From the NCBI RefSeq assembly GCF_003627215.1, contig NZ_CP032677.1, forward strand, positions 873,501-937,500: a DNA stretch of 64,000 nt. Reading direction: 5' to 3'. Of the stretch, positions 1-64,000 are shown in pieces (position 1 is the stretch's first letter; each line of letters starts with the position of its first letter). The translations under genes were made by a program, and so were the position numbers. The notes under the pieces were generated by a model. That model saw only the letters and a program-made list of their open reading frames with translations. It made no database searches and had not been told where the DNA came from. Source of the stretch: Pseudomonas sp. Leaf58 (GTDB lineage: Bacteria > Pseudomonadota > Gammaproteobacteria > Pseudomonadales > Pseudomonadaceae).

Positions 1-203
1 CCAAGCTGCTGATCGCCGGCGATACCCTGTTCCGCCGTGGCATCGGCCGTACCGATTTGTGGGGCGGCGACCAGCGGGCCATCGTGCGTTCCATCAAGGA
101 GCGGCTGTACCGGCTGGACGAGGAGGCTACCGTGGTGACCGGCCACGGTCCCGATACCCGCTTGGGCGACGAAATGCGTGAAAACCCCTTCGTGCGGGCC
201 TGA
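1..203 (+). CDS. MBL-fold metallo-hydrolase, C-terminal part only
   Basis: The gene enters from outside the window; in-frame codons start at base 3 and 66 residues are visible before the TGA at 201-203. The fragment has GDTLF (a metal-binding Asp), then the G-x-G-R-T-D-L-W-G-G-D segment and a GHG near the end. These are the late motifs of glyoxalase II-like, YcbL-type metallo-beta-lactamase-fold hydrolases, which use one or two metal ions to hydrolyse thioesters or related small substrates in the cytoplasm. The substrate cannot be read from this fragment. The gene runs in the same direction as the OmpA-like gene, about 108 bases downstream, and is probably a separate unit. Confidence 0.8.
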   Translation, partial: KLLIAGDTLFRRGIGRTDLWGGDQRAIVRSIKERLYRLDEEATVVTGHGPDTRLGDEMRENPFVRA

Positions 204-311
204 TGGCACATGAAGGCACTTTCATGGAATTTTTTCTTACCGTTGTAATCCAAGGCAGGCATAGATCCCTTTACGATCTGCCGCATTCATGAATTTAGTA
301 GGAGCTTGTCC

Positions 312-1022
312 ATGTTCACCATGCGTCGTCTGATTATCGTCGCAACCGCCGCTGCCCTGATGACCGGTTGTGCCGGCCAGAGTCCTTATGACAATCAGGG
401 TCAAGCGCAGGGCTCCACCGGGATGAGCAAAACCGCCAAGTACGGCGGCCTCGGCGCGCTAGCCGGTGCTATTGCCGGTGCCGCCATCGATCACAACAAC
501 CGTGGCAAGGGCGCACTGATTGGCGCCGCCGCGGTGGGTGCCGCCGCCGCCGGTTATGGCTACTACGCCGACAAGCAGGAAGCCGAACTGCGCGCGCAAA
601 TGGCCAACACCGGTGTCGAAGTGCAGCGCCAGGGTGACCAGATCAAGCTGATCATGCCGGGCAACATCACCTTCGCCACCGACTCGGCCAACATCGCGCC
701 AAGCTTCTACTCGCCGCTGAACAACCTGGCTGGCTCGTTCAAGCAGTTCAACCAGAACACCATCGAAGTGGTTGGTTTCACCGACAGCACCGGCAGCCGC
801 CAGCACAACATGGACCTGTCCCAGCGCCGTGCGCAGGCGGTCAGCACCTACCTGACCTCGCAAGGTGTGGACGCCTCGCGTATCTCCGCGCGCGGCATGG
901 GCCCGGACCAGCCTATCGCCAGCAATGCCGACGCCAATGGCCGTGCCCAGAACCGCCGGGTTGAAGTGAACCTGAAGCCTATTCCGGGTCAGCAGTATGA
1001 CCAAGGGCAGGTTCAGCAGTAA
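312..1022 (+). CDS. OmpA-family lipoprotein with glycine-zipper segment
   Basis: Peptidoglycan-associated outer-membrane lipoprotein of about 236 residues. The N-terminus is a lipoprotein signal with the acylated Cys near residue 20 (L-M-T-G-C). A Gly/Ala-rich zipper at about 38-75 resembles YiaD/YfiB-type proteins and probably inserts in the membrane. An OmpA C-terminal domain follows (about 105-230), with the FTDSTG, LSQRRA and NRRVEV motifs that bind diaminopimelate in the wall. The ATG at 312 is preceded by AGGAG at 300-304; a TTG at 306 and an ATG at 321 are poorer starts. It is a single gene ending in a strong hairpin. The role is probably linking outer membrane to peptidoglycan. Confidence 0.9.
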   Translation: MFTMRRLIIVATAAALMTGCAGQSPYDNQGQAQGSTGMSKTAKYGGLGALAGAIAGAAIDHNNRGKGALIGAAAVGAAAAGYGYYADKQEAELRAQMANTGVEVQRQGDQIKLIMPGNITFATDSANIAPSFYSPLNNLAGSFKQFNQNTIEVVGFTDSTGSRQHNMDLSQRRAQAVSTYLTSQGVDASRISARGMGPDQPIASNADANGRAQNRRVEVNLKPIPGQQYDQGQVQQ

Positions 1023-1032
1023 GGCATCAATC

Positions 1033-1060
1033 CTGGGGCCGCAAAGCGGCCCCAGTTTTT
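1033..1060 (+). terminator. Rho-independent terminator after the OmpA-like gene
   Basis: A perfect 10-bp stem (CTGGGGCCGC / GCGGCCCCAG) with an AAA loop is followed by five T. The last bases overlap the stop codon of the convergent pta gene, so it separates the two converging transcripts. Confidence 0.85.
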
Positions 1061-3146
1061 AGCGCACCACGCTTGCCTGTATCGCCGTCAGGGCAATGGT
1101 ATGCACGATATCGTCGACCTGAGCCCCACGCGGCAAGTCGTTCACCGGCTTGCGCAAGCCCTGCAGCATTGGCCCCAGGCTGACCCCGTCGGTGCTGCGC
1201 TGCACCGCCTTGTGCGTGGTATTGCCGGTATTCAGGTCGGGGAACACGAACACCGTGGCGCGCCCGGCCACCGGGCTGCCCGGCGCCAATTCGCGGGCGA
1301 TTGCCGGGTTGGCCGCCGCGTCGTACTGCAACGGCCCATCGATCAGCAGCGCTTGCTCAGCACCCTGTGCCAGGCGAGTCGCTTCGCGCACCTTCTCGAC
1401 TTCCTCGTCACTGGCCGAATCACTTGAATAACTGATCATCGCTACCCGCGGCGCGATACCGAAGGCGTGCGCCGATTCGGCACTCTGCCGGGCGATCTCG
1501 GCCAGTTCCGCGGCGCTCGGGTGCGGGTTCATCACGCAGTCGCCGTACACCAGCACCTGTTCGGGGAACAGCATGAAGAACACCGATGACACCAAGCTTG
1601 AGCCCGGCGCGGTCTTGATCAGTTGCAGGGCGGGGCGGATGGTGTTGGCGGTGGAGTGGACCAGGCCCGAAACCAGGCCGTCCACTTCGTCCAGGGCCAA
1701 CATCATGGTGCCTATCACTACCGGGTCTTCCAGTTGCTGCTCGGCCATGGGCGCATTGAGGTTTTTGCTTTTGCGCAGTTCGACCATCGGCTCTACATAG
1801 CGCCCGCGAATCAGCTCTGGGTCGAGAATCTCGAGGCCTGGCGGCAAGGTGATGCCTTGGGCGCGAGCCACGGCGTCGACATCCTCAGGCTTGGCCAGCA
1901 GCACGCAACGGGCGATGCCGCGGGCCTGGCAAATGGCCGCAGCCTGCACCAGCAGCGGTTCGGCGCCTTCTGGCAGGACGATACGTTTGTTGGCCTGCTG
2001 CGCGCGCTGAATCAGCTGGTAGCGGAACACCGCCGGTGACAGGCGCAGCTCGCGTGGGGTGCCGCAACGCTGGTGCAACCAGGCCGCGTCGAGGTGGCTG
2101 GCGACGAAGTCGGTGATGAATTCGGCGCGCTCGCGGTCGTCCACCGGGATTTCGCGGTTCAGCGAGTTGAGCTGGTTGGCGGTGTCGTACGAACCGGTGC
2201 TGACCGACAGGATCGGTAGGCCGGCCTGCAGGGCGCCACGGCACAAGCCGAGGATGCGCGCGTCGGGCTTGCTGTCACTGGTCAGCAACAGGCCGGCCAG
2301 CGGTACGCCGTTGATCGCCGCCAGGCTGACCGCCAGGATGATGTCGTCGCGGTCGCCTGGGGTTACCACCAGGGTGCCCGAGGTGAGCAGCGGTACCGTA
2401 TTGGCCACGGTACGTGCGCAGATGATGATCTTGCTCATGCGCCGCTGCTCGTAGTCGCCGGCATTGAGCACCTGGGCGCCGAGCAGTTCGGCCACGTCGC
2501 GGGTGCGCGGGGCATTCAGTTCGGGCTGGTAGGGGATGCAGCCGAGCAGGCGGAAGTCATTGCCCCGCAGCAGCGGCGAATGCTCGCGCAGGCGGGTGGC
2601 AAAGTCGGCCATGCTTTCATCGGTGCGCACCTTGTTGAGGATTACCCCGAGCACTTTCGGGTCGCGCGGGCCGCCGAACAGCTGGGCTTGCAGTTCGACC
2701 CGGCCGGACAGCTCGCTGAGCACTTCGTTTTCCGGTGCCGACACCAGGATCACCTCGGCATCCAGGCTCTTGGCCAGGTGCAGGTTGACCCGCGCCGCAT
2801 AGCTCGCGTGGCGTGTGGGCACCATGCCCTCGACCACCACCACGTCGTTGCCGATGCAGGCTTGCTGGTAGAGGCGGATGATTTCTTCGAGCAGCTCGTC
2901 CAACTGGCCATCACCCAGCATACGCTCGACGTGGGCCAGGCTCAGCGGTACCGGGGGCTTGATGCCGTGGGTGCGGGCGACCAGCTCGGTGGAGCGCTCG
3001 GGGCCGGTGTCGCCCGGGTGGGGCTGGGCAATCGGCTTGAAGAAGCCGACCTTGAGGCCGGCGCGCTCCAGGGTACGCACCAGGCCCAGGCTGATGGAGG
3101 TCAGGCCGACACCAAAGTCGGTCGGCGCAATGAAAAATGTCTGCAT
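1059..3146 (-). CDS. pta: Phosphate acetyltransferase
   Basis: Converts acetyl-CoA and phosphate to acetyl phosphate and CoA in the cytoplasm. The 695-residue protein has the long three-part architecture: an N-terminal P-loop/BioD-like domain (starts M-Q-T-F-F-I-A-P-T), a central DRTGG domain at about 210-330, and a C-terminal PTA/PTB catalytic domain from about 370 with the VLPEGAEP start and a FPDLNTGN motif. The open frame extends further upstream, but the ATG at 3146 begins the conserved N-terminus. No ackA is adjacent here, although ackA lies beside pta in some pseudomonads. The gene converges with the OmpA-like gene. Confidence 0.95.
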   Translation of the reverse strand: MQTFFIAPTDFGVGLTSISLGLVRTLERAGLKVGFFKPIAQPHPGDTGPERSTELVARTHGIKPPVPLSLAHVERMLGDGQLDELLEEIIRLYQQACIGNDVVVVEGMVPTRHASYAARVNLHLAKSLDAEVILVSAPENEVLSELSGRVELQAQLFGGPRDPKVLGVILNKVRTDESMADFATRLREHSPLLRGNDFRLLGCIPYQPELNAPRTRDVAELLGAQVLNAGDYEQRRMSKIIICARTVANTVPLLTSGTLVVTPGDRDDIILAVSLAAINGVPLAGLLLTSDSKPDARILGLCRGALQAGLPILSVSTGSYDTANQLNSLNREIPVDDRERAEFITDFVASHLDAAWLHQRCGTPRELRLSPAVFRYQLIQRAQQANKRIVLPEGAEPLLVQAAAICQARGIARCVLLAKPEDVDAVARAQGITLPPGLEILDPELIRGRYVEPMVELRKSKNLNAPMAEQQLEDPVVIGTMMLALDEVDGLVSGLVHSTANTIRPALQLIKTAPGSSLVSSVFFMLFPEQVLVYGDCVMNPHPSAAELAEIARQSAESAHAFGIAPRVAMISYSSDSASDEEVEKVREATRLAQGAEQALLIDGPLQYDAAANPAIARELAPGSPVAGRATVFVFPDLNTGNTTHKAVQRSTDGVSLGPMLQGLRKPVNDLPRGAQVDDIVHTIALTAIQASVVR

Positions 3147-3177
3147 GCGTGCTTCTCGGAATAAGCGTTGCAAGAAA

Positions 3178-3480
3178 TTAACGGCCAAGGGTAGCGCTAT
3201 CGGCCCCTTGCGCGCACCAGCCGCAAGCGAAAGGCTGGCCGATGCGCTGCGCACGTTGGGCCGGGTCGAGCACCCAGGGGCGCGCCTGCCACGGCGGCTG
3301 GTGGCGCAGGTGCTGGGTGTGGCCGCAGGACAGTTCGGCCACCCAGTGGCCTTCTTCGTCCTGGTGGAAGCCGGTGATCCGACTGATGGGCCGTTGCTCG
3401 TCTGCGGTGCGTTCGCAATCGGGCGATGGCTTGGTTACACTTGTCCGCTCTACATACTTTTGCAAAAGGTCTTGCCCCAT
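3178..3480 (-). CDS. DUF3565 family protein
   Basis: Small protein of about 100 residues. From about residue 30 it carries the DUF3565 signature: an I-T-G-F-H-x-D-E-E-G start, W-V-A-E-L-S-C-G-H, R-H-x-P-P-W and a final CGWC. The Cys/His pattern suggests metal binding, but no function is established. The ATG at 3480 is the only ATG close to the domain and forms a shared CATG with the start codon of the divergent slyD-like gene at 3479. A TTG at 3465 is an alternative start. It lies about 31 bases upstream of pta on the same strand and may be co-transcribed with it. Confidence 0.75.
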   Translation of the reverse strand: MGQDLLQKYVERTSVTKPSPDCERTADEQRPISRITGFHQDEEGHWVAELSCGHTQHLRHQPPWQARPWVLDPAQRAQRIGQPFACGWCAQGADSATLGR

Positions 3481-3964
3481 GCTGATCGCCGCCAACAAGG
3501 CTGTCTCCATCGACTATACCCTGACCAACGACGCCGGGGAGACCATCGACAGCTCCGCCGGTGGTGCGCCGCTGGTTTACCTGCACGGTGCCGGCAACAT
3601 TATCCCAGGCCTGGAAAAAGCCCTGGAAGGCAAGCAGGCCGGTGACGAACTGAACGTTTCCATCGAGCCGGAAGATGCCTACGGCGAATACCTGGCCGAG
3701 CTGGTCAGCACCCTGAACCGCAGCCTGTTCGAAGGCGTCGACGAGCTGGAAGTCGGCATGCAGTTCCACGCTTCGGCGCCGGATGGCCAGATGCAGATCG
3801 TCACCATCCGTGACGTCGATGGTGACGACGTCACTGTTGACGGCAACCACCCGCTGGCCGGCCAGCGCCTGACCTTCCAGGTCAAGGTGGTCGACGTGCG
3901 TGACGCCAGCGACGAAGAAATCGCTCACCGCCACATCCACGGTGAAGGTGGCCATCACCACTGA
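3479..3964 (+). CDS. FKBP-type peptidyl-prolyl isomerase, SlyD-like
   Basis: A 161-residue cytoplasmic prolyl isomerase/chaperone. The N-terminal half has the FKBP start (A-V-S-I-D-Y-T-L-T-N), the LVYLHG segment and the insert-in-flap region typical of SlyD. EPEDAYGEY and the NHPLAGQ-L-F motif follow at about 120-130. The C-terminus is a short histidine-rich tail (HRHIHGEGGHHH), which in SlyD proteins binds nickel and other metals. The ATG at 3479 opens the domain exactly. It is divergent from the DUF3565 gene with overlapping start codons and is followed by glutathione peroxidase, the same order as in other pseudomonads. Confidence 0.92.
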   Translation: MLIAANKAVSIDYTLTNDAGETIDSSAGGAPLVYLHGAGNIIPGLEKALEGKQAGDELNVSIEPEDAYGEYLAELVSTLNRSLFEGVDELEVGMQFHASAPDGQMQIVTIRDVDGDDVTVDGNHPLAGQRLTFQVKVVDVRDASDEEIAHRHIHGEGGHHH

Positions 3965-4108
3965 TTTTCTGCGCTAAGCTCAGAAAGTCGCCAGGCGCTC
4001 GGGCAAGCCGATTTGCCTTCCTACGGGAGGTGGACGGTTTGGACGAGCGCCTTTTTAGTGGGCGGAATTCGCCTGCGCGGCAACCGGGAACCTGAGAGGG
4101 GATTCATC

Positions 4109-4591
4109 ATGAGTGCATTTCACGACCTGAAGTTGGACGCGCTGAACGGCGGGGAGCTGCCCCTCGCACCATTCAAGGGCCAAGTGGTGCTGGTGGTCAA
4201 CGTTGCCTCCAAATGTGGCCTCACGCCGCAGTACAAAGCCCTGGAGAACCTCTATCAGGTGTACAAGGACCAGGGCTTCAATGTGCTTGGCCTGCCGTGC
4301 AACCAGTTTGCCGGGCAGGAACCGGGCAGCGAAAAGGAAATCCGCGAGTTCTGCAGCCTGAATTACGGGGTGAGCTTCCCGCTGGGGGGAAAGCTGGAGG
4401 TCAACGGGCCGCAGCGGCATTCGCTGTATCGCCTGCTGGCGGGCGAGGGGGCTGAGTTCCCGGGTGACATTACCTGGAACTTCGAGAAGTTCCTGGTCGG
4501 CAAGGATGGGCGGGTGTTGGCGCGTTTTTCGCCACGCACTGCGCCGGATGACCCGGCGGTGGTGCAGGCTATAGAGAAGGCGTTGGGCTGA
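4109..4591 (+). CDS. Glutathione peroxidase (cysteine type)
   Basis: A 160-residue thiol peroxidase that reduces hydrogen or lipid peroxides, with glutathione or thioredoxin as donor. The peroxidatic Cys is at about 36 in NVASKCGLT, where selenium-type enzymes have selenocysteine. The catalytic Gln lies in C-N-Q-F-A-G-Q-E-P-G (about 64-72), and the Trp/Asn pair in TWNFEKFLV near 123. Cys82 is a possible resolving residue. AGAGGGG precedes the ATG at 4109. It is a monocistronic gene convergent with the glycosyltransferase gene, with a large palindrome between them. Confidence 0.93.
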   Translation: MSAFHDLKLDALNGGELPLAPFKGQVVLVVNVASKCGLTPQYKALENLYQVYKDQGFNVLGLPCNQFAGQEPGSEKEIREFCSLNYGVSFPLGGKLEVNGPQRHSLYRLLAGEGAEFPGDITWNFEKFLVGKDGRVLARFSPRTAPDDPAVVQAIEKALG

Positions 4592-4614
4592 TAGCGCCTG
4601 GCATGCCATGTGCG

Positions 4615-4664
4615 GCGCCTGTGAGACACAGCGCCGCCCGCGCGGCGCTCGGTCTCACAGGCGC
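4615..4664. repeat. Long GC-rich inverted repeat between convergent genes
   Basis: The outer arms GCGCCTGTGAGAC (4615-4627) and GTCTCACAGGCGC (4652-4664) are perfectly complementary. An inner 8-bp stem AGCGCCGC / GCGGCGCT closes on a CCGC loop. The repeat overlaps the last codons of the glycosyltransferase gene and lies just after the glutathione peroxidase stop. It has no T-run, so it may end or protect transcripts without being a classical terminator. Its core resembles the palindrome at 32979-33036. Confidence 0.8.
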
Positions 4665-5845
4665 TGCATATGTTGCGTCGACCGCTCAGCCGCAACCCCA
4701 GGCTCCCGACAAGTGCTATACAAATATCCCTCAAACTGCTCGACAATCGCCGCCCAGCCCTGGCGGCTAGCGTGTTGCCGCGCATTTAGGCGCACCCTGC
4801 GCAAGGTTTCCTGTTCTTCAAGCAGCCAGCAGGCCGCATCGACGAACGCCGCCTGGTCCCCCGGCATGGCCAGCGCACCACTGTGACCATGGCGAATATG
4901 CTGTGCAGCGGCCGCCTCGTCATAAGCGACCACCGCCAACCCCGAAGCCATGGCTTCGAGCACCACATTGCCAAAAGTTTCGGTCAGGCTCGGGAACAGG
5001 AACAGGTCACCACTGGCATAGTGCTCGGCCAGCACTTCGCCGCGCTGGGCGCCGCAGACCACGGCATCCGGTACTTGCTGTGCGAGGGCGGCGCGCTGCG
5101 GGCCATCGCCCACCAGTATCAAGCGCAGGCGCTTCTGTGGGTAAGCCTTTTGCAGGGCTTCAAGGCATGGGCGCAGTAAACCCAGGTTCTTTTCTGCGGC
5201 CAGCCGCCCAACATGCAGCACGGCGACATCGTCCGGGCCAAGCCCCCAGCTTTCGCGCAATGCCGCACTGCGCCGGGCCGGGTTGAACAGGCAGGCATCG
5301 ACCCCCCGGGCCAACAGCGCCAGGCGCTCGAAACCACGGCGTTCAAGCTCCAAGCGCTGGCTGAGGCTGGGCACCAGCGTAGTGGCCGTGCGCCGATGGA
5401 ACCAGCGCAGGTAATGGGTGAGCATGCGTGCCAGCAGGCCTAGGCCGTACTGGCCTGAGTACTGCGGGAAATTGGTGTGAAAGCCACTGACCACCGCTAC
5501 CCCCAGGCGCCGCGCCGCGCGCAGTGCGCTGAGCCCCAATGGCCCCTCGGTGGCGATATACAGCACATCGGGGCGCTGCCGGCGCCAGCGGCGCAACAGC
5601 TTGTGCATCGACACCTCGCCCCACTGCAAACCGGGGTAGCCGGGCAGGGCCCAGCCACGGCACAGCATCAGCTTCGGGTCGTTGTGCACGGGGCCTTCGC
5701 CGGCCTGGCGCGGGCGCACCACCTCAATCTCATGGCCGCGTTGGCGCAACCCTTCGCTGAGGCGGCCAAGGGTGTTGGCCACGCCGTTGATTTCGGGTGG
5801 GAAGGTTTCGCTGACCAGGGTAATGCGTAGGGCGGGTGTATTCAT
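4655..5845 (-). CDS. GT4-family glycosyltransferase
   Basis: A 396-residue GT-B fold retaining glycosyltransferase, cytoplasmic or peripheral to the membrane. The N-terminal half begins TLVSETFPPEINGVANT, a pattern typical of GDP-mannose-dependent alpha-mannosyltransferase-like enzymes that act on lipids. The C-terminal nucleotide-sugar domain shows H-V-G-R-L-A-A-E-K-N and L-V-G-D-G-P. The acceptor-side E-x7-E motif appears as FPSLTETFGNVVLEAMASG near 290-310. Sugar donor and acceptor cannot be fixed from sequence. The ATG at 5845 fits the conserved start. It stands alone, and its 3' end runs into the long palindrome. Confidence 0.88.
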   Translation of the reverse strand: MNTPALRITLVSETFPPEINGVANTLGRLSEGLRQRGHEIEVVRPRQAGEGPVHNDPKLMLCRGWALPGYPGLQWGEVSMHKLLRRWRRQRPDVLYIATEGPLGLSALRAARRLGVAVVSGFHTNFPQYSGQYGLGLLARMLTHYLRWFHRRTATTLVPSLSQRLELERRGFERLALLARGVDACLFNPARRSAALRESWGLGPDDVAVLHVGRLAAEKNLGLLRPCLEALQKAYPQKRLRLILVGDGPQRAALAQQVPDAVVCGAQRGEVLAEHYASGDLFLFPSLTETFGNVVLEAMASGLAVVAYDEAAAAQHIRHGHSGALAMPGDQAAFVDAACWLLEEQETLRRVRLNARQHASRQGWAAIVEQFEGYLYSTCREPGVAAERSTQHMQRL

Positions 5846-6022
5846 GACAAAAAGTGTCCGCCTGCTGGGTTGCGCAAATGTGACTGCCGTGTGACGTACA
5901 GATGACAGCTGACCGGCGACACGTTTGGCTTTGTGAATATTTCCCGCAGGGCACTCAAGAAGGCCTCACCGCCAGCCGATGAAGATGCATTCGACTAGCT
6001 GATGCGCTCCGGGAGAGCGGTG

Positions 6023-7339
6023 ATGTTCAACAACAAGCTCAAGCAAGAAATCCGGCAGTTGCGCGAAGACCTGATGTCCATCGAGCAGGTCAAGAGTAGC
6101 CTCGACAGCGAGATGCTGGTGCTGCAACTCGACCCTCAGGGGCGGATCGAGATGGCCAATGGCAACTTCGAAAGCGAGATGCTCTACCGGGGCGAACAAT
6201 TGCTTGGCCGCAAACTGGAGGACATCGTCCCCGCTCACGTGAAATCGCTGGATTTCTACCAGCGCATGAAAAACGCGATCAGCCGCGGTGAACACCTGAA
6301 CGGTGCCTTCCGCCTGCTGCGCGGCAATGGCCAGGAAGCCTGGCTGCGGTCGATCCTGCAGCCGGTCAAGAACAGTGAAGGGCGCATCAAGTACTTCACG
6401 CTGCACTCCAGCGACCTTACCCGCACCATCGAGACTTCCCGCGAGCACGAAAGCCTGATCAAGGCGTTGATGCGCTCTACCGCCGTGATCGAGTTCGACC
6501 TGGACGGCACTATCCTGACTGCCAACGAGCGCTTCCTGGCATCGGTCGGCTATCGCCTGGAACAGATCCGTGGCAAGCATCACCGCCTGTTCTGTGACCC
6601 AGCGGAGGCCAACTCGGTGGCCTACCAGGCCTTTTGGGACAGGCTGCGCCGTGGCGAGTACGTTGCCGAGCGTTTCAAGCGTATTGATGCCCATGGCCGG
6701 GTAGTTTGGCTGGAGGCCTCGTACAACCCGATCTTCGACCCCCATGACGTACTGTACAAGGTGGTCAAGTTCGCCACCGTGATCACCCACCAGGTCAACC
6801 AGGAGCAAGCGGTGGCCGAGGCAGCGGACGTGGCTTACAACACCTCGCTGGGCACGGATGCCAGCGCCCGCAAAGCCACCGAGGTGGTTACCCAGACCGT
6901 CAGCGTGATGCGCGGGCTGGAGGCCTCGATGCAGGAAGCCGCCGAAGGCATCCAGGCGTTGGACACCCAGTCACGGGTGATTGGCTCGATCATCAAGACC
7001 ATCAGCGACATTGCCGGGCAGACCAACCTCCTGGCGCTTAACGCGGCCATCGAAGCGGCCCGCGCCGGTGAACAGGGGCGAGGCTTTGCCGTGGTCGCCG
7101 ATGAGGTGCGCCAGCTGGCCTCGCGCACCAGTACCGCCACCGAGGAAATCGCCCGGGTGGTGCAGCAGAACGAGCAACTGGCCCAGGCGGCGGTGGCGAT
7201 CATCGACACCAGCAAGCGCCAAGCCGAACAGGGGCTGGCGCTGGCTGACCAGACGGGGAATGTGATCGTCGAGATCCAGGACGGGGCGCAGCGGGTGGTG
7301 GATGTGGTGGGGCAGTTTTCCAGTCGGTTGGGGCAGTGA
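6023..7339 (+). CDS. Soluble chemoreceptor with two PAS domains (BdlA/Aer-like)
   Basis: A 438-residue protein with no transmembrane segment. It has a short N-terminal helix, PAS domain 1 at about 25-115, PAS domain 2 at about 145-255, and a methyl-accepting signalling domain from about 290 to the end. The hairpin tip is recognisable by [21 protein letters not shown]. The architecture matches cytoplasmic receptors such as BdlA (biofilm dispersal) and PAS-based energy or redox sensors; the bound cofactor (haem, FAD) cannot be seen. The ATG at 6023 has GGGAG at 6011-6015 and is preferred to the ATG at 6002. It would act through CheW/CheA, encoded elsewhere. Confidence 0.9.
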
Positions 7340-7365
7340 CACCAAGGCCAGACACGCTTTGCTAT

Positions 7366-7408
7366 TTGTAAGAGCGGCCTTTTGTCGCGAAAGAGCCGCT
7401 CCCAACTG
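7366..7408. repeat. REP-type palindrome (degenerate)
   Basis: The segment TGTAAGAGCGGCC ... GTCGCGAAAGAGCCGCTCC is a variant of the P. putida REP element. It lies between the convergent chemoreceptor and cysZ genes. Confidence 0.6.
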
Positions 7409-7420
7409 GGCGCAGAGGGA

Positions 7421-8149
7421 TCAGTTGCGCTCCCGCACCCAGAACAAGGTAGCCCCGGCTACCGCCGCCGGCATCATCAGCACGTTCACTAACGGCACCA
7501 TCAGCGCAAGGTAGGTAATCCCGCCAAAGCCCAGCGACTGCCAGCGCTTGCTGCGCAGCCAAGCGAGCATGTCCTGCCAGCTCATCTTGTTGTTGTCCGC
7601 CGGGTAGTCGATGTACTGAATCGCCATCATCCACACCCCGAAGATCAGCCACAGCGGCGCGGCCACCACGTTGACCACCGGGATCAGCGACAGGATGAAC
7701 AGGGCAATCGCCCGTGGCAGGAAGTAACCCAGCTTGCGCATTTCACGGCCAAAGGTACGCGGCACCATGGCCACCAGCTCGCCCCAGCTGAATGCCGGGA
7801 AGTTGTCCTGGCCACGCACTACCACCTCCACCTTTTCCGCCAGAAAGCCATTGAACGGCGCGGCAATGATGTTGGCCACCAGGGTGAAGGTGAAGAACAC
7901 CATCAGCACCACCAAAGCGACGAACAGCGGCCAGAGGAGGTAGGTAAGGAAGTCCAGCCAGCTTGGCAAGCTTGGCATCAGGGCGTCGACCCACAAGCTG
8001 AACTGATGGCCGGCGAAGTAGATAAGGCCGCCGAACAGCAGCAGGTTGACTGCCAGCGGCAACAGCACGAACAACCGCAGGTTGGGGCTCAGCACCAGTT
8101 TCAGGCCTTCGCGCAGGTACTGGGGGCCAGAGAGGACAGGGGCTTGCAT
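7421..8149 (-). CDS. cysZ: Sulfate transporter CysZ
   Basis: A 242-residue inner-membrane protein of the CysZ/EI24 family, which carries sulfate into the cell for cysteine synthesis. It starts with the conserved G-x-x-Y-L-R-E-G segment. Hydrophobic helices lie near residues 25-48, 65-95, 140-165 and 200-235, and [17 protein letters not shown] is characteristic of the family. The ATG at 8149 is preceded on the minus strand by GGAG. The open frame reaches further upstream, but that extension lacks family similarity. It is divergent from trxB. Confidence 0.92.
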
Positions 8150-9443
<1,294 letters not shown>

Positions 9444-9486
9444 TCTGAGAGCGCCGGGGCTGCTTCGCAGCCCTATCGCCACCCCA

Positions 9487-9516
9487 CAAAAAACCGGCTC
9501 AATGGCCGGTTTTTTG
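9487..9516. terminator. Bidirectional terminator between trxB and nadC
   Basis: AACCGGC and GCCGGTT arms are flanked by an A-run on the left and six T on the right, so the hairpin can end transcription from both converging genes. Confidence 0.85.
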
Positions 9517-9530
9517 GTTCTGCAAGCCGC

Positions 9531-10394
<864 letters not shown>

Positions 10395-10624
10395 CTAGAT
10401 GCCCGCGATTATAGGGCAGGGGGCCGGTGTGTACAGCCGCCTTGGCAAGGAATGACCTTTGGTCGGCGGGTGTGAGCAACCGGGGCAAATCAAGGTCACT
10501 AACCAGTCGCTGAAACGGCGCTGGCAGCCGTGTGGATTTTTACCGATAATAACGCCCAGTATTTGGCGTCATAGCTTTGACGAGTCGCAGCCCCTTCGGG
10601 CAAGACACCTGCAAGGAGTTCAGG

Positions 10625-12772
10625 ATGCACAAAGAAGGCAAGGTGGTGCCCTTGGCGGCAGCCATCGACCGCGGGGGGCGTGCGCCTCTGCCTTGCCTTC
10701 CGGTGGTGCTCCTGCAGGTACGCGACAAGGCCGCCTTGCAGTTGCGCCAAGGCCTGCAGGCGTTGTTCGACAATGCCGATGACACCCTCTTCGAGATGGC
10801 CGACAAGGCCTTCGATCGCAGTGATCAGAACCTTTACTTCGAGGCCATGCGCGACCTGCGCCTGAAGCGCAAGAGCATCGAGCGGGGTTTCCTCGACAGG
10901 TTCTATGACGCTTTCGCCCGCATCGGCCAGCTAGACCTGCTGGCGCCACTGGTCGAGCCGGGCAACATGCACGGCAAGGCCCAGGGGGAGCGCGCCAGCG
11001 CGGTTGAAGGCATGGTCGCGCGGGTACTGTCACAGAACGGCATTGCCCTGCAGCAACTGGGCCTGCGCTTGCAAGCACTGCTGGAGCGGCCCTTGCACGA
11101 ACAGCACAACCCTTTGGCGCCCGCGGCGTTATGCGGTTACTTCCTTGATGCTGGGCGCAACTTGGGGGTGGGCCTGCGGGTCAAGCTGGTCCTGCTCAGG
11201 CTGTTTGAGCGCTATGTGCTGCGCGAAGCAGACGTGTTCTATGGCGAAGCCAACCAATTAATGGCCGCTGCCGGTGTGCTGCCCGAGTTACCGCAGGCAC
11301 CGCGTCGGCGAGCCGAAGACCGGCGCATTAACACACGGCGGGGGCCGGCGAACCTGGGGCAAGTGGTGGGCGCGGACGCGGCAGGGCAGGCCGTGTTTGC
11401 CTCGTTGCAAACGCTGCTGGCCCCGGCGCGGGGGCAGTTTGCACCGCGTGTGCAGGCGGTGGCCGCCGCCCAACCGATCAGTACCGCCGACCTGCTGCGC
11501 CTGCTTTCCCATTTGCAACACTACGTGCCCGCCACTGAAGAGGTCGACGATTTCGAACTCGGCCCACAGCTTGAACAATTGCTGATGCGGGTTAGCGTGC
11601 GTAGCGGCGTACGCCGGCGCATCGAGGTGGCCGACGAGGACATGATCAACCTGGTTGGCCTGCTGTTCGCCTTCATTCAAAACGATGACAACTTGCCGGC
11701 CAGCCTGCGCGTGCTGATCGCACGCCTGCATATTCCGCTGCTGAAAGTGGCGCTGCTGGACAAGGGCTTGTTCAGCCGGGCCAACCACCCGGCCCGTCGG
11801 CTGCTCAACGAGATCGCTAGCGCGGCCATCGGTTGGCAGAGCGCCAGCGAAGGCCTGCGCGACAGCCTGCATTTGCGGGTGGAGCGTGTCGTCCAGCGCT
11901 TGCTCAACGATTTTGCCGAAGATATCGGCCTGTTTGCCGAACTGCTTGACGACTTCCTCGCCTTTAGCCAGGACGAGCGGCGGCGCCACGAGTTGCTTGA
12001 ACAACGCACCCGCGATGCCGAAGAAGGGCGTGCCCGCGCCCAGCAGGCCAGGCAACAGGTGCAGCACGTGCTTAACCAGCGCCTGCGCGGTCGGATGCTG
12101 CCGCAAGTAGTGGTAGAGATGCTGGTGCAGGTGTGGAGCCAGGTACTGTTGCTGGCCTGGCTCAAGCAGGGCGAAGCATCCCAGGCCTGGCGGGATGCGT
12201 TGCTCACCGTGGACACGTTGCTGGCCAGCATCACCCCGCCACATGAACCGCAAGCCTTGTTGCAGCAGGTGCCGGGCCTGCTCAAGGCGCTGCGCGAGGG
12301 TTTAGCCAGCGTGGCCCTGGACTCGGCAGCGACCCGCGAATTCTTCCTGCAGCTGGAGCAATTGCACCTGCGCGCCTGCGCCGGTACCGAGCAGCAGCCC
12401 GGCGGTGAGGGGCCGCCGCTGAGCGACGTATGGGTGGCCGCGGACATCGTATTGACGATTGCCGAAGAACCCGCCTGTGCGCCGGTGCAAGGTGCCGGCG
12501 GGCAGGCTGCGGCGCTACGCCAAGTACAACGCCTGCGTATCGGTACCTGGGTAGAAGTGTTGGATGAAGACCAACCACTGCGCTGCAAACTGGTGGCACG
12601 CATCGACAGCAGCGATAGGCTGGTGTTCGCCAACCGCACCGGCATGAAAGTGCGCGAGTGGAACGCTGCCAGCCTGGCTCAAGCACTGCACCGCGGCGAA
12701 GTGCGGGTGCTGGATGACGGGCTGTTGTTCGAGCGGGCGCTGCAGGCAGTTGTCGAGGGCCTGCGGCTGTAG
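10625..12772 (+). CDS. DUF1631 family protein
   Basis: A 715-residue cytoplasmic protein covering the full length of the DUF1631 family, which is common in pseudomonads beside nadC and ampDE. It is mostly alpha-helical, with a charged segment rich in Arg, Gln and Glu near 440-500. The last 80 residues (RIGTWVEV, R-L-V-F-A-N-R-T-G) look like a small beta domain loosely reminiscent of PilZ, which would suggest but not show cyclic-di-GMP binding. The function is not established. The ATG at 10625 follows AAGGAG at 10612-10617; the longer frame upstream lacks a ribosome-binding site. Confidence 0.8.
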   Translation: MHKEGKVVPLAAAIDRGGRAPLPCLPVVLLQVRDKAALQLRQGLQALFDNADDTLFEMADKAFDRSDQNLYFEAMRDLRLKRKSIERGFLDRFYDAFARIGQLDLLAPLVEPGNMHGKAQGERASAVEGMVARVLSQNGIALQQLGLRLQALLERPLHEQHNPLAPAALCGYFLDAGRNLGVGLRVKLVLLRLFERYVLREADVFYGEANQLMAAAGVLPELPQAPRRRAEDRRINTRRGPANLGQVVGADAAGQAVFASLQTLLAPARGQFAPRVQAVAAAQPISTADLLRLLSHLQHYVPATEEVDDFELGPQLEQLLMRVSVRSGVRRRIEVADEDMINLVGLLFAFIQNDDNLPASLRVLIARLHIPLLKVALLDKGLFSRANHPARRLLNEIASAAIGWQSASEGLRDSLHLRVERVVQRLLNDFAEDIGLFAELLDDFLAFSQDERRRHELLEQRTRDAEEGRARAQQARQQVQHVLNQRLRGRMLPQVVVEMLVQVWSQVLLLAWLKQGEASQAWRDALLTVDTLLASITPPHEPQALLQQVPGLLKALREGLASVALDSAATREFFLQLEQLHLRACAGTEQQPGGEGPPLSDVWVAADIVLTIAEEPACAPVQGAGGQAAALRQVQRLRIGTWVEVLDEDQPLRCKLVARIDSSDRLVFANRTGMKVREWNAASLAQALHRGEVRVLDDGLLFERALQAVVEGLRL

Positions 12773-12864
12773 CGGCGGGCGGGTATTACAATCATTCACA
12801 TGCAAACGCCGTTGGCCGCAGGGCATACTGGTGCCCTGTTCACGGCGTTTTCAGGATCTGCCTC

Positions 12865-13437
12865 ATGCAATTGGACCGTGCCACCGGCTGGTTCCACGGA
12901 ATCGGAATCACCCACTGCCCCTCGCCGAACTTCAATGCCCGCCCCGAAGGCGAATCGATTTCCCTGCTGGTGATCCACAACATCAGCCTGCCGCCGGCGT
13001 GCTTCGGCACTGGCAAGGTGCAGCAGTTTTTCCAGAATTGCCTGGACCCTGACGAACACCCGTACTTCGCCAGCATCAACCACCTGACGGTATCGGCGCA
13101 CCTGTTCGTCGAGCGTGACGGTGCGGTGACCCAGTTCGTTTCGTTGCTTGACCGCGCCTGGCACGCGGGTGTGTCCTGCTTCGACGGGCGCGATGGCTGC
13201 AACGACTTTTCTATCGGGATCGAACTGGAAGGCACCGACGAGCTGCCCTATACCGATGCCCAGTACTCGGTGCTGGAGCAACTCACTCGGCACATCTGCA
13301 GGGCCTGGCCGGCCATCGATGTGGGCCGCATCCAAGGCCATAGCGACATTGCCCCGCAGCGCAAGACCGACCCCGGCCCGGCTTTCGACTGGCCGCGCTA
13401 CCGCCAAGCGCTGCAGCACAACGAGGACAAGGCATGA
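12865..13437 (+). CDS. ampD: 1,6-anhydro-N-acetylmuramyl-L-alanine amidase AmpD
   Basis: A 190-residue cytoplasmic zinc amidase that removes the peptide from anhydromuropeptides during wall recycling, which keeps AmpR-controlled beta-lactamase low. An N-acetylmuramoyl-L-alanine amidase type 2 domain is present: the zinc His is at about 38 (LVIHNIS), and the second His and the Asp sit in the late G-H-S-D-I-A-P-x-R-K-T-D-P-G-P motif. There is no signal peptide, as expected for AmpD rather than secreted amidases. It overlaps ampE by four bases (ATGA), so the pair is translationally coupled. Confidence 0.96.
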   Translation: MQLDRATGWFHGIGITHCPSPNFNARPEGESISLLVIHNISLPPACFGTGKVQQFFQNCLDPDEHPYFASINHLTVSAHLFVERDGAVTQFVSLLDRAWHAGVSCFDGRDGCNDFSIGIELEGTDELPYTDAQYSVLEQLTRHICRAWPAIDVGRIQGHSDIAPQRKTDPGPAFDWPRYRQALQHNEDKA

Positions 13438-14264
13438 GTTTTCTGGTGTTGTTGCTGGCGCTGTGGGTCGAGAAGTTCTCGGCGCTGCGCCACCAAGTGC
13501 AGCGCGATGGGTTTTTCCTGGGCGAACTGGTGCGCCTGGAGCGCAGTGGCAAGGTGCAGCCGTGGTGGACGCTGGCCATCCTGGTAATGGCACCGGTAGC
13601 GCTGCTGGTGTTGCTGCTGCATGTGCTGGACCCGGTGGCGTATGGCCTGCTGGCCTTGCCGGTGCACCTGCTGGTGCTGATTTATAGCCTGGGCCGCGGT
13701 GATGCCAAGGCTTCGCTGGGGCCGTTCCGTGATGCCTGGCGGCGGGGTGATGACCAGGCTGCGCTGCACGTGGCCGAGCGCGATCTGGGGCTGGTGGCTG
13801 ACGATCCGCACAGCCTGCTGGTACGGGTGCAGGGCAACTTGCTATGGCAGGTGTACCAAGGCTTTTTCGCGGTGATCTTCTGGTACTTCATGCTAGGCCC
13901 AGGTGCAGCGCTGGCCTATCGCCTGCTGGCGCTGTGTGGCGAGCACAGCAAGCAACCGGCGTTGAAGGCCCGTGCCGAGCAGTTGCGGCACATCATGGAC
14001 TGGCTGCCGGTGCGTGTACTGGCCTTGAGTTTTGCCCTTGTCGGCAACTTCCTCGCGGTCACTCGGGTGATGCTGCACGAGCTGCTCAACTGGCACATCA
14101 GCGCCGCGCACCTGGTGGCCAGGGTCGGGCGCATTGCCGATGACATTCCCGAGGAAGAAGACAGCCAGCGCGGGCTGGGGCGGCTGGACAGCCTGTGGGA
14201 GCTGCTGCTGCGCTGTGCGGTGCTGTGGTATGCCGGGTTTGCGTTGTGGACGGTGCTGGTCTGA
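13434..14264 (+). CDS. ampE: Inner-membrane regulatory protein AmpE
   Basis: A 276-residue AmpE family membrane protein. The N-terminal helix begins M-S-F-L-V-L-L-L-A-L-W-V-E-K. Further hydrophobic helices lie near 45-85, 140-165 and 190-215, with a last one at the C-terminus. AmpE proteins have been proposed as ampicillin-resistance sensors and resemble CobD/CbiB, but their activity is unsettled. The start overlaps the ampD stop, and a REP element follows the gene. Confidence 0.93.
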   Translation: MSFLVLLLALWVEKFSALRHQVQRDGFFLGELVRLERSGKVQPWWTLAILVMAPVALLVLLLHVLDPVAYGLLALPVHLLVLIYSLGRGDAKASLGPFRDAWRRGDDQAALHVAERDLGLVADDPHSLLVRVQGNLLWQVYQGFFAVIFWYFMLGPGAALAYRLLALCGEHSKQPALKARAEQLRHIMDWLPVRVLALSFALVGNFLAVTRVMLHELLNWHISAAHLVARVGRIADDIPEEEDSQRGLGRLDSLWELLLRCAVLWYAGFALWTVLV

Positions 14265-14275
14265 ACTGACGCGTT

Positions 14276-14306
14276 GGCTTCTTCGCGGGCTTGCCCGCGA
14301 AAGGCC
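14276..14306. repeat. REP element
   Basis: GGCTTCTTCGCGGGCTTGCC continuing CGCGAAAGGCC is the P. putida REP core (TTCGCGGGC-TT-GCCCGCGAA). It lies between the convergent ampE and tatD genes. Confidence 0.8.
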
Positions 14307-14329
14307 CATACAGGCAACAGAGCGCTCAG

Positions 14330-15106
14330 TTACCAGCCAAACACCTGGCAAGCATTGCGGCTGCTGGCATCAGCCAGCGCCGTGACCTCCACCCCCATCA
14401 CTTCCGCCAGCGCCCCGGCAATCTCTGGCAGATGTTCCGGGCTGTTCCTTACCCCTGGGTACATCACCGGTGCCATGTCCGGCGCGTCGGTCTCCAGCAC
14501 CACGCTGTCCAGCGGTAGCCGCGCCAAGGTTTTGCGCAGCCGCAGCGCCTGCGGCCAGGTAGCCGCGCCGCCCAGCCCTAGCCGAAAGCCCAGCTTGATG
14601 TACTCGCGGGCTTCCTCGTAACTGCCAGCAAAGGCATGAATCACCCCTGCGCGCACCGGCTGGTAACGCTTGAGCGTGGCGATCACTTGGGCATGGCTGC
14701 GGCGCACGTGCAGCAGGGCGGGCAGTTGGAAGTCGCAGGCCATTTGCAGTTGCGCTTCAAACAGGTCCTGCTGGCGAGCTTTGTCCAGGTCTTCGAGGTA
14801 GTAGTCCAGGCCGAACTCGCCCACCGCGCACAGGCGTGGGTCGCCGTGCAGGCGCTCCAGCCACTCACGCAACTGCGCCAGGTGCTGCGGGCGATGCTGG
14901 TCGAGGTAGATCGGGTGCAGACCAAGCGCGGCAAACAGGCGCTGATCAGCGCAGGCCAAATCCCACACCCGCTGGAAATTCGCCTGGTACACCCCCAGCA
15001 CCACCATCCGCGCCACCCCGCGCGCCGTCGCGTTGGCCAGCAGGCGCGGGCGGTCGGCGTCGAAGTCGGGGAAGTCGAGGTGGGTGTGGGTGTCGATCAG
15101 GCGCAT
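14330..15106 (-). CDS. TatD family metal-dependent hydrolase
   Basis: A 258-residue cytoplasmic TIM-barrel nuclease. Metal ligands are visible in the D-T-H-T-H-L-D start (His7, His9), GEFGLDYY (Glu near 95), LLHVRRS, VIHAFAG and VLETDAPD. TatD enzymes act as DNA 3' exonucleases or endonucleases in repair and DNA breakdown. The gene lies immediately downstream of fruR (two bases between them), so it may be expressed from the fruR transcript, although the functions look unrelated. Confidence 0.92.
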   Translation of the reverse strand: MRLIDTHTHLDFPDFDADRPRLLANATARGVARMVVLGVYQANFQRVWDLACADQRLFAALGLHPIYLDQHRPQHLAQLREWLERLHGDPRLCAVGEFGLDYYLEDLDKARQQDLFEAQLQMACDFQLPALLHVRRSHAQVIATLKRYQPVRAGVIHAFAGSYEEAREYIKLGFRLGLGGAATWPQALRLRKTLARLPLDSVVLETDAPDMAPVMYPGVRNSPEHLPEIAGALAEVMGVEVTALADASSRNACQVFGW

Positions 15107-15108
15107 GT

Positions 15109-16104
15109 TCAGGCCGCTGTGATGCGTTGCTTGAACGTTCGACCAACGGCGTGCACGCCAGGTTGGTAGCGTTGTTCTTCAATCGCGGCCAGCGCCAGTT
15201 CCAGGGCGGTGGCGGCAATCAAGCCATGTTGCTGGGCCATGGCATTGACCGGCAGCGGCAGGAAGTCGAGCAATTGGTTGTCACCGAAGGTGCCCAGTTG
15301 CAGCTGGCGCGCGTCGGCCGGGCATGCCTGCAAGGTGTCGAACACCCCTTGCAGCAGCACGTACGAGGTAGTCACCAGGGCATCCGGCAGGCCGCCCAAG
15401 TCGTCGATCAGCTGCTGCATCAGGTGCTGGCCGCATTCACGGCTGAACGCTTCGCCTTGGTAGCGGCGAACTTCGCCGGTATAGCCTTGCAGGGCTTCAT
15501 CGAAGCCGCCGGCACGCGCCTGGCTGACCGACAACTCCGGGCGTGCGCCGATCAGGGCAATGCTGCGCGGGGCTGCGCTGAGCAGGCTGGCAGCCAGTTG
15601 GCGGCTGGCGTCGCGGTCGTCGCTGATCACCGAGCAGAAGTGCGCAGGGTCCAGACGACGGTCGATGGCGATCACCGGCAGGCCTTTGTCCTGCAGTTCG
15701 CGGTAGCTGTCATCTTCTGGCGGCAGGCAGCTGGCGACAAACAGCGCATCGCAACGGCGGGCGCGGAACAACTGCTGCAACTGGCGCTCGCTGTCGGGCT
15801 GGTCGTCGCTGCTGGCGATCAGCAACTGATAGCCGCGAGCGCGGGCGCCTTGCTCCAACTGTTTGGCGATACGGGCGTAGCTGGGGTTCTCCAGATCCGG
15901 GAGAATGAAGCCCAGGGTGCGGGTATGCCGGCTGCGCAGGCCAGCGGCCTGGGGGTTGGGCGTGAAGCCGTGGGCATCGACTACCGCGCGCACCCGCTCG
16001 ACAGTGCTGTTGCTGATGCGCTGCTGTTCAGCCTTGCCATTGATGACGTAGCTGGCAGTGGTCACGGACACACCGGCCAGACGGGCGATATCGCTGAGTT
16101 TCAC
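15109..16104 (-). CDS. fruR: LacI-type fructose repressor FruR/Cra
   Basis: A 331-residue repressor of the fructose PTS operon; in P. putida the Cra protein responds to fructose-1-phosphate. The N-terminal LacI helix-turn-helix runs K-L-S-D-I-A-R-L-A-G-V-S-V-T-T-A-S-Y-V-I. A hinge helix (about 45-60) and a periplasmic-binding-protein-like effector domain to residue 331 follow. The start is a GTG at 16104 with AAGGAAA upstream; the open frame extends further but begins inside the intergenic region. It is divergent from fruB with its operator between them. Confidence 0.94.
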   Translation of the reverse strand: MKLSDIARLAGVSVTTASYVINGKAEQQRISNSTVERVRAVVDAHGFTPNPQAAGLRSRHTRTLGFILPDLENPSYARIAKQLEQGARARGYQLLIASSDDQPDSERQLQQLFRARRCDALFVASCLPPEDDSYRELQDKGLPVIAIDRRLDPAHFCSVISDDRDASRQLAASLLSAAPRSIALIGARPELSVSQARAGGFDEALQGYTGEVRRYQGEAFSRECGQHLMQQLIDDLGGLPDALVTTSYVLLQGVFDTLQACPADARQLQLGTFGDNQLLDFLPLPVNAMAQQHGLIAATALELALAAIEEQRYQPGVHAVGRTFKQRITAA

Positions 16105-16261
16105 CGAATTTTCCTTATTATTACCGGGGCTGGCTGTGAGGCCGGACCGGGTAGTTTGACCCGATGGGGGCGCCACGCGCAGACGACCATTGTCGCAATT
16201 GTCCGACAGGATGGGGCTTTTTCCTCGGCAGATTATCGAGTAACGTGGCCGTCTGGTCAGG

Positions 16262-16273
16262 TTAAACGTTTCA
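16262..16273. promoter_or_regulatory. Cra/FruR operator upstream of fruB
   Basis: TTAAACGTTTCA matches the operator known for P. putida Cra at the fruB promoter and the general Cra half-sites. It lies 116 bases before the fruB ATG in the fruR-fruB divergent region, so it can control fruBKA and possibly fruR itself. Confidence 0.88.
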
Positions 16274-16388
16274 GCTGCCGAATTTTCTGCCTCGGCTGCC
16301 ACCCGTGCAAGGCTGTTGAACTGGCCGTTCATGTGAATTTCACAACAATACTCCAGTACCCAACCGGGAACTGCAAAAGGAGAAGGTC

Positions 16389-19241
16389 ATGCTCGAGCTC
16401 GCCAAGGAGCAGATAGCCATGGGCCAGAAGGCCGCCGACAAGGCCGAGGCATTGGGCCTACTGGCCGACCGGCTGGTCGCTGACGGCTTGGTCGCCGAGG
16501 GGTACCTGCAAGGGCTGCAGGCCCGTGAGGCGCAAGGCTCTACCTTCCTTGGCCAGGGCATTGCCATCCCCCATGGCACGCCGCAGACCCGCGACCTGGT
16601 GTACGCCACCGGCGTGCGCCTGCTGCAGTTCCCGGAAGGCGTGGACTGGGGCGATGGGCAAATGGTCTACCTGGCCATCGGCATCGCCGCCCGCTCCGAC
16701 GAGCACCTGCGCCTGCTGCAATTGCTAACCCGTGCCCTGGGCGAGACCGACCTGGCCGAAGCACTGCGCCGCGCGGGGTCCGCCGAGGCGTTGCTGAAGC
16801 TGTTGCAGGGCGCGCCACAAGAACTGGCGCTGGATGCGCAATTGGTCGGCTTGAACCTGCCAGCCGATGATTTCGACGAACTGGCCTGGCGCGGCGCGCG
16901 CCTGTTGCAGCGGGCCGACTGCGTCGACAGCGGGTTTGCTGCGCTGCTGCAGCAGGCCGAGCCGCTGCCGCTGGGCGAGGGCCTGTGGTGGCTGCACAGC
17001 GAGCGCCAGGTGCGCCAGCCCGGCCTGGCCTTCATTACCCCGCAGCAGCCGCTGCGTTACCGCGAGCAGCCGCTCAACGGCCTGTTCTGCCTGGCCAGCC
17101 TCGGGGCTGCCCACCAGGCCTTGCTCGAACGTTTGTGCGAAGTGTTGATCGAAGGCCGCGGGCAGATGCTCTACCAGGCCACCAGCAGCCGTGCGGTACT
17201 TGAAGTGCTAGGCGGTGAGGCACCGGTGGACTGGCCCAGCGCACGTATCGTGCTGGCCAACCCGCATGGCTTGCATGCCCGCCCGGCCAAGGTGCTGGCG
17301 CAACTGGCCAAAGGCTTCGAGGGGGAAATCCGTGTACGGCTGGTCGACAGTGCACAGCCGGCGGTGTCGGTAAAGAGCTTGAGCAAGCTGCTCAGCCTCG
17401 GCGCCCGCCGTGGCCAGGCGCTGGAACTGCTGGCCGAGCCTAGCATCGCCGCTGATGCCTTGCCGGTGCTGCTGGCCGCCATCGAACAAGGCCTGGGTGA
17501 AGACGTGGAGCCGCTGCCACAGGCTGCCGGGGCTGTGGCCGATACCGCGGCCGAAGTGCGGCAAGCCCCCGAGGCCGGTAGCCGCATCCAGGGTGTGGGC
17601 GCCTCCCCAGGTATTGCCAGCGGCCCGGCGCATGTGTGCGTCGAGCGTGAGTTCGACTACCCCCTGCGTGGCGAGTCCTGCGCCCAGGAGCGGCACAAGC
17701 TGCGTGCAGCCATGGCGACGGTGAATGGCGAGCTGCAGGCCTTGGTCCAGCGCAGCGACAAGGCCATTGGCGAAATCTTCGTCACCCACCAGGAAATGCT
17801 CGCCGACCCAGCCCTGAGCGACGATGTCGAACAGCGCTTGGTCCAAGGTGAAAGCGCTGCGGCGGCGTGGATGGTGGTGATCGAGGCGGCAGCCCGCCAG
17901 CAGGAGTCGCTGCACGACGCCTTGCTGGCCGAACGCGCCGCCGACCTGCGTGACATCGGCCGCCGGGTGCTGGCGCAGCTGTGTGGTGTGCAGGCGCAGG
18001 TAGAGCCCGAGCAACCTTATGTGTTGGTGATGACCGAAGTCGGCCCGTCCGATGTCGCCCGGCTGGACCCGAGCCGGGTTGCCGGTATCGTTACCGCGCA
18101 GGGCGGTGCCACCGCCCACAGCGCCATTGTCGCGCGTGCTCTGGGCATCCCGGCGGTAGTTGGCGCGGGCGCGGCGATTCTGTTGCTGGAGGCCGGTACG
18201 CCGTTGCTGCTCGATGGCCAGCGCGGGGTGGTCAGCGTGTCGCCGCCAGCAGATGAACTGCAACGGGCATTGGCCGAACGAGACCTGCGCGAGCAACGTT
18301 TACAGGCCGCCTGGGCCAATCGTTTCGAACCGGCGGTTACCCGCGATGGCCATGCTGTGGAAGTATTCGCCAACATTGGTGAGAGCAAGGGTATCGCCAA
18401 GGTGGTGGAGCAGGGCGCCGAAGGCGTCGGCCTGCTGCGCACCGAGCTGATTTTCATGGCCCACCCGCAAGCCCCGGACGTGGTCACCCAGGAAGCCGAG
18501 TACCGCCGTGTGCTCGATGGCCTCGATGGGCGCCCGCTGGTGGTACGCACCCTCGATGTGGGCGGCGACAAGCCGCTGCCGTATTGGCCAATCGCCGCCG
18601 AGGAAAACCCGTTTCTCGGCGTGCGCGGCATCCGCCTGACCCTGCAGCGTCCGCAGGTGATGGAGGACCAACTGCGCGCCTTGCTGCGCGCAGCTGACCA
18701 ACGCCCGCTGCGCATCATGTTCCCAATGGTTGGCCAAGTGCACGAGTGGCGTGAGGCGCGTGCCATGGTCGAGCGTTTGCGCGCCGAGATCCCGGTAGCC
18801 GATTTGCAACTGGGCATCATGGTCGAAGTACCGTCGGCGGCCCTGCTGGCGCCACAACTGGCGCGTGAAGTGGACTTCTTCAGCATCGGTACCAACGACC
18901 TGACCCAGTACACCCTGGCCATCGACCGTGGCCACCCGAGCCTTTCGGCCCAGGCCGATGGCCTGCACCCGGCGGTGCTCAACCTGATCGACATGACCGT
19001 GCGCGCCGCCCATGCCCATGGCAAGTGGGTGGGGGTGTGCGGTGAACTGGCTGCTGATCCGCAGGCGGTGGCTGTGCTGCTTGGCCTGGACGTGGACGAA
19101 CTCAGCGTCGCCGCGCGCAGCATTGCCGAAGTCAAGGCCCTGGTCCGCCAGGCCGATCACCAGACGGCCCGCGCCCTGGCGCGCGAGGCCCTGCAACAGG
19201 ACAGCGCCGCGGCGGTTCGCGCGCTGGTGGAGCGTTATTGA
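16389..19241 (+). CDS. fruB: Fructose PTS multiphosphoryl protein EIIA-HPr-EI
   Basis: A 950-residue cytoplasmic phosphotransferase that carries phosphate from phosphoenolpyruvate to FruA. The EIIA(Fru) domain has the phosphorylated His near 62 (AIPHGTP). The HPr domain has active His296 (GLHARPAKV), and enzyme I has His577 in GGATAHSAIVARA. The PEP-binding region from about 650 contains LLRTELIF and G-T-N-D-L-T-Q-Y. The length is as expected for the fused protein. AAAAGGAGAAGG precedes the ATG. It is the first gene of fruBKA, controlled by the Cra operator upstream. Confidence 0.97.
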   Translation: MLELAKEQIAMGQKAADKAEALGLLADRLVADGLVAEGYLQGLQAREAQGSTFLGQGIAIPHGTPQTRDLVYATGVRLLQFPEGVDWGDGQMVYLAIGIAARSDEHLRLLQLLTRALGETDLAEALRRAGSAEALLKLLQGAPQELALDAQLVGLNLPADDFDELAWRGARLLQRADCVDSGFAALLQQAEPLPLGEGLWWLHSERQVRQPGLAFITPQQPLRYREQPLNGLFCLASLGAAHQALLERLCEVLIEGRGQMLYQATSSRAVLEVLGGEAPVDWPSARIVLANPHGLHARPAKVLAQLAKGFEGEIRVRLVDSAQPAVSVKSLSKLLSLGARRGQALELLAEPSIAADALPVLLAAIEQGLGEDVEPLPQAAGAVADTAAEVRQAPEAGSRIQGVGASPGIASGPAHVCVEREFDYPLRGESCAQERHKLRAAMATVNGELQALVQRSDKAIGEIFVTHQEMLADPALSDDVEQRLVQGESAAAAWMVVIEAAARQQESLHDALLAERAADLRDIGRRVLAQLCGVQAQVEPEQPYVLVMTEVGPSDVARLDPSRVAGIVTAQGGATAHSAIVARALGIPAVVGAGAAILLLEAGTPLLLDGQRGVVSVSPPADELQRALAERDLREQRLQAAWANRFEPAVTRDGHAVEVFANIGESKGIAKVVEQGAEGVGLLRTELIFMAHPQAPDVVTQEAEYRRVLDGLDGRPLVVRTLDVGGDKPLPYWPIAAEENPFLGVRGIRLTLQRPQVMEDQLRALLRAADQRPLRIMFPMVGQVHEWREARAMVERLRAEIPVADLQLGIMVEVPSAALLAPQLAREVDFFSIGTNDLTQYTLAIDRGHPSLSAQADGLHPAVLNLIDMTVRAAHAHGKWVGVCGELAADPQAVAVLLGLDVDELSVAARSIAEVKALVRQADHQTARALAREALQQDSAAAVRALVERY

Positions 19242-20189
19242 ATGGCCAAGATCCTCACCCTTACCCTGAACCCTGCGCTGGATATCACCATTGGCCTGGA
19301 TACCCTGCGCCCAGGGCAGGTCAACCGCAGCCAGGCACAACACAGCCACGCCGCCGGCAAGGGGCTTAACGTTGCCCAGGTACTGGCCGACCTTGGGCAC
19401 AGCGTGACCGTTGCTGGCTTCCTGGGGCGCGATAACCTGCAGCCGTTCGAGGCCCTGATCAGCGCGCGCGGCTTTGCCGACTGCTTTGTCCGGGTGCCCG
19501 GCGAAACCCGCAGCAACATCAAGTTGGTCGAGGCCGATGGCCGGGTTACCGACATCAATGGCCAGGGCCCGCAAGTCGATGAAGCGGCACGCAGTGCCTT
19601 ACTGCGCCGCCTGGAGCAGATTGCCCCAGGCCACGATGCGGTGGTGGTGGCCGGTAGCCTGCCGCGCGGGATCAGTGCTGAGTGGTTCCGCCAGTTGCTC
19701 GAGCAACTCAAGGCGCAAGGCCTGAAGGTAGCCCTGGACAGCAGCGGCGAAGCCCTGCGTGCCGGCCTGCAAAGTGCGCCCTGGCTGGTCAAGCCCAATA
19801 CCGAAGAGCTGTGCGAGGTGCTTGGCCTAGCGGTGGATAACCCCGCGCAGCAGCGTGCCGCTGCCCAGCGCCTGTTGGCCAGTGGCGTCGAACACGTGGT
19901 GGTGTCGGCGGGCGAGCAGGGTGTCAGTTGGTTCGCTCGCGACCTGGCCGTGCATGCCCGCCCGCCCAAGGTGCAGGTTGCCAGCACGGTGGGGGCGGGT
20001 GATTCGCTGGTGGCCGGCATGGTCCATGGCTTGCTGCAAGGCGAAGCCCCTGCGCAAACCTTGGCCCGGGCCACCGCCATCGCTGCCCAGGCCGTTACCC
20101 AAGTTGGGTTCGGCATCCGTGACCGCGAGCAACTGGCGCGTCTGCAAGCCGCTGTGCAACTGACAGAACAACAAGAGGGTTGCCGATGA
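19242..20189 (+). CDS. fruK: 1-phosphofructokinase
   Basis: A 315-residue PfkB-family kinase that phosphorylates fructose-1-phosphate to fructose-1,6-bisphosphate. It starts I-L-T-L-T-L-N-P-A-L-D, has the AAGKGLNVA ribokinase motif near 37-46, and the catalytic Asp in VGAGDSLVAG near 250. The ATG follows the fruB TGA directly and the 3' end overlaps fruA by four bases, so translation is tightly coupled. Confidence 0.97.
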   Translation: MAKILTLTLNPALDITIGLDTLRPGQVNRSQAQHSHAAGKGLNVAQVLADLGHSVTVAGFLGRDNLQPFEALISARGFADCFVRVPGETRSNIKLVEADGRVTDINGQGPQVDEAARSALLRRLEQIAPGHDAVVVAGSLPRGISAEWFRQLLEQLKAQGLKVALDSSGEALRAGLQSAPWLVKPNTEELCEVLGLAVDNPAQQRAAAQRLLASGVEHVVVSAGEQGVSWFARDLAVHARPPKVQVASTVGAGDSLVAGMVHGLLQGEAPAQTLARATAIAAQAVTQVGFGIRDREQLARLQAAVQLTEQQEGCR

Positions 20190-21925
20190 ACATTGCCATT
20201 GTCACCGCCTGCCCCAACGGCCAGGTGTCGAGCGTGCTGAGCGCGCGTTTGCTGTCCGCCGCCGCCCAGCGGCGTGGCTGGAGCACCAGCGTCGAGGTGC
20301 AGGACGCCGGGCACCCTGAGCGGCAACTGAGCGCCGCGCAAGTCGCCGAGGCCGACTGGGTACTGGTGGTTAGCACCGGCCCGGTGGACCTGGCCCGCTT
20401 CGTTGGCAAGCGCGTGTACCAGAGCACACCGTCCCAGGCATTGGCTGACCGTGAGGGCTTCCTTGATGAAGCGGCAGCCAGCGCCCAACTGCTGGCAGCA
20501 GTGCCCGATAGCCCGGCCGCAGCGGGCAGTGCAGGTGCACGCATCGTCGCGGTCACAGCTTGCCCGACCGGCGTCGCACACACCTTCATGGCTGCGGAAG
20601 CCTTGCAGCAGGCCGCACAACAGTTGGGCTACCAGCTCACTGTGGAAACGCAGGGCTCGGTCGGTGCCCGCAACCCCTTGTCTGCCGAGGCCATTGCTGA
20701 CGCCGATGTGGTGCTGCTGGCTGCAGACATCGAAGTGCCCACCGCGCGTTTCGCCGGCAAGCGTATTTACCGCTGTGGCACCGGCATCGCCCTCAAGCAG
20801 GCGCGTGCCACGCTGGACAAGGCCCTGGTCGAAGCCAAAGTGGAAAGCAGCGCGGATGCCGCAGCGGCGACCACGCCGGCAAAGGGCGAAAAAACCGGGG
20901 TGTACAAGCACCTGCTCACCGGCGTGTCGTTCATGCTGCCGATGGTGGTGGCCGGCGGCCTGCTGATTGCCCTGTCGTTCGTGTTCGGCATTGAAGCTTA
21001 TAAACAGCCGGGCACCCTGCCGGCGGCGTTGATGCAGATTGGCGGTGAGGCCGCCTTCAAGCTGATGGTGCCGTTGCTGGCGGGTTATATCGCCTGGTCT
21101 ATCGCCGACCGCCCGGGGCTGGCACCCGGCATGATCGGCGGCCTACTGGCCAGCACCCTGGGCGCAGGCTTCATCGGCGGTATCGTCGCCGGCTTTCTCG
21201 CTGGCTACAGTGCCAAGGCCATTGCCCGTTGGGCACGCCTACCCAGCAGCCTGGAGGCGCTCAAGCCAATCCTGATCATCCCGTTGCTGGCTAGCCTGTT
21301 TACCGGCCTGGTGATGATTTACGTGGTTGGCCAGCCGGTGGCGGCGATGCTTGAAGGCCTCACGCACTTTCTCGACAGCATGGGCACGACCAACGCCATT
21401 TTGCTCGGCCTGTTGCTGGGCGGCATGATGTGCGTCGACCTCGGCGGGCCGATCAACAAGGCGGCCTATGCCTTCTCGGTGGGGCTACTGGCCTCGTCGA
21501 GCTATGCGCCGATGGCGGCGACCATGGCTGCCGGCATGGTGCCGCCCATTGGCCTGGGCATCGCCACTTTCCTGGCCCGGCGCAAGTTCGCCCAAAGCGA
21601 GCGCGAAGCCGGCAAGGCAGCGTTGGCGCTGGGGTTGTGCTTTATCTCCGAAGGGGCGATCCCGTTTGCCGCCAAGGACCCGCTGCGGGTGATCCCTGCC
21701 AGTATTGCGGGTGGTGCGCTGACCGGGGCCTTGTCGATGTACTTCGGCTGCAAACTGATGGCGCCGCATGGCGGCTTGTTCGTGCTGCTGATCCCCAATG
21801 CGATCAACCATGCGCTGCTGTACCTGCTGGCGATTGTGGCGGGCAGCTTGCTGACGGCGGTGGTGTATGCGCTGATCAAGAAGAGCGAGCGGGTGGAGCT
21901 GGCGGTGGCGCCGGTGAAGGGCTAG
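20186..21925 (+). CDS. fruA: Fructose PTS permease EIIB'BC
   Basis: A 579-residue inner-membrane permease that imports fructose as fructose-1-phosphate. The N-terminus holds two EIIB-like domains. The first (V-T-A-C-P-N-G, about 7-100) is the degenerate B' domain; the second (V-T-A-C-P-T-G-V-A-H-T-F, about 117-215) carries the phosphorylated Cys. EIIC follows from about 240 with eight or more membrane segments and the G-G-P-I-N-K-A-A-Y motif. The start is the ATG at 20186 overlapping the fruK TGA; a TTG two codons earlier is less likely. A REP element lies just downstream. Confidence 0.96.
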   Translation: MNIAIVTACPNGQVSSVLSARLLSAAAQRRGWSTSVEVQDAGHPERQLSAAQVAEADWVLVVSTGPVDLARFVGKRVYQSTPSQALADREGFLDEAAASAQLLAAVPDSPAAAGSAGARIVAVTACPTGVAHTFMAAEALQQAAQQLGYQLTVETQGSVGARNPLSAEAIADADVVLLAADIEVPTARFAGKRIYRCGTGIALKQARATLDKALVEAKVESSADAAAATTPAKGEKTGVYKHLLTGVSFMLPMVVAGGLLIALSFVFGIEAYKQPGTLPAALMQIGGEAAFKLMVPLLAGYIAWSIADRPGLAPGMIGGLLASTLGAGFIGGIVAGFLAGYSAKAIARWARLPSSLEALKPILIIPLLASLFTGLVMIYVVGQPVAAMLEGLTHFLDSMGTTNAILLGLLLGGMMCVDLGGPINKAAYAFSVGLLASSSYAPMAATMAAGMVPPIGLGIATFLARRKFAQSEREAGKAALALGLCFISEGAIPFAAKDPLRVIPASIAGGALTGALSMYFGCKLMAPHGGLFVLLIPNAINHALLYLLAIVAGSLLTAVVYALIKKSERVELAVAPVKG

Positions 21926-21945
21926 AGCCCTCGGTGAGCTTCAGT

Positions 21946-21977
21946 GGCCTCTTCGCGGGTAAACCCGCTCCTACAGG
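21946..21977. repeat. REP element
   Basis: GGCCTCTTCGCGGGTAAACC followed by CGCTCCTACAGG matches the 35-bp P. putida REP. It is between the convergent fruA and DUF3820 genes. Confidence 0.88.
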
Positions 21978-22027
21978 TTACTGCACAGTGTTGGTTTGCG
22001 GTTTTACCTTGAAGAGGCCGGTCCAGG

Positions 22028-22249
22028 CTAGCGCCGATGCTTCTGCCGCAATGGCACCAGTAGATCACCCAGCCCGTTGTGATCGATCTCGAGCATTAAC
22101 GCTAACAACCCGCCCAGCTCGCCGGTCGGGAACCCCTTGCGCGCGAACCATGCCAGGTAGTCCCCTGGCAGGTCGGCAATGATCCGCCCCTGATACTTGC
22201 CAAACGGCATGGTGCGGGTCACCAGCAGTTCGAGGGTTTCCGCTTTCAT
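22028..22249 (-). CDS. DUF3820 family protein
   Basis: A 73-residue protein with the DUF3820 core T-M-P-F-G-K-Y-Q-G-R, then D-L-P-x-D-Y-L-A-W-F and the LGGLLALMLEI segment. The family includes a quorum-regulated virulence-factor-like protein of P. aeruginosa and exonuclease-associated domains, but its function is not known. The ATG at 22249 has AGGTG upstream; the longer open frame adds 20 residues with no family match. Confidence 0.85.
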   Translation of the reverse strand: MKAETLELLVTRTMPFGKYQGRIIADLPGDYLAWFARKGFPTGELGGLLALMLEIDHNGLGDLLVPLRQKHRR

Positions 22250-22452
22250 TTTCGGCGCACCTGGCAATGGAAAAGCGCCGACCATACTGCAATCTGCACG
22301 AGCACCCAAGCGGCAATCATGCAGAACGCCGTTATCAAATTGCCCTTAGTGTATTTTAACTAATTGATTTTTAACGAATTTATAAACAGGCAAAGCTTGG
22401 CACGAACGCTGCTCCCTTACAGATGACTATCACCTGCCAAGGAGTTCGTACC

Positions 22453-22929
22453 ATGAGCAACCCCAATAAAGACGTGATCGACGTGCTCAACGACCTGATT
22501 GAGTACAGCAAGGATGGCGAGAAAGGCTTCAAGGCCTCGGCCGATGATGTGAAAAACCCTGAACTGAAAGCGTTCTTCGTGCAGCGCGCAGGTGAGTGCG
22601 CCAGCGCTGCGGGTGAACTGCAAAGCGAAGTGCGCCGCCTGGGCGGCGACCCGGAAACCTCCACCAGCATCAGCGGTGACCTGCATCGCGGTTGGGTCAA
22701 CCTCAAGGCAATGGTCACCGGCAAGGATGAGGAGGCAGTGTTGAACGAGGTGGAGCGGGGCGAGGACCACGCCCTCAAGGCCTACAAGGAAGCCCGTGAG
22801 AAACTTGTGAAACTGGGCCGTACCGCCAGCGACCATACCTACAACCTGGTGGAAAACCAGCTGCAAGGTGTGCAGCGTAACCATGACCAGGTCCGGGCCC
22901 TGCGCAACGCTGCCCGCGCCCGCTCTTAG
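22453..22929 (+). CDS. PA2169 family four-helix-bundle protein (DUF2383)
   Basis: A 158-residue ferritin-like helical protein. The N-terminal D-V-I-D-V-L-N-D-L-I-E-Y-S-K-D-G-E-K-G-F segment is typical of the PA2169/DUF2383 family. Glu and His residues in the helices could bind metal. These proteins are often stress- or stationary-phase-induced in pseudomonads; the function is unknown. GGAG lies eight bases before the ATG at 22453. About 100 bases of AT-rich DNA upstream probably contain its promoter. The stop overlaps the stop of the convergent diguanylate cyclase gene. Confidence 0.87.
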   Translation: MSNPNKDVIDVLNDLIEYSKDGEKGFKASADDVKNPELKAFFVQRAGECASAAGELQSEVRRLGGDPETSTSISGDLHRGWVNLKAMVTGKDEEAVLNEVERGEDHALKAYKEAREKLVKLGRTASDHTYNLVENQLQGVQRNHDQVRALRNAARARS

Positions 22930-24416
22930 TAGGTAGGCCCCTCTACCCGGTTACGGCCATTGGCCTTGGCCCGATAGAGCGCTTCATCTGCGGCTCCCAG
23001 CACGCTCGCCAGGTCGTGCTGGGAGCCCGACAGGCCAATACCGATGCTCACCGTCACCGCATGGGTGTCATCGGCGAAGGGGGCCAATGCCTCGACACTG
23101 GCGCGGATACGCTCGGCCAACAGCCGGGCGCCGGCCAGGTCGGTTTCCGGTAGCACCACCTGGAACTCCTCACCGCCATAACGTGCCGCCAAATCCGCAG
23201 GGCGGCGAATGCACGCCTCGATGGTCTTGGCTACTTCGCGCAAGGCATGGTCGCCACCGGCGTGGCCGTGGCGCTGGTTGAACGCCTTGAAATGGTCGAC
23301 ATCCACCATCAACACCGCCAACGGTTTGCGGTTGCGTTGGGCGCGGGCCCATTCCTGGCGCAACACCTGGTCCAGGCGCCGACGGTTGGCCAGGCCGGTC
23401 AGGCTGTCGGTGGCGGCCAGCGCCGCCAAGCCTTGTTCGGCTTCTTGCCGGCGGCGCAATTCGCGGCCCAGCAGCAAGGTCAGCCATAGAATACCCACGC
23501 ACAGTACCCCGGTGGCGACGCTGACCAGGATCGCAGTACGGCGCCAAGACTGGAAAACCTCGTCGGCCGAGTGTGCCACCAGCACGATCAGCGGCAACTG
23601 CGGGACCCGGGCAAAGGTGTATATGCGCTGTTTCGCGCTGCTGCCCGAGCGGGCAGTGAAGCTGCCGCTCTGTTCGCTGAGAATGCGCTTGAAATTGGGC
23701 CGATCGGCGTAATTGGTGCCAATCAGCGGATCCTGTGTGCGTGATGGCTGGCGCGCGAGCAATTGGCCGTCGGTGTTAAGCAGGTTAATACTGCTGTCGT
23801 CGCCAATGTCCAAGCGCTGAAACAGTTCGCTGAAGTACGACAGCCGCAGCGCACCCGCAGCCAGGCCGGCAAACTCGCCATTGGGGCCGGAGATACGCCG
23901 GGTGAAACTGATACACCAGTCCAGGTCGCCAAGCTTGGCCTTGAACGGTGGGCCCACCAGCAAACCGAGGTGGGCATTGCGCTGGTGTGCCTGGAACACT
24001 CCAGTGTCGGCGAAGTTGGCTTTGCGCGGCACGCTGCTAGTGGAGTCGCCCACTACATTGCCGAGTTTGTCCAGCCACAGCACATCACCGCGCTTGCGGT
24101 CGACGAAGGCTTCGTTGAATAGCAGGCGTTGGCGCAGCGGGCCGGGGATTTCCGGCAGCTCCTTGCGCCCGACCGCCCAGATCAGGCCCTGCAGGGACTG
24201 GTCATAGAGTTCGACGTTGCGCAGGATGTCACTTTCGATCAGCTGGACAATGTTGTTGGACGACCGAATGGCCGACAGCTCGACGCTGTCGCGCTCACGG
24301 GCCAGCAGGTAGCTGACAATCGTCACGATGGCGAGCACGGCAAGGCAACTGCCCAGGTTGAGAGCCAGTTCGGGGTGTGACCTGTGGAATGCGAAACGCG
24401 GGGATTGGGTGGGCAT
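22926..24416 (-). CDS. Membrane diguanylate cyclase (dCache-GGDEF)
   Basis: A 496-residue inner-membrane enzyme making cyclic-di-GMP. A first membrane helix is at about 18-40, a periplasmic sensor of the dCache/PDC type at about 45-290, and a second helix at about 293-318. The C-terminal GGDEF domain has an active GGEEF near 430. The R-P-A-D sequence five residues before the active site is an intact inhibitory I-site (RxxD), so feedback inhibition is expected. There is no EAL domain. It is a single gene; the ligand of the sensor is unknown. Confidence 0.94.
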   Translation of the reverse strand: MPTQSPRFAFHRSHPELALNLGSCLAVLAIVTIVSYLLARERDSVELSAIRSSNNIVQLIESDILRNVELYDQSLQGLIWAVGRKELPEIPGPLRQRLLFNEAFVDRKRGDVLWLDKLGNVVGDSTSSVPRKANFADTGVFQAHQRNAHLGLLVGPPFKAKLGDLDWCISFTRRISGPNGEFAGLAAGALRLSYFSELFQRLDIGDDSSINLLNTDGQLLARQPSRTQDPLIGTNYADRPNFKRILSEQSGSFTARSGSSAKQRIYTFARVPQLPLIVLVAHSADEVFQSWRRTAILVSVATGVLCVGILWLTLLLGRELRRRQEAEQGLAALAATDSLTGLANRRRLDQVLRQEWARAQRNRKPLAVLMVDVDHFKAFNQRHGHAGGDHALREVAKTIEACIRRPADLAARYGGEEFQVVLPETDLAGARLLAERIRASVEALAPFADDTHAVTVSIGIGLSGSQHDLASVLGAADEALYRAKANGRNRVEGPTY

Positions 24417-24528
24417 GCTCGCTACTAAGTGGGCAGGGCCATTCGCGGCGGCGATATTCTAGGGAAGTGGGGATTGTCGGACAAGATTTGTCCGACGGAA
24501 TCACGGGTTTATCACCTTTGCACTGCTT

Positions 24529-24573
24529 GTGTAGGCGCGGCTTGGTGTCGCAATGGGCCGCAAAGCGGCCCGC
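24529..24573. repeat. REP-like palindrome / hairpin
   Basis: A degenerate REP (TGTAGGCGCGGCTTGGTGTC...) runs into the strong hairpin GGGCCGC-AAA-GCGGCCC. It lies after the porin gene end, where it may help end or stabilise the leftward porin transcript. Confidence 0.6.
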
Positions 24574-24582
24574 AAACCAGGC

Positions 24583-25917
24583 TCAGAACACGTTTAGTGG
24601 GTAGTCGACGATCACCCGCAGTTCATCGTTGTCGCTGTTGCTGTCGATTGATGCATAACCCTGGCTGCCACGGTGGGCGGCATAGCGCACCAGCACCGAC
24701 AGGTCCTTGAGGTCACCTTCCTGGAACACGTACTTCACATCCAGGTCGCGTTCCCAGTGCGTGGCGTTCTTGCCATCGGCACGGTAGTAATCGTAGTGCG
24801 TGGTGTCCTGCGTGGCCTTGGTCAGGTCCGCCTCACCGCGCGAGTACGACAGCGATGTGCTTAGGCCCGGCACGCCCACGCCGGCGAAGTCATAGTTGTA
24901 CTGCAGCTTCCACGACCGCTCGTTGGGGGCGTTGAAGTCCGAATACATGCGCGAGTTGTCCAGGTAGATGCTGTCGCCCAGGTTGATGTAGTCGAACGGC
25001 GTGTTGCCATTGACCCGCTGGTAAGCGGCGGTGACGCTGTGGAACCCGGCGTTGACGGTGAAGTGCAGGCTGTAGGTGTTGTTGTCGATCTTGCCCAGCA
25101 GGGCCTGGCCGGTGTCCTGGGTGTGATAGAAGTGCACGCCCGGGTTAAGGCTGACCAGGTCGTTGACCACGTAGGTGTAGTCGAAGTCAGCGTAGTACTG
25201 GTTCCAGATGTCCTTCAGCTCGGCCGCGTACAGGTTGGCGGTGATGTTCGGGGTACCGCTCCACGACGCGCCGGCCCAGTTCAGGTGCTTGCTCTTGTCG
25301 TGTTCGTCCAGCGAGCCGTAGTAAGTGTCGATGCGGCGGTGGCCGCTCTGGTTGTAGGGCTTGGTGAAACTCACCTGACCGCCCTCGAGCAGCAGGCCGT
25401 CGATGCTGGCGTTGGTCAGGCTCACACCCCGGAAGGTTTGCGGCAGCATGCGGGACTCACCGCCGGCGATCACCGGGTTGGTGAGGAACAGGTCACCGGC
25501 TTTGAGCTCGGTGTCGAAGGCCTTGAGCTTGACGGCGGCACCGGCAGTGGAGAACGCGTGTGGCGCTGCCCCCAGCTCGCCGTCGTCCTTGATGTGCTCG
25601 GGCAGGATGCTGGTGCCAGCATGGCCGCCACCGCCGTCGAGCTTCAAGCCCAGCATGGCATGGGCGTCCAGGCCAACGCCGACTACGCCCGGGGTGTACC
25701 CGGATTCGAAACGTGCAACCGCGCCCTGGCCCCATTCGCGGGTGTCGCGCACGCCGGCGTTGTGGTTGTCGCGGTTGAAGTAGGCATTACGAAAATGCAG
25801 GTTGAAGGACGAGCCTTCGATGAAGCCATCAGCCTTGTCTTCATCTGCCTGGGCGGCGAAAGAGATCGTTGCAGTAAATGCAATGAAAAGCGGGGTGAAA
25901 CGAAACGCGGAAGGCAC
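24583..25917 (-). CDS. OprD-family outer-membrane porin
   Basis: A 444-residue specific porin with an N-terminal signal peptide ending around A-A-Q-A-D-E-D. The mature start, [18 protein letters not shown], is the OprD hallmark. A beta-barrel follows, with [13 protein letters not shown] and an NDELR-V-V-D-Y-P C-terminus ending in Phe, as expected for outer-membrane insertion. The start is read as the GTG at 25917 because AAAGGAG lies nine bases upstream; a further-upstream ATG at 25965 has no such site. The substrate is probably an amino acid or organic acid and cannot be fixed. Confidence 0.9.
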
Positions 25918-26017
25918 CGGTACTAGCTCCTTTGGTCTGACGGTGGGGCAGTTTTTATTTTTCAATGTGCGTCTTTTTAGAGGTGTACGTTGCAGCGGGG
26001 CTGATAGTTAAAGCACA

Positions 26018-26050
26018 TAAAAAAAGCCGCTGATCGGCAGCGGCTTTAAA
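26018..26050 (-). terminator. Terminator after the small exported-protein gene
   Basis: On the minus strand a 10-bp stem (AAAGCCGCTG / CAGCGGCTTT) with a 5-base loop is followed by a run of T. It separates the small gene from the downstream porin gene. Confidence 0.8.
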
Positions 26051-26121
26051 AGGCTAACATATCGGCACCGAGGGTGCCCATTGCCTAGCCAAGGGAAAAC
26101 GGGAGCAGCGACAATGCTTGA

Positions 26122-26346
26122 TCAGCTGTCGGCGTTGGCATCGACAGAGACTTTGGAAGCGGTCTGTTTCGCGTCTTGCGTGGCGTCAGCCTTCTGTGCG
26201 GCGACGGCGTTGCGGGCGTCTTGATGGACCGCGGCGAACTCGGCATTACGGGTGACGAAAGCTTGCGATTCTTCGGCCATGGCCAGGGGCGACAACAACA
26301 GGGAAGACAGGACGAAGACGCTGGCAATACCCATACTGTTGGACAT
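26122..26346 (-). CDS. Small exported protein, function unknown
   Basis: A 74-residue protein with a clear signal peptide (hydrophobic core near 8-21, cleavage after A-M-A) and a charged, Ala-rich helical mature part of about 50 residues. GAAGG precedes the ATG, and its own terminator lies downstream. I do not recognise the family. It may be a periplasmic stress or chaperone-like protein, but that is a guess from composition only. Confidence 0.7.
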   Translation of the reverse strand: MSNSMGIASVFVLSSLLLSPLAMAEESQAFVTRNAEFAAVHQDARNAVAAQKADATQDAKQTASKVSVDANADS

Positions 26347-26540
26347 TTGAAACTACCTTCTTGCGGTGCAAGTGCTAATGAGGACGGGGGTAAAGTTAGT
26401 CCTTTCCCTGCACTTGAAACAGAGCGAAGTGCGATAAGCACTGTTGCGCAAAAGGTAATGATCCATAGAAAAGCAATAGAACTTTCGCCGCAAACCCTTA
26501 TGTTAGACAGCCCGCGCCTGCGTTTGCGGTTGCGCGGCAG

Positions 26541-27929
26541 TCAGCTATGAGCCGGCAGGCTGATTCCGAAGGTATTGGCCCCCGCCGCACTGCGCACGAA
26601 CACCTCCCCGCCATGCATCACGGCAATCGCCTTGACGATCGCCAGGCCCAACCCATGGTTACCTCCACCACTGTTGCTGCGCGCTACATCCACCCGGTAG
26701 AAGCGCTCGAACAGCAAAGGCAGGTGCTCATCGTCAATTGCCGGCCCGGGGTTGCTGACGGCGATGCTGACCTGTTCCGGCCCGGCGTCGATCTGCACGT
26801 GGATTACCTGGTGCGGCGCAGTGTGCTGCACCGCGTTGTTCAACAGGTTGATCAGTGCCCGGCGCAACTGCGCTTTTTCGATGGGCGCTTGGGCGTCGCC
26901 GCTCACGCACACGCTGACCTGCGCGTCTTCGAGAATGTAGTCCAGGTAATCCAGGGTGGTCGCCACCTCTTCGGCCAGCGAGGCCTGAGTCAGGGCAGTG
27001 GCCTTGCTGCCCTGGTCGGCACTGGCCAGGAACAGCATGTCGTTGATGATACTGCGCAGGCGCTCCAGCTCTTCCAGGTTCGATTGCAGCACTTCGAAGT
27101 AGTGCTCGGCACTGCGCCCGCGGGTCAGCGCCACTTGGGTTTGGCCGATCAGGTTGGTCAGCGGCGAGCGCAGTTCGTGGGCGACATCGGCGTTGAACGC
27201 CTCCAGCCTTGAGTAGGCCTGGCTGACCCGGTCGAGCGCGGCGTTGAAGGCGCCGGCGAACTGCGCCAGTTCCGGGGCCAGGGCCTGGGTTTGCAGGCGC
27301 CCATCCAGGCGCGGCGGGGCCAGGGCCTGGGCTTCGGTGGACAACGCCAGCAGTGGGCGTAGGCCGATGCGCGCCACCCAGTAACCCAGCAGCGAGGCCA
27401 GCAGCACACCGAGCACCGCCAACCCGACAATCGCCACCAGCAGGCTGTGTTGGGCCTGCCAGAAGGTTTCGGTGTCAATGCCGATCAGAAAGCGCAGTGG
27501 CGGCCGCTCGCCCAGCGCTGGCAGCGCGCTGACCAGCACTTTGTACGGGTAGGGGCGGTCGGGCAGGCGCAGGTCGTGCATGCCTTGTGCACCTTCGGCG
27601 AACGCACGCACCAACTGGCTGGGGTGGCCGTATTCATAAGCCGGGTCGCTGCTGACCACCCAGAAGCGTATGCGTTTGTCCTCTTCGCTGAGCAGGTTGA
27701 GCTTGTTGCTGATCTTGGCCCAGTGCTCCGGCGTACCGAAGCGGTTGAGGGTGGACTCGAGCACGCTGAAGCGTGCGTCCAGCTCAGCCTGCGGCAGCAG
27801 GTCGAGGCTGCGCTCGACCTGGCGGTACAGCGCCGAGCCGATCAGCAGGAATACGCCCAGCGCCACCAGAATGAACAGCGCCGACAAACGCAGCGCGATG
27901 GAATTACCCCGCGCGGTTTTCCAGGACAT
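26541..27929 (-). CDS. Sensor histidine kinase, CusS/CopS-like
   Basis: A 462-residue inner-membrane kinase. Membrane helix 1 is at about 12-33, a periplasmic sensor at about 35-155, and helix 2 at about 158-180. A HAMP linker follows, then a HisKA domain with the phosphorylated His in D-V-A-H-E-L-R-S-P-L-T-N-L near 245, then an ATPase domain with N-box L-I-N-L-L-N-N-A-V-Q-H-T and GLGLAIVKAI. The layout resembles heavy-metal sensors (CusS, CopS, IrlS), but the ligand is not shown. The ATG at 27929 overlaps the end of the response-regulator gene by 26 bases, typical for a coupled pair. Confidence 0.92.
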   Translation of the reverse strand: MSWKTARGNSIALRLSALFILVALGVFLLIGSALYRQVERSLDLLPQAELDARFSVLESTLNRFGTPEHWAKISNKLNLLSEEDKRIRFWVVSSDPAYEYGHPSQLVRAFAEGAQGMHDLRLPDRPYPYKVLVSALPALGERPPLRFLIGIDTETFWQAQHSLLVAIVGLAVLGVLLASLLGYWVARIGLRPLLALSTEAQALAPPRLDGRLQTQALAPELAQFAGAFNAALDRVSQAYSRLEAFNADVAHELRSPLTNLIGQTQVALTRGRSAEHYFEVLQSNLEELERLRSIINDMLFLASADQGSKATALTQASLAEEVATTLDYLDYILEDAQVSVCVSGDAQAPIEKAQLRRALINLLNNAVQHTAPHQVIHVQIDAGPEQVSIAVSNPGPAIDDEHLPLLFERFYRVDVARSNSGGGNHGLGLAIVKAIAVMHGGEVFVRSAAGANTFGISLPAHS

Positions 27930-28578
27930 AGCCCATGCCTCGGATGGTGTGCAGCAGCTTGTTGTCAAACGGCCCGTCCAGCTTGGCGCGCAGGCGCTTG
28001 ATTGCCACTTCGACGACGTTGGCGTCACTGTCGAAGTTGATGTCCCAAACCAGCTCGGCAATCGCCGTCTTCGACAAAATTTCGCCCTGCCGGCGGGCCA
28101 GTACGCTTAGTAGCGAGAACTCCTTGGCAGTCAGCTCCAGGCGCTGGCCGGCACGGCTGGCCTTGCGTGCTATCAGGTCGATCCACAGGTCACCAACCTG
28201 CACCTGCAGCGGTTCATGGCTGTTGCTACGGCGGGTCAGGGCCTGCAGGCGGGCGACCAGCTCGAGGAAGGAGAATGGTTTGCCCAGGTAGTCGTCGGCA
28301 CCCTCGCGCAGGCCATGAATGCGGTCTTCGACCCGTTCGCGGGCGGTCAGCATGATCACCGGTGTCTGCTTGCGCGCGCGCAAGGCGCGCAGCACGCCAT
28401 AACCGTCCAGGCCGGGTAGCATCACATCCAGCACGACAACCGCGTAGTCACCCTCTAGCGCCAGGTGCAGGCCATCGACGCCGTCCCGCGCCAGGTCGAC
28501 GGTAAAACCCTGTTCGCTCAGGCCGCGATGCAGGTAGTCGGCGGTTTTCTCTTCGTCTTCGATGATCAGCACGCGCAT
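27904..28578 (-). CDS. OmpR/CopR-type response regulator
   Basis: A 224-residue two-domain regulator. The receiver domain (1-115) has the acidic pair E7-D8, phospho-acceptor Asp51 in V-V-L-D-V-M-L-P-G and Lys in GKPFS. A winged-helix DNA-binding domain follows (about 125-220: LTAKEFSLL, V-E-V-A-I-K-R-L-R, TIRGMGYVLE). It is closest in pattern to CusR, CopR and IrlR. It lies nine bases after the RND pump gene and is followed by its sensor kinase, so all four genes are probably one operon and the pump may be autoregulated. Confidence 0.93.
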   Translation of the reverse strand: MRVLIIEDEEKTADYLHRGLSEQGFTVDLARDGVDGLHLALEGDYAVVVLDVMLPGLDGYGVLRALRARKQTPVIMLTARERVEDRIHGLREGADDYLGKPFSFLELVARLQALTRRSNSHEPLQVQVGDLWIDLIARKASRAGQRLELTAKEFSLLSVLARRQGEILSKTAIAELVWDINFDSDANVVEVAIKRLRAKLDGPFDNKLLHTIRGMGYVLENRAG

Positions 28579-28587
28579 GGTCTTGTC

Positions 28588-31500
28588 CTAATGGGCACTG
28601 GGCGCCGCCGCCCGGGCGGCCTGGCGGCGGTGGAACAGGCGCTCCAGGGCCAAGTATATGACCGGGGTGGTGAACAGCGTCAGCGCCTGGCTCACCAGCA
28701 GGCCACCAACCACGGCGATGCCCAGTGGCTGGCGCAGTTCGGCGCCGGTGCCGAAGCCGAACATCAGCGGCACTGCGCCAAGCAAGGCGGCCAGGGTGGT
28801 CATGATGATCGGCCGGAAGCGCGTCAGGCAGGCCTGATGAATGGCCTGTTCCGGGGTCAGGCCCTGACGGCGCTGGGCGTCGAGGGCGAAATCGATCAGC
28901 AGGATGCCGTTCTTTTTGACGATGCCAATCAACAGCACCACGCCGATGAGCCCCATGATGCTGAAGTCCTGGCCCATGGCCCACAGCAAAATCAGCGCAC
29001 CGAGGCCTGCTGACGGCAGGGTGGAGATGATCGTCAGCGGGTGGACGAAGCTTTCGTACAGCACCCCCAGGATGATATAGACCGCCACCAGCGCGGCCAG
29101 GATCAACCACGGTTGGCTCGACAGCGAACTCTGGAAGGCTTGCGCCGCACCCTGGAAGTTGCCGCTGATGGCGTCGGGCATGCCCAGCTCGCGCTGGGTG
29201 CGCTCAAGGATGCTCAGTGCATCACCCAGGGCCACCCCGGGTGCCAGGTTGAACGACAGGTTGGCCGCCGGGAACAGGCCGTCGTGGCTGATCGACAGGG
29301 GGCCGGTGCTGGGCGGCGCCACGTGGGCCACTGCCGACAGCGGCACCATTTGGTTGGTCAGCGGTGAGCGCAGGTAAAAGTAGTTGAGGCTTTCGGCTTT
29401 GCCGCGCTGACGGGCGTCCAGTTCGAGGATCACCTTGTATTGGTTGGTCTCGGTCTGGAATTCGCTGATCTGCCGCTGGCCAAAGGCGTCGTACAGCGCT
29501 TGGTCGACGTCGTTGGTTGTCAGGCCAAAACGTGCTGCGGCCTGGCGGTCAATGTCGATGCGGGTGACGCTGGCGCCCAATTGCAGGTCGTTGGACAAAT
29601 CGCGCAGCGCCGGGTTTTCGCGCAGGCGGTCGGTCAGGCGCTGGGTCCACAGGTTCAGCGCCACGCCGTCGTTGCTTTTCAATACGTACTGGTACTGAGT
29701 GCGCGACGGGCCAGAGCTGAGGTTGATGTCCTGGCCGGCGCGCATGTACAGGACGATGCCCGGCACCTGGGCCAGTTTCGGCCGCAGCTGGTCAATCAGT
29801 TCGCTGGCTGACACATCGCGCTCGCCACGTGGCTTGAGGGCGATCCAGAAGCGGCCGTTGGCGATGGTCTGGTTGCTGCCGGTGACGCCCACCGAATGGG
29901 AGAACGCACGCACCGCTGGGTCGGCCTCGATGATCTTGGCCAGCGCCTGGTGCTTGTCGATCATCGACGGGTACGACACATCCGCCGCCGCTTCGCTGGT
30001 GCCGAGGATAAAACCGGTGTCCTGCAGCGGGAAGAAGCCCTTAGGGATAGCCACGTAACCGGCCACCGCCAGGGCTAGGGTCAAGCCGAACACGCCGAGG
30101 GTCAGGCGCTGGTGGGCGAGGGCGTGGTCCAGGCCCTTTTCGTAGCACGTGACCAGGCGTTCTCCGAAGCCGCCCTTGGGCTGCGCCGGTGGGCGGCGCA
30201 TGAACAGCGCGCACAGGGTGGGCGCCAGGGTCAGCGAAACCACCACCGAAACCAGGATGGTGGCAGTGGCGGTGAGGGCGAACTCCTTGAACAGCCGACC
30301 GACTACGCCGCCCATGAACAGCAGCGGGATGAACGCGGCGATCAGCGAGAAACTGATCGACACCACGGTGAAGCCAATTTCCCCGGCACCCTTGAGCGCC
30401 GCCGTGCGGCTGTCGTCGCCGGCCTCCAGGTGGCGGTGAATGTTCTCTACCACCACGATGGCGTCGTCGACCACGAAGCCCACCGAGATGACGATGGCCA
30501 CCAGGGTCAGGTTGTTCAGGCTGAAGCCGAAGAGGTACATCAGCGCGCAACTGGCGATCAGCGACACGCCGAGTACGCTGGACACCACCATGGTCGCCGA
30601 CCATTGGCGCAGGAACAGCGCCATCACCCCGATCACCAAGGCCACGGCAATCATCAGGGTCAGCTCCACTTCGTGCAACGAGGCGCGGATGGTTTGGGTG
30701 CGGTCTTGCAGCACCGACACCTCGACCGAGGCCGGGAGCATTTCCTGCAACTTGGGCAGGGCGGCCAGTACCCGGTCAACGGTATCGACGATGTTGGCGC
30801 CAGGCTGGCGAAACACAACCAGGTTAAGCCCTGGCTGGTCGCCGGACCAGGCCTTGACGTAGGCGTTTTCGGCACCGTTGATCACCTTGGCCACGTCCTT
30901 GAGGTGCACGGGGGCGCCGTCGCGGTACGAGACAATCAGCTGGGCGTAGTCCTCGGGGTGGAACAACTGGTCGTTGGCGGCGAGGGTCGACACGCTGTGC
31001 TCGCCGTACAGCGCGCCCTTGGCCAGGTTCAGGCTGGTCTGCTGGATGGCCACGCGCAGGTCAGCCAAGGTCAGGCCGATGGCTGCCAGTTTTTCTGGTT
31101 GCGCCTGCACGCGGATCGCCGGGCGCAGTTGCCCAGTGATGTTGATTAGGCCAACCCCGTCGATTTGGCTCAGTTGGCGGGCCAGCAGGGTTTCGGCGTA
31201 GTCGCTGAGGTCGTTGCCGGGCATCTGCTTGGAGCTGACCGTCAGCACCAGCACCGGGCTGTCGGCCGGGTTGACCTTGCGCCACGTTGGCGGGTTGGGC
31301 AGGTCTTGTGGCAGGCGAGCGGTGGCGGTGTTGATCGCCGCTTGCACTTCCTGGGCGGCAGTGTCGATGTTCTTGTCGAGGGTGAACTGCAGAATCAACG
31401 TGGTTGAGCCCAGCGCGCTGCTGCTGGTCATCTGGGTCATGCCGGGGATGGCGCTGAACTGCACTTCCAACGGTGTGGCCACTGACGAGGCCATGGTTTC

Positions 31501-31680
31501 CGGGCTGGCCCCTGGCAACTGAGCGGTGACCTGGATGGTGGGAAAGTCTGCTTCAGGCAGCGGTGCCACCGGCAGGCGCGGGAACGCGATAGCCCCCAGC
31601 AGCACCAGGGCGAAGGTTAGCAACAGGGTGGCGATGGGGTGGTCGATGCACCAGGCCGAAACACCGTTGCGTGTATTCAT
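28588..31680 (-). CDS. RND efflux permease (MdtB/MdtC-like)
   Basis: A 1030-residue inner-membrane proton-driven pump. The first helix region begins I-D-H-P-I-A-T-L-L-L. The porter domain start P-L-P-E-A-D-F-P-T-I-Q-V is typical of MdtBC/MuxBC-type multidrug pumps and not of metal (CusA/CzcA) pumps. Proton-relay acidic residues are visible in VGFVVDDAIVVVENI (about residue 405), and the second repeat ends in the K-K-N-G-I-L-L-I-D segment. MdtBC pumps normally need two different RND subunits; only one is present here. The start is the ATG at 31680, overlapping the fusion-protein stop by four bases. Confidence 0.93.
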   Translation of the reverse strand: MNTRNGVSAWCIDHPIATLLLTFALVLLGAIAFPRLPVAPLPEADFPTIQVTAQLPGASPETMASSVATPLEVQFSAIPGMTQMTSSSALGSTTLILQFTLDKNIDTAAQEVQAAINTATARLPQDLPNPPTWRKVNPADSPVLVLTVSSKQMPGNDLSDYAETLLARQLSQIDGVGLINITGQLRPAIRVQAQPEKLAAIGLTLADLRVAIQQTSLNLAKGALYGEHSVSTLAANDQLFHPEDYAQLIVSYRDGAPVHLKDVAKVINGAENAYVKAWSGDQPGLNLVVFRQPGANIVDTVDRVLAALPKLQEMLPASVEVSVLQDRTQTIRASLHEVELTLMIAVALVIGVMALFLRQWSATMVVSSVLGVSLIASCALMYLFGFSLNNLTLVAIVISVGFVVDDAIVVVENIHRHLEAGDDSRTAALKGAGEIGFTVVSISFSLIAAFIPLLFMGGVVGRLFKEFALTATATILVSVVVSLTLAPTLCALFMRRPPAQPKGGFGERLVTCYEKGLDHALAHQRLTLGVFGLTLALAVAGYVAIPKGFFPLQDTGFILGTSEAAADVSYPSMIDKHQALAKIIEADPAVRAFSHSVGVTGSNQTIANGRFWIALKPRGERDVSASELIDQLRPKLAQVPGIVLYMRAGQDINLSSGPSRTQYQYVLKSNDGVALNLWTQRLTDRLRENPALRDLSNDLQLGASVTRIDIDRQAAARFGLTTNDVDQALYDAFGQRQISEFQTETNQYKVILELDARQRGKAESLNYFYLRSPLTNQMVPLSAVAHVAPPSTGPLSISHDGLFPAANLSFNLAPGVALGDALSILERTQRELGMPDAISGNFQGAAQAFQSSLSSQPWLILAALVAVYIILGVLYESFVHPLTIISTLPSAGLGALILLWAMGQDFSIMGLIGVVLLIGIVKKNGILLIDFALDAQRRQGLTPEQAIHQACLTRFRPIIMTTLAALLGAVPLMFGFGTGAELRQPLGIAVVGGLLVSQALTLFTTPVIYLALERLFHRRQAARAAAPSAH

Positions 31681-32840
31681 GGCTGGCTCCGGCGGTCGGC
31701 CATTTCCGATGGCGCGGGGGCGTCGGGGGCCACCTCCACCCGCGACCCGGGCTTGAGCCGCGACTGGCCGTCGAGCACCAGGCGCTCGCCCGGTTTGACC
31801 CCGGCAATGACGGTCAGCCCGCTGTCCTGGTACAACACCTTGACCGCTACGCTGGTGACCTTGTCGCCGTCCAAACGGTAGACAAAGTGCCCGTCGACGC
31901 CGCGTTGTACCACCGGGGGCGGCACCACCAAGGCGTTTTCTGCCACGGCCGTGAGCAGGCGAACAGTGACCAACTGGCCCGGCCACAGGTGGCCGTCTTT
32001 GTTGTCGAACTCCGCCTTGACCCGCACGGTGCCGGTGGTGGCGGAGATCTGGTTGTCGATTAGCGCTAGGTGGCCCTCGCCCAGCAGGCTGCGCTCGCCG
32101 TCGGCATCCATGTAGGCCTGCACCTGTGCGGGGGTGGGCGCCTTCAGCAGGTTCTGCAGGGTCGGCAGCATCTGCTGCGGCAAGGCAAATTCGACGGCGA
32201 TCGGGTCGATTTGGGTGACGCTGAACAGGCTGCGGGTATCGCTGCTGCGTATCAGGTTGCCGGGGTCAATGTTGCGGATGCCCACCCGGCCGGTCACCGG
32301 CGAGCGGATTTGCGTGTACGACAGTTGCACCTCGGCATTGGCGATGGCCGCCTGGTTGCCCTTGACCGTGGCCTGCAAGCGGTTGACCAGGGCCTGTTGC
32401 TGGTCGAGGGTCTGCTTCGACACGCCGTTGTCGGTGCTCAGCAGGCGGTAGCGCTGCAGGTCGACATTGGCCACCTGAATTTGCGCTTGGCTCTGGCCAA
32501 GTTCGGCGCGGGCCTGGTCGAGGCTGGCGCGGATGGCGCGGTCGTCGAGGGTGGCCAGCAGGTCGCCTTCTTTCACCCACTGGCCTTCCTTGACCAGCAC
32601 CTGGGTCAGCACGCCCTCCACTTGTGGGCGTACCTCGACGCTGTGCAGCGACAGCACCGCACCGATGGCGCTGGCATAGCGCGGCACGTCTTGTTGCGCG
32701 ACGCTGACCACGCGCACCGGGATGGCAGTTTGCGCGCGCGCGGCAGGCGCGGGCTGGTGCTGGCCGAACCAGATGCCCGCTACCGCCAGGGCCAGAAGCG
32801 CCAGGGCGGCGAGGGTGACAGAGCGGGGCGGACGTCGCAT
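31677..32840 (-). CDS. RND periplasmic adaptor (membrane-fusion protein)
   Basis: A 387-residue HlyD/MdtA-type adaptor that links the RND pump to an outer-membrane channel. An N-terminal membrane anchor lies at about 6-25. A lipoyl domain follows (V-R-P-Q-V-E-G-V-L-T-Q-V-L-V-K-E-G), then a long alpha-hairpin (about 95-155), the second lipoyl half (SPVTGRVG-I-R-N) and beta-barrel and membrane-proximal domains. The ATG at 32840 is chosen; a GTG four codons upstream is possible. It is the first gene of the fusion protein-pump-regulator-kinase operon. No outer-membrane factor gene is present, so the partner must be encoded elsewhere. Confidence 0.92.
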   Translation of the reverse strand: MRRPPRSVTLAALALLALAVAGIWFGQHQPAPAARAQTAIPVRVVSVAQQDVPRYASAIGAVLSLHSVEVRPQVEGVLTQVLVKEGQWVKEGDLLATLDDRAIRASLDQARAELGQSQAQIQVANVDLQRYRLLSTDNGVSKQTLDQQQALVNRLQATVKGNQAAIANAEVQLSYTQIRSPVTGRVGIRNIDPGNLIRSSDTRSLFSVTQIDPIAVEFALPQQMLPTLQNLLKAPTPAQVQAYMDADGERSLLGEGHLALIDNQISATTGTVRVKAEFDNKDGHLWPGQLVTVRLLTAVAENALVVPPPVVQRGVDGHFVYRLDGDKVTSVAVKVLYQDSGLTVIAGVKPGERLVLDGQSRLKPGSRVEVAPDAPAPSEMADRRSQP

Positions 32841-32978
32841 CGGTGCGGGCACCTTGGCCAGAGGGGAGGGGCGCGGTTGTCAATATTCAGCTTATAACCC
32901 CTGAAGCGGGTCGGCTGCGTGACCGCTGGCTGACAGCCGTGTCAGTTTCGGGCGTTTGCAGGTGGTTGTCTTGAGTTT

Positions 32979-33036
32979 TTCTGGGGCTGCGAGGTCGAGC
33001 GCCACCCGGGCGGCGCTCGACCTCGCAGCCCCAGAA
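32979..33036. repeat. Perfect 25-bp inverted repeat
   Basis: The arms at 32979-33003 and 33012-33036 are exact reverse complements around an 8-base loop (ACCCGGGC). Imperfect outer pairing continues through CTTGA / TCAAG. There is no T-run. It sits between the end of the YkgJ-type gene and the start of the efflux operon. Its core (AGCGCC-x-CCCG-x-GCGGCGCT type) is shared with the palindrome at 4615-4664, suggesting a dispersed repeat family. Confidence 0.85.
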
Positions 33037-33061
33037 CAATTCAAGGCAAGCCGTGGCTTCC

Positions 33062-33796
33062 CTAGAAACCGATGAAAGCGTAATACACCGGGGGTTCGCG
33101 GGTGGTACGCAAGCCATGCCCGTGCAAACTCGCCACCAGCGCCTCATCCTCCACATGCAAGGTCCACTGTGCGCCGTCATCACCCGGCACCTGCGCCAGG
33201 GCCCCAGCAAACGCGCCCATATCTGGCAGGTAGGCAGTAAAGCCATTGCCCTTGAGCGCACTGGTGGTCATACCCAGCGCTTGGCACACCGCCACCTTGG
33301 CGGCGATGTCATCCCGATCGGCCTGGCGCGAAGCCTGTACCAGCGCCTGCAGTTCGGCATCGACCAGTTGCGTGCCATGAATCAGTTGCGGACCCTGCTG
33401 CCAGGCCTCAGGCGGGCAGTCCTTGTTGCCTGGCCGCAGCGGAATATGCGGGTTGATTTCCACCGGATAGATGCGGCAGACCAAGGGGCGCTGGTCATAG
33501 ATGGTGCACAGGTCGTTGTCATCGAGGTTGCGGCAGCGCCCGGGGTTGAATGCGGCAAAGGTCACTGACACCCGCGCTTGGCCATCGCCGCAGGCCACCG
33601 CCTGGGAACGGCGCAGCACATGGTCGCGCTGCTCCGGTGGCATGCCCGGGCCATCGGCGACGAACGCTTCGATCAGCACCACCACCTGGCCGGCGGCGTC
33701 CGCCCAGCGGCGTGCTTCGGCCAGGGTCAAGGGAACGTGGTGGCCGGTGCAGCATTTGCCACAGCCGGTACAAGCGAAACGCAAATTGTCGCTCAC
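33062..33796 (-). CDS. YkgJ-type cysteine-cluster protein
   Basis: A 244-residue protein of the YkgJ/CxxCxxCC zinc- or iron-cluster-like family. The N-terminal F-A-C-T-G-C-G-K-C-C gives the CxxCxxCC signature, and later C-R-N-L, C-T-I-Y-D-Q-R-P-L-V-C-R-I-Y-P-V completes it. Function is not established. The start is the GTG at 33796 inside GTGA, overlapping the stop of the upstream small exported-protein gene. The longer upstream frame would run through that gene. Confidence 0.87.
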   Translation of the reverse strand: MSDNLRFACTGCGKCCTGHHVPLTLAEARRWADAAGQVVVLIEAFVADGPGMPPEQRDHVLRRSQAVACGDGQARVSVTFAAFNPGRCRNLDDNDLCTIYDQRPLVCRIYPVEINPHIPLRPGNKDCPPEAWQQGPQLIHGTQLVDAELQALVQASRQADRDDIAAKVAVCQALGMTTSALKGNGFTAYLPDMGAFAGALAQVPGDDGAQWTLHVEDEALVASLHGHGLRTTREPPVYYAFIGF

Positions 33797-34104
33797 TTGG
33801 CTTCCGGGCTCCATTCGCTGACGAAGGCGCGCTGCTGCTGGCGGTCGTACAGGCACAGCTCGGTGCCGGTGCGTTGCTGCATGTGTTTCTGTGGGTAGAC
33901 GCCTTCGATCAGGAGGGCGCTGATGCCCAGCTGGTCATCGAATTCGGCAGGCTTGCCGCGGGCGTGGGCGTCCTTGAACTGGCTGGCGGCCAGGCAGGCC
34001 TTGAGCATCTGTTGGCGCTGCTCGTTCCAGGCCTGGCTGCTGGAGGCCTGGGCGATGCCGCTGAAGAGGGCGCAGGCGATCAGGATAGAGCTGAAAAACT
34101 TCAT
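33793..34104 (-). CDS. Small exported protein, function unknown
   Basis: A 103-residue protein with a signal peptide (K-F-F-S-S-I-L-I-A-C-A-L-F-S-G, cleavage after A-Q-A) and a mature region with two Cys and several charged residues. I do not recognise the family. It overlaps the YkgJ-type gene by four bases, so the two are translationally coupled and probably work in one process. Confidence 0.75.
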   Translation of the reverse strand: MKFFSSILIACALFSGIAQASSSQAWNEQRQQMLKACLAASQFKDAHARGKPAEFDDQLGISALLIEGVYPQKHMQQRTGTELCLYDRQQQRAFVSEWSPEAK

Positions 34105-34192
34105 ACGCGGTTCCGGCAGATTGCTTGCGAAGGGCGCGAATTATGCCCGACTCGACCCTGACGGCAAGCCGGGGAGTTTGTCGCTTAATATA

Positions 34193-35092
34193 TCAGCGCT
34201 CGGCGAACACCACGGTACGCGCCGCCAGCACCAGGCAATCGGTGAGCTCCGGCGAGGAGAACTTGGTGAGGATGGCATTGGCTCCGGCCTGGGTTGCCTT
34301 CTCGCTGCTCATGGCGCTGTCCAACGAGGTATGCAGCAGCACGTACAGGTGCTGAAAGTCGGGGGTTTCGCGCAGGGTACGGGTGAAGGCATAGCCGTCC
34401 ATTTCGCTCATTTCGATGTCGGAAACGATCACGTTGATTTCCTGCGCGGTGCCTTGTAGTTCCAGCAGCACGTTGATGGCGTCCTTGGCACTGCGCGCGG
34501 TGTGGCATTCAACGCCAAGGTTGCGCAGGGTGTGCACCGACTGCTGCAGGGCCACGTTGCTGTCATCCACCACCAGGATGTTGGTGGCAGCCAGTAGGCT
34601 GGCGTCTTCTTCGCTTAATGTGCCGTGATGGGGCTCGGCCACGGGTGGGGCGATGGCGTGGATGACTTTTTCGATGTCCAGCACCTGCACCAGGGTGTTG
34701 TCGACCCGGGTCACGCCGGTGATGAACGAGCGGTTGCCCGAGCCATAGGGCGGCGGTTTGATGTCGGTGCTCAGGCAGTGCACGATGCGGCTGACTGCCT
34801 GCACATGCAGGCCCTGGCGCGAGCGGCTGATCTCGGTGACGATCAGGCAGCCGCCGGCGGGGTCGGCCAGCGGCCGTTCGCCGATGGCGCGGGACAGGTC
34901 GATGACCGACAGCGAGTGGCCGCGCAAGGTCGCCACGCCTTTCACGTTGGGGTGCGATTCAGGCAGCTTGGTCAGCGGCGGGCAGGGAATGATTTCGCTG
35001 ACCTTGAGCAGGTTGATTGCCATCAACTTGCCGCTGCGCAGGGTGAACAGCAGCAGGGACAGCGAGTCCGCGCGGGCATTTTGCGTGGCCAT
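34193..35092 (-). CDS. cheV: Chemotaxis coupling protein CheV
   Basis: A 299-residue cytoplasmic adaptor between receptors and CheA. The N-terminal CheW-like domain covers about 10-160 (L-L-L-F-T-L-R-S-G-K-L-M-A-I-N-L-L-K-V, V-K-G-V-A-T-L-R-G). A receiver domain from about 170 has NILVVDDSN, a phosphorylatable Asp in VIVSDIEMSEMDG near 230, and a K-F-S-S-P-E-L end. It is a single gene; the other che genes are outside the window. The window also encodes a soluble chemoreceptor at 6023-7339. Confidence 0.93.
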   Translation of the reverse strand: MATQNARADSLSLLLFTLRSGKLMAINLLKVSEIIPCPPLTKLPESHPNVKGVATLRGHSLSVIDLSRAIGERPLADPAGGCLIVTEISRSRQGLHVQAVSRIVHCLSTDIKPPPYGSGNRSFITGVTRVDNTLVQVLDIEKVIHAIAPPVAEPHHGTLSEEDASLLAATNILVVDDSNVALQQSVHTLRNLGVECHTARSAKDAINVLLELQGTAQEINVIVSDIEMSEMDGYAFTRTLRETPDFQHLYVLLHTSLDSAMSSEKATQAGANAILTKFSSPELTDCLVLAARTVVFAER

Positions 35093-35194
35093 GGTGACCT
35101 TCGTCGGGAACAGGGGGTAACCGGTTATCGGCCTGTTTCACTCGGGCTTTAGCGAGGCGGGGATTCTGCGCTTGCTGTGCAGCCCCCTCACCAC

Positions 35195-36748
35195 TCAGCG
35201 CAGCCCCAGCCGCCGCGCCAGGCGGCTAAGGTTGGCGCGGTCCAGGCCCAACTCGCGGGCCGCTGCCGCCCAGTTTTCCTGGTGCCGTTGCAGGCAGGCT
35301 TCTATCACTTGGCGTTGGTAGAGATCGATGGCCTCACGCAGCCCGCCTTCGGGCAGCACTACCGCCGGCAATGGCACGGTCGGGGAGGGCGGGGTGCCCG
35401 GCAGTGTTGTTACGCGCAGGTCCAGGTCGGCGGCCTCCAGGGTGAGGATGCGCGGCCGATCGGGGTGCTGGCCCAGCGCCTTGAGCGCCGAGCGGCCAAT
35501 CAAATGTTCCAGCTCACGCACGTTGCCCGGCCAGCCATAGGCCAGTAGCGCGGCCTGGGCATCGCTGCTCAGGCGCAGGCTGTTCAAACCCAGGCGAGAA
35601 CGATTTTGTTCGAGGAAATAGCCGGCTAATAGCAGCACATCACGCCCCCGTTCGCGCAGCGGCGGTACGTGCAGTGGGTACACGCTGAGGCGGTGATAGA
35701 AGTCGGCGCGGAAGTTGCCCGTGCGTACTTCCTCCGCCAAGTCGCGGTTGGTGGCGGCGATCAGGCGCACGTCCACCCGGTGTTCGCGGTCCGAGCCCAG
35801 GCGCTGCAGCTGGCCGCTCTGCAGCACGCGCAACAACTTGGCCTGTACGGCCAGTGGCAATTCACCCACTTCGTCGAGGAACAGCGTGCCGCCGTTGGCC
35901 AGCTCGAACTTGCCCCGGCGCTCGCCATGGGCGCCAGTGAACGCGCCGCGCACATGGCCGAACAGTTCGCTTTCCACCAAGGTGTCGGGCAGCGCAGCAC
36001 AGTTGAGGCTGACCAGCGGTTTGTCGGCACGGTTGCTGGCCTGATGCAGAGCCAGGGCCACCAGTTCCTTGCCGACGCCGGTTTCGCCGGTGATCAGCAC
36101 GGTCAGGTCGCTGCCACCGACCAGGCGAATTTCCTCAACCAGGCGCTTGTGCGCCGGGCTCTGGCCTATCAGCTCTTTATCCTGGCCGCTGGCCTGCCGG
36201 TAAATTTCGGCGCGGTGGTGCTCGTCTTCGGCACGCAGGGCCAGGTGCTCGATGCGCTCGGCCACGGTGACGGTGGCGGCAGCCAGGCTGGCGAAGGCTT
36301 GCAAGGCACCCAACTCCAGGCTCTGGAACTGCCCCGGGGTGAGGGCATCGAGCGTGACCAGGCCCCAAGGGCGTTCATCGACCATCAATGGGCAGCCCAT
36401 GCAGTCGTGTACTTCCAGGCTGGCATCGGGTGCGTTGACCAGGCCGTCGTAAGGGTCGGGCAGTTCGGAGTCGCTGGCGAAGCGGGTGGGCTCTGGGCGG
36501 CTGAGCAATATTTGAAAGCGCGGATGCTCGCTGACTCGAAAGCGCCGCCCCAGGGTATCGGGGCTCAGGCCGTCCACCGCCAGCGGTACCAACCACTCAC
36601 CGTCCAGGCGCAGCAGCGCGGCGGCATCGCAGGGCAGCAGCCTACGCATGGCTTGCAACAGGCGACGGTAGCGTTCCTGGTCGGGCAAGTCGCGGGACAG
36701 GTCGCTGACCAGGGGCAGCAAGGTGGTAAGCAGCGGCGTTGTGGTCAT
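35195..36748 (-). CDS. norR: Nitric-oxide-responsive sigma-54 activator NorR
   Basis: A 517-residue enhancer-binding protein. An N-terminal GAF domain (about 20-170) binds non-haem iron and senses nitric oxide in NorR. The AAA+ domain (about 190-430) shows the Walker A G-E-T-G-V-G-K-E, the sigma-54 contact loop E-S-E-L-F-G-H-V-R-G-A-F-T-G-A and Walker B GGTLFLDEVGELP. A Fis-type helix-turn-helix ends the protein (N-W-A-A-A-A-R-E-L-G-L-D-R-A-N-L-S-R). It is divergent from hmp, with binding sites in the gap, so it activates nitric oxide detoxification. In P. aeruginosa the equivalent is called FhpR. Confidence 0.94.
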   Translation of the reverse strand: MTTTPLLTTLLPLVSDLSRDLPDQERYRRLLQAMRRLLPCDAAALLRLDGEWLVPLAVDGLSPDTLGRRFRVSEHPRFQILLSRPEPTRFASDSELPDPYDGLVNAPDASLEVHDCMGCPLMVDERPWGLVTLDALTPGQFQSLELGALQAFASLAAATVTVAERIEHLALRAEDEHHRAEIYRQASGQDKELIGQSPAHKRLVEEIRLVGGSDLTVLITGETGVGKELVALALHQASNRADKPLVSLNCAALPDTLVESELFGHVRGAFTGAHGERRGKFELANGGTLFLDEVGELPLAVQAKLLRVLQSGQLQRLGSDREHRVDVRLIAATNRDLAEEVRTGNFRADFYHRLSVYPLHVPPLRERGRDVLLLAGYFLEQNRSRLGLNSLRLSSDAQAALLAYGWPGNVRELEHLIGRSALKALGQHPDRPRILTLEAADLDLRVTTLPGTPPSPTVPLPAVVLPEGGLREAIDLYQRQVIEACLQRHQENWAAAARELGLDRANLSRLARRLGLR

Positions 36749-36762
36749 ATAGACTCCTGTAA

Positions 36763-36799
36763 GTCGATTTGACTATACGCGCGGCGGGGTCGTTTTGAC
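36763..36799. promoter_or_regulatory. Two NorR-type enhancer sites GT-N7-AC
   Basis: GTCGATTTGAC at 36763-36773 and GTCGTTTTGAC at 36789-36799 both fit the NorR core GT-N7-AC, share nine of eleven or more bases, and are spaced 26 bp apart. They lie 40-80 bases upstream of the hmp sigma-54 promoter. A third site, usual in E. coli norV, was not clearly found. Confidence 0.72.
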
Positions 36800-36840
36800 A
36801 TGACCGGCGTCAACACCCTGATTTTACTGGCGATAAAAGT

Positions 36841-36856
36841 TGGCACGATTGCTGTA
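36841..36856 (+). promoter_or_regulatory. Probable sigma-54 promoter of hmp
   Basis: TGGCACGATTGCTGTA aligns to the -24/-12 consensus with a perfect TGGCAC -24 element and correct 10-base spacing, but GT replaces GC at -12. It lies about 46 bases before the hmp ATG and below the NorR sites. Confidence 0.65.
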
Positions 36857-36902
36857 ATAGCAAGCGCAGTCATTTGAAGCCATAGGCTCAGGAGTTGTTG
36901 CA

Positions 36903-38081
36903 ATGCTCAATGCCGAACAACGTGCAATCATCAAAGCCACTGTGCCCCTGCTGGAAAGCGGCGGCGAAGCGCTGACCACTCACTTCTACAAAATGATGCT
37001 CAGTGAGTACCCAGAAGTGCGCCCGCTGTTCAACCAGGCCCACCAGGCCAGCGGCGACCAGCCGCGAGCCCTGGCCAATGGCGTGCTGATGTATGCCCGT
37101 CACATCGACCAGCTGGAGCAGCTGGGCGGCTTGGTTGGCCAGATCATCAATAAGCACGTTGCCCTGCAGATTTTGCCGGAGCACTACCCGATCGTCGGCA
37201 GCTGCCTGCTGCGCGCCATCGAAGAAGTGCTGGGCAAGGACATTGCCACCCCCGCCGTGATCGACGCTTGGGGTGCCGCCTACGGGCAACTGGCCGACAT
37301 CCTGATCGGTGCAGAAGAAAACCTCTATAAAGAGAAGGAAGAGGCCGAAGGCGGCTGGCGCGGCACCCGCGAATTCCGCCTGGTACGCCGTGAGCAGGAA
37401 AGCAGCGAGATCGTCTCGTTCTACTTCGCCCCGGTGGATGGTAAAGCGGTGCTCAAGGCCGAGCCAGGCCAGTACATCGGCCTGAAGCTTGACATCGACG
37501 GTGCCGAGCAGCGTCGCAACTATTCCTTGTCTTCGCTGTGCGATGGCAAGGAGTACCGCATCAGTGTCAAGCGCGAGGAGGGCGGTAAGGTCTCCAACTA
37601 CCTGCACGATCAGTTGGCAGTGGGCGATACCTTGCAACTGTTCCCGCCGGCGGGTGATTTCACCCTGGCTGCCAGCGACAAACCGCTGGTGCTGATTAGC
37701 GGTGGCGTGGGCATTACCCCGACCCTGGCGATGCTGCAGGCAGCGCTGCAGACCCAGCGCGAGGTGCATTTCATTCACTGCGCGCGTAACGGTGCCGTGC
37801 ATGCCTTCCGTGACTGGATCGACGGCTTGGCCGCGCGTCACCCGCAGCTCAAGCGCTTCTACTGCTATGCCGAGCTGGAAGGTGGCGCCGCAGCCGATGC
37901 CGTGGGCCTGCTGAGCGAGGACCTGTTGGCCGAATGGCTGCCACAAGCGCGTGACGTGGACGCCTACTTCCTCGGGCCCAAGGGCTTCATGGCGGCGGTC
38001 AAGCGCCAGCTGAAGGGCCTGGGTGTGCCAGAGAAGCAGAGCCGCTACGAGTTCTTCGGGCCAGCGGCTGCACTGGAGTGA
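36903..38081 (+). CDS. hmp: Flavohaemoprotein (nitric oxide dioxygenase)
   Basis: A 392-residue cytoplasmic enzyme that turns nitric oxide and oxygen into nitrate using NADH or NADPH. The globin domain (1-140) has the proximal haem His at 85 (I-I-N-K-H-V-A-L). A ferredoxin-reductase module follows, with FAD motif RRNYSLSS near 205 and the NAD motif GGVGITPTLAML near 268, ending in Y-E-F-F-G-P. The length is as expected. The ATG follows GGAG. The gene is divergent from norR and under the NorR/sigma-54 signals described above. Confidence 0.97.
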   Translation: MLNAEQRAIIKATVPLLESGGEALTTHFYKMMLSEYPEVRPLFNQAHQASGDQPRALANGVLMYARHIDQLEQLGGLVGQIINKHVALQILPEHYPIVGSCLLRAIEEVLGKDIATPAVIDAWGAAYGQLADILIGAEENLYKEKEEAEGGWRGTREFRLVRREQESSEIVSFYFAPVDGKAVLKAEPGQYIGLKLDIDGAEQRRNYSLSSLCDGKEYRISVKREEGGKVSNYLHDQLAVGDTLQLFPPAGDFTLAASDKPLVLISGGVGITPTLAMLQAALQTQREVHFIHCARNGAVHAFRDWIDGLAARHPQLKRFYCYAELEGGAAADAVGLLSEDLLAEWLPQARDVDAYFLGPKGFMAAVKRQLKGLGVPEKQSRYEFFGPAAALE

Positions 38082-38096
38082 TGTAGCGTCTGTACT

Positions 38097-38176
38097 GGCC
38101 TCTTCGCGGGCAAGCCCGCTCCTACAGGCATGCCCCCAGAGGCTTTTGTAGGAGCGGGCTTGCCCGCGAAGAGGCC
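38097..38176. repeat. Inverted pair of REP elements
   Basis: One REP at 38097-38128 (GGCCTCTTCGCGGGCAAGCC...) and a second in opposite orientation at 38147-38176 (TGTAGGAGCGGGCTTGCC...) are separated by 18 bases. Together they form a long inverted repeat, a REP pair (BIME-like), just after the hmp stop codon. Confidence 0.9.
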
Positions 38177-38405
38177 GCTACAGGCTCACAGCATCTTCAT
38201 CCCAGCCGCTGGCAAGCCAGCTCCCTTGCAGCAGTGCTCCCGCCCGTGGGTAATCGAGAACGAAACGGTCGATCGCATTCGCCGCCTGGGGGCTGTCTTG
38301 CCAGCGGCTGGGCCGCACCTGACTTTCCTGCCTCTATATAAGGAGAGTTGAAAGCGGCTGTGCTGCGTTCAACGTTAATCCTCCTTTAATCACGGTATCC
38401 TTCAC

Positions 38406-38460
38406 TCCCGGGTGTCGAGGGGCTTGCCCCTGCGCGGCACTCGGGCAGCCGTTTTTTGCC
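38406..38460 (+). terminator. Hairpin with T-run in the hmp-dsbB gap; possible small-RNA end
   Basis: CCCGGGTG pairs with CACTCGGG around an inner AGGGGC-TTG-CCCCT stem, followed by CAGCCG and six T. It stops no recognised coding gene: hmp ends more than 300 bases upstream, behind two REP elements. It may end a small RNA that begins around 38330-38360, or act in the dsbB leader. Apart from the REP pair and this hairpin, 38177-38624 holds no recognised feature. Confidence 0.4.
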
Positions 38461-38624
38461 GCCTGCGGTTGAACCGACGTCGTTACGGCCGGTCTCAGCC
38501 ACACCGGATAGCCCTCGCAGTGCAGTCACGCCGCTTCCTCGGCACGCTCAAAGGCCCTGCCCAGCGTGTAGACTTGCGCCCAGGCAGGCGGACCCGCAGC
38601 CACTATCCATCGAAGGAACCGGCA

Positions 38625-39131
38625 ATGAACGAACAAACATCGCGCCTGAATCGGGAACGGCGCTTCCTAGTGCTGTTAGGCCTGATCTGCCTCTCGTTGA
38701 TCGGGGGCGCCCTCTACATGCAGGTGGTGCTGGGTGAGGCACCGTGCCCGTTGTGCATCCTGCAGCGCTACGCGCTGTTGTTCATTGCGCTGTTCGCCTT
38801 CCTCGCCGCCGCGATGCCCGGGCGCCGCAGCCTGACTTTCTTCGAGGCCCTGGTGGTGCTCAGCGCCATTGGCGGAATCGTTGCGGCCGGCAACCATGTG
38901 TATATACTCGCCAACCCCATGGTCAGTTGCGGTATCGATACCCTGCAGCCGATCGTTGACGACCTGCCGCTGGCCAAGCTGTGGCCGCTGGCGTTCCAGG
39001 TCGACGGCTTCTGCAGCACACCGTACCCGCCGATCCTCGGCCTGTCGCTGGCGCAATGGGCGCTTGTGGCGTTTGTGCTGACCGCTGTCCTGGTTCCGCT
39101 CGGGATTTACCGCAACCGACGCCAGGCTTAG
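38625..39131 (+). CDS. dsbB: Disulfide bond formation protein B
   Basis: A 168-residue inner-membrane protein that reoxidises DsbA and passes electrons to quinone. It has four helices. The first periplasmic Cys pair is in E-A-P-C-P-L-C-I-L-Q-R near 45, and the second pair is split between V-S-C-G and G-F-C-S-T near 105 and 130. It starts at the ATG 38625 with AAGGA upstream; the longer frame upstream is not DsbB-like. It precedes the cyo quinol oxidase operon in the same direction, which fits its dependence on quinone reoxidation, although 558 bases separate them. Confidence 0.93.
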   Translation: MNEQTSRLNRERRFLVLLGLICLSLIGGALYMQVVLGEAPCPLCILQRYALLFIALFAFLAAAMPGRRSLTFFEALVVLSAIGGIVAAGNHVYILANPMVSCGIDTLQPIVDDLPLAKLWPLAFQVDGFCSTPYPPILGLSLAQWALVAFVLTAVLVPLGIYRNRRQA

Positions 39132-39689
39132 ACAAAAGTCCCGAATTACGTCGGGTCTTTTACGCCGCATGAGAAGAGCGAAAAGTTGCTCCCCGCTTGA
39201 TCCAGATCAACCCAGAGGCCTTGCAGAATGCGGCTTTGGCGCCTAACAAGCGGGGTGCGACAAACTGTCGCGAAGTTGAATTATTGGGTGCTATTGTTGC
39301 GTAATCTGTAAAAGACTGTTGCTCAATAAGTCATAGTCAAGGGTTGGCGACCTATCTACAATCGCCCCCAATTTCCGTTCGGCACTGCTTGCGAGTCGCA
39401 GGATTGAAGGAAGCCCCAGCGCTCCTTTTTGCTGACTTCGTCAAGTTTCGCCCAACGGCGATACCGGGCGGACCCCCCTCCGCGTTTTCCCGCACCAAAT
39501 GGACTTGGTCTGAAGTACAGGCCTGTTGCCTACGAAACCATAAGCACCGCTAACCCGCTTGACGCCAAGGTCCTGCAGTCGGACCCAGGCAGGAGCGAGT
39601 ACGGGCGCGAAATGCCTCACTTGGCAGGACGAAGTGTTGGCTACCAAAACACAAATTGCATTGAAGCAAGCTGATCTAGAGGTCGTGAG
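39132..39689 (+). promoter_or_regulatory. cyo upstream control region
   Basis: This 558-base non-coding stretch between dsbB and cyoA contains the Anr box listed separately and AT-richer DNA around 39260-39350 that could hold the cyo promoter. A long leader of about 300 bases would then precede cyoA. Short open frames exist but lack ribosome-binding sites and family similarity. No riboswitch was recognised. Confidence 0.55.
39197..39210. promoter_or_regulatory. Anr/Fnr box upstream of cyoA
   Basis: TTGATCCAGATCAA is a perfect TTGAT-N4-ATCAA palindrome, the binding site of the oxygen-sensing regulator Anr. Anr is known to lower expression of the cyo terminal oxidase in P. putida at low oxygen, which fits this position between dsbB and cyoA. 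Confidence 0.85.
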
Positions 39690-40634
39690 ATGAGTAAAAA
39701 GCGTTACCCCAGACTGTTTGGCATATTGCCCTTTTTAGGCATGCTTTTACTCAGTGGGTGCAACTGGACCCTGCTCGACCCGAAGGGCCAGGTCGGCATT
39801 GAGCAAAAGAACCTGATCCTGATCGCAACCGGCTTGATGCTGCTGGTGGTGATTCCGGTCATCATCATGACCCTGGCGTTCGCCTGGAAGTACCGTGCTT
39901 CCAACAAGGCAGCCACCTACACCCCTGACTGGTCGCACTCGACCAAGATCGAGGCCGCGGTGTGGATCATCCCGATCCTGATCATCATTGCCCTGGGTTA
40001 CGTCACCTACAAGTCCACCCACAAGCTGGACCCATACCGTCCGCTGGATTCGGACGTCAAGCCGATTCAGATCGACGTGGTCGCACTGGACTGGAAGTGG
40101 CTGTTCATCTACCCAGAACAGGGCATTGCCACCGTCAACAAGATCAACTTCCCGGCCAATACCCCGGTGAACTTCCGCGTCACCTCCGACGCCGTGATGA
40201 ACTCGTTCTTCATCCCGGGCCTGGGTGGGCAGATCTACGCGATGGCCGGCATGACCACCAAGCTGCACCTGATCGCCAACGAGAACGGTGTGTTTGACGG
40301 TATCAGCGCCAACTACAGCGGTGCTGGTTTCACCGGCATGAAATTCAAGGCTACTGCCACTTCCCAGGCCGACTTCGATGCATGGGTCGCCGAGGTCAAG
40401 CAGTCGCCGTTGAAACTGGGCAAAGCCGAGTACGAAGCTCTGGCCAAGCCTAGCGAATACAACCCAGTCGCGCTGTACAGCGAGGCGCCAGCAGAGCTGT
40501 TCCAGTCCATCGTCGACAAGTACGAAGGCATGAACCGCGGCAAGCCGGTCCACGAAGAAGCAGGCAGCAAAGATCTGGCCACCACCAAGGGTGTGGAATC
40601 GAGTATGCAACCAGCTGCCGGTGCAGAGGAGTAA
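39690..40634 (+). CDS. cyoA: Cytochrome bo3 ubiquinol oxidase subunit II
   Basis: A 314-residue lipoprotein subunit of the quinol oxidase. The lipobox L-L-S-G-C puts the acylated Cys at 24. Two membrane helices lie near 45-65 and 85-108. A periplasmic cupredoxin domain follows ([11 protein letters not shown]) that lacks the CuA ligands, as in quinol oxidases, plus a C-terminal COX-ARM domain. It is the first gene of cyoABCDE. It starts at the ATG with GAGGT upstream. Confidence 0.97.
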
Positions 40635-40637
40635 GAG

Positions 40638-42656
40638 ATGTTCGGTAAACTAAGCCTGGAGGCGATACCCTATCACGAGCCGATAGTCATGGTGACGCTT
40701 GCCATGATCGCGCTCGGCGGTATCGCTGTCGTCGGTCTTATCACCTATTTCCGCAAGTGGACCTACTTGTGGAGCGAGTGGCTGACTACTGTCGACCACA
40801 AAAAGATCGGCGTGATGTACATCATCGTCGCGATGGTCATGCTGCTGCGCGGCTTTGCCGACGCCATCATGATGCGTACCCAGCTGGCTGCCGCTACCGG
40901 TGGCTCCGAAGGCTACCTGCCGCCTGAACACTATGACCAGATCTTCACCGCTCACGGTGTGATCATGATCATCTTCATGGCGATGCCGTTCTTCACCGGC
41001 CTGATGAACCTGGCGGTTCCTCTGCAGATCGGTGCACGTGACGTTGCCTTCCCGTTCCTGAACTCCCTGAGCTTCTACCTGCTGCTGGCAGGCGTGCTGC
41101 TGGTCAACATCTCGCTGGGCGTTGGTGAATTCGCCAAGACCGGCTGGGTTGCCTATCCGCCGCTCGCGGGCATTCAGTACAGCCCTGGGGTGGGTGTCGA
41201 CTACTACATCTGGGCGCTACAGCTATCCGGATTGGGTACGACGCTTACCGGTGTGAACTTCCTCGTCACCGTGATGAAGATGCGCGCACCTGGCATGAAG
41301 CTGATGGACATGCCGATCTTCACCTGGACCTGCACCTGGGCCAACGTACTGATCGTTGCTTCGTTCCCGATTCTGACTGCTGCACTCGCACTGCTGACTG
41401 TTGACCGTTATCTGGACTTCCACATTTTCACCAACGAGCTTGGTGGGAACCCGATGATGTACGTCAACCTGTTCTGGGCGTGGGGTCACCCTGAGGTTTA
41501 CATCCTGATCCTGCCGGCCTTCGGCGTGTTCTCGGAAGTAACTTCGACGTTCTCTGGCAAACGCCTGTTCGGCCACCACTCGATGATCTACGCATCGGGC
41601 GCGATCGCCATCCTCGGCTTTGCGGTTTGGCTGCACCACTTCTTCACCATGGGCGCCGGCGCCAGCGTCAACACCTTCTTCGGCTTGGCGACGATGCTGA
41701 TCTCCATCCCGACCGGTGTGAAGCTGTTCAACTGGCTGTTCACCATGTACCAAGGCCGCGTGCGCTTCACCGCGCCGATGCTCTGGACCCTGGGCTTCAT
41801 GGTCACCTTCTCCATCGGTGGCATGACCGGCGTACTGCTGGCCGTTCCGGGTGCTGACTTCGTCCTGCACAACAGCCTGTTCGTCATTGCGCACTTCCAC
41901 AACGTGATCATCGGTGGCGCGGTATTCGGCTACATCGCCGGTTTCGCCTTCTGGTTCCCGAAAGCCTTCGGCTTCACCCTGAACGAGAAGTGGGGCAAAG
42001 CTGCCTTCTGGTTCTGGCTGTCGGGCTTCTACGTTGCGTTCATGCCGCTGTACGCCCTGGGCTTCATGGGCATGACCCGTCGTCTGAACCACTCCGACAA
42101 CCCACTGTGGGAACCCTACCTGTACGTAGCCGTTGTCGGCGCCGTGCTGATCCTGTTCGGTATCGCTTGCCAGCTGATCCAGATCTTCGTTTCGGTCCGC
42201 GACCGCAACCAGAACCTGGACGTGACCGGCGACCCATGGGGTGGCCGTACTCTGGAATGGTCGACTTCTTCGCCACCTCCGTTCTACAACTTCGCTCACA
42301 TGCCTGAGAAAGTTGGCCTGGACTGCTGGCACGAAGCCAAGGAAGCAGGCGTTGCGTACAAGGCCCCGGCCAAGTACGAAGCCATCCACATGCCGAGCAA
42401 CACCGCTACCGGTCTGTTCATGGGCCTGTTCCTGACCGTCTTCGGCTTCGCCTTCATCTGGCACATCTGGTGGCTGGTGGGTGCGAGCCTGGTTGCAACC
42501 ATCGCTGTCTTCGTTCGCCACGCTGCCCGTGACGACCAGGGCTACATGGTTCCGGCCGAAGAAGTGGCGCGCATCGAAGGCGAGCGTATGAAAGCGCTGG
42601 CCAAAGCAGGTGCTCTGCCTGCCGGCGCACGTGTCGAATCGTTTGAGCGGGTGTAA
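40638..42656 (+). CDS. cyoB: Cytochrome bo3 ubiquinol oxidase subunit I
   Basis: A 672-residue catalytic subunit with about fifteen membrane helices. It holds low-spin haem b, haem o3 and CuB, reduces oxygen to water and pumps protons. Diagnostic segments are FTAHGVIMI (haem ligand His), the CuB and cross-link site [14 protein letters not shown], the H-H-F-F-T-M-G helix, and H-F-H-N-V-I-I-G-G with the haem ligands. It starts three bases after cyoA. Confidence 0.98.
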
Positions 42657-42659
42657 TCA

Positions 42660-43283
42660 ATGTCCAGTCAAGTAATGCACGGCGCTGCTCATGGTCACGA
42701 CCATGGGCATGACGACCACCACCACGACTCGGGCCAGATGACCGTACTCGGTTTCTGGCTGTACCTGATGACCGACTGCATCCTGTTTGCGTCGCTCTTC
42801 GCTACCTACGCGGTGCTGTCCGGCAGTTTTGCCGGCGGCCCGTCGGGTCATGACATCTTCCAGCTCGATTTCGTAGCTGTTGAAACGCTGTTCCTGTTGC
42901 TGTCCTCGATCACCTTCGGCTTCGCCATGCTGAAGATGTTCGATGGCAAGAAAGCGGGCGTACTGGGCTGGTTGGCTGTGACCTTCCTGTTCGGTGCAGG
43001 CTTCATCGCGATGGAAATCTATGAATTCCATCACCTGATCACTGAGGGCTTCGGCCCGCAGCGCAGTGGCTTCCTGTCGGCGTTCTTCGCGCTGGTAGGT
43101 ACCCACGGTCTGCACGTGACCGCCGGCCTGATCTGGATGGCAATCATGATGTACCAGATCAATAAGCACGGCATCACGCCGACCGCCAAGACCCGCATGA
43201 GCTGCCTGAGCCTGTTCTGGCACTTCCTGGACGTGGTCTGGATCTGCGTATTCACCGTCGTTTACCTGCTGGGGGTTCTGTAA
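42660..43283 (+). CDS. cyoC: Cytochrome bo3 ubiquinol oxidase subunit III
   Basis: A 207-residue COX3-like subunit with five membrane helices. The N-terminus has a His-rich stretch ([13 protein letters not shown]) before the first helix, which may bind metals or simply be a local feature. The C-terminal helix [14 protein letters not shown] is typical. The stop overlaps the cyoD start by one base. Confidence 0.96.
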
Positions 43284-43615
43284 TGGCTAACGCACACGAC
43301 ACTCATCACGAAGGTAATCACGGCAGCGTCAAGTCGTACATGATCGGCTTTGTACTGTCGATCATCCTGACCGCGATCCCGTTCGGCCTGGCGATGACCG
43401 CCAGCCTGCCGAAGAACCTGACCGTTCTGATCATTGTTGCCATGGCCGTGATCCAGGTAGTCGTACACCTGGTGTACTTCCTGCACATGGACCGCTCGAA
43501 AGAGCAACGCAACAACGTGTCGACGTTCCTGTTCACCGTCCTGGTTATTGCACTGCTGGTCGGCCTGTCGCTGTGGATCATGTTCAACATCCACATCGAA
43601 ATGATGGCCAAGTGA
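43283..43615 (+). CDS. cyoD: Cytochrome bo3 ubiquinol oxidase subunit IV
   Basis: A 110-residue subunit with three membrane helices, the usual CyoD length. It shows the S-Y-M-I-G-F-V-L-S-I-I-L-T start of helix 1 and the Q-V-V-V-H-L-V-Y-F-L-H-M motif. It supports CuB assembly in the complex. It overlaps cyoC by one base and is followed by cyoE after 11 bases. Confidence 0.95.
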   Translation: MANAHDTHHEGNHGSVKSYMIGFVLSIILTAIPFGLAMTASLPKNLTVLIIVAMAVIQVVVHLVYFLHMDRSKEQRNNVSTFLFTVLVIALLVGLSLWIMFNIHIEMMAK

Positions 43616-43626
43616 GGTAAGACTGC

Positions 43627-44514
43627 ATGTCCGTTAAGCACTTTATCCAAATCACCAAACCGGGGATCATTTTCGGTAACGTGCTTTCCGTGGCAGGCGG
43701 ATTCTTCCTTGCCGCGAAGGGCCATGTGGATTTCGCCTTGTTCCTGGCGGTGGTAGTGGGTACTTCTTTGGTGGTGGCGTCCGGTTGTGTGTTCAACAAC
43801 TGCATCGACCGCGACATCGACCTGAAGATGGAGCGCACTAAAAACCGCGTCATGGTCCAGGGCGGCATGTCGCTGCCCCTCGCGCTGATTTACGCCACCC
43901 TGCTTGGGGTGGCGGGTTTCAGCCTGCTGTATGTCCAGGCCAACCCGCTGTCGGCGTTCTGTGCGCTGATCGGCTTCATCGTCTACGTCGGTTTCTACAG
44001 CCTGTGGCTGAAGCGTAAATCGGTGCACGGCACCTTGGTCGGCAGCCTGTCGGGTGCCATGCCTCCGGTGATCGGCTACTGCGCCGTGAGCAACAGCTTC
44101 GACCTGGCTGCGGTCACCCTGCTGGTGATGTTCAGCCTGTGGCAGATGCCGCACAGCTTTGCCATCGCCATCTTCCGCTTCAAGGATTACAGCGCTGCCA
44201 ACATTCCGGTGTTGCCAGTGGCTCGCGGTATCCTCGCGGCGAAGAAGCAGATCGTGCTTTACGTGCTGGCCTTCGTGCTCGCGACCCTGATGCTTACCCT
44301 CGGCGGTTACGCCGGCCTCGGCTACCTGGCCGTGGCAGCAGCCATGGGCCTGTACTGGCTGTACATGGCCTGGGGTGGCTACAAGGCCGAGGACGACAGC
44401 AAGTGGGCCCGCAAGGTGTTCGGCTTCTCCATCCTCACCGTTACTGCCCTGAGCGTGATGATGGGTGTGGACAGCCAGACCGCTGCCGACGTGCTGATGA
44501 CTTACGCCCGCTGA
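43627..44514 (+). CDS. cyoE: Protohaem IX farnesyltransferase (haem O synthase)
   Basis: A 295-residue inner-membrane UbiA-type prenyltransferase that adds farnesyl to haem b to give haem o for CyoB. The first Asp-rich motif is N-N-C-I-D-R-D-I-D near 55-63. The second polar loop is near Y-S-L-W-L-K-R-K. About nine membrane helices are present. It is the last gene of the operon, followed by a strong terminator. Confidence 0.97.
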
Positions 44515-44533
44515 AATTGCTGCCTGTTTCACG

Positions 44534-44563
44534 AAAACCCCGGCCATGTGCCGGGGTTTTTTA
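44534..44563 (+). terminator. Terminator of the cyo operon
   Basis: AAAACCCCGG and CCGGGGTTTT form a perfect 10-bp stem with a 7-base loop, followed by more T. Confidence 0.9.
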
Positions 44564-44616
44564 TTGGCTTTTTTCCTGCGCGGGCCTATTCGCGGGCTTT
44601 GAATGTGGTGCGGTGC

Positions 44617-44650
44617 TTGTAGGAGCGGGTTTACCCGCGAAGAAGCCAGG
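44617..44650. repeat. REP element
   Basis: TGTAGGAGCGGGTTTACCCG followed by CGAAGAAGCC is a P. putida REP between cyoE and the aminotransferase gene. The rest of this 305-base gap (44651-44819) is AT-rich to about 44715 and probably contains the aminotransferase promoter. Confidence 0.88.
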
Positions 44651-44819
44651 CCTGAAAACATAAATATCGGATTTTCAAAAAATAGATCTGAAAAAATCTA
44701 ATAAAACAGGAAATCATCCTTTACAAGCGTGCTGTTTCGGCACTATCTTCTGAATCAGGCCGCCACATCGGCCAGCGTCGCTCGGACGGTTCCGGGCGCT
44801 TACGTATTCAGAGGAAGCC

Positions 44820-46028
44820 ATGGCCAACCCAGGTTCGCCGCGCCGCTTTGCGCGCATCGATCGTCTCCCCCCTTACGTCTTCAACATCACTGCCGAGCTC
44901 AAGATGGCTGCCCGCCGCCGTGGCGAGGACATCATCGACCTGAGCATGGGCAACCCCGATGGCGCCACCCCGCCGCACATCGTCGAGAAGCTGGTGCAGG
45001 TTGCCCAGCGTGAAGACACCCACGGCTACTCCACCTCGCGCGGTATCCCGCGCCTGCGCCGGGCCATCTCCAACTGGTACAAAGAGCGCTACGAGGTCGA
45101 CATCGACCCGGAAAACGAAGCCATCGTTACCATCGGCTCGAAGGAAGGCCTGGCACACCTGATGCTGGCTACCCTGGACCAAGGCGACACGGTACTGGTG
45201 CCCAACCCCAGCTACCCGATCCATATCTACGGTGCGGTGATCGCCGGTGCCCAGGTGCGTTCGGTGCCGCTGGTGCCGGGTGTGGACTTCTTCAATGAAC
45301 TGGAGCGGGCCATTCGCGAGTCGATCCCCAAGCCGAAGATGATGATTCTTGGCTTCCCGTCCAACCCCACCGCGCAGTGCGTGGAGCTGGACTTCTTCGA
45401 GCGCGTGGTGGCGCTGGCCAAGCAATATGGCGTGCTGGTGATTCACGATCTGGCTTATGCGGACATCGTCTACGACGGTTGGAAAGCCCCGTCGATCATG
45501 CAGGTGCCAGGCGCCAAGGACATCGCGGTGGAGTTCTTCACCCTCTCCAAAAGCTACAACATGGCTGGCTGGCGAATCGGTTTCATGGTCGGCAACCCCG
45601 AGCTGGTCAGTGCCTTGGCGCGAATCAAGAGCTACCACGACTACGGCACCTTCACCCCGCTGCAGGTGGCGGCCATTGCTGCGCTGGAAGGCGACCAGCA
45701 GTGCGTGCGCGACATTGCCGAGCAGTACCGCCAGCGGCGTAACTTGCTGGTGAAAGGGCTGCACGAGCTGGGCTGGATGGTCGAGAACCCCAAGGCGTCG
45801 ATGTACGTGTGGGCGAAGATCCCGCCGGAGTACGCGCACCTAGGCTCGCTGGAGTTTTCCAAGAAGCTGCTGGCCGAAGCCAAGGTGTGTGTATCGCCAG
45901 GGATCGGCTTTGGTGACTATGGCGATGACCATGTGCGCTTTGCCCTGATCGAGAACCAGGACCGCATCCGCCAGGCCATTCGCGGGATCCGGCAGATGTT
46001 CCGGGCTGACGGGTTAGCCCGCAAGTAA
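44820..46028 (+). CDS. alaC: Class I/II aminotransferase (AlaC-like)
   Basis: A 402-residue PLP-dependent aminotransferase; AlaC-type enzymes make alanine from pyruvate and glutamate. Visible motifs are the start [37 protein letters not shown], and the PLP Lys in [12 protein letters not shown] near 245. R-F-A-L-I-E-N at the C-terminus holds the substrate Arg. The length is normal. It is a single gene. The exact amino-donor specificity is inferred from overall pattern. Confidence 0.88.
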
Positions 46029-46063
46029 GCCATTGGGCCGCTCCCGCAGGCATCGCCAGATCT

Positions 46064-46110
46064 CCTGTAGGAGCGGCCGTTGTGTCGCGAGGGGCTGCAA
46101 AGCAGCCCCT
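46064..46110. repeat. REP-like element with hairpin
   Basis: CTGTAGGAGCGGCCGTTGTG continues into GTCGCGAGGGGCTGC-AAA-GCAGCCCC, a REP variant fused to a stable stem. It lies between two same-strand genes. Confidence 0.65.
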
Positions 46111-46196
46111 GACGCACAACGGCGAGCTTTCCGCCTGCATCCCACCGATTTACCTACCTATCTTCTGCACTCATTTCTCACCACAGAGACCCACGA

Positions 46197-47324
46197 ATGA
46201 GTGTCTTCACTGCCTATTTCTGTGGCACCGGTTCCCACCGTTTCGACGACGCCAACCCCAACTTCTGGAATGGTGAACTGGTCTCGACTTTGGCCTGCAA
46301 CGACCAAGGCCGCGAGTTTGCTCACTGGATCGCCGTCGACGGCCCCGGCAGCGGCAACCTTCAGGATGACCAGCTGTTCGTCGAGCCGGGTGGCTACTTC
46401 AACTGGAGCGGCCAGTTGTTCGGTCGCGGTTGGGAGGAGAACGTCAACCACGTGCTGCGGGTGATCAAAGGGCAAAGCAGCTGGCAGCGCACTCGGCTGA
46501 ACGAAGAAGAATACCAGCGCCTTAAAAGCGCCGGCGTACCTATTCCAGACGCAACTTCTTCAGCCTCTTGGTTCTGGCGCACCTACGACTACGGCGAGCG
46601 CCACCCAGCCCCGCAAGAACTGCAAGAGCAGGTCATAAACCTGTTCCGCAAACCGCGCCTGCCGACCCAGGTCAACCTGGTGGGTTGGAGCCGGGGAGGG
46701 ATCAGCTGCCACATGCTGGCCAATGCCATGGCGCAAGATCCCGAATTGCAGGGGGTACCGGTGAACATCTTTGCGATCGACCCGGTGCCCGGTGTCGGCA
46801 ACCTGCAAAGCGAGCGGGTATCCCTGGCTAGCAACGTCCGCGAATATGTCGGTTTCTACTCGCGGGACGAACGCTCGAGGGGCTTTGCCTGTGTGGTTCC
46901 GTCGTTCGCACCTGGCACGCGGGTTTGCCTCTACCCTATGCCGGGTCGCCATGCCACGCTGGTGGGCAACGCCTCGGTCGATGGTGCGGGCGACGGCAAG
47001 GTGCTGGTGGAGCCGGGGTTGATCGTTCGGCATTTTGCCGAAGTGTGCCTGGCCCGCTGGGGGGTGCAGCTGGACCAATGCCTGGGCCTGGACGACAGCC
47101 AGTTGATGGCCCATCACTTGGCCATGGCCGATGCCGAAGATCGCTACCAGGCCATGCGCAGCGAGTCCTATACCGTACTCACCGAGGGCGAGATGGATGA
47201 TCGGCTGGTGCATTGCGGCGAGGCTCGCACGAATTTCAGCAAGGTGTGCGGTGAGGGTTATGACCCGCGCGAGGGCCTGGGCCTGCAGCGCTGGGATGCC
47301 ACTACCTACAAGCCATTGTGCTAA
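46197..47324 (+). CDS. Predicted alpha/beta-hydrolase, Tle/DUF2235-like
   Basis: A 375-residue protein with no signal peptide. The start Y-F-C-G-T-G-S-H-R-F resembles the oxyanion segment (x-D-G-T-G/C-G-T-G) of DUF2235 and type VI lipase proteins. The nucleophile elbow is LVGWSRGGISCHMLAN near 165-180. An Asp in I-F-A-I-D-P-V-P-G-V-G near 200 and a His in P-G-R-H-A-T-L-V-G-N near 250 could complete a Ser-Asp-His triad. This suggests a phospholipase, perhaps a type VI secretion effector, but no VgrG, PAAR or immunity gene is next to it. Family assignment is by pattern only. Confidence 0.65.
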   Translation: MSVFTAYFCGTGSHRFDDANPNFWNGELVSTLACNDQGREFAHWIAVDGPGSGNLQDDQLFVEPGGYFNWSGQLFGRGWEENVNHVLRVIKGQSSWQRTRLNEEEYQRLKSAGVPIPDATSSASWFWRTYDYGERHPAPQELQEQVINLFRKPRLPTQVNLVGWSRGGISCHMLANAMAQDPELQGVPVNIFAIDPVPGVGNLQSERVSLASNVREYVGFYSRDERSRGFACVVPSFAPGTRVCLYPMPGRHATLVGNASVDGAGDGKVLVEPGLIVRHFAEVCLARWGVQLDQCLGLDDSQLMAHHLAMADAEDRYQAMRSESYTVLTEGEMDDRLVHCGEARTNFSKVCGEGYDPREGLGLQRWDATTYKPLC

Positions 47325-47484
47325 GCGCAACGGGCGGTCGGCAAAGGCGCTGGCTGCCCTTGCTCGACCGCCGGATCAGCGGTAAATATTTTTTCCATTT
47401 CCCCTCTATCCAGCCGCCCCCGCTTGGATTGAAAATGGCGCTGCGGGCTAGCCCCGATAACAACAACCTTCCCTCCGTGCCATC

Positions 47485-47868
47485 ATGTCCGAATATAACC
47501 CTTGCCTTGACTGCGGCGCTTGCTGCGGGTACTTCCGTGTGTCCTTCTTCTGGGGCGAATGCCAGTCTTCCGGGGGCGTTGTGCCGGACGACCTGGTGGT
47601 ACAGATCAACCCCACCCGCGTTGCCATGATTGGCACCGACGCCAAGCCTAGCCGCTGCATCAGCCTGCAGGGCGAGATTGGCCAGCAGGTGGCGTGCAGC
47701 ATCTACGCCAACCGCTCCAGCCCCTGCCGCGAGTTCGAGGCGTCGTGGGTGGGTGGGGTGCACAACCCCAGCTGCGACGATGCGCGGGCCGCGTATGGGC
47801 TGCCACCGCTGACTCCGCCGGAGGCCAACGAGCCGCATTGGCCGGATGATGGGGCCGAGGTGGCCTGA
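47485..47868 (+). CDS. Short YkgJ-type cysteine-cluster protein
   Basis: A 127-residue protein with N-terminal C-L-D-C-G-A-C-C-G-Y-F-R-V-S, the CxxCxxCC signature of the YkgJ family. Later Cys lie in S-R-C-I-S-L, V-A-C-S-I-Y and S-P-C-R-E-F. It probably binds zinc or an iron-sulfur-like cluster; its role is unknown. It is the second family member in the window (see 33062-33796) but a different, shorter type. No good ribosome-binding site is seen before the ATG. Confidence 0.85.
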   Translation: MSEYNPCLDCGACCGYFRVSFFWGECQSSGGVVPDDLVVQINPTRVAMIGTDAKPSRCISLQGEIGQQVACSIYANRSSPCREFEASWVGGVHNPSCDDARAAYGLPPLTPPEANEPHWPDDGAEVA

Positions 47869-47888
47869 ATCATACGGGGTGCCTGGGT

Positions 47889-47930
47889 GGGCGCGGCCTT
47901 GTGTCGCGATGGGCTGCGTAGCAGCCTCGG
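47889..47930. repeat. REP-like palindrome
   Basis: GGGCGCGGCCTTGTGTCGCG followed by ATGGGCTGCGTAGCAGCC is a degenerate REP variant downstream of the short YkgJ gene. Confidence 0.55.
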
Positions 47931-47994
47931 GATGCCTGAACCGTGCGCTTGACGTTAAACTGTCATCTCCCCAGCAATGGACAGGAGATCCGGC

Positions 47995-48558
47995 GTGACC
48001 CCACCCCGCAGTTTCCCCAGTGACCTCTGCCTCGACAGCCCGCGCCTGCAATTGCGCCCTATGCGCCATGCCGATGCTGCGCAGTGGCTGGCGATCATGG
48101 CCGACCCCGAGGTCATGCGTTATTGGCACCATGCCCCCTGGCAAAACCTGGCCGAAGCCGAAAGCGCCCTGGCCGCCGACCGCGAAGCCTATGCCAATGG
48201 CGACCAGCTCAAGCTCGGCATGTACCGACGTGACAACGGCGAACTGATCGGCATGGTTCAGCTGTTCAACATCGACGATGTCTCCCGCCGTGGCGAGATC
48301 GGCTACTGCCTGGCAAGTGCGGTGCAAGGCAGGGGCTACATGGACGAAGCTTTGACCTGCTTCATCGACTACCTGGCGCACACCCTGCACATGCGCCGCC
48401 TGGAAGGTGAGATCGACCCCCGTAACCAAGGCTCGGCACGCACCCTGGAGCGCCAAGGCTTCGTGCTCGAAGGCACGTTGCGGGCACGTTGGTGCGTAGC
48501 CGGCGAGCTATCGGACTCGGGTATTTACGGTTTGCTGCTGGAACCGCCGGTTGCCTGA
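47995..48558 (+). CDS. GNAT N-acetyltransferase, RimJ/RimL type
   Basis: A 187-residue cytoplasmic acetyltransferase. It starts D-S-P-R-L-Q-L-R-P-M and includes E-I-G-Y-C-L-A-S-A-V-Q-G-R-G-Y-M-D-E-A, the acetyl-CoA-binding pattern of the RimJ/RimL/Spermidine group, and N-Q-G-S-A-R-T-L-E-R-Q-G-F in the last strand. The GTG at 47995 is preferred, with AGGAG seven bases upstream; an ATG six codons earlier lacks one. The acceptor could be a ribosomal protein, small amine or antibiotic; none is shown. Confidence 0.87.
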   Translation: MTPPRSFPSDLCLDSPRLQLRPMRHADAAQWLAIMADPEVMRYWHHAPWQNLAEAESALAADREAYANGDQLKLGMYRRDNGELIGMVQLFNIDDVSRRGEIGYCLASAVQGRGYMDEALTCFIDYLAHTLHMRRLEGEIDPRNQGSARTLERQGFVLEGTLRARWCVAGELSDSGIYGLLLEPPVA

Positions 48559-48636
48559 CCGGGTTATCGGTACAGTGCAGGTTTGGAAGCGGGGCAGGGC
48601 CTGGGTTATGGTCACAGCCTGTTCCGTTTCCCCCAG

Positions 48637-49185
48637 GTGCCCCCCTTGCCCGTTTTCTACCTGAGCGTCAGCCTGCTGCTGTATTTGCTCGCACTGTTTT
48701 TCGATGGCGCGCTGATGAGCGGCGAGCGCTACATGCCGGCTTTGCAGATGTTGTTGTATGGGCCGTGGGGTGTGCCCTTCGGCTTGTACCAATGGTTTGC
48801 CAACCCGCTGCTGGCGCTGGCGGTTCTTGCCCATCGGCGTTTTCGCCGGTTGGCACTGCTGGCAGGGTTGGTTGCGCTGTACCTGGCAGCGAGCAGCTTC
48901 GGAATTGACCGTTTGCCAGACAACCAGAGCTACGAGTTCCATGACCTGACCGGCTTCGGTGCTGGCTTTTACCTGTGGCTGACAGCGATGCTGGTGTTCT
49001 GTGCGGGCCAGGCCTGGCATTGCTGGAAGGCACGCAGCGCCAGTGACATGCCTGGCTGGACGTGGCTCGATGTGGTGTTGATCGCGGCGTTGGGTGTGGC
49101 GTTCTATGCGGCGACGCAGATGCCAACATTGCGCTTCGAGCCTGGCAAGGTATTGATGCCGCCAGAGCAGCCGCAGACGCTTTGA
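48637..49185 (+). CDS. Membrane protein of unknown function
   Basis: A protein of about 182 residues with four to five hydrophobic helices (V-F-Y-L-S-V-S-L-L-L-Y-L-L-A-L-F-F at the start, then segments near 35-60, 65-85, 105-130 and 145-165). I do not recognise the family. The true start is uncertain: there is no ATG, and GTG 48637, TTG 48646 or TTG 48583 are possible. It follows the GNAT gene by about 80 bases on the same strand. Confidence 0.65.
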   Translation: MPPLPVFYLSVSLLLYLLALFFDGALMSGERYMPALQMLLYGPWGVPFGLYQWFANPLLALAVLAHRRFRRLALLAGLVALYLAASSFGIDRLPDNQSYEFHDLTGFGAGFYLWLTAMLVFCAGQAWHCWKARSASDMPGWTWLDVVLIAALGVAFYAATQMPTLRFEPGKVLMPPEQPQTL

Positions 49186-49204
49186 TGCCCACAGGAGGTT
49201 CGGC

Positions 49205-49320
49205 ATGATCAAGCATTACCTGGCGGGGCCATGGCGCAGCTGGAGGTTGGCTCCTGTGTGATGGACATGAGCCGTGACCGCGCAGCGGAGCTGGAGCGGG
49301 TGCTCAGCCTGGGGCATTGA
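49205..49320 (+). pseudogene. Possible frameshifted very small gene
   Basis: An ATG at 49205 with an excellent site (AGGAGG) opens MIKHYLAG but runs into a stop after 18 codons. The other frame from 49231 encodes M-A-Q-L-E-V-G-S-C-V-M-D-M-S-R and ends at 49320. One extra base in the GGGG run near 49225 would join them into a 38-residue protein. It may be a decayed gene, a sequencing indel, or chance. Confidence 0.35.
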
Positions 49321-49333
49321 GGTTGCCTGTTCC

Positions 49334-49365
49334 GGCCTCTTCGCGGGTAAACCCGCTCCTACAGG
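49334..49365. repeat. REP element
   Basis: GGCCTCTTCGCGGGTAAACC followed by CGCTCCTACAGG is identical in form to the copy at 21946-21977. It is between converging genes, upstream of the selU 3' end. Confidence 0.9.
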
Positions 49366-49443
49366 AGTGCGCAAGGCTTGAGGCCCATGCGGTCGAGGTG
49401 GGAGCAGGCTTGCCGGCGATGGGGCCGCGGAGCGGCGCCGTTT

Positions 49444-50556
49444 CTACTTGCGCGGTTCGCGCAGTGCTCGGGCCTTGAGGTATTCGCGCACTTCCACTGC
49501 ATCCCCAGCAAATTCGATACGCTCTGCCTTCGCATCGCGTTGGTAGGCGTACATCGGGTCGTAGTACTCGTTCAGCAAGCCTTCGATCCAGCCCCGGTGC
49601 AGGTCTACCGCGCCACTGCGCTGCTGCTCTTCCAGGGCTTCGCGGAGGATCTCGGACAAGCGCTGGTAGCGCTCGCCCCCTAAACGCTTGTAGATATTGG
49701 CCATGCTCTGCAGCATGCGCTCGGCAAACAGCTGGCGGCCGTGTTCTTCGCCATGCACGCTGACGAACTCGGCGCTGAGGTTGATCACATAGTCGCGCAG
49801 GATGCGCTCAACACGGTTGGCGAAGCTGTCTTCCAGCCACACCAGCGGGTACTGCTGCATGCCCTGGTACAGCTCAAGCGGCACCGTGCAACTGCCTACG
49901 ATGCGGCCTTCATCCTCCAGCACGAACTGCTCGATGCCCCGGTCGCGCTTTTTCAGAACGTCGATGGCCAGCTGGTTTTCAAAGTCGATCTGCGCCGGCT
50001 GCGCAGTGGCGCGCTTGCCAAAGCTGGAGCCGCGATGGTTGGCGTGGCCTTCGAGGTCAAGCACATTACCCAGCTGGTGCAGCACCTCGGTCTTGCCGGT
50101 GCCGGTCAAGCCGCCGACCAGCACGAAATCGCATTGCGCCACTGCCTGCTGGGTGGTTTCCAGCAAGAAGGTACGCATGGCCTTGTAGCCGCCTTTGACG
50201 CGTGAGTACTGGATGCCCGCCTCATCGCGCAGCCAGCCTTGCACGATCTGCGAGCGCAGGCCGCCACGGAAGCAGTACAGGTAGCCCTCAGGGTGAGCCT
50301 GGGCGAACGCTGCCCAGGCCTCCAGGCGTACCTGCTTGGTGGTGCCGCTGACCAGTTGGTGGCCCAGGGCGATGGCCGCAGCCTGGCCCTGTTGCTTGTA
50401 GCAGGTGCCGACTTTTTGCCGCTCCTGGTCGTTCATCAGCGGCAAGTTGACCACGCCGGGGAAGGCACCTTTGGCAAATTCGACCGGGGCGCGCATGTCC
50501 ATCATCGGCACGTCGTCGAGAAACAGCTGGCGGAAGTCGGTGCAGTCGGGGCGCAT
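49444..50556 (-). CDS. selU: tRNA 2-selenouridine synthase
   Basis: A 370-residue enzyme (also MnmH/YbbB) that replaces sulfur by selenium in 2-thiouridine at the wobble position of Lys, Glu and Gln tRNAs. The N-terminal rhodanese domain has catalytic Cys95 in [13 protein letters not shown]-loop follows at about 149-156 (G-L-T-G-T-G-K-T). It uses selenophosphate made by SelD, encoded directly upstream with a one-base overlap. Confidence 0.95.
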
Positions 50557-51590
50557 CAGACCACCTCGACCGCGTGGCGCTGTCGCTCGACCAGTTGGCC
50601 GATTGGCGACAGTTGCAGGCCCAGCTCGCTGGCCATCGCCAGGAACTCGGCTTCACCCTCCGGGGTAACCGCCACCAGCAGGCCACCGCTGGTCTGCGGG
50701 TCGCACAGCAGGTGCTTCTGATCGTCGCTGAGGGCGCCGATCTTGTGGCCGTAGCTGTCGAAGTTGCGCAGGGTGCCGCCGGGTATGCAGCCCTCGGCCA
50801 GGTAGTGGTCGACGCTGGGCAGGCGCGGTACGGCGGTGTAGTCCAGGTGCGCGGTGAGGCCACTGCCTTCGGCCAGCTCCACCAGGTGGCCGAGCAGGCC
50901 GAAACCGGTGACATCCGTCATGGCCTTGACCCCATCGAGCTTGCCGAAGCGGCTGCCGGGGGTGTTGAGGGTACACATCCAGTCGCGGGCCAGGCCTTGG
51001 TCCTGGGCGCGCAGCTTGGCCTTTTTCTCGGCGGTGGTGAGGATGCCAATGCCCAGCGGCTTGGTCAGGTACAGGCGGCAGCCTGCAGTGGCTGTGTCGT
51101 TGCGCTTGAGGTGGCGCTTGCTGACCACGCCGGTGACGGCCAGGCCGAAGATGGGTTCGGGGGCGTCGATGGAGTGGCCGCCGGCCAGCGGGATGCCGGC
51201 TTCGGCGCACACTGCACGGCCACCCCGGATCACTTCGCGGGCTACTTCCGGCGGCAGCACGTTGACCGGCCAGCCGAGGATGGCAATGGCCATCAGCGGG
51301 TCGCCGCCCATGGCGTATATGTCACTGATGGCGTTGGTGGCGGCGATGCGGCCGAAGTCGTACGGGTCATCGACGATTGGCATGAAAAAGTCGGTGGTCG
51401 AGACCACGCCGCGCTCGTCGTCCAGCGCGTAAACGGCAGCATCGTCGCGCGAGGCGTTGCCAACCCACAGCTTCGGGTCCAGGGCCTGGGCGCCGCTTTC
51501 GGCGAGGATGACATCCAACACCTTGGGGGAGATCTTGCAGCCACAGCCGGCACCATGGCTGTACTGGGTCAGGCGAATCGGCGCGCTCAT
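50556..51590 (-). CDS. selD: Selenide, water dikinase (selenophosphate synthetase)
   Basis: A 344-residue enzyme making selenophosphate from selenide and ATP. The active-site loop [10 protein letters not shown] has Cys16 and Lys19. ATP-binding Asp motifs are [10 protein letters not shown] and [11 protein letters not shown]. It is the first gene of selD-selU, divergent from the PhnD-like transporter with 125 bases between the starts. The window shows selenouridine use; selA/selB and tRNA-Sec are not in it. Confidence 0.97.
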
Positions 51591-51715
51591 GTGTACCTCG
51601 GCAGGTCAATTTGTTGCGCGATTGTAGCAAAGCTGGCCTTTGCGCCTGCGCCTCTTATAATTCCCGTTGTCGGCGCATAGCCGGCCTTTCCCCGCTATTG
51701 AACCGGAGAACACCC

Positions 51716-52570
51716 ATGCTCAAACGCCCCTTGGCGCTCGCCGCCGGCCTCGTGCTGTCTTGCTGTGCCGTTGTCGCCCAGGCCGCTGACACCCTGCGGG
51801 TCAGTGCCATCCCTGACGAAGCGCCAACCGAACTGCAGCGCAAGTTCAAGCCGTTGGGTGAGTACCTGGCCAAGCAGCTGGGCATGGACGTGAAGTTCGT
51901 GCCGGTAGCCGACTACCCGGCAGTGGTCGAATCGTTGGCCTCCGACCGCCTGGACCTGGCCTGGCTGGGTGGTTTCACGTTCGTTCAGGTGCACCTCAAG
52001 GACCCGACCGCCACGCCGCTGGTACAGCGTGAGCAGGATGCGCAATTCACCTCTAAGTTCATCACTGCCAACCCCGACGTGAAGAGCCTGGCCGACCTCA
52101 AGGGCAAGTCGTTTGCCTTCGGTTCCATCTCGTCAACTTCGGGCAGCCTGATGCCGCGTTACTTCATGCTCAAACAGGACAACATCAAGCCTGAAGACTA
52201 CTTCAGCCGCGTTGCCTACTCGGGTGCCCATGACGCTACCGTAGCCTGGGTGCAGGCCGGCAAGGTCGATGGCGGCGTGCTCAACGCCAGTGTCTGGCAG
52301 AAGCTGGTGGATGCCGGCAAGGTCGACACCAGCAAGGTCAAAGTGTTCGCCACCACCCCGACCTACTACGACTACAACTGGACCGTGCGCGGCAACATGG
52401 CCCCGGCGCTGAAAGACAAGATCAAAAAGGCCTTCCTCGACCTCGACCCGGCCAACCCGGAGCACAAGGCGATCCTCGACCTGCAGGCCGCCAGCCGCTT
52501 CATCGAGACCAAGCCTGAAAACTACGCGGGCACCGAGCAGGCGGCACGCGAGGCCGGCCTGCTCAAGTGA
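51716..52570 (+). CDS. PhnD-like substrate-binding protein, putative selenium oxyanion uptake
   Basis: A 284-residue periplasmic protein with a Sec signal peptide (cleavage after A-Q-A). It has the PhnD/phosphonate-binding-like core: V-S-A-I-P-D-E-A-P-T-E, L-D-L-A-W-L-G-G-F-T-F, F-G-S-I-S-S-T-S-G-S-L-M-P-R. Binding proteins of this kind beside selD have been proposed to carry selenate or selenite, and that context applies here. Phosphonate or phosphite is the alternative, but no phosphonate-lyase genes are near. It is the first gene of a four-gene ABC operon. GGAG precedes the ATG. Confidence 0.87.
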   Translation: MLKRPLALAAGLVLSCCAVVAQAADTLRVSAIPDEAPTELQRKFKPLGEYLAKQLGMDVKFVPVADYPAVVESLASDRLDLAWLGGFTFVQVHLKDPTATPLVQREQDAQFTSKFITANPDVKSLADLKGKSFAFGSISSTSGSLMPRYFMLKQDNIKPEDYFSRVAYSGAHDATVAWVQAGKVDGGVLNASVWQKLVDAGKVDTSKVKVFATTPTYYDYNWTVRGNMAPALKDKIKKAFLDLDPANPEHKAILDLQAASRFIETKPENYAGTEQAAREAGLLK

Positions 52571-53385
52571 CGTCTACAGTAGCTTCCAGCGTGGCTATCC
52601 AGCTGCACGGGGCGGGGCTGCGGCATGGCCAGGTGCGTGCGCTTGACGCGGTTTCCCTGCGCATCGGCCAGGGCGAGCGCGTGGCTATCATCGGGCCTTC
52701 GGGGGCGGGCAAGTCCAGCTTGCTGCACCTGATGGCCACCGCCATCCAACCTAGCAGCGGGCGCCTGGAGCTGCTCGGCGAGCAGCCGTGGGCGTTGTCG
52801 GCCAGTGCACGCCAGCGCCTACGCGCGCGCGTGGGCCTGGTGCACCAAGCACCGCCCTTGCCGCCACGCCAGCGGGTAGTCACGGCAGTGCTGGCCGGCC
52901 GCCTGGGGCAGTGGGGCGTGCTGCGAGGCTTGCTCAACTTGCTGTACCCCAGCGATGTGCCGGGGGCCCGGCAGGTGTTGGCCGAGCTCGGCCTGGCTGA
53001 CAAGTTGTTCGTGCAGTGTGCTCAATTGTCTGGTGGCCAGCTGCAGCGGGTGGGCATTGCCCGCGCGTTGTACCAGCGGCCGCAGCTGCTGTTGACCGAC
53101 GAGCCGGTGTCGGCCATGGACCCGGTGCTGGCCGACCATAGCCTGGCCTTGCTCAACCGCCACGCCCAGGCCAATGGCGTGACCCTGGTGGCGAGTTTGC
53201 ATGCCGTGGAGATGGCATTGGCGCACTTCCCGCGGGTAATCGGTATCCGCGAAGGGCAGGTGGCGTTCGACTGCCCGGCGCAAGCGGTGACCGAGCAATT
53301 GCTGGATGCGCTGTACGCCAATGAACAACTGCCCTCGCCGCCAAGCCAGGGCCCGACCCTGACTGTGCAGATACCGCGATGCTGA
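52567..53385 (+). CDS. PhnC-like ABC transporter ATPase
   Basis: A 272-residue ATPase of the phosphonate/oxyanion importer type. Walker A is I-I-G-P-S-G-A-G-K-S-S near 42, the signature L-S-G-G-Q-L-Q-R-V-G-I-A-R-A near 158, and Walker B L-L-L-T-D-E-P-V near 180. The start is a GTG overlapping the upstream stop (GTGA). It powers the two downstream permeases. The linked selD makes a selenium oxyanion substrate plausible. Confidence 0.9.
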   Translation: MTSTVASSVAIQLHGAGLRHGQVRALDAVSLRIGQGERVAIIGPSGAGKSSLLHLMATAIQPSSGRLELLGEQPWALSASARQRLRARVGLVHQAPPLPPRQRVVTAVLAGRLGQWGVLRGLLNLLYPSDVPGARQVLAELGLADKLFVQCAQLSGGQLQRVGIARALYQRPQLLLTDEPVSAMDPVLADHSLALLNRHAQANGVTLVASLHAVEMALAHFPRVIGIREGQVAFDCPAQAVTEQLLDALYANEQLPSPPSQGPTLTVQIPRC

Positions 53386-54206
53386 AGCGTGATGCCCGCG
53401 ACCCGGCCTTGTTGCCGCGGTTGCTGCTGGCCTTGCTGGCCGTGGCCGTACTGTGGCCGGGTATTCGGTTGAGCGAGCTGAACCCCTGGGTGCTGCTGCA
53501 GGCGGAAAACCGGCAGCAGATTGCCAGTTTCACCCGCGCGTTCTGGCCGCCGGCACACGCTGCCGATTTTCTTTCGCTGTTGTACGAAGCCACCTTGCAG
53601 ACCCTGGCCGTGGCCACTGCCGGCATGGCGCTGGCGTTGTTGCTGGCGGTCCCTACCAGCCTGTTGGCCAGCCGAGCCTTGTCGCTGCGTGCTGCCTCGC
53701 GTGGCGGGCGGCCCGGGTTGTGGTCACGGTTGTTGCGCCTGCCGGTACGCGGGTTGCTGATTTTCCTGCGTAGCGTGCCGGAGATTGTTTGGGCACTGTT
53801 GTTCGTGCGCGCCGTGGGGCTGGGGCCGACGGCGGGCGTGCTGGCCATCGCCATCACCTACAGCGGCATGCTGGGCAAGGTCTACGCCGAAATTTTCGAG
53901 TCGGTCGACCAGCGCCCGGCCCATGCCTTGTTGCAGGCTGGCAGTGGCCGACTGGCGGCATTTCTCTACGGCATTTTGCCGAATGCTGCACCCGAAGTGG
54001 TGTCCTACACCGTGTACCGCTGGGAGTGTGCGGTGCGGGCTTCGGTGGTGATGGGCTTTGTCGGTGCTGGCGGGCTGGGGCAGCAGATCGACCTGTCGAT
54101 GCGGATGTTTGCCGGTGCAGAAGTGGCAAGCATGCTGCTGACATTCCTGCTGCTGGTGATCCTGGCCGACCTGCTCAGCCGCTTGTTGCGCTGGAGGCTG
54201 GCATGA
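53379..54206 (+). CDS. PhnE-like ABC transporter permease 1
   Basis: A 275-residue inner-membrane permease with about six helices. The EAA-type loop reads Y-A-E-I-F-E-S-V-D-Q-R-P near 170, and the helix end F-V-G-A-G-G-L-G-Q-Q-I-D is typical of PhnE-type subunits. It overlaps the ATPase gene by seven bases and the second permease by four, so the transporter is made as a coupled set. Confidence 0.9.
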   Translation: MLKRDARDPALLPRLLLALLAVAVLWPGIRLSELNPWVLLQAENRQQIASFTRAFWPPAHAADFLSLLYEATLQTLAVATAGMALALLLAVPTSLLASRALSLRAASRGGRPGLWSRLLRLPVRGLLIFLRSVPEIVWALLFVRAVGLGPTAGVLAIAITYSGMLGKVYAEIFESVDQRPAHALLQAGSGRLAAFLYGILPNAAPEVVSYTVYRWECAVRASVVMGFVGAGGLGQQIDLSMRMFAGAEVASMLLTFLLLVILADLLSRLLRWRLA

Positions 54207-54970
54207 ACCGGGCAATCAACTTGTTGCTGCTGGGCGCCATCGTGGCGGCAGTGCTGGCTTCGTTCGCCTACCTGGAGCTAGACCTGCAAGCCGTGGTCAG
54301 CAACGGTGGGTTGGGGCAGATGGGCGAGTACGCCGGGCGCTTCCTGCACCCGGACCTGTCTGCCGGGCACCTGAAGGCGGTGTGGCATGGGGCGCTGGAG
54401 ACCCTGGCTATGTCTGGCCTGGGTACGTTGTTGGCGATGGTCCTGGGGATGTTGTTGGCACTGCCGGCGGCCGGTCGCTTCGGTTGGCCGTTACAGGGCG
54501 CAGCGCGGTTGCTGCTCAATGCCCTGCGCGCCATTCCAGAGCTGGTATGGGCAGCGCTGACGGTGCTGGCGGCTGGGCTTGGGCCGAATGCCGGTACCCT
54601 GGCGTTGGCGCTGCACACCGCTGGCGTGCTGGGGCGGCTGTTTGCCGAGGCCCTGGAGAATGCGCCAGTGGAGCCAGCGGCGGCGATCCGTTTGCAGGGT
54701 GGTAGCCAAGTGGCGGCGTTCTGCTTTGGCACCTTGCCTAACCTCTGGCCGCAGTTACTGGCCTATAGCTTGTACCGTTGGGAGAACAACATCCGCATGG
54801 CCAGTGTGCTGGGCTTTGTCGGGGCGGGCGGGTTGGGGCAGATGCTGTACACCACCTTGAGCCTGTTCCAGGAGGCCCAGGCCAGCACGGTGATCATCGG
54901 CATGCTGGTGCTGGTGTTGCTGGTGGATGCGTTGAGTGATGTGTTGCGCCAGCGCTATGTGCGGGCCTGA
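54203..54970 (+). CDS. PhnE-like ABC transporter permease 2
   Basis: A 255-residue permease related to the one before it (F-V-G-A-G-G-L-G-Q-M-L-Y, F-A-E-A-L-E-N-A-P loop), with five to six helices. Together the two permeases form a heterodimer with the ATPase. The ATG at 54203 overlaps the upstream TGA; the longer frame seen further upstream is out of register with the family. It is the last gene of the operon. Confidence 0.9.
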   Translation: MNRAINLLLLGAIVAAVLASFAYLELDLQAVVSNGGLGQMGEYAGRFLHPDLSAGHLKAVWHGALETLAMSGLGTLLAMVLGMLLALPAAGRFGWPLQGAARLLLNALRAIPELVWAALTVLAAGLGPNAGTLALALHTAGVLGRLFAEALENAPVEPAAAIRLQGGSQVAAFCFGTLPNLWPQLLAYSLYRWENNIRMASVLGFVGAGGLGQMLYTTLSLFQEAQASTVIIGMLVLVLLVDALSDVLRQRYVRA

Positions 54971-54971
54971 C

Positions 54972-55101
54972 ACAACCTCGGCACATTGCGCCTCCCAAGG
55001 CGCTGAGTCTGGGCGAAAAGCCTCGAATTGACACTGTTTTGCAAGTCATTCGTGCCTTGGGCGTCGACCTTCTCGATCAGCCTCATGCCGTGCCCCGTTA
55101 G
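54972..55101 (+). pseudogene. Fragment of an Xre/HipB-type antitoxin gene
   Basis: Codons from 54973 to the TAG at 55099-55101 read a 42-residue tail including A-P-P-K-A-L-S-L-G-E-K-P-R-I-D-T-V-L-Q-V, then I-R-A-L-G-V-D-L. This is the C-terminal part of a helix-turn-helix antitoxin (HigA/HipB-like: P-R-I-D-T-V-L-x-V-x-x-A-L-G-V). The N-terminal helix-turn-helix half is missing, since the upstream DNA is the permease gene in another frame. It looks like the scar of a lost toxin-antitoxin pair. Confidence 0.6.
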
Positions 55102-55577
55102 CTGAGCACCTGCTTCATCTGTACCAATGCCACCCGCGTGCCATCCCACGCCTGCCGTTCCTCGATGCCGAACGGCACAAAGCCCAGCTGTGGATAAAGC
55201 AGCAAGCCTGCGGTGTTGTGGTTGAAGCATGACACCCAAACCTCCCGGGCAGCGTATTGCTGGCGGGCGAGGTCGATCATGGCGGTTACCAGGTAGCGGG
55301 CCACGCCCTGGCCGCGGGCGGCTGGGGCCACGACGACATTGCCCAGGGCGCACACGCCACCGTGTTCGGTTTTGTAGAAGTTGGCGAAGGCCAACACCGA
55401 GCCGTTGCTTTCGACTACCGAGGAGCCGCTGCGCTGGGCGATGGCATCGCTTAGCTGGGCGGGGTTTAGAGGGGAGGTGGCTTTGGGGAACATGTAGAAC
55501 AGCTCGTCCGGGCTCTGCGGGAAGCTGCAGATCGCCGGGATGTCGTCGGGCTGTACCGGGCGGAGGGTCAGGTGCAT
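55098..55577 (-). CDS. GNAT N-acetyltransferase
   Basis: A 159-residue acetyltransferase beginning H-L-T-L-R-P-V-Q-P-D-D. The acetyl-CoA loop is V-V-V-A-P-A-A-R-G-Q-G-V-A-R-Y-L-V near 85-100, and F-N-H-N-T-A-G-L-L-L-Y-P-Q-L-G-F gives the last motif. The substrate is unknown. It converges with the antitoxin fragment (four-base overlap at the ends) and follows the amino-acid operon on the same strand after 90 bases. Confidence 0.88.
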   Translation of the reverse strand: MHLTLRPVQPDDIPAICSFPQSPDELFYMFPKATSPLNPAQLSDAIAQRSGSSVVESNGSVLAFANFYKTEHGGVCALGNVVVAPAARGQGVARYLVTAMIDLARQQYAAREVWVSCFNHNTAGLLLYPQLGFVPFGIEERQAWDGTRVALVQMKQVLS

Positions 55578-55667
55578 GGCAAATCCTTATGTACTGGCAC
55601 GTTTGGCAGTGACGCTTGCAGGTCACTGCCGACCCGTGATCTTTACCGGGATGGACGCCGTGATCAA

Positions 55668-56570
55668 CTACTGCACCGGATCACTCATCGGCTTGGCAAT
55701 GATGGCCTTGAGTTCGCTGGTCATCGGGAATTCAAGGTTCAAGCCTTTAGGCGGAATCGGCTGTTCGAACCAGCGCTGGTAGATGGTGTTGATTTCGCCC
55801 GAACTGTACAGCTCGCCCAGCGACGCGTTCACCAGCGCGAGGAACTGCGGGTCATCCTTGCGCACCATGCAACTATAGATTTCCCGCGACTGCTCTTCCC
55901 CCACCACCACCCAGTTGTGCGGGTCGCGGGCCTTGGCGCGTTCGCCGTAGAGCAGCGCATCGTCCATGTAGAACGCCGCCGCCCGACCGGATTGCAACAT
56001 CTGGAAGGCTTCACCGTGGTCCTTGGCACTGATCACGGACATGTCCATCTTGTGATCGACGTTGTAGCTTTTCAGATAGCGTTCGTTGGTGGTGCCAGCG
56101 GTGGTGACCACATTCTTGCCGCGCAGGTCGGCAAAGCGCTTGATCCCGCTGTCTTTGGCCGTCAGCAACTGACCTTTGACATAGATGAACCCATAGGAAA
56201 ACGCCACCTGCTTCTGCCGTTCGGCGGTGACGCCGGTCGAGCCGCACTCGAGGTCAACGGTACCGTTCTGCACCAGCGGAATGCGGGTTTGCGATGTCAC
56301 CAGGTTGTACTTCACCTTGAGCTGGGGTAACGCCAGCTTCTGCTGGACCCGCTCGACGACCTTGCTCGCCAGGTCTACCGAGTAGCCCATGGGTTGGCCT
56401 GAGTGATCGCCCACGTAGGAGAACGGCACTGAAGCATCGCGATAGCCCAGGGTGATGCTGTTGTTTTTGGCAATCTTGCTCAAGGTAGGCCCAAGCGCTG
56501 CTTCGTCAGCATGGGCCTGAGTACCTAGCAAAAGGGCAAGGGTGCAGCCGATCAACGTGATTTTTTGCAT
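55668..56570 (-). CDS. Periplasmic amino-acid-binding protein (GltI-like)
   Basis: A 300-residue substrate-binding protein with a signal peptide ending A-H-A-D. Its pattern is that of polar amino acid (glutamate/aspartate-type) binders: T-L-G-Y-R-D-A-S-V-P-F-S-Y, Q-N-G-T-V-D-L-E-C-G-S-T and D-L-R-G-K-N-V-V-T-T-A-G-T-T. No permease or ATPase lies beside it, so it must use a transporter encoded elsewhere. It is the third gene of the dehydrogenase-RidA-binder set, with 27 bases to the previous gene and GGAG before the ATG. Confidence 0.88.
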   Translation of the reverse strand: MQKITLIGCTLALLLGTQAHADEAALGPTLSKIAKNNSITLGYRDASVPFSYVGDHSGQPMGYSVDLASKVVERVQQKLALPQLKVKYNLVTSQTRIPLVQNGTVDLECGSTGVTAERQKQVAFSYGFIYVKGQLLTAKDSGIKRFADLRGKNVVTTAGTTNERYLKSYNVDHKMDMSVISAKDHGEAFQMLQSGRAAAFYMDDALLYGERAKARDPHNWVVVGEEQSREIYSCMVRKDDPQFLALVNASLGELYSSGEINTIYQRWFEQPIPPKGLNLEFPMTSELKAIIAKPMSDPVQ

Positions 56571-56597
56571 TGTTGTTCTCCGTTGTGGGTAACTGGG

Positions 56598-56948
56598 TCA
56601 GCGACGTGCCGCGATCACGGATATTTCCACCAACACTTGCGGGCGCGCCAGTGCGGCCTGCAAGGTGGTGCGACTGGGTGCCTGGCCGGGCGACAACCAG
56701 GCAGACCAGACGTCGTTCATCGCTGCGAAATCGTTGTCGATGTCCTTCAGGTAGATGGTCGCGCTGAGCAAGTGGTCTTTGTCGCTGCCCGCTTCGGCCA
56801 GCAATACATCGATTTTTTCCAGTACCTGCACCGTCTGGCTGGCGGCATCGGTGGCGTCACCCGGCACCTGGCCGGAGACGAACACCAGCTCGCCAAAGGT
56901 CACGGCAGCGGACAAGCGGGGGTTGGGCTGAATGCGCTCAATGGTCAT
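56598..56948 (-). CDS. RidA family enamine/imine deaminase
   Basis: A 116-residue YjgF/YER057c/UK114 protein. It begins I-E-R-I-Q-P-N-P-R-L-S-A-A-V, contains F-V-S-G-Q-V-P near 25 and ends with the P-x-V-L-V-E-I-S-V-I-A strand. The catalytic Arg common to RidA is within R-T-T-L-Q-A-A-L-A-R-P. RidA proteins hydrolyse reactive imines released by amino-acid oxidases, which fits its place directly downstream of the amino-acid dehydrogenase gene (27-base gap). Confidence 0.9.
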   Translation of the reverse strand: MTIERIQPNPRLSAAVTFGELVFVSGQVPGDATDAASQTVQVLEKIDVLLAEAGSDKDHLLSATIYLKDIDNDFAAMNDVWSAWLSPGQAPSRTTLQAALARPQVLVEISVIAARR

Positions 56949-56975
56949 CGGGTGATCCTTTCAGGGGGGGAGGGG

Positions 56976-58217
56976 TCAGGCTGCACGGGGCGTAAAGCCC
57001 TGTAGGTCGATGGAGGGGCGACGCTGGCCGATCAATTCGCTCAGCACGCATGCGCTGGCGCAGGCCAGGGTGAAACCCAGCGCACCATGGCCAAGGTTCA
57101 GCCACACATTGCGATACGCCGTTGCGCCCAGCAGCGGCACGCCGCTGGGGGTCGCCGGACGCATGCCGGCCCATTCGATGGCCTGGTCGTAGTCACCGGC
57201 CTGGGCGAAAGTCTCGCGCGCCTGGCGTTTGAGCAGGGCCAGGCGCTTGGGGGCCAGCGATGGATCGAAACCGACGATGTCGACCATCGCCGCCACCCGC
57301 AACTGCTCACCGATCCGGGCGTAGACGATCTTGCGGTCATAGTCGGTGATGCTCAGGTCCGGCGCCCGGTGCTGGGCGCCGATCGGTACTGTCAGGCTAT
57401 AACCCTTTAGCGGATACAGCGGCAGGTCGACCCCGGGCAGCGCCAGCAACGGGCTGCGATGGCCGGCGGCAATGACCAATTGCTCCACCGGCAGCACTTC
57501 GTCGCCCAGTTCAATAGCACTCGCCACGCCATGCGCATGACGAATTCCGGTCACGCCCTGGCCCAGGCGGAACTGGCAACGTCCCGATGCCTGCAAACGC
57601 GCCGCCAGTTGCTGGCAAAAGCCGTGGCAGTCACCGACTTCTTCATCCGGGGTATAGATGGCGCCGACGAAGGGCGCCTCCGCCAGCGCCGGGTCCAGGC
57701 GGGCGCAGTCAGCGTGCGACAGCACCTGTTGTTGCTGGGGGGCGGCAAGGCTCTTGCGCGCATGTTCGAAGCTGCTGGCCTGGCGAAAGGTGACCAGCTT
57801 GCCGTTGCGCCGCCAGTGGAAACCGTCCAGGCCATCCTCTTCACGCCAGGTTTGCAAGGTGGACTGGCTCAACAGCGCGAGGCGCAACAAATGGCCTGCG
57901 TTGGTGCGGTTGACTGAGGTGCGGCAAGCCCCGAGGAATGATGCCATCCATCGCCACTGTGCCGGATCGAATCGCGGCCGCAGCCTCAGCGGTGAGTCAC
58001 CGCGCAGCATCCAGCCAATGGCCTGCAATGGCACGCCAGCATCGGCCAGGGGCGCCACGTAGCGATAGGACAACTGGCCGCCGTTGGCGAAGCTGGTTTC
58101 ACTGCCCAGTGAATCGCGCGCCTCGACGAGCGTCACGTCAAGCCCATCGCGCACCAGCGCGTAAGCCGTTGCCAGGCCAATCACGCCACCGCCGATGATG
58201 CATACATGCTGAGCCAT
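56976..58217 (-). CDS. D-amino-acid dehydrogenase (DadA-like)
   Basis: A 413-residue FAD enzyme that oxidises D-amino acids to 2-oxo acids. The N-terminal nucleotide-binding motif is C-I-I-G-G-G-V-I-G-L-A-T-A-Y near 6-20, followed by E-T-S-F-A-N-G-G-Q-L-S. The C-terminus has W-A-G-M-R-P-A-T-P-S-G-V-P and L-N-L-G-H-G-A-L-G-F-T. The product imine is handled by RidA encoded next. It is the first gene of a three-gene operon, with AAGGA before the ATG. Its preferred amino acid is unknown. The divergent LysR regulator probably controls it. Confidence 0.9.
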   Translation of the reverse strand: MAQHVCIIGGGVIGLATAYALVRDGLDVTLVEARDSLGSETSFANGGQLSYRYVAPLADAGVPLQAIGWMLRGDSPLRLRPRFDPAQWRWMASFLGACRTSVNRTNAGHLLRLALLSQSTLQTWREEDGLDGFHWRRNGKLVTFRQASSFEHARKSLAAPQQQQVLSHADCARLDPALAEAPFVGAIYTPDEEVGDCHGFCQQLAARLQASGRCQFRLGQGVTGIRHAHGVASAIELGDEVLPVEQLVIAAGHRSPLLALPGVDLPLYPLKGYSLTVPIGAQHRAPDLSITDYDRKIVYARIGEQLRVAAMVDIVGFDPSLAPKRLALLKRQARETFAQAGDYDQAIEWAGMRPATPSGVPLLGATAYRNVWLNLGHGALGFTLACASACVLSELIGQRRPSIDLQGFTPRAA

Positions 58218-58300
58218 GTCAGTCCTTAAGCGTTGTTGGAACGAGCTCGAGGTTAGGGCCTGGTGACAGGTGGCGAAAAATGAATAAAGATCGCTAAGCC

Positions 58301-58315
58301 ATAAACAAAGGTTAT
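58301..58315. promoter_or_regulatory. Possible LysR-type binding site
   Basis: ATAAACAAAGGTTAT is an ATAA-N7-TTAT inverted repeat fitting the T-N11-A rule of LysR regulators. It lies ten bases before the LysR start and about 84 bases upstream of the divergent dehydrogenase gene. Confidence 0.5.
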
Positions 58316-58324
58316 AGGTTTGCC

Positions 58325-59230
58325 ATGCGCCTTCGCCATATCGAGATTTTTCAGGCCATTCGCCAGACCGGCTCGGTCAGTGCTGCCGCGCAGTTGCTGC
58401 ACGTTTCCCAGCCTGCCGTGACCAAGGTGCTGCAACATGCCGAGCAGCAACTGGGCTTCCCGTTGTTTCTGCGGGTGCGTGGCAAACTGCAGCCCACGCC
58501 TGAAGCGCTGGAGCTGGAGCGTGAGGTCGACAAGGTCACGGAGAGCCTGCAAGGGGTGCGACGCCTGGCGCAAAGCCTGCGCCGTGAGCCAGGCCACAGT
58601 CTGCGGATCGGAGCGACCCCGGCACTGGCTCTGTCGTTGCTGCCGCCGGCCATTCATGAGTGGACCCAGCGTTATCCAGACATCGCCTGCGAGCTGTCCA
58701 GCGCTCACAGTCGCGAACTGGTGCAGAACTTGCTGATGCGTGAGATCGATGTTGCCTTGACCCTGCAACAGCCCGATCACCCCGCGCTCAAGGCCCAGGC
58801 ACTGGCCAGCGGGGTGTTGGTGGCGTTGGCTCCGGCGGGTTATTGGCCGTTGGAGGATGAAGGTAAGCCGCTGCCGTTGATGGCCCTGGCCGATGCGCCC
58901 TTGATCGGGCTGTCCAGCGCCGACCCGCTGTCGGTCCGCCTCGACAGCTACCTCAAGGCAGTAGAGCCGCCGCCGCGGGTGCGCATCGCGGTGCAAACCT
59001 ATTCACTGGCCAGAGCGATGGTGGAATCCGGTGCGGGGCTGGCGGTGATCGACCCCTTCACCGCGCTTGGCGCGGCGCCTGGGGCGACCGCGATTCGTCC
59101 GCTGGCCCCGGCGCTGGCGATCACCTTGTACGCGGTGACCCGCAATGCCGAACCGCCACCGCATACCCTGAGCGAACTGCTGACCCTCTTCAGCAGCCGT
59201 GCGCAGGGGCAACTGGATCGTTGGCGCTGA
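58325..59230 (+). CDS. LysR-family transcriptional regulator
   Basis: A 301-residue regulator. The N-terminal winged helix-turn-helix reads R-H-I-E-I-F-Q-A-I-R-Q-T-G-S-V-S-A-A-A-Q and L-L-H-V-S-Q-P-A-V-T-K. An effector-binding domain covers about 90-300. It is divergent from the dehydrogenase-RidA-binding protein operon, which it most likely regulates in response to an amino acid. A strong terminator follows, and the island border comes about 80 bases after the gene. Confidence 0.93.
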   Translation: MRLRHIEIFQAIRQTGSVSAAAQLLHVSQPAVTKVLQHAEQQLGFPLFLRVRGKLQPTPEALELEREVDKVTESLQGVRRLAQSLRREPGHSLRIGATPALALSLLPPAIHEWTQRYPDIACELSSAHSRELVQNLLMREIDVALTLQQPDHPALKAQALASGVLVALAPAGYWPLEDEGKPLPLMALADAPLIGLSSADPLSVRLDSYLKAVEPPPRVRIAVQTYSLARAMVESGAGLAVIDPFTALGAAPGATAIRPLAPALAITLYAVTRNAEPPPHTLSELLTLFSSRAQGQLDRWR

Positions 59231-59253
59231 TTGGAAACTGAAAACGCAGGCAC

Positions 59254-59282
59254 AAAAAAACCGACCATAAGGTCGGTTTTTT
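59254..59282 (+). terminator. Terminator of the LysR gene
   Basis: AAAACCGACC-ATAA-GGTCGGTTTT is a perfect 10-bp stem with flanking A- and T-runs, so it can act in both directions. It is the last clearly chromosomal element before the island. Confidence 0.9.
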
Positions 59283-59290
59283 CTGGATTT

Positions 59291-59311
59291 TGGTGCCCCG
59301 ATGGGAACTCG
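59291..59311 (-). tRNA. Truncated tRNA 3' end at the island border (remnant)
   Basis: On the minus strand these 21 bases read CGAGT-TCCCA-TCGGGGC-A-CCA: the end of a T-loop, the 3' T-stem strand, a 7-base acceptor strand, discriminator A and encoded CCA. The rest of the tRNA is missing because the sequence changes to AT-rich DNA inside the T-loop. This suggests the displaced end of a tRNA gene used as attachment site, with the intact copy expected at the other island end. The tRNA identity cannot be told. Chance similarity is possible. Confidence 0.45.
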
Positions 59312-59548
59312 TAGTTTAAGTTATCTCGTTGAATTAATTGAGCTATTTTTGAAGTATATAAGAATGTGTACGGATAATTTAATATTTGGCATGCTTTTTG
59401 ATTTTTGTGGCGTTTAATGCTTTTTCTTGGCGCTGGATGGTAGATCATCCGACAAACGGATCCATAGTTGGCATACCTTATATTCGATTAGTCAGAATGA
59501 AATAGCAGTTTGTTATAAGTGATTAGAGTTTTTCAGTTTTTGCTCTGA
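59312..59548. other. AT-rich non-coding stretch at the island's left edge
   Basis: These 237 bases have very high A+T and no plausible gene, only frames without ribosome-binding sites. They probably contain the recombinase attachment site or the 3' region of the leftward operon. No terminator-like hairpin was recognised. Confidence 0.6.
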
Positions 59549-60454
59549 TTACTCACGTTCCAAGTTTCTAGCGTCAGCCGTTACAGCATCCATTATACCT
59601 ACTAGCTCACGCTCTAAATCAGGTTCGAAACGCTGTAAGTAAGCAGATATTGCTTCGTTGCGAAGGAGTCTCGATAAGTAACCTTTGGCTACAACCAGAA
59701 CTAGCATGGTTTCGCCCAATGTATCTTCAACCAGTCGGTAGTCGTGATACAGCCTCTCCATTTCTCTTTCCATTTTTATAATATTTTCGGCGGATACTCC
59801 TTCAGTTGAGTTTTTAGAATCCGTTAAATCCTCAGGCCTAGTAGCAGTTAACACCATTTGTGCATAACGGCCCGTATAGCAATTCGCCGAAATCATCATC
59901 TCTGCAACCTCAATTTGGCGCATCGGCTTCATTTTTCGCAATATTTGGAACACTGGTTGCCCAACCATTCGCGTTTTCAGTAGATCTATGACCTCGGGTG
60001 CTATGCCCTTTAAAAGGTTTTGACGCACTCTGATACGATCAATGTTTACATTGAGGACCTCGGCAATTCTTTCGGCTGACACACCTCTGTCGATTGCTTG
60101 GATGATCATCTTGCTTTCTTGGATTGGTGTCAGTCTATTTATCTGCCTGTTGTACGTGAATCCTTCGTCGTCTGTTGAAAGTAAGCAGAGTGCGTGTTCT
60201 GCTCCAAGCTGTTTTAATGCAGATAGCCGCAGGTGGCCATCAAGAATTAAGTATTTTGGTGGTTGCTCGGCTGACCTAACTGGCTCATGGTGAACGGCGA
60301 GCGGCTCAATAACCCCAAGTTCTCGAATTGATGCCAGAATTGAGAGGTATTTGGGAGTGCCGAGAGCGTTTGGTTGAACTATTCTAGAAGGTAGTAGCTG
60401 CGATAAGGAAATGGTTATTAATCTGCTATCGAACGCATTTTTTACCTCGCTCAT
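59549..60454 (-). CDS. ParB/RepB-like protein 1 (RepB-type)
   Basis: A 301-residue DNA-binding or nuclease-like protein. The N-terminal ParB domain (about 12-110) has I-x-L-S-Q-L-L-P-S-R, I-R-E-L-G-V-I-E-P-L-A-V and L-I-L-D-G-H-L-R-L-S-A-L, a variant of the ParB nucleotide box. A helix-turn-helix region follows (V-S-A-E-R-I-A-E-V-L-N-V-N near 130-145), then a RepB-plasmid-partition-like C-terminal part (I-L-R-K-M-K-P-M-R-Q-I-E-V-A-E). No ParA is nearby, so plasmid-type partition is unlikely. It overlaps ParB-like protein 2 by four bases (ATGA) and is the last gene of the recombinase operon. Confidence 0.85.
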   Translation of the reverse strand: MSEVKNAFDSRLITISLSQLLPSRIVQPNALGTPKYLSILASIRELGVIEPLAVHHEPVRSAEQPPKYLILDGHLRLSALKQLGAEHALCLLSTDDEGFTYNRQINRLTPIQESKMIIQAIDRGVSAERIAEVLNVNIDRIRVRQNLLKGIAPEVIDLLKTRMVGQPVFQILRKMKPMRQIEVAEMMISANCYTGRYAQMVLTATRPEDLTDSKNSTEGVSAENIIKMEREMERLYHDYRLVEDTLGETMLVLVVAKGYLSRLLRNEAISAYLQRFEPDLERELVGIMDAVTADARNLERE

Positions 60455-61347
60455 GCTTCCCCCTTAACTCGTACGGCTAAGACTTGTGGCATGTCTTCAA
60501 TCCCTTCACTTTTCAATAAAGAGCAGAAATATTCGTCTGAGAGGAGCTTTCTCAATGCAGTGACTACGAACAGCAGGCGTTGCTCGCCGATGTCAGCTTT
60601 TTTTACCATAAGCCTTTGCCTGCGAACCTCCGACTGATAAGCATTTAAGAGTTGGCGTGAAGTAGTTATTTTTTCGGGTCTTTTCTGATGGTTGAAACAT
60701 TTTCCGGTGGCGCGTCGATTGTCAATCAAGCGACGAACTTTCATTAGCTGCTCGCCCTTTAAGAGACCATTTTCGTATGCCTCAAGCATTGCGGCCTGAA
60801 TTACAGTGTCATCAGAGCGTGCAACTGTTATAGCAATCTTAATTGGTAACCAGCCTTTTTCCACGGCGCTAATTAGCCGTTCTTCTCCCTGTCGTAATAG
60901 GATGAGAATTCCGCCGATGTAGTGAGGGTCTAGACAGGTTTTTTGAGCGATTTGCTTGGTGGAATAACCTCGGTCATGTAGTGAGCTTATTGCTGCCAAG
61001 AGGTCGCGATTTGAATGCTTTCTTCTAGCTAAATTCTCAACTAGACTGATCAAGTACCTGTCGGCCTCGCTGGCTGTTATGATGACGCAAGGTATGTTTA
61101 GTTCTCCGAGCACTTTGAAAGCCTCGAATCGCCCCTGGCCGCACACAAGATCATAGCCTGAGTCGGTTCGAACTACAGTTATTGGTCTTTTTAAGCCCAA
61201 GTTCGCAATATTTTCTACCAGTCTTGCAAAAACTTTCTTGTTTCGTTGTCGTGGGTTGATAACCCTTATTGACTCAACGGGAATTTTTTCAATCGCTGAG
61301 GCTCGGGCGACGTGCAGCGTCAATGGCGTCTCTTGAGGGGCGTTCAT
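60451..61347 (-). CDS. ParB-like protein 2
   Basis: A 298-residue protein with a ParB/Srx domain at about 18-105: I-E-K-I-P-V-E-S-I-R, the I-A-N-L-G-L-K-R-P-I-T-V strand and C-G-Q-G-R-F-E-A-F, the conserved G-x-x-R motif, then L-V-E-N-L-A-R-R. A helix-turn-helix (G-Y-S-T-K-Q-I-A-Q-K-T-C-L) lies near 130. It is only distantly similar to the downstream ParB-like protein, so the two are not a recent duplication. It overlaps the recombinase stop by one base and protein 1 by four, implying a stoichiometric complex or shared pathway with the recombinase. Confidence 0.85.
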   Translation of the reverse strand: MNAPQETPLTLHVARASAIEKIPVESIRVINPRQRNKKVFARLVENIANLGLKRPITVVRTDSGYDLVCGQGRFEAFKVLGELNIPCVIITASEADRYLISLVENLARRKHSNRDLLAAISSLHDRGYSTKQIAQKTCLDPHYIGGILILLRQGEERLISAVEKGWLPIKIAITVARSDDTVIQAAMLEAYENGLLKGEQLMKVRRLIDNRRATGKCFNHQKRPEKITTSRQLLNAYQSEVRRQRLMVKKADIGEQRLLFVVTALRKLLSDEYFCSLLKSEGIEDMPQVLAVRVKGEA

Positions 61348-62900
61348 TATGCCGCGCTCAACAAGCTGAATCGTTTGCTTAGCGTGGACAAGATTTCCAA
61401 ATTTTCAAAACGATAGAGTTCCAACTCGCGAGGATTAGTGTCGCCAAGTCTAAGATTAGGGGCGACTAAATCAATCATTGGGAAAAGGTAGTAATCTAGA
61501 ATTTCTGTTTCGCCGGGTAGCATGCGGACAGCAACGGTAATGTCCGGGAAGAGACTAAAATCAAAGCGCACCTGCCAGCGTCGGCGCCCGGTAGCTACTT
61601 GTAGGCAGCGACAGAGCACAACGGAAACAGTAAACTCCTCGTTCACCAGTATCAGTTGTGTATTAGGATCTACGGAAATTCGACCACCTACAGCCTCAAT
61701 TTTTTGTAGGGTATCAGAAAGGATTGCGGGGAATCGTTCGCGTAGATGTCGATTGGCCTCTATGTATCCATAATCTCTTGCGGGTTCGTATCCGATTAAT
61801 CGGTAACTATCAATAAGGCTTCCGAAACGTTTTCTATAACAGCTGCTTGAGGGCAGATCTTCCTGTTCATCTATAATAAGACCTGATAGGCAGCCCCTTT
61901 GTTGAAATAAGTCCTTCAAGCTTGAGAGCATTTCCTCATTGGACCAAAACCGTGCGCGAGCTTGGATGATAGCTTGGGCAGCAATGAATAGGGAGTGATC
62001 AACTATCGCTGGGAATGCGGCGTCTGCCCGGATCCATTCATTCGTAGGGTTTGCCGTGCGCGGCATCTTAAGCTTTGCTGATGTATGGTTCCATACATTG
62101 TTCCCTATGTATTTTTCGTTGACTAGTATTTGATGAACTACTCCACGTGTCCATGGCCTATTTAAGTCGGTGAGCATGCCGCGTTTGTTTAGTTTGTCGG
62201 CGATCTCTTTTTCGGTTAGCGCTTTTTTTATGAATGAGTTGTATATTTCTAAAATGACTTCTTGCTCAGGGATCGGGCCGGGAGTGAGAACTACCCTATC
62301 AGTTTGAAGGCTTTTGTATTCTTTGTAGCTTAGGGTTGCTTTGGGTTTTCCTGTTTGATCTATCAATTGGCGGCGCAAGCCATATCCTGCAGCGCCGCCT
62401 TGCCGGTAACCTAGTTGAATTAAACGAGACTGTCCGGCAAATACTTTTACAGAAAGCTCCCGGCTGTATTCTCCAGCCATCATTCGCTTAACGCTTTTGA
62501 TTATGCTGGATACAGGAGAGCCATCATTGACAAATTGTTCCGCGCAGTATTCTACTCGCACTCCCGCCTGCCGGCAGCGTACTTCATAGCTTGCACTGAC
62601 ATCAGGGTCTTGAAAACGCCCCCAGCGGCTTACGTCATAAACGAGAACAGTCGAAAAATCATTATGTTTAAATTCTACGTCCGATAGCAGGTGCTGAAGC
62701 GCTTCGCGCCCTTCTAGACTGAGTCCACTTTTCCCAGAGTCCGTGTAAATTTTTACAATGTTAAGGTTATGTGTCTGCGCATAGATTTTGATGGTATCCA
62801 ATTGGTTTTCTGTAGAATATTGCTGGTGCTCCGTCGACATCCGGACATAAGCTGCCGCCTTATTATTAGCTTCTGCGCTAAACGATTTGACCTGTCGCAT
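61347..62900 (-). CDS. Large serine recombinase (integrase/excisionase type)
   Basis: A 517-residue site-specific recombinase. The N-terminal catalytic domain starts A-A-A-Y-V-R-M-S-T-E-H-Q with Arg20 and nucleophile Ser22. G-L-S-L-E-G-R-E-A-L and V-L-V-Y-D-V-S-R-W-G-R complete the resolvase core. A Recombinase domain follows (about 160-290: I-A-D-K-L-N-K-R-G, V-H-Q-I-L-V-N-E-K-Y-I-G-N-N). Instead of a zinc ribbon, the C-terminal part has R-K-R-F-G-S-L-I-D-S-Y-R-L-I-G-Y near 360 and a long extension. The ATG at 62900 has AGG upstream; a GTG ten codons earlier is possible. It heads the three-gene operon. Confidence 0.93.
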   Translation of the reverse strand: MRQVKSFSAEANNKAAAYVRMSTEHQQYSTENQLDTIKIYAQTHNLNIVKIYTDSGKSGLSLEGREALQHLLSDVEFKHNDFSTVLVYDVSRWGRFQDPDVSASYEVRCRQAGVRVEYCAEQFVNDGSPVSSIIKSVKRMMAGEYSRELSVKVFAGQSRLIQLGYRQGGAAGYGLRRQLIDQTGKPKATLSYKEYKSLQTDRVVLTPGPIPEQEVILEIYNSFIKKALTEKEIADKLNKRGMLTDLNRPWTRGVVHQILVNEKYIGNNVWNHTSAKLKMPRTANPTNEWIRADAAFPAIVDHSLFIAAQAIIQARARFWSNEEMLSSLKDLFQQRGCLSGLIIDEQEDLPSSSCYRKRFGSLIDSYRLIGYEPARDYGYIEANRHLRERFPAILSDTLQKIEAVGGRISVDPNTQLILVNEEFTVSVVLCRCLQVATGRRRWQVRFDFSLFPDITVAVRMLPGETEILDYYLFPMIDLVAPNLRLGDTNPRELELYRFENLEILSTLSKRFSLLSAA

Positions 62901-63009
62901 TGGCGGACCTATCTGGTGGTTTTCTGCCACACCGGTACAGAAATGGCAGGCTTGCGGTATGCCTTTCTGTAATCATCAAATAATAAATTTAGGAAGTGGA
63001 GGTGGAAAA

Positions 63010-63378
63010 ATGATCGCGAAAATGGGCATTTCATTTCCTCTTAGCACAGATGTCTATGCTCACGCTTTAGCATCCGCGCTTTTGGATGAGCTTGGAGCAT
63101 CGCATCGTGCTATAAAAACGCTGCGAAACTGGACTAGTGCGAGTGAGAGAACTGCAAAAAATTGGCTGGCTGGTACCAATGGCCCTAGCGGTCTGCATTT
63201 GATAGAGATCATGAGGCACTCTGATACGGTCCTTCATACCGTGCTTGAGTTGGCGCAAAGGAAATCCATGGTTGCTGGAGTCCTGCTACCTGCCTTGAGG
63301 CAGCGCTTGCTTGACACTGCTGAGCTGATTGATGCATGCCTTGGCCCTAGCTCGCACCCATCAAGTCACGAGGGTTGA
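63010..63378 (+). CDS. Small helix-turn-helix-like protein
   Basis: A 122-residue protein. Residues about 25-60 (A-S-H-R-A-I-K-T-L-R-N-W-T-S-A-S-E-R-T-A, then K-N-W-L-A-G) look like a DNA-binding helix-turn-helix of the kind in which a strand of helix two reads S-E-R-T-A-K-N-W. The C-terminal half is helical. AGGTGG precedes the ATG at 63010. It is divergent from the recombinase gene with about 109 bases between, so it may repress or activate recombinase expression. Family is not firmly recognised. Confidence 0.7.
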   Translation: MIAKMGISFPLSTDVYAHALASALLDELGASHRAIKTLRNWTSASERTAKNWLAGTNGPSGLHLIEIMRHSDTVLHTVLELAQRKSMVAGVLLPALRQRLLDTAELIDACLGPSSHPSSHEG

Positions 63379-63379
63379 G

Positions 63380-63496
63380 ATGGTAGGTGGGAGGTACGTC
63401 GAGCAGTTACAGGTAGCTATCCCAAGACGCCTAGCGGCCTTGCTCCGAGGCTTGATATCGCCTTTGATAGTTGGAAGTTCCTGCTGTGCACTTTAG
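63380..63496 (+). CDS. Possible 38-residue hydrophobic peptide
   Basis: The ATG at 63380 begins two bases after the helix-turn-helix-like gene's stop, with a weak GAGGG site. The product ends in a hydrophobic L-I-S-P-L-I-V-G-S-S segment with a final C-C-A-L. It could be a coupled small membrane peptide or a chance frame; codon use gives no help at this length. Confidence 0.3.
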   Translation: MVGGRYVEQLQVAIPRRLAALLRGLISPLIVGSSCCAL

Positions 63497-63525
63497 GATC
63501 TTGATGATTAAGGTAGGTGCAGGGC

Positions 63526-63735
63526 ATGAAACGAACCGTGGAAGGCATGGCGTTAGCTGGCGAACCGCTTTTGCAGCAGGCGCTAGGAGCAATCAGAGCT
63601 CACCGCAGAGCCGTCGAGCGTGGAGCTCCTGAGGATGAAATTGACAGACTGCGTCTTATGGCAGATTCGCTTTTTCAGACAGTCGTGGACTACCAACTTT
63701 TTAAAGCTGGCGGTCTGTCGGAATCGATCCACTAA
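63526..63735 (+). CDS. Small paralogous protein A
   Basis: A 69-residue acidic and basic helical protein. The second half reads D-R-L-R-L-M-A-D-S-L-F-Q-T-V-V-D-Y-Q-L, which is matched by the next gene (E-R-L-R-Q-V-A-E-S-M-F-Q-S-V-T-D-Y-Q-L). It starts at the ATG 63526 after AGGTAGG. I do not recognise the family. Such small paralogues are seen near island integration modules in pseudomonads; the function is unknown. Confidence 0.72.
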   Translation: MKRTVEGMALAGEPLLQQALGAIRAHRRAVERGAPEDEIDRLRLMADSLFQTVVDYQLFKAGGLSESIH

Positions 63736-63750
63736 GGAGCATGATGGTAA

Positions 63751-63957
63751 ATGCCCAATACGCCTGTAATCCTGTACCCAGATCATCCTGCGTACAATCA
63801 TGCTGTAGAAGCCATGCGTCGCTGGCAGGAAGCGAAGGATGCCGGAGCACCTGCCGTGGAGGTGGAGCGATTGAGGCAGGTCGCAGAGTCAATGTTCCAG
63901 TCTGTCACAGACTATCAGCTTCGAGCTTTTGGGTTACGTGGTGGTCCTGTGCATTGA
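63751..63957 (+). CDS. Small paralogous protein B
   Basis: A 68-residue protein, paralogue of the gene just upstream: both share a basic helix (A-V-E-A-M-R-R-W-Q-E-A / G-A-I-R-A-H-R-R-A-V-E), G-A-P and the RLR-x6-FQ-x-V-x-DYQL block. AAGGAG lies at 63734-63739, upstream of the ATG at 63751. The 15-base gap suggests one transcript with protein A. Function unknown. Confidence 0.75.
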   Translation: MPNTPVILYPDHPAYNHAVEAMRRWQEAKDAGAPAVEVERLRQVAESMFQSVTDYQLRAFGLRGGPVH

Positions 63958-64000
63958 GCGGGCCGTAGAGGAGCGGGGGCTTCACATCGCTTTCTATGTC

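Follow-up and report, generated by a model that had tools for sequence, protein, structure and literature searches.

The quartet locus and its gene products

The window, a 64-kb stretch of the Pseudomonas sp. Leaf58 genome, harbours a compact set of four genes, referred to here as the quartet. It comprises a large serine recombinase gene, the genes of two ParB-type proteins (ParB1 and ParB2) in the same operon, and a small divergent gene (Table 1). The open reading frames overlap by one base at the recombinase/parB1 junction and by four bases at the parB1/parB2 junction, as the original prediction from this DNA had stated. No ParA-type ATPase is present in the operon, and none was matched by the open reading frames beside it. 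The quartet lies inside a tRNA-Leu island that has a tyrosine integrase of its own, and the GC content of the module is 46.2%, compared with 63.2% in positions 1-59000 of the window.

Table 1. Coordinates of the quartet genes and tRNA-Leu features (positions in the window)
Feature	Position	Strand	Remarks
tRNA-Leu 3' end, partial copy	59291..59312		End of quartet-containing tRNA-Leu island
ParB2 gene	59549..60454	-	301 aa ORF
ParB1 gene	60451..61347	-	298 aa ORF
Large serine recombinase gene	61347..62930	-	527 aa from GTG 62930
Divergent small gene	62887..63378	+	Likely start ATG 63010, 122 aa
Intact tRNA-Leu(CAA)	~67630-67714 (L002 10630-10714)		Outside the 64-kb window

The recombinase may alternatively start at an in-frame ATG at 62900, giving 517 aa, the length found in close homologues. 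It is composed of a catalytic domain at residues ~25-166 (Resolvase, PF00239, E 1.7e-20), a recombinase domain at ~222-324 (PF07508, E 1.1e-20, matched by structure as well) and a C-terminal domain at ~391-523. Residues R30, S32, D99, R102 and R105, which we take to be the catalytic positions of the resolvase domain, are invariant in 22 aligned sequences, and the Leaf58 protein is predicted to be an active recombinase. Its nearest solved relatives are phage integrases and transposon recombinases. No zinc ribbon was found, as judged from Pfam families at E<=1 and from the lack of any C-x-x-C in the sequence, and the segment R-F-G-S-L-(x)3-Y-R-L-I-G-Y occupies residues 368-381; both features had been anticipated. 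Among known systems, the large serine integrases (SPbeta YokA, Bxb1, phiC31, TP901-1) and the transposon recombinase TnpX are the closest, from which the quartet recombinase differs in the missing zinc ribbon and in a C-terminal domain modelling like the homing endonuclease I-Ssp6803I (2ost). Furthermore, large serine integrases use a single small directionality factor, whereas the quartet recombinase is fixed with two ParB-type proteins.

I-Ssp6803I is an endonuclease of the PD-(D/E)XK class. It does not appear among the 50 Foldseek matches listed, and searches of the PDB and Pfam gave no convincing sequence relative of the C-terminal domain. The quartet domain differs from I-Ssp6803I in being fused to a recombinase and in having neither a sequence match to it nor an invariant lysine. 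Invariant acids are present in the alignment of the domain. Owing to the lack of an invariant lysine, DNA cleavage by this domain is doubtful.

ParB1 contains the ParB_N (PF02195) and RepB (PF07506) families and keeps G-Q-G-R (conserved as G-x-G-R) as well as E-N-L-x-R, which are presumably the CTP-binding motifs of ParB. ParB2 matches RepB (PF07506) and has an overall ParB fold with a RepB-C domain. It possesses a D-G-H-L-R box, and its CTP-switch motifs are degenerate, those of ParB1 being complete; when ParB2 is aligned with Noc, the stretch with the E of E-N-L-x-R is missing. The expectation of two unlike ParB-type proteins without ParA thus agrees with the domains, with the presence of the D-G-H-L-R and G-Q-G-R-F boxes and with the ParA-free operon. 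The two proteins resemble RepB of repABC and the CTP switches ParB, Noc and KorB in the ParB fold and RepB-C domain, with the nucleotide box and E-N-L-x-R in ParB1; ParB2 departs from these relatives in lacking the E of the latter motif. Unlike repABC and parABS, the operon has no RepA/ParA or RepC, and its two ParB-type proteins stand behind a recombinase. The likely ATG of the divergent gene is preceded by a purine-rich stretch. Its product matches phrog_23106, a family of unknown function, and is probably a DNA-binding regulator.

Conservation and movement as a unit

The quartet is found in several phyla, on chromosomes and plasmids as well as in islands and virus contigs. In Pseudomonas, the recombinase and parB1 occur in the same 18 of 199 genomes and are adjacent in every one, with one partial parB1 and one recombinase with a stop among them. 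Similarly, all 45 listed plasmid records with a recombinase of at least 52% identity match parB2 too, many of these records being near-duplicates. Both ParB genes lie near the recombinase at 109 of 137 loci; of the remaining 28, 10 belong to a sister clade and 16 are truncated where the contig stops. Even when strict demands are made on strand, gene order and spacing, the arrangement recurs at 97 of the 137 loci of the recombinase, so it is not due to chance. Short junction overlaps recur among the loci, although in some the genes stand as much as 29 bases or more apart. Moreover, the proteins diverge together: identities correlate across 51 loci at r 0.88 for recombinase and ParB1, 0.88 for recombinase and ParB2, and 0.97 for the two ParBs, and at about 0.90 for the divergent regulator (44 loci). 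The tree covers 68 of the 137 loci (70 rows) and has no Mesorhizobium row.

The predicted trio of recombinase and ParB genes is therefore syntenic across genomes, and the ParB genes are not usually found apart from the recombinase. The exception met is that of ParB2-like stretches in 48 Sinorhizobium records, of which the one inspected (pSymA) is a decayed, broken remnant without the recombinase. The set as originally described was incomplete, as the co-conserved divergent gene had been missed and the trio is in fact a quartet.

Closely similar copies (90-97% identity) at unlike places can share just a unit of 3.9-4.7 kb, with no other notable common DNA in the flanks compared. Six such groups stand after a check of the flanks, which added L016/L050: L011/L012 (4.3 kb), L008/L009/L030 (4.7 kb), L043/L044 (4.1 kb), and L021/L022, L016/L050 and pAtC58/pAt1D1460 (3.9 kb each). 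Since only the unit is shared between copies in different places, the quartet moves as a unit. The pair L027/L028 was dropped because its flanks match too, and L045/L046 was weakened by a further 0.4 kb in common further on. In certain pairs, namely L023/L025 (17.7 kb), L008/L081 (19.8 kb), L141/L143 (10.2 kb) and L027/L028, the common DNA extends well past the quartet. Some unit ends fall in dispersed repeats, so homologous recombination could have moved the units concerned. The description of an integration module hence holds as far as movement is concerned; for the Leaf58 copy, which sits in an island with another integrase, it does not extend to a defined site.

Ends, viral contexts and reduced forms

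Two placements in Agrobacterium have each of their junctions within a tRNA-T-arm-like motif, a hint of putative attachment sites. Such a target was rejected as a general rule, as no other locus among the genome and plasmid loci has the motif at both ends. In four groups other than Agrobacterium, no direct repeat common to both ends exceeds chance; the ends of pAtC58 share 6 bases, and 30% of window pairs drawn at random do as well. Searches at the LysR flank in relatives, at the flanks of L009, L045 and L011, and at the prophage flank of L116 yielded no clean empty site. A comparison of the two flanks of loci gave inverted-repeat scores above shuffles for L011, L021, L023, L027, L030 and some GC-rich loci, and no common terminal repeat, among the results listed. 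The inverted ends of L008/L009/L030 are dispersed intergenic repeats found also without the element, and that of L011 is a many-copy repeat; thus, no general terminal repeat is claimed.

Among ParB-type virus contigs of at least 20 kb, the unit lies within 4 kb of an end in 29 of 49, with 11.7 expected. This count took in 70 of 80 virus loci, and of the ten omitted L180 alone, its recombinase cut at the contig end, reaches 20 kb. A tyrosine integrase is also present in 13 of the 42 of these 49 contigs that were tested. At L116, the unit occupies a prophage end beside lysis genes; integration of this prophage by the quartet was rejected, since the prophage bears a tyrosine integrase on the left and a fragment of an integrase at its right end. 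Additionally, a sister clade of the recombinase exists without ParBs. Its members lie mostly mid-genome in their phages, and a tyrosine integrase is present in 7/7 tested, so the sister recombinase is probably not the integrase of these phages.

In all three Mesorhizobium plasmids inspected, what is left of ParB1 and ParB2 next to the recombinase is their C-terminal parts alone. The Acidobacteria contig L054, earlier taken for a locus without any ParB, has small open reading frames of 36 and 42 residues that match both ParB ends weakly (E about 3e-5) and may be either functional genes or products of decay. The N-terminal domain and HTH part were not detected in these reduced forms. As the Mesorhizobium and, weakly, the Acidobacteria loci keep the C-terminal parts alone, they suggest that these parts, and not the CTP-switch domain, are what the recombinase needs, which shifts the weight from the nucleotide boxes stressed in the original prediction. 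L228, which retains a ParB1 N-terminal stretch only, counts against this view.

Interpretation and significance

We somewhat favour the reading that the quartet is a compact mobile integration module with ParB1 and ParB2 as dedicated accessory proteins. The comparisons above show its gene order, joint occurrence, joint divergence and movement as a unit, whereas recombinase activity, the end sites, the agent moving it and the ParB roles are inferred. The serine recombinase would cut and rejoin DNA at the module ends, with ParB1 and ParB2 acting mainly via their C-terminal regions. They might, for instance, keep the recombinase or both ends in the correct complex, or determine which way the reaction runs. 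Loading onto DNA and a CTP switch would be contributed by the ParB domains in most members. The module may travel alone or be carried along at the end of a prophage, island or plasmid. A broader and more tentative proposal, which is possible and to which we give less than even weight, is a class of integration systems in which a serine recombinase has recruited ParB-derived proteins as its accessory or directionality factors. In this proposal, the series from recombinase alone, through recombinase with ParB C-terminal parts, to recombinase with two full ParBs, of which one has intact and the other degraded CTP-switch motifs, would make the C-terminal parts the core partner, with the CTP switch controlling when or where integration takes place.

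Alternatively, the quartet could be passive cargo settling in hotspots (prophage ends, tRNA islands and defence islands) with a different function, for instance in defence or in competition among mobile elements, its recombinase editing invader or prophage DNA. The Leaf58 and L116 placements would suit such a role, as would the Abi, restriction or Fic genes that lie no more than about 14 kb away in three of five annotated plasmid regions, none being seen in the other two. However, PADLOC gave partial weak matches only (PtuB, E 4.1e-4; MTase_II, E 7.4e-4), the transfer of one unit from one kind of context to another fits self-mobility, and the solved structures closest to the recombinase are those of phage integrases and transposon recombinases; we therefore regard passive cargo as unlikely.

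Two further explanations give the ParBs a more conventional task. They might be transcription regulators of the operon, KorB- or VirB-like, with no part in recombination. KorB and Noc are among their nearest solved relatives, and the starts of the operon and the divergent gene are near each other, with transcription running in opposite directions, but the separate small divergent gene would be the more usual regulator, no common operator or parS palindrome was found in the intergenic regions scanned across loci, and the reduced forms have no detectable N-terminal and HTH part. This makes a purely regulatory role improbable. Quite improbable, too, is a maintenance module of an episomal stage, in which the ParBs partition or silence a circle and the recombinase resolves dimers: the ParB fold, the RepB-C domains and the occurrence on plasmids and virus contigs would fit, whereas no ParA appears in the gene listings for the annotated neighbourhoods (the plasmid gene tables being incomplete) and Mesorhizobium forms exist without a detectable ParB N-terminal domain.

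As an integration module with ParB accessories, the quartet may be compared with RIT elements (three tyrosine recombinases) and Tn554-type elements, which are likewise compact mobile units of neighbouring recombination genes with obligate partners. It differs from them in the class of its recombinase and in that its partners are ParB-like and not recombinases. No description of the quartet was found in the titles and abstract openings of the literature searched. To our knowledge, the ParB-type CTP switch has so far been associated with gene regulation and with the segregation of chromosomes and plasmids. If the proposed reading is true, this switch would also govern site-specific recombination, joining the fields of segregation and recombination and offering an integrase of three proteins that is open to testing and has a control input built in. 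Furthermore, it would account for many protein pairs labelled as plasmid partitioning protein RepB without an adjoining ParA.

The quartet and its island

ORF calling in the window bore out the original prediction of three overlapping minus-strand genes. With weak sub-threshold rows set aside, the domain matches are resolvase and recombinase only for the recombinase, ParB_N and RepB for ParB1, and RepB for ParB2. A fourth, divergent gene is a member of the set. By BLAST, most Pseudomonas loci have it upstream of the recombinase in divergent orientation, and its identities co-vary with those of the other quartet genes (r about 0.90, 44 loci); a profile search, using a profile built mainly on Pseudomonas sequences, found it in 65 of 137 loci and in 18 of the 80 virus loci. 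The GC content of the quartet is 46.2% vs 63.2% for window positions 1-59000. Two related small genes follow the divergent gene; the product of the first matches phrog_9523, and relatives lie near the quartet in the compared loci L005, L006, L007, L009, L030, and L047.

The host genome (6.3 Mb, two contigs) carries the recombinase in single copy. The quartet lies inside an island of about 8.3 kb, bounded by a LysR gene and a tRNA-Leu(CAA) beside queA, and the same right end is kept in the close relative L005. Between L007 and this genome, the surrounding island is 90% identical over 9.4 kb and the quartet only 78%, so the quartet seems to have been exchanged on its own, apart from the DNA around it.

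Positions of the features (L002 is the locus of the window's own genome; other L-numbers are compared loci)
Feature	Sequence	Position	Strand	Remark
parB2	window	59549-60454	minus	301 aa
parB1	window	60451-61347	minus	298 aa
Recombinase	window	61347-62930	minus	
Divergent gene	window	62887-63378	plus	
First small gene	window	63517-63735	plus	72 aa
Second small gene	window	63751-63957	plus	68 aa
Partial tRNA-Leu 3' end copy	window	59291		part of island
Integrase-family gene, second	L002	7261-8289		PF12835; part of island
Tyrosine integrase beside tRNA-Leu	L002	9147-10535		part of island
Repeat with inverted ends	L011	about 9165-9373		about 190 bp
Region with the recurring 125 bases	L046	13447-20764		
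Helicase/primase-like gene	L125	11295-12680		4 bases after parB2
Helicase/primase-like gene	L145	3356-4729		12 bases after parB2
Three sister recombinases	L229 (Massilia plasmid)	4965-11171		ParB-less
Two sister recombinases	L192 (virus contig)	7917-11368		ParB-less

Co-occurrence of the recombinase and the ParB genes

The conserved syntenic trio, for which a search had been proposed, was recovered: in 109 of 137 loci, neither ParB gene is more than 6 kb from the recombinase. The 137 are made up of 51 from a genome-contig scan, 6 plasmid or phage records, and 80 virus-contig loci (the best 80 of 108). The remaining 28 are 16 loci truncated where the contig stops, 10 from a sister clade of divergent recombinases, L163 with a short ParB1 only beside the recombinase, and L054, whose two small overlapping ORFs weakly match the ParB1 and ParB2 ends only. 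Under tighter requirements on strand, order, and spacing, 97 of the 137 passed. Among 199 Pseudomonas genomes, 18 carry a full-length recombinase (one with a stop), and the same 18 carry parB1 next to it (in one case partial). Three more genomes hold recombinase fragments only. Weak parB1 matches in Pseudomonas genomes are numerous, mostly to a 293 aa open frame which is presumably the chromosomal ParB.

On plasmids, among the matches listed, all 45 records whose recombinase is at least 52% identical match parB2 as well, the listings covering 60 of 143 and 60 of 104 records with many near-duplicates. Two records at 40% recombinase identity also match parB2, and the one of these examined, L231, has both ParBs. 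On the other side, ParB2 matches occur in 48 Sinorhizobium records, whereas 3 appear among the 60 rows listed for the recombinase; the one examined, pSymA, holds parts of both ParBs and lacks the recombinase, which we read as decay. By record names, the hosts belong to Pseudomonas, Alphaproteobacteria, Verrucomicrobiota, Myxococcota, and Acidobacteriota; those of the final three groups are metagenome assemblies.

In a recombinase tree of 70 rows, 57 ParB-bearing rows group apart from 12 ParB-less rows with support of 90/95, which is below the tree tool's star mark. A second recombinase near L085, whose row is very long, disturbs the root and may be misplaced with L054. ParB-less sister recombinases also stand close together: three on a Massilia plasmid, two of them separated by an IS3 transposase, and two on a virus contig.

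Movement of the unit and its ends

Copies at different places have in common the quartet plus at most 0.7 kb of flank, with no other segment in the compared flanks.

Segments in common between copies at different places
Pair	Length	Identity	Remark
L011/L012	4.3 kb	95.8%	
L008/L009	4.7 kb	95.5%	L030 at 92%
L043/L044	4.1 kb	91.1%	two copies in one Bosea genome
L021/L022	3.9 kb	90.8%	
L016/L050	3.9 kb	89.5%	
pAtC58/pAt1D1460	3.9 kb	96.9%	four other short matches, 32-191 bases, elsewhere

L045 and L046 have 4.1 kb in common at 98.4%; they also share another 0.4 kb farther along, as well as a 125-base repeat. In L046, the last 125 bases of the unit recur directly beyond it and again about 7 kb on, and may mark further insertion or exchange. 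However, longer segments are common to L023/L025 (17.7 kb), L008/L081 (19.8 kb), L141/L143 (10.2 kb), and L151/L155 (11.5 kb), and L027/L028 was rejected as unit-only sharing since the flanks match too. The P. aeruginosa megaplasmid p12939-PER (L081) and a P. guariconensis chromosome or contig (L008) share, at 98% identity, a stretch of about 20 kb that contains the quartet.

In the two Agrobacterium placements, both junctions fall within the motif G-C-C-T-T-G-A-N-N-G-G-A-N-T-C-G-A-A-C-C, which resembles a tRNA's T-arm and acceptor end. The copies agree from inside C-C-T-(T/G)-G-A on the left to C-C-T-T-G-A on the right, beyond which lies flank sequence. On pAtC58 (NC_003064.2), the motif occurs at 21 sites with at most 3 mismatches, 20 of them on one strand, and a reversed control pattern at none; the motif may act as a scattered site of attachment or exchange. 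In Agrobacterium, it also stands at the same border of nearby Abi and Fic gene blocks that lack the quartet; on pAtC58 it is found beside Abi and Fic blocks and beside the quartet. Across the ends, the exact direct repeat measures only 6 bases in pAtC58 (reached by 30% of random window pairs) and 8 bases in pAt1D1460 (4%), and four other groups gave no direct repeat common to both ends beyond chance (the L027/L028 rows being void). Additionally, some unit ends fall in dispersed repeats. We therefore claim no general target or core. The repeat bordering the quartet in L011 has many copies in several Pseudomonas genomes.

Phage contexts and proposed working

Of 49 ParB-type virus contigs no shorter than 20 kb, 29 have the recombinase within 4 kb of an end vs 11.7 expected, a count that includes some near-duplicate contigs. 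Tail, endolysin, spanin, or helicase/primase genes adjoin the unit in several contigs, and one terminase family was matched in 1 of 6 tested. Tyrosine integrases occur in 13 of 42 ParB-type contigs tested (12 above the curated cut-off) and in 7 of 7 sister-clade contigs, where the recombinase is mid-genome in 5 of 7. So the unit may be the integrase in some phages and ride along in others, with the caveat that contigs may be fragments. A helicase/primase-like gene closely follows parB2 in some virus contigs (L125 and L145).

A full-text literature search, whose coverage mostly excludes subscription journals and preprints, gave no description of the quartet in titles or abstract openings. In the proposed working, the recombinase would cut and rejoin DNA, and the ParBs would be its partners, either required by the recombinase or controlling it. 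On Mesorhizobium plasmids (3 of 3 examined, of 7 records listed), the gene for a recombinase of 44-48% identity overlaps by 4 bases with the next gene, which encodes a single fused protein. This protein consists of a C-terminal part of ParB1 (profile positions 203-289) joined to the C-terminal domain of ParB2 (137-287), and a profile search detected no ParB N-terminal domain in it. L228 is the opposite case, with a ParB1 N-terminal stretch only. Since nothing but C-terminal parts is retained in the Mesorhizobium forms, the most likely core function of the ParBs is contact through these regions; DNA loading with a CTP switch would be an added layer.
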